A program made the translations under genes and the position numbers. The notes under the pieces were generated by a model that was not told the origin of the DNA, did no database searches, and saw only the letters and a list, made by a program, of their open reading frames with translations. This document shows positions 1 to 8,271 of a stretch of 8,271 nucleotides of DNA, in pieces (positions within the stretch are counted from its first letter, which is position 1; each line of letters begins with the position of its first letter). This stretch comes from Candidatus Absconditabacterales bacterium (lineage in GTDB: Bacteria; Patescibacteria; JAEDAM01; Absconditabacterales; Absconditicoccaceae): NCBI GenBank assembly GCA_938010495.1, contig CALLUT010000046.1, positions 1-8,271 of the forward strand, in the 5' to 3' direction.

Positions 1-728
1 ATCTTATTCGTCTTACTTTCTTTTACATGCGCATAATCTTTTTCTAATAAGGCATCTATTTTCTCTAATAATCACACGACATCTAGTCATAGATTCTTTA
101 ATTTTCTTCTATGCTTAAATAGACCTTTTCTTTGTTTTTCGATATATTTGCTGTACTCTTGAATCGTTTCATCCCATCAACGTTCCACTCAACTTATTAA
201 GAAACGATTCGAATTGATTGCATCTATATCTTCATCAACATCTTCCATATCATCTCGTACTTCTCACAAAGCATCATATTGTGTAATTAGATCAACATCT
301 TTAGGATTTCTGCCAATAACGTGCTCTATGATTCTTCTATTGAGAAATATGTCACATTGTTTTAATCCATAAAAGTCATCTATTGAAAATTCTAATGGAG
401 AATATTTATGCCTCATTGACATTTCCATTTCAAAGAAATCTCGCAGTCTCTTAGAATCTTCCTTTGCTTTTTCTATATTTCAAAACAAACGAACAAGAGT
501 CGCTAAAGTCGTTTGTTTTAATCTTTCGTATTTATCATCTAGCTCTTGTAATGACAAGATATTCTCCTCCAAATCATTATCAAAATCAAAAATATTTTTT
601 TGAAGGAGGAAAATAATATCTTTTGCTTTTTCTTGAACTACGTCATTAGATCATAGAGCATTACAATACTCTATCATATTTCTCTCTGCTCGAAGAATTT
701 CTACTTTTTTATTTAGATAATAGTTCAT
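1..728 (-). CDS. Hypothetical coiled-coil-rich protein (C-terminus outside window, table 25)
   Basis: I do not recognise the family. With UGA read as Gly the frame runs 242 codons from ATG (728-726) to the window edge with no TAA or TAG; seven in-frame TGA codons break it under the standard code. The protein is soluble-looking: no signal peptide or membrane segment, many Lys, Glu, Asp and Leu, and several long stretches with heptad-like spacing (about residues 30-110 and 165-240), suggesting helical bundles or coiled coil. A strongly acidic patch lies near residues 162-178. Three Arg-type CGA codons occur (residue 13 and two further on) and may encode Trp in this lineage. It is transcribed divergently from the membrane-anchored protein starting at 849. 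A perfect TTGACA lies just upstream, so the message may have almost no leader. The ORF is certain under table 25; the function is unknown. Confidence 0.85.
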
Positions 729-733
729 ATAAT

Positions 734-762
734 ATATTTACATATATATAACAAAATGTCAA
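734..762 (-). promoter_or_regulatory. Candidate promoter for the coiled-coil gene
   Basis: On the minus strand a perfect -35 hexamer TTGACA (762-757) is followed 16-17 bases later by TAAATA/AAATAT (740-734) within a TA-rich tract. The -10 is weak, but the spacing suits a sigma70-type promoter. Transcription would begin at or very near the ATG at 728, implying a leaderless or near-leaderless message. Inference from consensus only. Confidence 0.4.
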
Positions 763-769
763 CTTAGTC

Positions 770-798
770 TTGATTTATCAAAATCTTTAGTATATAAT
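770..798 (+). promoter_or_regulatory. Sigma70-type promoter for the membrane-anchored protein
   Basis: TTGATT (770-775), exactly 17 bases, then a perfect TATAAT (793-798). Transcription would start near 805, giving a leader of about 45 bases to the ATG at 849. It lies back to back with the candidate promoter of the leftward gene, so both share this 120-base divergent region. This is the best promoter match in the window. Confidence 0.6.
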
Positions 799-848
799 TA
801 AGTAAATAAAGAATTTGTCAAGAATATTTTAACTCATGACATTTCAAA

Positions 849-1445
849 ATGATACACAAAACAAAAAAAGTGATTAATTCAATGGTACAAAAGCACAAAG
901 AAACCCTTGATAAACACAAGGACATGATGTGAGTTCATGTTTTCTTAGCATTAATTGTTTGAGTATTCTTACATATGCTCTTTCCTCCAATGCACACATC
1001 TTCTGCAACACAAGATCATGAAAATTCAACTGCAATGGTTGAACATTATTCTCCTTCAATACAAAGTCATCAAGAATCCTTAGCCCATAATCTTCATGAT
1101 GAACTACGTATAATTCCAGCTAGTATTGCTGCTCCAAATGTATCAGTAAAAATCACTCCAGATGAAATGGAATGATATATGTTATTTCTATGAACAGAAC
1201 ATTTTGCTTTCACACCCAAAGAAGTGGGTAAAGCTTGAGATAATGATTATTATGAATGACATGCAACATTATATATTAACGATGAATATATGTGAAGAAT
1301 TTATAGTCCATACCATCATATACCACAACATTTTTTGAAATCTTGAAATAATATAGTATTAGTAACTCTAAATGATAACAACCATAAAACATTTTCACGA
1401 CATGATCAAGTTATTTATGATTCAGATATTATCACAGTAGAATAA
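849..1445 (+). CDS. Membrane-anchored extracytoplasmic protein with GHAxLYxN-type domain
   Basis: Read with UGA=Gly this encodes 198 residues ending in TAA, using eight in-frame TGA codons. The N-terminus is basic (about residues 1-26), followed by one hydrophobic segment at about 28-45, fitting a single N-terminal membrane anchor with the rest outside. A low-complexity His/Ser/Glu spacer (about 50-85) leads to a beta-rich domain (about 88-198) containing GHATLYIND at 137-145, a HHIPQH cluster at 156-161 and an LNDNNH segment near 174-179. This pattern resembles small exported domains with GHAHLYV...LNANDH signatures, often found in copper- or redox-associated surface proteins; metal binding is only a suggestion from the many His. 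The start at 849 is chosen; ATG 882 is an alternative that shortens the basic tail. No Shine-Dalgarno is seen. The CGA at 1398-1400 may encode Trp. It converges with the 58-residue gene, stop to stop 4 bases apart. Confidence 0.85.
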
Positions 1446-1449
1446 CAGA

Positions 1450-1626
1450 TTAATGAGCAAATACTTTTGCTTTACATAAACCAAATAGTGCTTCCATAAG
1501 TACTTCATCAGTAGGAAGTTCTAAACTTCTCATGTGAGATAGATCATCATCAAATGATGTCCAGTGTCTTTCTGACCATAATGTTGCTAGAAATAGAGCA
1601 CATTGATGTGGGTTAGCAAATGACAT
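1450..1626 (-). CDS. Small hypothetical protein, 58 residues
   Basis: An open frame from ATG (1626-1624) to TAA (1452-1450) encodes 58 residues and is open under both the standard code and table 25, as it holds no TGA. It has two TGG Trp codons, one GGT Gly, one Arg encoded by AGA in the first half, and a mix of acidic, hydrophobic and His residues; no membrane segment or recognised motif. Length and packing support it being real: it fills the gap exactly, 4 bases from the convergent upstream gene, with no competing frame. A 9-bp inverted repeat lies directly upstream in its presumed leader. It is downstream of trxB on the same strand but separated by a probable terminator, so it may be transcribed alone. 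The family is not recognised. Confidence 0.6.
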   Translation of the reverse strand: MSFANPHQCALFLATLWSERHWTSFDDDLSHMRSLELPTDEVLMEALFGLCKAKVFAH

Positions 1627-1636
1627 AATATTTATG

Positions 1637-1662
1637 AAAGAGTTAAATACGTATAACTCTTT
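1637..1662 (-). repeat. Inverted repeat in the leader of the 58-residue gene
   Basis: Arms AAAGAGTTA (1637-1645) and TAACTCTTT (1654-1662) pair perfectly over 9 bp around an 8-base loop. It ends 10 bases before the ATG at 1626 of the minus-strand gene, so it could be a leader hairpin or operator for that gene. It is AT-rich and modestly stable; a function is not shown. Confidence 0.5.
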
Positions 1663-1686
1663 TATAAGGAAGATCTTTTGTAAAGA

Positions 1687-1729
1687 AAAAAATGTACAAA
1701 CCTTCTAAGAAGAGATATGTACATTTTTT
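1687..1729. terminator. Probable terminator downstream of trxB (T-tract on both strands)
   Basis: A perfect 12-bp inverted repeat with arms AAAAAATGTACA (1687-1698) and TGTACATTTTTT (1718-1729). The 19-base interval contains a smaller nested palindrome CTTCTAAGAAG. Runs of A and T flank the core, giving a U tract after the stem on either strand. It lies 60 bases downstream of the trxB stop, where a terminator is expected. The stem is AT-rich, so termination strength is uncertain. Confidence 0.55.
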
Positions 1730-1789
1730 AAATTATATGTTTGGCTGTATAAGTCTGATAACCAATAGTTTTCATTACTTAGTTGTTTA

Positions 1790-2743
1790 CTAATCTTGCA
1801 AGAAATGCTCTGCCTCTAATGCAGCCATACATCATGTACCAGCTGATGTAATTGCTTGTCTATACTTCTTATCTTGTACATCTCATGCAGCAAATACTCA
1901 AGGAACGCTTGTTGCTGTAGACATATGTCCAAATGTTTTAATATATCATGCTTCATCTAATTCTACTTGTCATTCTAGGAAGGCAGTTGCTGGTTTATGA
2001 CCAATTGCATAAAACAATCCTCATGCTTCCAATGATGTTTCTTCATTTGTTTGGTTATTAATTACTGTCAGTCAAGTCATATATCCATCTTGACCAGTAA
2101 TTTCTTTTCATTCTGTATTTCGCATAATTTCTATTTTTTCATTATCCATAACTCTTTGTTGCATTACTTTTGATGCTTTCATCGCATCTTTTCTTACAAG
2201 CATAAATACTTTGCTTGCATATTTAGTCAAGAAATGTGCTTCTTCACAAGCTGAATCTCCTCATCAAATTACGATAAGTGGTTTATTACGAAACATTGGA
2301 AGTGCTCAATCACATACTGCACATGCACTTACTCAATTTTGCCAATATGTTTCTTCTCAGTCTAATCATAAACGCTTTGCAACTGCTCAAGTAGAAATAA
2401 GAATAGTTTTAGCAAGTCTTGGTTCATCTTCTCCTTGTGCCCAAACCTTGAACGGGCTAGCTGAAAGATCTACTTTTGTTACAGTTTTTGTAACTATTGT
2501 TGTTCATGAATTAAGAGACTGATCTCTCATTCTTATCATCAAATCAGGTCACATAACTCCATCAGGAAATCCTGGAAAGTTCTCAACATCTGTTGTTGTC
2601 GTTAACTGTCCTCATGCCGCTACTCATCATGCAAGAAACCCTTCAAACATTAATGGTTCAAGTAATGCTCTTCATGCATATATAGCTGCTGTATGACCTG
2701 CAGGTCATGATCAAATAATGATAATTTCTTCTACTTTTGTCAT
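1790..2743 (-). CDS. trxB: Thioredoxin reductase (table 25)
   Basis: An NADPH-dependent flavoenzyme that reduces thioredoxin in the cytoplasm. The frame runs from ATG (2743) to TAG (1790-1792), 317 residues, the usual length for a low-Mr TrxB. Domain order is canonical: FAD-binding [14 protein letters not shown] (11-24), [17 protein letters not shown] (44-60), redox-active CAVCDG (141-146), NADPH-binding [10 protein letters not shown] (160-169), and the C-terminal FAD motif AAGDV (285-289) followed by an AITSAGTGCMAA-type helix. Of 36 glycines, 23 are TGA, including those of the FAD and NADPH loops, so the gene is intact only if UGA is Gly. CAVC, rather than the E. coli CATC, and the [14 protein letters not shown] segment resemble the low-Mr type also found in eukaryotes. 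Residue 208, before NTEGKEI, is CGA where many TrxB proteins have Trp. The gene is divergent from the paralog operon. No Shine-Dalgarno. Confidence 0.97.
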
Positions 2744-2774
2744 AAATCTATGAGTAATAAAATATAATAAATTT

Positions 2775-2803
2775 ACTATACTAATCTTCTCCCTATTTTA
2801 CAA
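2775..2803 (-). promoter_or_regulatory. Candidate trxB promoter
   Basis: On the minus strand TTGTAA (2803-2798), 17 bases, then TATAGT (2780-2775). The start would fall about 25 bases before the trxB ATG. A small CCCT/AGGG inverted repeat (2791-2807) overlaps the -35 and could be an operator, though it is short. Consensus match only. Confidence 0.5.
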
Positions 2804-2834
2804 AGGGTAAGCGTTAGGTTAGAATAAAAGAATA

Positions 2835-2862
2835 TTGACTTTATTTATAATATATGTATAGA
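2835..2862 (+). promoter_or_regulatory. Candidate promoter for the paralog operon
   Basis: TTGACT (2835-2840), 16 bases, then TATAGA (2857-2862), about 20 bases before the presumed ATG at 2889. It faces away from the trxB promoter within the same 145-base divergent region. Confidence 0.45.
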
Positions 2863-2888
2863 TAGTTATTTATTAGTTCGTATTTCTT

Positions 2889-3731
2889 ATGTGAATTCGC
2901 GAAGAGTATAAAGTCATTTCTACTACCCTTGATTGATTTAATCAAAGAAAGGATTCAATTGACGAAATAACAGCGTATAAAGAGTGGTTATCAAGAGATA
3001 CTGATGTACTAAATATACTTCAACTTGAATCAATACAGCTCTTCCAGATGAGCTTTAAAATATTACAAGAAAAAATTGAGAAAAAGAAAAAGTCTATCGA
3101 AAATAATTGATATAATACATTACTAATAACTGATGAAATGTTAGATAAAAGATATCTATCAGCGACTTTACAACAAAGAATGCATGCAATACTTCCATCG
3201 GAAATTGAAGAATTTAGTGCTTGAAAAGATAAAGTTTCAATAGTACAAATGGCTTTTTGAAACAAGAATCATTTTAGAATGATAAACGATAATGAAATTG
3301 AAAACGTGAATAATTTATGAAATAAAAATCAGATCAAAAATTGAAAACGCATGCTTCAAAACAAGGTAATAAAACATGATATTCTTCTTGATCCGGAAAG
3401 AATCCCAATTAGCATATGGCACTATCTTGGAATGGCTAAAAACTTTCCTACAACAAAAAAAATGGTTCAATCAGCATCTCCTGAGTTAATAACTGAGAAC
3501 ACAAAGATTTTGCAGGATGTACTAAGTAGAACAAATCTCCATCATAAAGTAAATTTTAAACAAGAATACTACTGACCAGCTGTACAAAAATCTGTAACAA
3601 ATTTTCTCTTTTGAAATATTTTTCACTACTCAAATCCATGAAATAGAGTTGATAAAAATTGATTCCCAGAATATACAATGGATATTTATGAAGATATATA
3701 CGATTATTTAGATAGAAACAAAACATCATAA
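2889..3731 (+). CDS. Hypothetical protein, first of a tandem paralog pair (table 25)
   Basis: 280 residues ending in TAA (3729-3731), with eleven in-frame TGA codons. I do not recognise the family. An in-frame TAG at 2874-2876 limits the N-terminus, and ATG 2889 is the first start after it; the second codon is already TGA, so the standard code would give only Met. The protein looks soluble, basic and helical, with a lysine-rich helix near 55-70, QMAFGN at 120-125, LGM...TTKK at 180-191, LQDVL at 208-212, an aromatic- and Asn-rich part at 226-255 and NGFPEY at 257-262. These landmarks recur in the same order in the next gene, pointing to an ancient duplication. Its stop overlaps the next start by one base (TAATG), implying translational coupling. 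No signal peptide, membrane segment or catalytic motif was found. Confidence 0.85.
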
Positions 3732-4468
3732 TGAACAACCGTGACTCATATCAATTGCTTAAATCAATAAGAGATATAAACCACAAGTCTGAAGATCTCA
3801 ATATTTTTTCTAAAAATAAAGATGTGATACGCAACACGTTATGAATAAATTTTGATGTATTTTTAAAAGATACGTTCACGAACAGACGTGATTTATTGCA
3901 AGAAAAAATGAATAAAAACCCATTCTATAATATTAGAAAAGCTGATGAATGGATTTCTAAACAGTACACAAGAACTATTGGTACATCAACGGCATTCGTA
4001 CCAATACAAGACTGGCAAAAAAGTAGTTTTTCACATTGAAATAATCCACATTCATTATACCAAATGGCTTTTTGCAATTCTTACAAGCAATTTCTCGTAC
4101 CAAACCATGAAATTTTCAAAAAAGCTACATACAATGAAAAAGTCTCAATACGAAAAAAATGAATAAAAAACAGCCTCGATGATGTAACAAAAATTGATAT
4201 GAATTTCATGAAAAAACTATGAATTCGAACTCCAAAAAAATCCAACGAAGAGCGACTTGATAATGCGTTGATTATAGAAAAAGATTTACAAGATATACTT
4301 CCACAGTTTAGGAATAGAATGTCCTATGTTTCAAAAAGATCATCACAATGAAACTGGAAAAAACAAAAATCAAATCTCTCTCGCAACATTGCATTTACCT
4401 ATAAAAAAACCAAAGAGATCTGATTCAATTGATTTCCAAAGTTCGAGTGTAAGATTCATTCAAGATAA
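3731..4468 (+). CDS. Hypothetical protein, second of a tandem paralog pair (table 25)
   Basis: 245 residues from ATG (3731-3733), overlapping the upstream stop by one base, to TAA (4466-4468); seven in-frame TGA codons. The family is not recognised. It is basic, Lys/Asn/Arg-rich and without membrane segments. It shares collinear landmarks with the upstream product: LLQEKM at 55-60, QMAFCN at 111-116, LGIRTPKK at 163-170, LQDIL at 186-190 and NGFPKF at 233-238. The second half is highly charged (about 195-230, many Lys, Arg and Ser), which would allow nucleic-acid contact but does not show it. Three CGA codons occur, which become Trp if the second reassignment holds. It converges with miaB, with only 22 bases between the two stops and no clear hairpin. 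Confidence 0.83.
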
Positions 4469-4490
4469 TTTTATTGACGAATTAATAAAT

Positions 4491-5981
4491 CTACACAACC
4501 TCTCCATATAACGTAAACGGTTTCACTTCATGTACCTTTGCATCTACAAATTCACCGATATTATAATCATCTAGATTACTAGCAGTAACGGTGATATTTT
4601 TCATGTTGTCTGTGTATCCAGAAATTTTTCCTCAACCGATTCATTTGATCATCATAGTTCTTGTCTGACCAATTTCGGCAAGATTATTTTTTGTAGAAAT
4701 TTCAATAAGTGTATCGTTGAGTCTTTGTCGTCTTTCTTTTTTGACACTCATTGGAACGTTGTCTTCGTACTTCCTTGCACCATATGTTCATGGTCTAGGG
4801 GAATATATTCCAATATAGATCATATCAAAGTCACTATACGTAGTTAGTTCAAGTGATTTCACAAAATCTTCTTCTGTTTCATCACAAAATCATACGATAA
4901 TATCTGATGTTATACTCATCGGTCTCTTCAAAGAACGAATTCCATCTACGAAACCACGGTATTCATCGCTTGTATACCCCCTAAACATCTTCTTCAAAAC
5001 AGCGTCAGATCATGATTGTGCTGGCATATGAACATGTGGGCATATATTTGCTTTATCTTCGTGTAGAGCTCGAATCTCATCACTATAATAGGTCGGATAA
5101 GGGGATGTATATCTCACCCGTCTTACTCATTTCGTTTCTGAAGTTTTTTTTAAAATTTCATAAAAATCTGGATGTTTATTTACTATTTGTCAAAGAAGGA
5201 CTATTTCTTCAGCTCACTGTTTCACTTGAGCATTCACTTCTGTCATAATTTCATCAACTGGCCTATTTTTTTCTAATCATCTCGCATACGGCACTATACA
5301 ATATGCACAAAACTGTGAGCATCATGTAGAAATAGGAACATATGCTGTTTTTGTATTTTCCTTAAACAACATATTTGAATTATGTGGAATAATTCCTGTA
5401 TACTCATTTACAATATCTACCAAAGGATCAATATCGTACCCAAGTTTTCTCATTGCATAGGGTAAAAACCCTAAGTCGTTGATTCTAAAGAATAACTCGA
5501 CATTAGGAAATTGTTTGTTCATTTTTTTGAACAACGGATTGAACGCGTGATTTACGTACAAAATATCATCTGGTGCATCTTCGTTTCATAGTTTGAATGC
5601 TTTTACTACCTTTTGCAAAGCTGAATCTTTTTCCATTTCTTCAAGACCAACAATCATCGGTTCACTTGATTGAACACTATCAACAAAATTACCCATAGTC
5701 ATTTTCTTTGACTTAGTTGTTCATGTCTTTTTTAGATTAAGATTGTGTCCTATCATACATCATGTTAGCCATACTTTTTGTTCTGGTCTAAGTTCTGTAA
5801 GTTGTCATCGTACTTTATCTTCAGATTTTTGTCTAACACTACACGTGTCCAAAATCACTATGTCTGCCTGCTCTTTATTGTCTACATAAGAAAAACCACA
5901 GTTGCACAGTACCGCTTTGATACGCGCAGAGTCACTGTAATTCATCTGACATCCATATATAATTATGTGAAATGTTTTCAT
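4491..5981 (-). CDS. miaB: tRNA-2-methylthio-N6-isopentenyladenosine synthase (table 25)
   Basis: A radical-SAM, two-cluster enzyme that adds a methylthio group to i6A37 of tRNAs reading U-starting codons. 496 residues, ATG 5981 to TAG 4493-4491, with 14 in-frame TGA. The N-terminal methylthiotransferase domain has its three cluster Cys in YGCQMN (C11), DTCSVR (C47) and TGCM (C75). The radical-SAM motif is CSQFCAYC (C221, C225, C228), followed by VPYARG. Further family landmarks are RYTSPYP (290-296), HMPAQSGS (318-325), SDIIVGF (359-365), YSPRPGT (393-399) and a C-terminal TRAM-like domain (about 433-496). It is longer than usual: C75 to C221 is 146 residues against about 74 in E. coli, owing to an extra block at about 77-147 before the FPNVELFFRINDL segment. 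Four CGA/CGG codons fall where Arg is not the expected residue. The start is 19 bases after the surface-protein stop, so the two are likely co-transcribed. Confidence 0.95.
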
Positions 5982-6000
5982 GGAATGTACTATACTCTTA

Positions 6001-8271
6001 TTACCCTAAAATGCTATCAAAAAACTTTCTAAGCCTTCCAATTAATGTCATACTTTCAGCATCAACTCATGTGCTTGGAAGAAATGCAGGAAGTTGATAT
6101 TTTCATAATCAATTATATCATTCATTTAATGTACTATTTTCAATTTCCTGAGTTCATTCGAGGTTTCTTTTACGAATTAATTCTAACAAATTAAAACTAT
6201 TTTCATCTCTTTCTTGATTTTCAACTGGCACATTTGAATTTTCTTCCTCATCTGAAACTGGTTCTATTTCTTCATCAACTTTGAAGTTAATTGATACATA
6301 ATCTTCTACTGGAGTAGTTTCCTCTTCTACAAAACTTTCTTCTTCTGGTGCTGAAGCATGTTCTACTGGACTATCATCTTCGCCATCTGGTGACCATCAA
6401 ACATATCAATCTACATCAAGACTCGATACTACTCACCTTGGTCTATATTCAGGAATTTCATCAAGTTCACATTGATTCGAAAGTAAGTTACATGAATACC
6501 CTCACATACAATCTAGATCTGATGAACAGTTTGGTACTGGACAATCTGATCATATTTTTTCTTCAAAAGGAATTTGAAGTCATCCATCTGATACAATAGC
6601 TTGCACAACAGCATTTGTTCATGCGATCACTAATGATCATTCAAATACATCATCAAAAGTAAATCATGCATCATATAAGGTATTTTGAGTTTCAAGAATA
6701 ATTTGGTCAATATCTTCACCATCAATATTTGTTGAGAAGTTATATACTGTTCAACTTATAAGTAATCATCAGTACTTCATTCATTCATCAAGTCATACTT
6801 CATAACATGTCTCCATAGTTCATCATCAATCACCATCTGGTGCACACATTACTCAATTTCAAGAGAATCATGCATTACAACTACAAGCAAATCATCAAGC
6901 AACATTTGTACATGTAGCATCAATACTACAATTGTCTGTACCTAATGAACATTCGTTAATATCAGTCTCACAAGTAGTTCCTGTATATCAATCTGGACAT
7001 GAACACTCATAAGTATCCACTCCATCAATACATGTTCATCAATTCATACATGGGTTTGGCAAACATTCATTATCTGCTGGGGCATCACAAACAGTCTCTA
7101 TAGTTTCAACATATGATCATCAATCAGTCAATATTCAATCAGTTGCTGAAAAATTAACTGTATATGTTCAATCTATTACTCAAGATACTGATACTTCATA
7201 ATTTCACAATGCATCAAGTTCAGGATAGTACGTATAAGTATTTGTTATATCATCTCATTGCAATACCACCGTTACATCAACTATTGAAAGATCAGTTGCA
7301 CTCACAAATCAATAAATAATTTTTTCTGAACATTCGTATGGATCAGTAATTTCTAACATAGAAACATTATTTGTATATTCACATTCAAATCATCATACAG
7401 TGTTATTACAAGTTTCTCAAGCGACACAATCATGTGTTCATAATATACACTCATTACTATCTATTTCACAAGTATCTCATTGATATCAATCAGGACATGC
7501 ACACTCATAAGTATCTACTCATGTGTCAGAACATATTCAAGAATTTTGACACGGATTTTCTGCACAGCTATCTCAATCTTCACATATAAATCATCAATCC
7601 ATATTAACACATTGTTCTCATTGAATACACGTGTCTGTTCATGATACACATTCGTCGATATCCAATTCGCAATTATCACCTTCGTATCAATCAGGACACG
7701 TACATAAGTATGAATCAATTCATGTGTCAGCACACACTCATCAATTTTCACATGGATCAGGATTACAATCATTTTGAGTTTCATCATCCGAACACGTAAA
7801 TGATCATATTGTGTTGATACAAATTTGTTCTTCTCAACAATCATCTGTTCATTCTGCACATTCATCTACATCACTACAAGCAAATCATCATGAAGTATTA
7901 TTACAGGTATATCATAATCAACAATCATCTGTTCATTCAGCACATTCGTCTATATCAAGACATTCCCATGATCAATTTGTATTAGAACATGTTTCTCCAC
8001 TTGTACAGTCATCTGTTCATTCTGCACATTCATCGATATCATCACAGGTGTATCAGTCTCATACAAATCAAAGATCACACGCACAGATAAATCATCAATC
8101 AGTATCACTACACAATGCATCCACATCACAAGTATCAGTACCAAGAGTACATTCATCAATATTTGTACACATAAATCATCAATCGGTGTTTGTACATGTT
8201 TCTCAACTAGTACAATCATGTGTTCCTAGTGTACATTCATCTACATCAGTTTCACAAGTAGATCATATATA
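6001..8271 (-). CDS. Large EGF-module surface protein with LPSTG motif (N-terminus outside window, table 25)
   Basis: 756 codons run from the window edge to TAA (6003-6001). About 74 of 88 glycines are TGA. Order, numbered from the window edge: eleven EGF-like modules (residues 9-298 and 402-476), mostly opening with the calcium-binding signature D-[IV]-D-E-C; an Ig-like beta domain between them (about 304-395, with LGNYEVSV and GTYTVNFSATDG); an uncharacterised beta-rich domain (about 486-576); a Cys-rich stretch (577-601, CSSDLDC..GYSC); an acidic Pro/Glu/Asp linker (about 628-690); and LPSTG at 731-735 followed by 21 residues with a short amphipathic basic helix. EGF and Ig-like modules are extracellular, so this is probably an exported adhesin or stalk; the signal peptide would lie outside the window. 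Six EGF modules lack the last two Cys. No hydrophobic C-terminal anchor follows LPSTG. Attachment to a host or partner cell is an inference from the lifestyle of these phyla. Confidence 0.93.
6067..6081 (-). other. LPSTG sortase-like motif
   Basis: Residues 731-735, with the Gly encoded by TGA. It lies 21 residues before the stop, the expected position for a cell-wall sorting signal. The following residues (VDAESMTLIGRLRKFFDSILG without the usual long hydrophobic stretch) make only a weak match to a classical sorting signal. An acidic Pro/Glu/Asp linker some 40 residues upstream would suit a wall-spanning segment. Confidence 0.5.
6844..7068 (-). other. Complete EGF modules 10 and 11
   Basis: Module 10, residues 402-435 (Cys 403, 408, 414, 423, 425, 434; CMNGGTC, CSCPDGYTGTTC). 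Module 11, residues 437-476 (DINEC, Cys 441, 448, 454, 463, 465, 476), a full cbEGF. Both have six Cys, so the missing-cysteine pattern is confined to the upstream block. Confidence 0.85.
7087..7362 (-). other. Ig-like beta-sandwich domain
   Basis: Residues about 304-395. Alternating hydrophobic strands, an LGNYEVSVSG turn and GTYTVNFSATDG resemble bacterial Ig-like or CARDB-type domains of surface proteins. Two Cys (314 and 395) near its ends could form a disulfide. The family assignment is approximate. Confidence 0.55.
7378..7461 (-). other. Half-EGF module 9 (four Cys)
   Basis: Residues 271-298, opening DSNEC, Cys 275, 282, 288 and 297, ending GGFECE. It leads into the Ig-like domain instead of another EGF. 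Confidence 0.75.
7465..7662 (-). other. Half-EGF module 7 followed by complete EGF module 8
   Basis: Residues 204-231 (DIDECVSGTDTC..., Cys 208, 215, 221, 230) form a four-Cys unit. Residues 234-269 (Cys 236, 241, 247, 257, 259, 268; CACPDGYQGDTC) form a complete six-Cys EGF. This repeats the short-then-complete alternation seen earlier. Confidence 0.8.
7666..7773 (-). other. Complete six-Cys EGF module 6 (non-cbEGF type)
   Basis: Residues 167-202. C-x4-C-x5-C-x9-C-x-C-x8-C with CENGGVC, CTCPDGYEGDNC: the classic bacterial/Notch-like EGF pattern. GG and the DGY glycine are TGA codons. Confidence 0.85.
7789..8040 (-). repeat. Three tandem 84-bp units encoding four-cysteine half-EGF modules
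   Basis: Units at 8040-7957, 7956-7873 and 7872-7789 are each exactly 28 codons and begin D-[IV]-DECAEGTDDC, then a third Cys and a [GS]-[FW]-x-C end. DNA identity is high over the first 12 codons and lower over the rest, so the array probably arose by recent duplication. Each unit has four cysteines; the C-x-C...C half of an EGF domain is absent. Confidence 0.8.
8041..8163 (-). other. Complete calcium-binding EGF module (module 2)
   Basis: Residues 37-77 of the partial protein: NIDEC opening, six Cys (41, 48, 54, 63, 65, 76), DTDGGFIC before the C-x-C pair, and GDGYTC at the end. This is the standard cbEGF layout and the reference for the shortened modules on both sides. Calcium binding is expected from the D-x-D-E and D/N plus aromatic positions. 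Confidence 0.85.
8164..8247 (-). other. Half-EGF module 1 (four Cys)
   Basis: Residues 9-36, opening with DVDEC; Cys at 13, 20, 26 and 35. It runs directly into the complete module beginning NIDEC. The cysteine at residue 6 (STCE) just before it is probably the last Cys of another EGF module outside the window. Confidence 0.75.

Follow-up and report, generated by a model that had tools for sequence, protein, structure and literature searches.

Introduction

UGA is translated as glycine in the SR1 bacteria (Absconditabacteria) and in Gracilibacteria, a code listed as NCBI table 25 (Campbell et al. 2013 and Rinke et al. 2013, both as cited in PMC8629427; Campbell et al. also in PMC8080830). For Absconditabacteria, glycine at UGA together with tryptophan at CGA and CGG was described by Shulgina & Eddy 2021 (PMC8629427). 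According to the parts of that paper drawn on here, CGA and CGG had not yet rebounded, CGA being below 37 per 10,000 in all species and CGG below 7 in all but one, and Anaerococcus and some uncultivated Bacilli (order RFN20) also read CGG as tryptophan.

Here, a contig of a Candidatus Absconditabacterales bacterium was analysed over its whole stretch of 8,271 nucleotides, hereafter the window. Its genes very probably (about 95%) follow an Absconditabacteria (SR1) code in which UGA would specify glycine, CGA and CGG would specify tryptophan and UAA and UAG would be stops served by RF1 only, with matching tRNAs. Since both reassignments are published in the parts of PMC8629427 used here, this code is already known, and the locus is a clear new example of it, not a new code.

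Results

Gene organization of the window

The eight genes are listed below with their in-frame TGA and CGA/CGG codons.

3..728, minus strand: gene of unnamed function, 3' end lost at the window edge; 7 TGA, 3 CGA
849..1445, plus strand: gene with function unassigned; 8 TGA, 1 CGA
1450..1626, minus strand: small frame of 58 aa; zero in-frame TGA, 2 TGG for Trp, TAA stop
1790..2743, minus strand: trxB, thioredoxin-disulfide reductase; 23 TGA, CGA at codon 208 (a Trp position), TAG stop
2889..3731, plus strand: first member of a paralogous pair; 11 TGA, TAA stop
3731..4468, plus strand: second member of the pair; 7 TGA, 3 CGA, TAA stop
4491..5981, minus strand: miaB-type tRNA methylthiotransferase; 14 TGA, CGA codons 58, 304 and 418, CGG codon 288, TAG stop
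6001..8271, minus strand: C-terminal part of an EGF-repeat protein, 5' end cut; TGA at 74 of 88 Gly codons, TAA stop

TrxB was called by TIGR01292 (374.6 bits, cut-off 343.45) and the MiaB-type protein by TIGR00089 (340.6 bits, above the cut-off of 251); the miaB-specific TIGR01574 gave 314.8 bits, below its cut-off of 355.3. The cysteine motifs of both proteins (CAVC in TrxB, CxxxCxxC in MiaB) are intact, and EGF_CA matched the 6001..8271 protein in 8 stretches (186.1 bits). The paralogous pair, which shares 25% identity (E = 8e-5), sits between miaB and trxB. Its first member matched Pfam Isy1 at 17.6 bits, below the cut-off of 25, and its second had no relative except itself, including none in 8 related genomes in a search run without a positive control. 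The same kind of search found zero matches for 3..728. No Pfam or NCBIfam family was found at E 0.01 for 3..728 or 849..1445, each of which weakly matched a PHROG of unknown function (E 0.0016 and 0.01, respectively). The window has a GC content of 31.5%; neither ARAGORN nor Rfam at gathering score detected an RNA gene in it, and it showed no rRNA. A viral origin was considered and rejected: six viral-contig stretches fit a MiaB pattern and none encodes a relative.

Reading frames and lineage

Seven of the genes together hold 144 in-frame TGA codons against 52 GGN and no internal TAA or TAG, and all seven observed stops are TAA or TAG. The remaining frame, 1450..1626, has no in-frame TGA; the earlier note was therefore correct that seven of eight genes are open only if UGA is sense. 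With translation by table 11, the longest listed open reading frame was 153 aa and none covered any of the seven genes. The longest runs free of TAA and TAG in the window were 756, 504, 335, 284, 265 and 250 codons. Among 500 sequences from a dinucleotide model, the longest run had a median of 162 and a maximum of 307 codons, and a run of at least 240 codons occurred in 15.

The proposed placement with Absconditabacteria/Gracilibacteria was right and is sharpened by a tree of the MiaB gene, in which the window groups with SR1 bacterium CSBr16_97 (support 100/99, one gene) within a four-row group that includes two records titled Absconditabacterales (100/100).

Choice of homologues

Tryptophan was found in the TGA columns of 57 of 119 TrxB hits and 105 of 120 MiaB hits, which marks these as recoded. 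A first scoring used the 61 TrxB hits without Trp in those columns, from which P0209 had been dropped as an annotated SR1 protein, and gave Gly +78.2 and Trp −57.7 for TGA (35 codons) and Trp +5.0 and Arg −2.4 for CGA/CGG (5 codons). Selecting hits in this way strips Trp from the TGA columns and biases the Trp score, so the rescored sets are those relied on: 11 MiaB matches that do not belong to the recoded set and have an open frame with table 11, and 6 TrxB hits picked by source name as other organisms. Two proteins retained among the 61, P0150 and P0206, have Arg at TrxB column 208; P0150 carries a further Arg at column 134, where Trp is conserved.

UGA occupies glycine positions

The reading of UGA as glycine is strongly supported by these homologues, which also exclude tryptophan, as the earlier note had argued from motifs. 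The TrxB motifs GSGPAG and GGGDSA each have TGA at two of their Gly, and AAGDV has it at its Gly; MiaB has it at the Gly of TGC, STGC, QSGS and IVGF, and the EGF protein at the GG and DGY positions, all as that note had described. Against the 11 standard-code MiaB genes, 12 TGA codons scored Gly +29.5, next Ser −4.1, and Trp −22.9 bits; against the 6 TrxB proteins, 23 TGA codons scored Gly +47.5, next Ala +1.5, and Trp −33.8 bits. All 14 MiaB TGA columns gave 108 Gly, 0 Trp and 25 gaps in 154 cells; codon 59 is Ser in 9 of the 11 genes and codon 450 falls in a variable column, so that neither is Gly there. In the structure 3d8x, a yeast thioredoxin reductase, Gly was counted by eye at 17 of the 23 TrxB TGA positions and Trp at 0.

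Codon alignments with relatives agreed. The 14 TGA codons of the window miaB faced GGN 215 times and TGA 171 times in 38 relatives, and the 23 of trxB faced GGN 101 times and TGA 65 times in 8 relatives. Over the full alignments, TGA faced GGN in 40% of miaB and 51% of trxB comparisons, and TGG in 3 of 19502 and 0 of 1038, respectively.

CGA and CGG behave as tryptophan codons

The earlier note's assignment of Trp to TGG is true (11 TGG in the seven genes, with 2 more in the 1450..1626 frame) but incomplete: the seven genes also hold 12 CGA/CGG codons, and CGA/CGG behave as Trp. Likewise, its choice of table 25 holds for UGA and not for CGA/CGG, which alternate with TGG and in no case with another Arg codon. 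Across the 39 rows of the miaB codon alignment, CGA/CGG faced TGG in 1032 of 3556 ordered pairs and AGA/AGG or CGT/CGC in none, and AGA/AGG faced CGT/CGC 2510 times and CGA/CGG 0 times; in the 9 trxB rows, CGA/CGG faced TGG in 34 of 86 pairs and AGA/AGG or CGT/CGC in none, all these pair counts being non-independent because the rows share ancestry. The four CGA/CGG codons of the window miaB (152 cells across 38 relatives) faced CGA/CGG 46, Leu 33, TGG 32, Thr 31, Phe 6, His 2, Ile 1 and gap 1 times, and other Arg codons 0 times. On this sequence evidence, the window's 12 CGA/CGG codons are most likely read as Trp.

Standard-code homologues gave CGA/CGG a small margin that comes mainly from one TrxB codon: the profile scored Trp +5.2 and Arg −1.1 at that CGA, and Val and Phe +1.8, Trp +0.7 and Arg −2.2 at the four MiaB codons. 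These are the 5 of 12 codons comparable with homologues; the other seven lie in genes without homologues at hand. TrxB 208 (CGA) is Trp in 6 of 6 proteins chosen by source name as other organisms and in 58 of the 62 hits whose TGA columns lack Trp. Support is weakest for CGG, represented in the window by the single codon MiaB 288, at which Arg is found in 10 of 11 standard-code genes and Trp in 1 of 11; in the 38 close relatives this position is CGA in 19, TGG in 14, CGG in 5 and another Arg codon in 0. When hits were left unsorted by code, Arg (0.30) slightly exceeded Trp (0.25) in the CGA columns, which is attributed to recoded hits having been translated with Arg.

CGT columns remained Arg. 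For every codon seen in miaB and trxB except TGA and GCC, the commonest column residue was the standard one; the GCC exception rests on 2 positions, CGC is absent from both genes, and the positions compared included none for CGC, GGC or TCG.

Translation apparatus of related genomes

The closest genome compared, SR1 bacterium CSBr16_97, has a MiaB with 83% identity to that of the window. Its 74-base tRNA(UCA) has the acceptor GCGGGTA/TACCCGC with U73, and its tRNA-Gly UCC and GCC likewise start with GCGG and carry U73. Its tRNA-UCG, tRNA-CCG and tRNA-Trp(CCA) share A1:U72 and G73, and its tRNA-Arg UCU, CCU and GCG carry A73. Acceptors were aligned on the required U8, and the tRNA-Arg(UCU) row of G008 was left out, as its offset looks wrong.

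A tRNA(UCA) was present in 7 of 8 related genomes, as the earlier note had predicted; in G004, A3:U70 replaces G3:C70, and in G003 none was found, its match being a tRNA-Leu. A tRNA-UCG with G73 was detected by DNA similarity in 3 of the 8 genomes, with no match in the other 5; the search for tRNA-CCG covered one genome. G73 also occurs outside the Trp-type tRNAs, on tRNA-Arg(UCU) of G004. CSBr16_97 encodes an RF1-type factor without RF2. An RF1-type gene, with 2 to 14 in-frame TGA codons, was found in 8 of 8 relatives (4 above the prfA cut-off), and no gene passed the prfB cut-off in any of the 8, again as predicted.

Usage of CGA and CGG

Of the 25 putative Trp codons of the window's eight genes, 12 are CGA/CGG; in 38 related loci the share is 983 of 2239 (44%) by simple ORF counts, exceeding half in 12 of the 38. 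This share of about half in the window and many relatives modestly extends what is known of the code. These counts suggest that the change of CGA/CGG to Trp has probably been largely completed in this lineage and has passed its rare stage, the codons having rebounded to become co-dominant for Trp.

Discussion

In the proposed code, UAA and UAG would stay stops read by RF1, with RF2 absent, and UGA would be read by a tRNA-Gly with a UCA anticodon. UGG would be kept as Trp through tRNA-Trp(CCA), CGA and CGG would be decoded as Trp by tRNA-UCG and tRNA-CCG bearing Trp-type identity bases, and Arg would be confined to AGA/AGG and CGU/CGC through tRNA-Arg UCU, CCU and GCG. The codon-residue match was seen in the window for UGA in TrxB and MiaB and for 5 of 12 CGA/CGG codons; the tRNAs and the release factor were seen in relatives, and the window's genome presumably has the same tRNAs and no RF2, with tRNA charging likewise presumed.

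Table 25 in its exact form, to our knowledge the only NCBI table with UGA as Gly, would leave all CGN codons as Arg. It agrees with the annotated SR1 TrxB P0209 (RAAC1_SR1_1), stored with Arg in KIEIMRNTEA, and with the Arg that prevails among standard-code genes at MiaB column 288. However, CGA/CGG never face other Arg codons in either alignment and face TGG 1066 times, TrxB codon 208 (CGA) lies in a column of Trp, and tRNA-UCG and tRNA-CCG of CSBr16_97 share G73 with tRNA-Trp; exact table 25 is thus very improbable. That UGA is Trp, as in Mycoplasma (table 4), is the assumption on which the stored proteins of this record were made: P0124 has W at all 23 TrxB TGA codons and P0245 at the 7 of the 3731..4468 gene. 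The strongly negative Trp scores at columns where Gly scores high, the near absence of TGA–TGG pairs and the tRNA-Gly acceptor of the relatives' tRNA(UCA) all oppose this reading, which deserves hardly any weight. Least credible of all are pseudogenes, or TGA codons serving as selenocysteine or programmed readthrough sites. ARAGORN does label the relatives' tRNA(UCA) as tRNA-SeC, but tRNA-Sec is about 90 bases or longer, and the CSBr16_97 molecule is unlike it in length, acceptor and U73. The number of in-frame TGA codons without a single internal TAA or TAG, their location at conserved Gly and the intact Cys motifs likewise argue against decay or special decoding.

The preferred code, with UGA as Gly and CGA/CGG as Trp, has consequences for annotation. 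Where CGA/CGG are read as Trp, proteins made with table 25 hold false Arg, and if this applies throughout, that table mistranslates 12 of 25 Trp in the window and 44% in the 38 loci. In two stored proteins of this record every UGA was rendered as Trp and CGA as Arg, and the NCBI SR1 TrxB has Arg stored at a Trp position. If the rebound is general, it would form a natural series in which the return of a reassigned sense codon to common use could be followed.

Comparison with known codes

Table 4, used by Mycoplasmatales and others, also has UGA as sense, with Trp there and Gly here. Table 25 shares UGA as Gly with UAA/UAG as stops, and the relatives have the tRNA-Gly(UCA) (7 of 8) and no RF2 above cut-off; it differs in that CGA and CGG are Arg there and Trp-like here. 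In Anaerococcus and RFN20, as in the present lineage, a CGN Arg codon moves to Trp via a tRNA with Trp-type identity; there, however, CGG alone moves, CGA being presumably read by tRNA-Arg(ICG), and the description of them in the parts of PMC8629427 used here includes no UGA change. The code of Shulgina & Eddy as set out in those parts shares all three reassignments, low GC and, in the closest relative, a tRNA-GCG for Arg and Trp-type tRNA-UCG and tRNA-CCG. In contrast to its ceiling of 37 per 10,000, CGA exceeds that value in 23 of the 38 loci here, counted over all long frames here and over Pfam-aligned columns there.

Reading of UGA in the window

Translation with table 25 (UGA as Gly) gave seven long frames filling the window, all seven of which are interrupted at TGA under table 11 (UGA as stop). 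The genes are as follows.

3-728, minus strand, gene passing the window edge
849-1445, plus strand, long frame
1450-1626, minus strand, eighth frame, without TGA and ending in TAA
1790-2743, minus strand, trxB
2889-3731, plus strand, first gene of a pair
3731-4468, plus strand, second gene of the pair
4491-5981, minus strand, miaB
6001-8271, minus strand, EGF-repeat protein

The seven long frames contain 144 in-frame TGA and 52 GGN codons, so that TGA makes up 73% of their Gly codons (74/88 in the EGF-repeat protein), and no internal TAA or TAG. Stop codons are visible in all but the 3-728 gene (four TAA and two TAG). These counts and the TGA-free eighth frame bear out an earlier note, made from the sequence, that seven of eight genes are open only with UGA as sense. 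The longest runs free of TAA and TAG were 756, 504 and 335, against a median of 162 and a maximum of 307 for the longest run in 500 simulated sequences, and are not explained by chance.

TrxB was clearly identified (TIGR01292, above cut-off), as was MiaB (MiaB/RimO subfamily TIGR00089, above cut-off; the MiaB equivalog TIGR01574 scored 314.8 bits, below its cut-off of 355.3). Homologues of both were searched with X at the TGA positions, to keep any residue assumed there from biasing the hits. The TGA columns held mostly Gly and also many Trp, the latter attributed to relatives that are themselves recoded and had been translated with table 4 (UGA as Trp), in parallel with this record's own stored protein P0124, in which all TGA codons appear as W. 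Homologues picked independently of the residues in the TGA columns settle the matter: Gly scored +29.5 and Trp -22.9 bits over 12 MiaB codons (11 standard-code genes), and +47.5 and -33.8 bits over 23 TrxB codons (six proteins named as other organisms), in agreement with the earlier proposal that UGA is Gly and not Trp. At odds with Gly are MiaB codon 59, where 9/11 standard-code genes have Ser, and codon 450, a variable column in these genes; codons 87 and 132 aligned to gaps. In the EGF-repeat protein, one and the same repeat position is encoded by GGN in some copies (TLGTHDC) and by TGA in other copies (AE-TGA-TDDC).

In two stored proteins matching the window, P0124 and P0245, each UGA codon is rendered as Trp and CGA as Arg, as in a table 4 translation; searches against both therefore forfeit Gly and Trp identity. 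The C-terminus of the EGF-repeat protein reads ...FLPSTG-VDAESMTLIGRLRKFFDSILG, the Gly of LPSTG being a TGA codon. This LPSTG resembles a sortase motif; no clear membrane helix was seen by eye after it.

CGA and CGG as probable Trp codons

The table 25 reading held for UGA and missed a second change, in that CGA and CGG (CGR) behave as Trp. Arg and Trp are mixed within single columns of the MiaB relatives. TrxB 208 (CGA in the window) aligns with 80 W, 36 R and 3 Y among 119 hits, and MiaB 288 (CGG) with 60 W and 60 R among 120, compared with mean Arg fractions of 0.80, 0.76 and 0.71 for CGT, AGA and AGG columns. At the protein level, Arg at TrxB 208 appears to go with the recoded hits (33/57 hits with Trp in TGA columns versus 3/62 without).

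At the DNA level, the separation of CGR from other Arg codons was complete. In 39 miaB rows, CGR stood opposite TGG in 1032 of its 3556 comparisons and opposite AGR (AGA/AGG) or CGY (CGT/CGC) in none; AGR and CGY stood opposite each other 2510 times, and TGG met AGR seven times and CGY three times. Nine trxB rows gave 34 CGR-TGG pairs of 86 and none with other Arg codons. The pair counts in both genes are non-independent because the rows have common ancestry. Standard-code profiles add less to the Trp reading than this interchange does: the single TrxB CGR codon favoured Trp (+5.2; Arg -1.1), and the four MiaB codons favoured hydrophobic residues (Val and Phe +1.8, Trp +0.7, Arg -2.2). The chief result against CGR as Trp is MiaB 288, among those four codons, which is Arg in 10/11 standard-code genes.

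Phylogenetic placement and gene order

A maximum-likelihood tree built from 43 MiaB rows, with a long-branch warning from the tool at the outgroup, joined the window to SR1 bacterium CSBr16_97 (support 100/99, 83% identity) and, at the next node, to two records titled Candidatus Absconditabacterales (100/100), confirming the earlier placement with Absconditabacteria/Gracilibacteria. Two of three Gracilibacteria-titled rows fell outside the remaining recoded rows and the third (L029) inside. A record titled Candidatus Peribacteria (L010, JAISMG010000002.1) lay inside the SR1 part with seven in-frame TGA in miaB, and is probably misnamed or contaminated.

In CSBr16_97 (locus L001), miaB (10001-11485) and trxB (11516-12514) adjoin on one contig; in the window they are separated by the pair at 2889-4468, on the opposite strand. 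These neighbouring genes share 25% identity (E = 8e-5), and the second matched only its own record among ~5.8 billion proteins. The arrangement suggests that a duplicated gene was inserted specifically in this lineage.

Decoding apparatus in related genomes

A MiaB scan of species genomes yielded 53 loci, comprising 38 recoded relatives (L001-L038), the standard-code genes (L041-L051), three fragments left out (L039, L040, L052) and an unused short match (L053). Eight genomes, the seven best MiaB matches and the RAAC1_SR1_1 chromosome, were searched whole. Each had one RF1-type gene with 2 to 14 in-frame TGA, above the prfA cut-off in 4/8. No RF2 exceeded the prfB profile cut-off in these eight genomes, the sub-cut-off match being the RF1-type gene in all; G008 had one additional weak prfB match (28.8 bits).

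Among the 37 tRNA genes of the closest genome, a tRNA(UCA), labelled SeC by ARAGORN, has a Gly-like acceptor stem and U73. It was found in 7/8 genomes, with G1:C72, C2:G71, G3:C70 and U73 in 6/7 (A3:U70 in G004), and beside tRNA-Tyr, -Ala and -Arg(UCU) in six; in G005, near the locus end, the neighbours are tRNA-Tyr and -Ala. The closest genome's tRNA-UCG and tRNA-CCG share A1:U72 and G73 with tRNA-Trp(CCA), and its tRNA-Arg UCU, CCU and GCG have G1 and A73. G73 also occurs in the tRNA-UCG of G002 and G003; a DNA similarity search found no match to tRNA-UCG in 5/8 genomes. G73 is taken as Trp evidence after PMC8629427, and is not decisive alone because the tRNA-Arg(UCU) of G004 likewise has it.

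CGA/CGG usage and comparison with known codes

Simple ORF counts (longest frames of at least 150 codons, ~3-21 kb per genome, CGR assumed Trp throughout) gave a CGR share of putative Trp codons above 0.50 in 12/38 loci, highest in L022, L027 and L038 (0.71, 0.69 and 0.63). The share was 0.11-0.19 in L025, L026, L031, L033 and L035, whose miaB lacks CGR, as does that of L006 and L032. This low group may use CGR differently from the other loci, and the assumption of Trp may fail there.

The window's code is already known, since both changes are published: UGA as Gly in Absconditabacteria and Gracilibacteria, dating from 2013 by the citations in PMC8629427 and PMC8080830, and CGA and CGG as Trp in Absconditabacteria in PMC8629427, restated for Absconditabacterales in a 2026 paper (PMC13092985). 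It is most precisely described as table 25 with both CGA and CGG read as Trp. PMC8629427 likens the CGA/CGG changes to an early stage, as yet without rebound, and describes one Absconditabacteria species as advanced. The simple ORF counts here gave a CGR share of 0.47 in the window and 44% (983/2239) in the 38 loci pooled.
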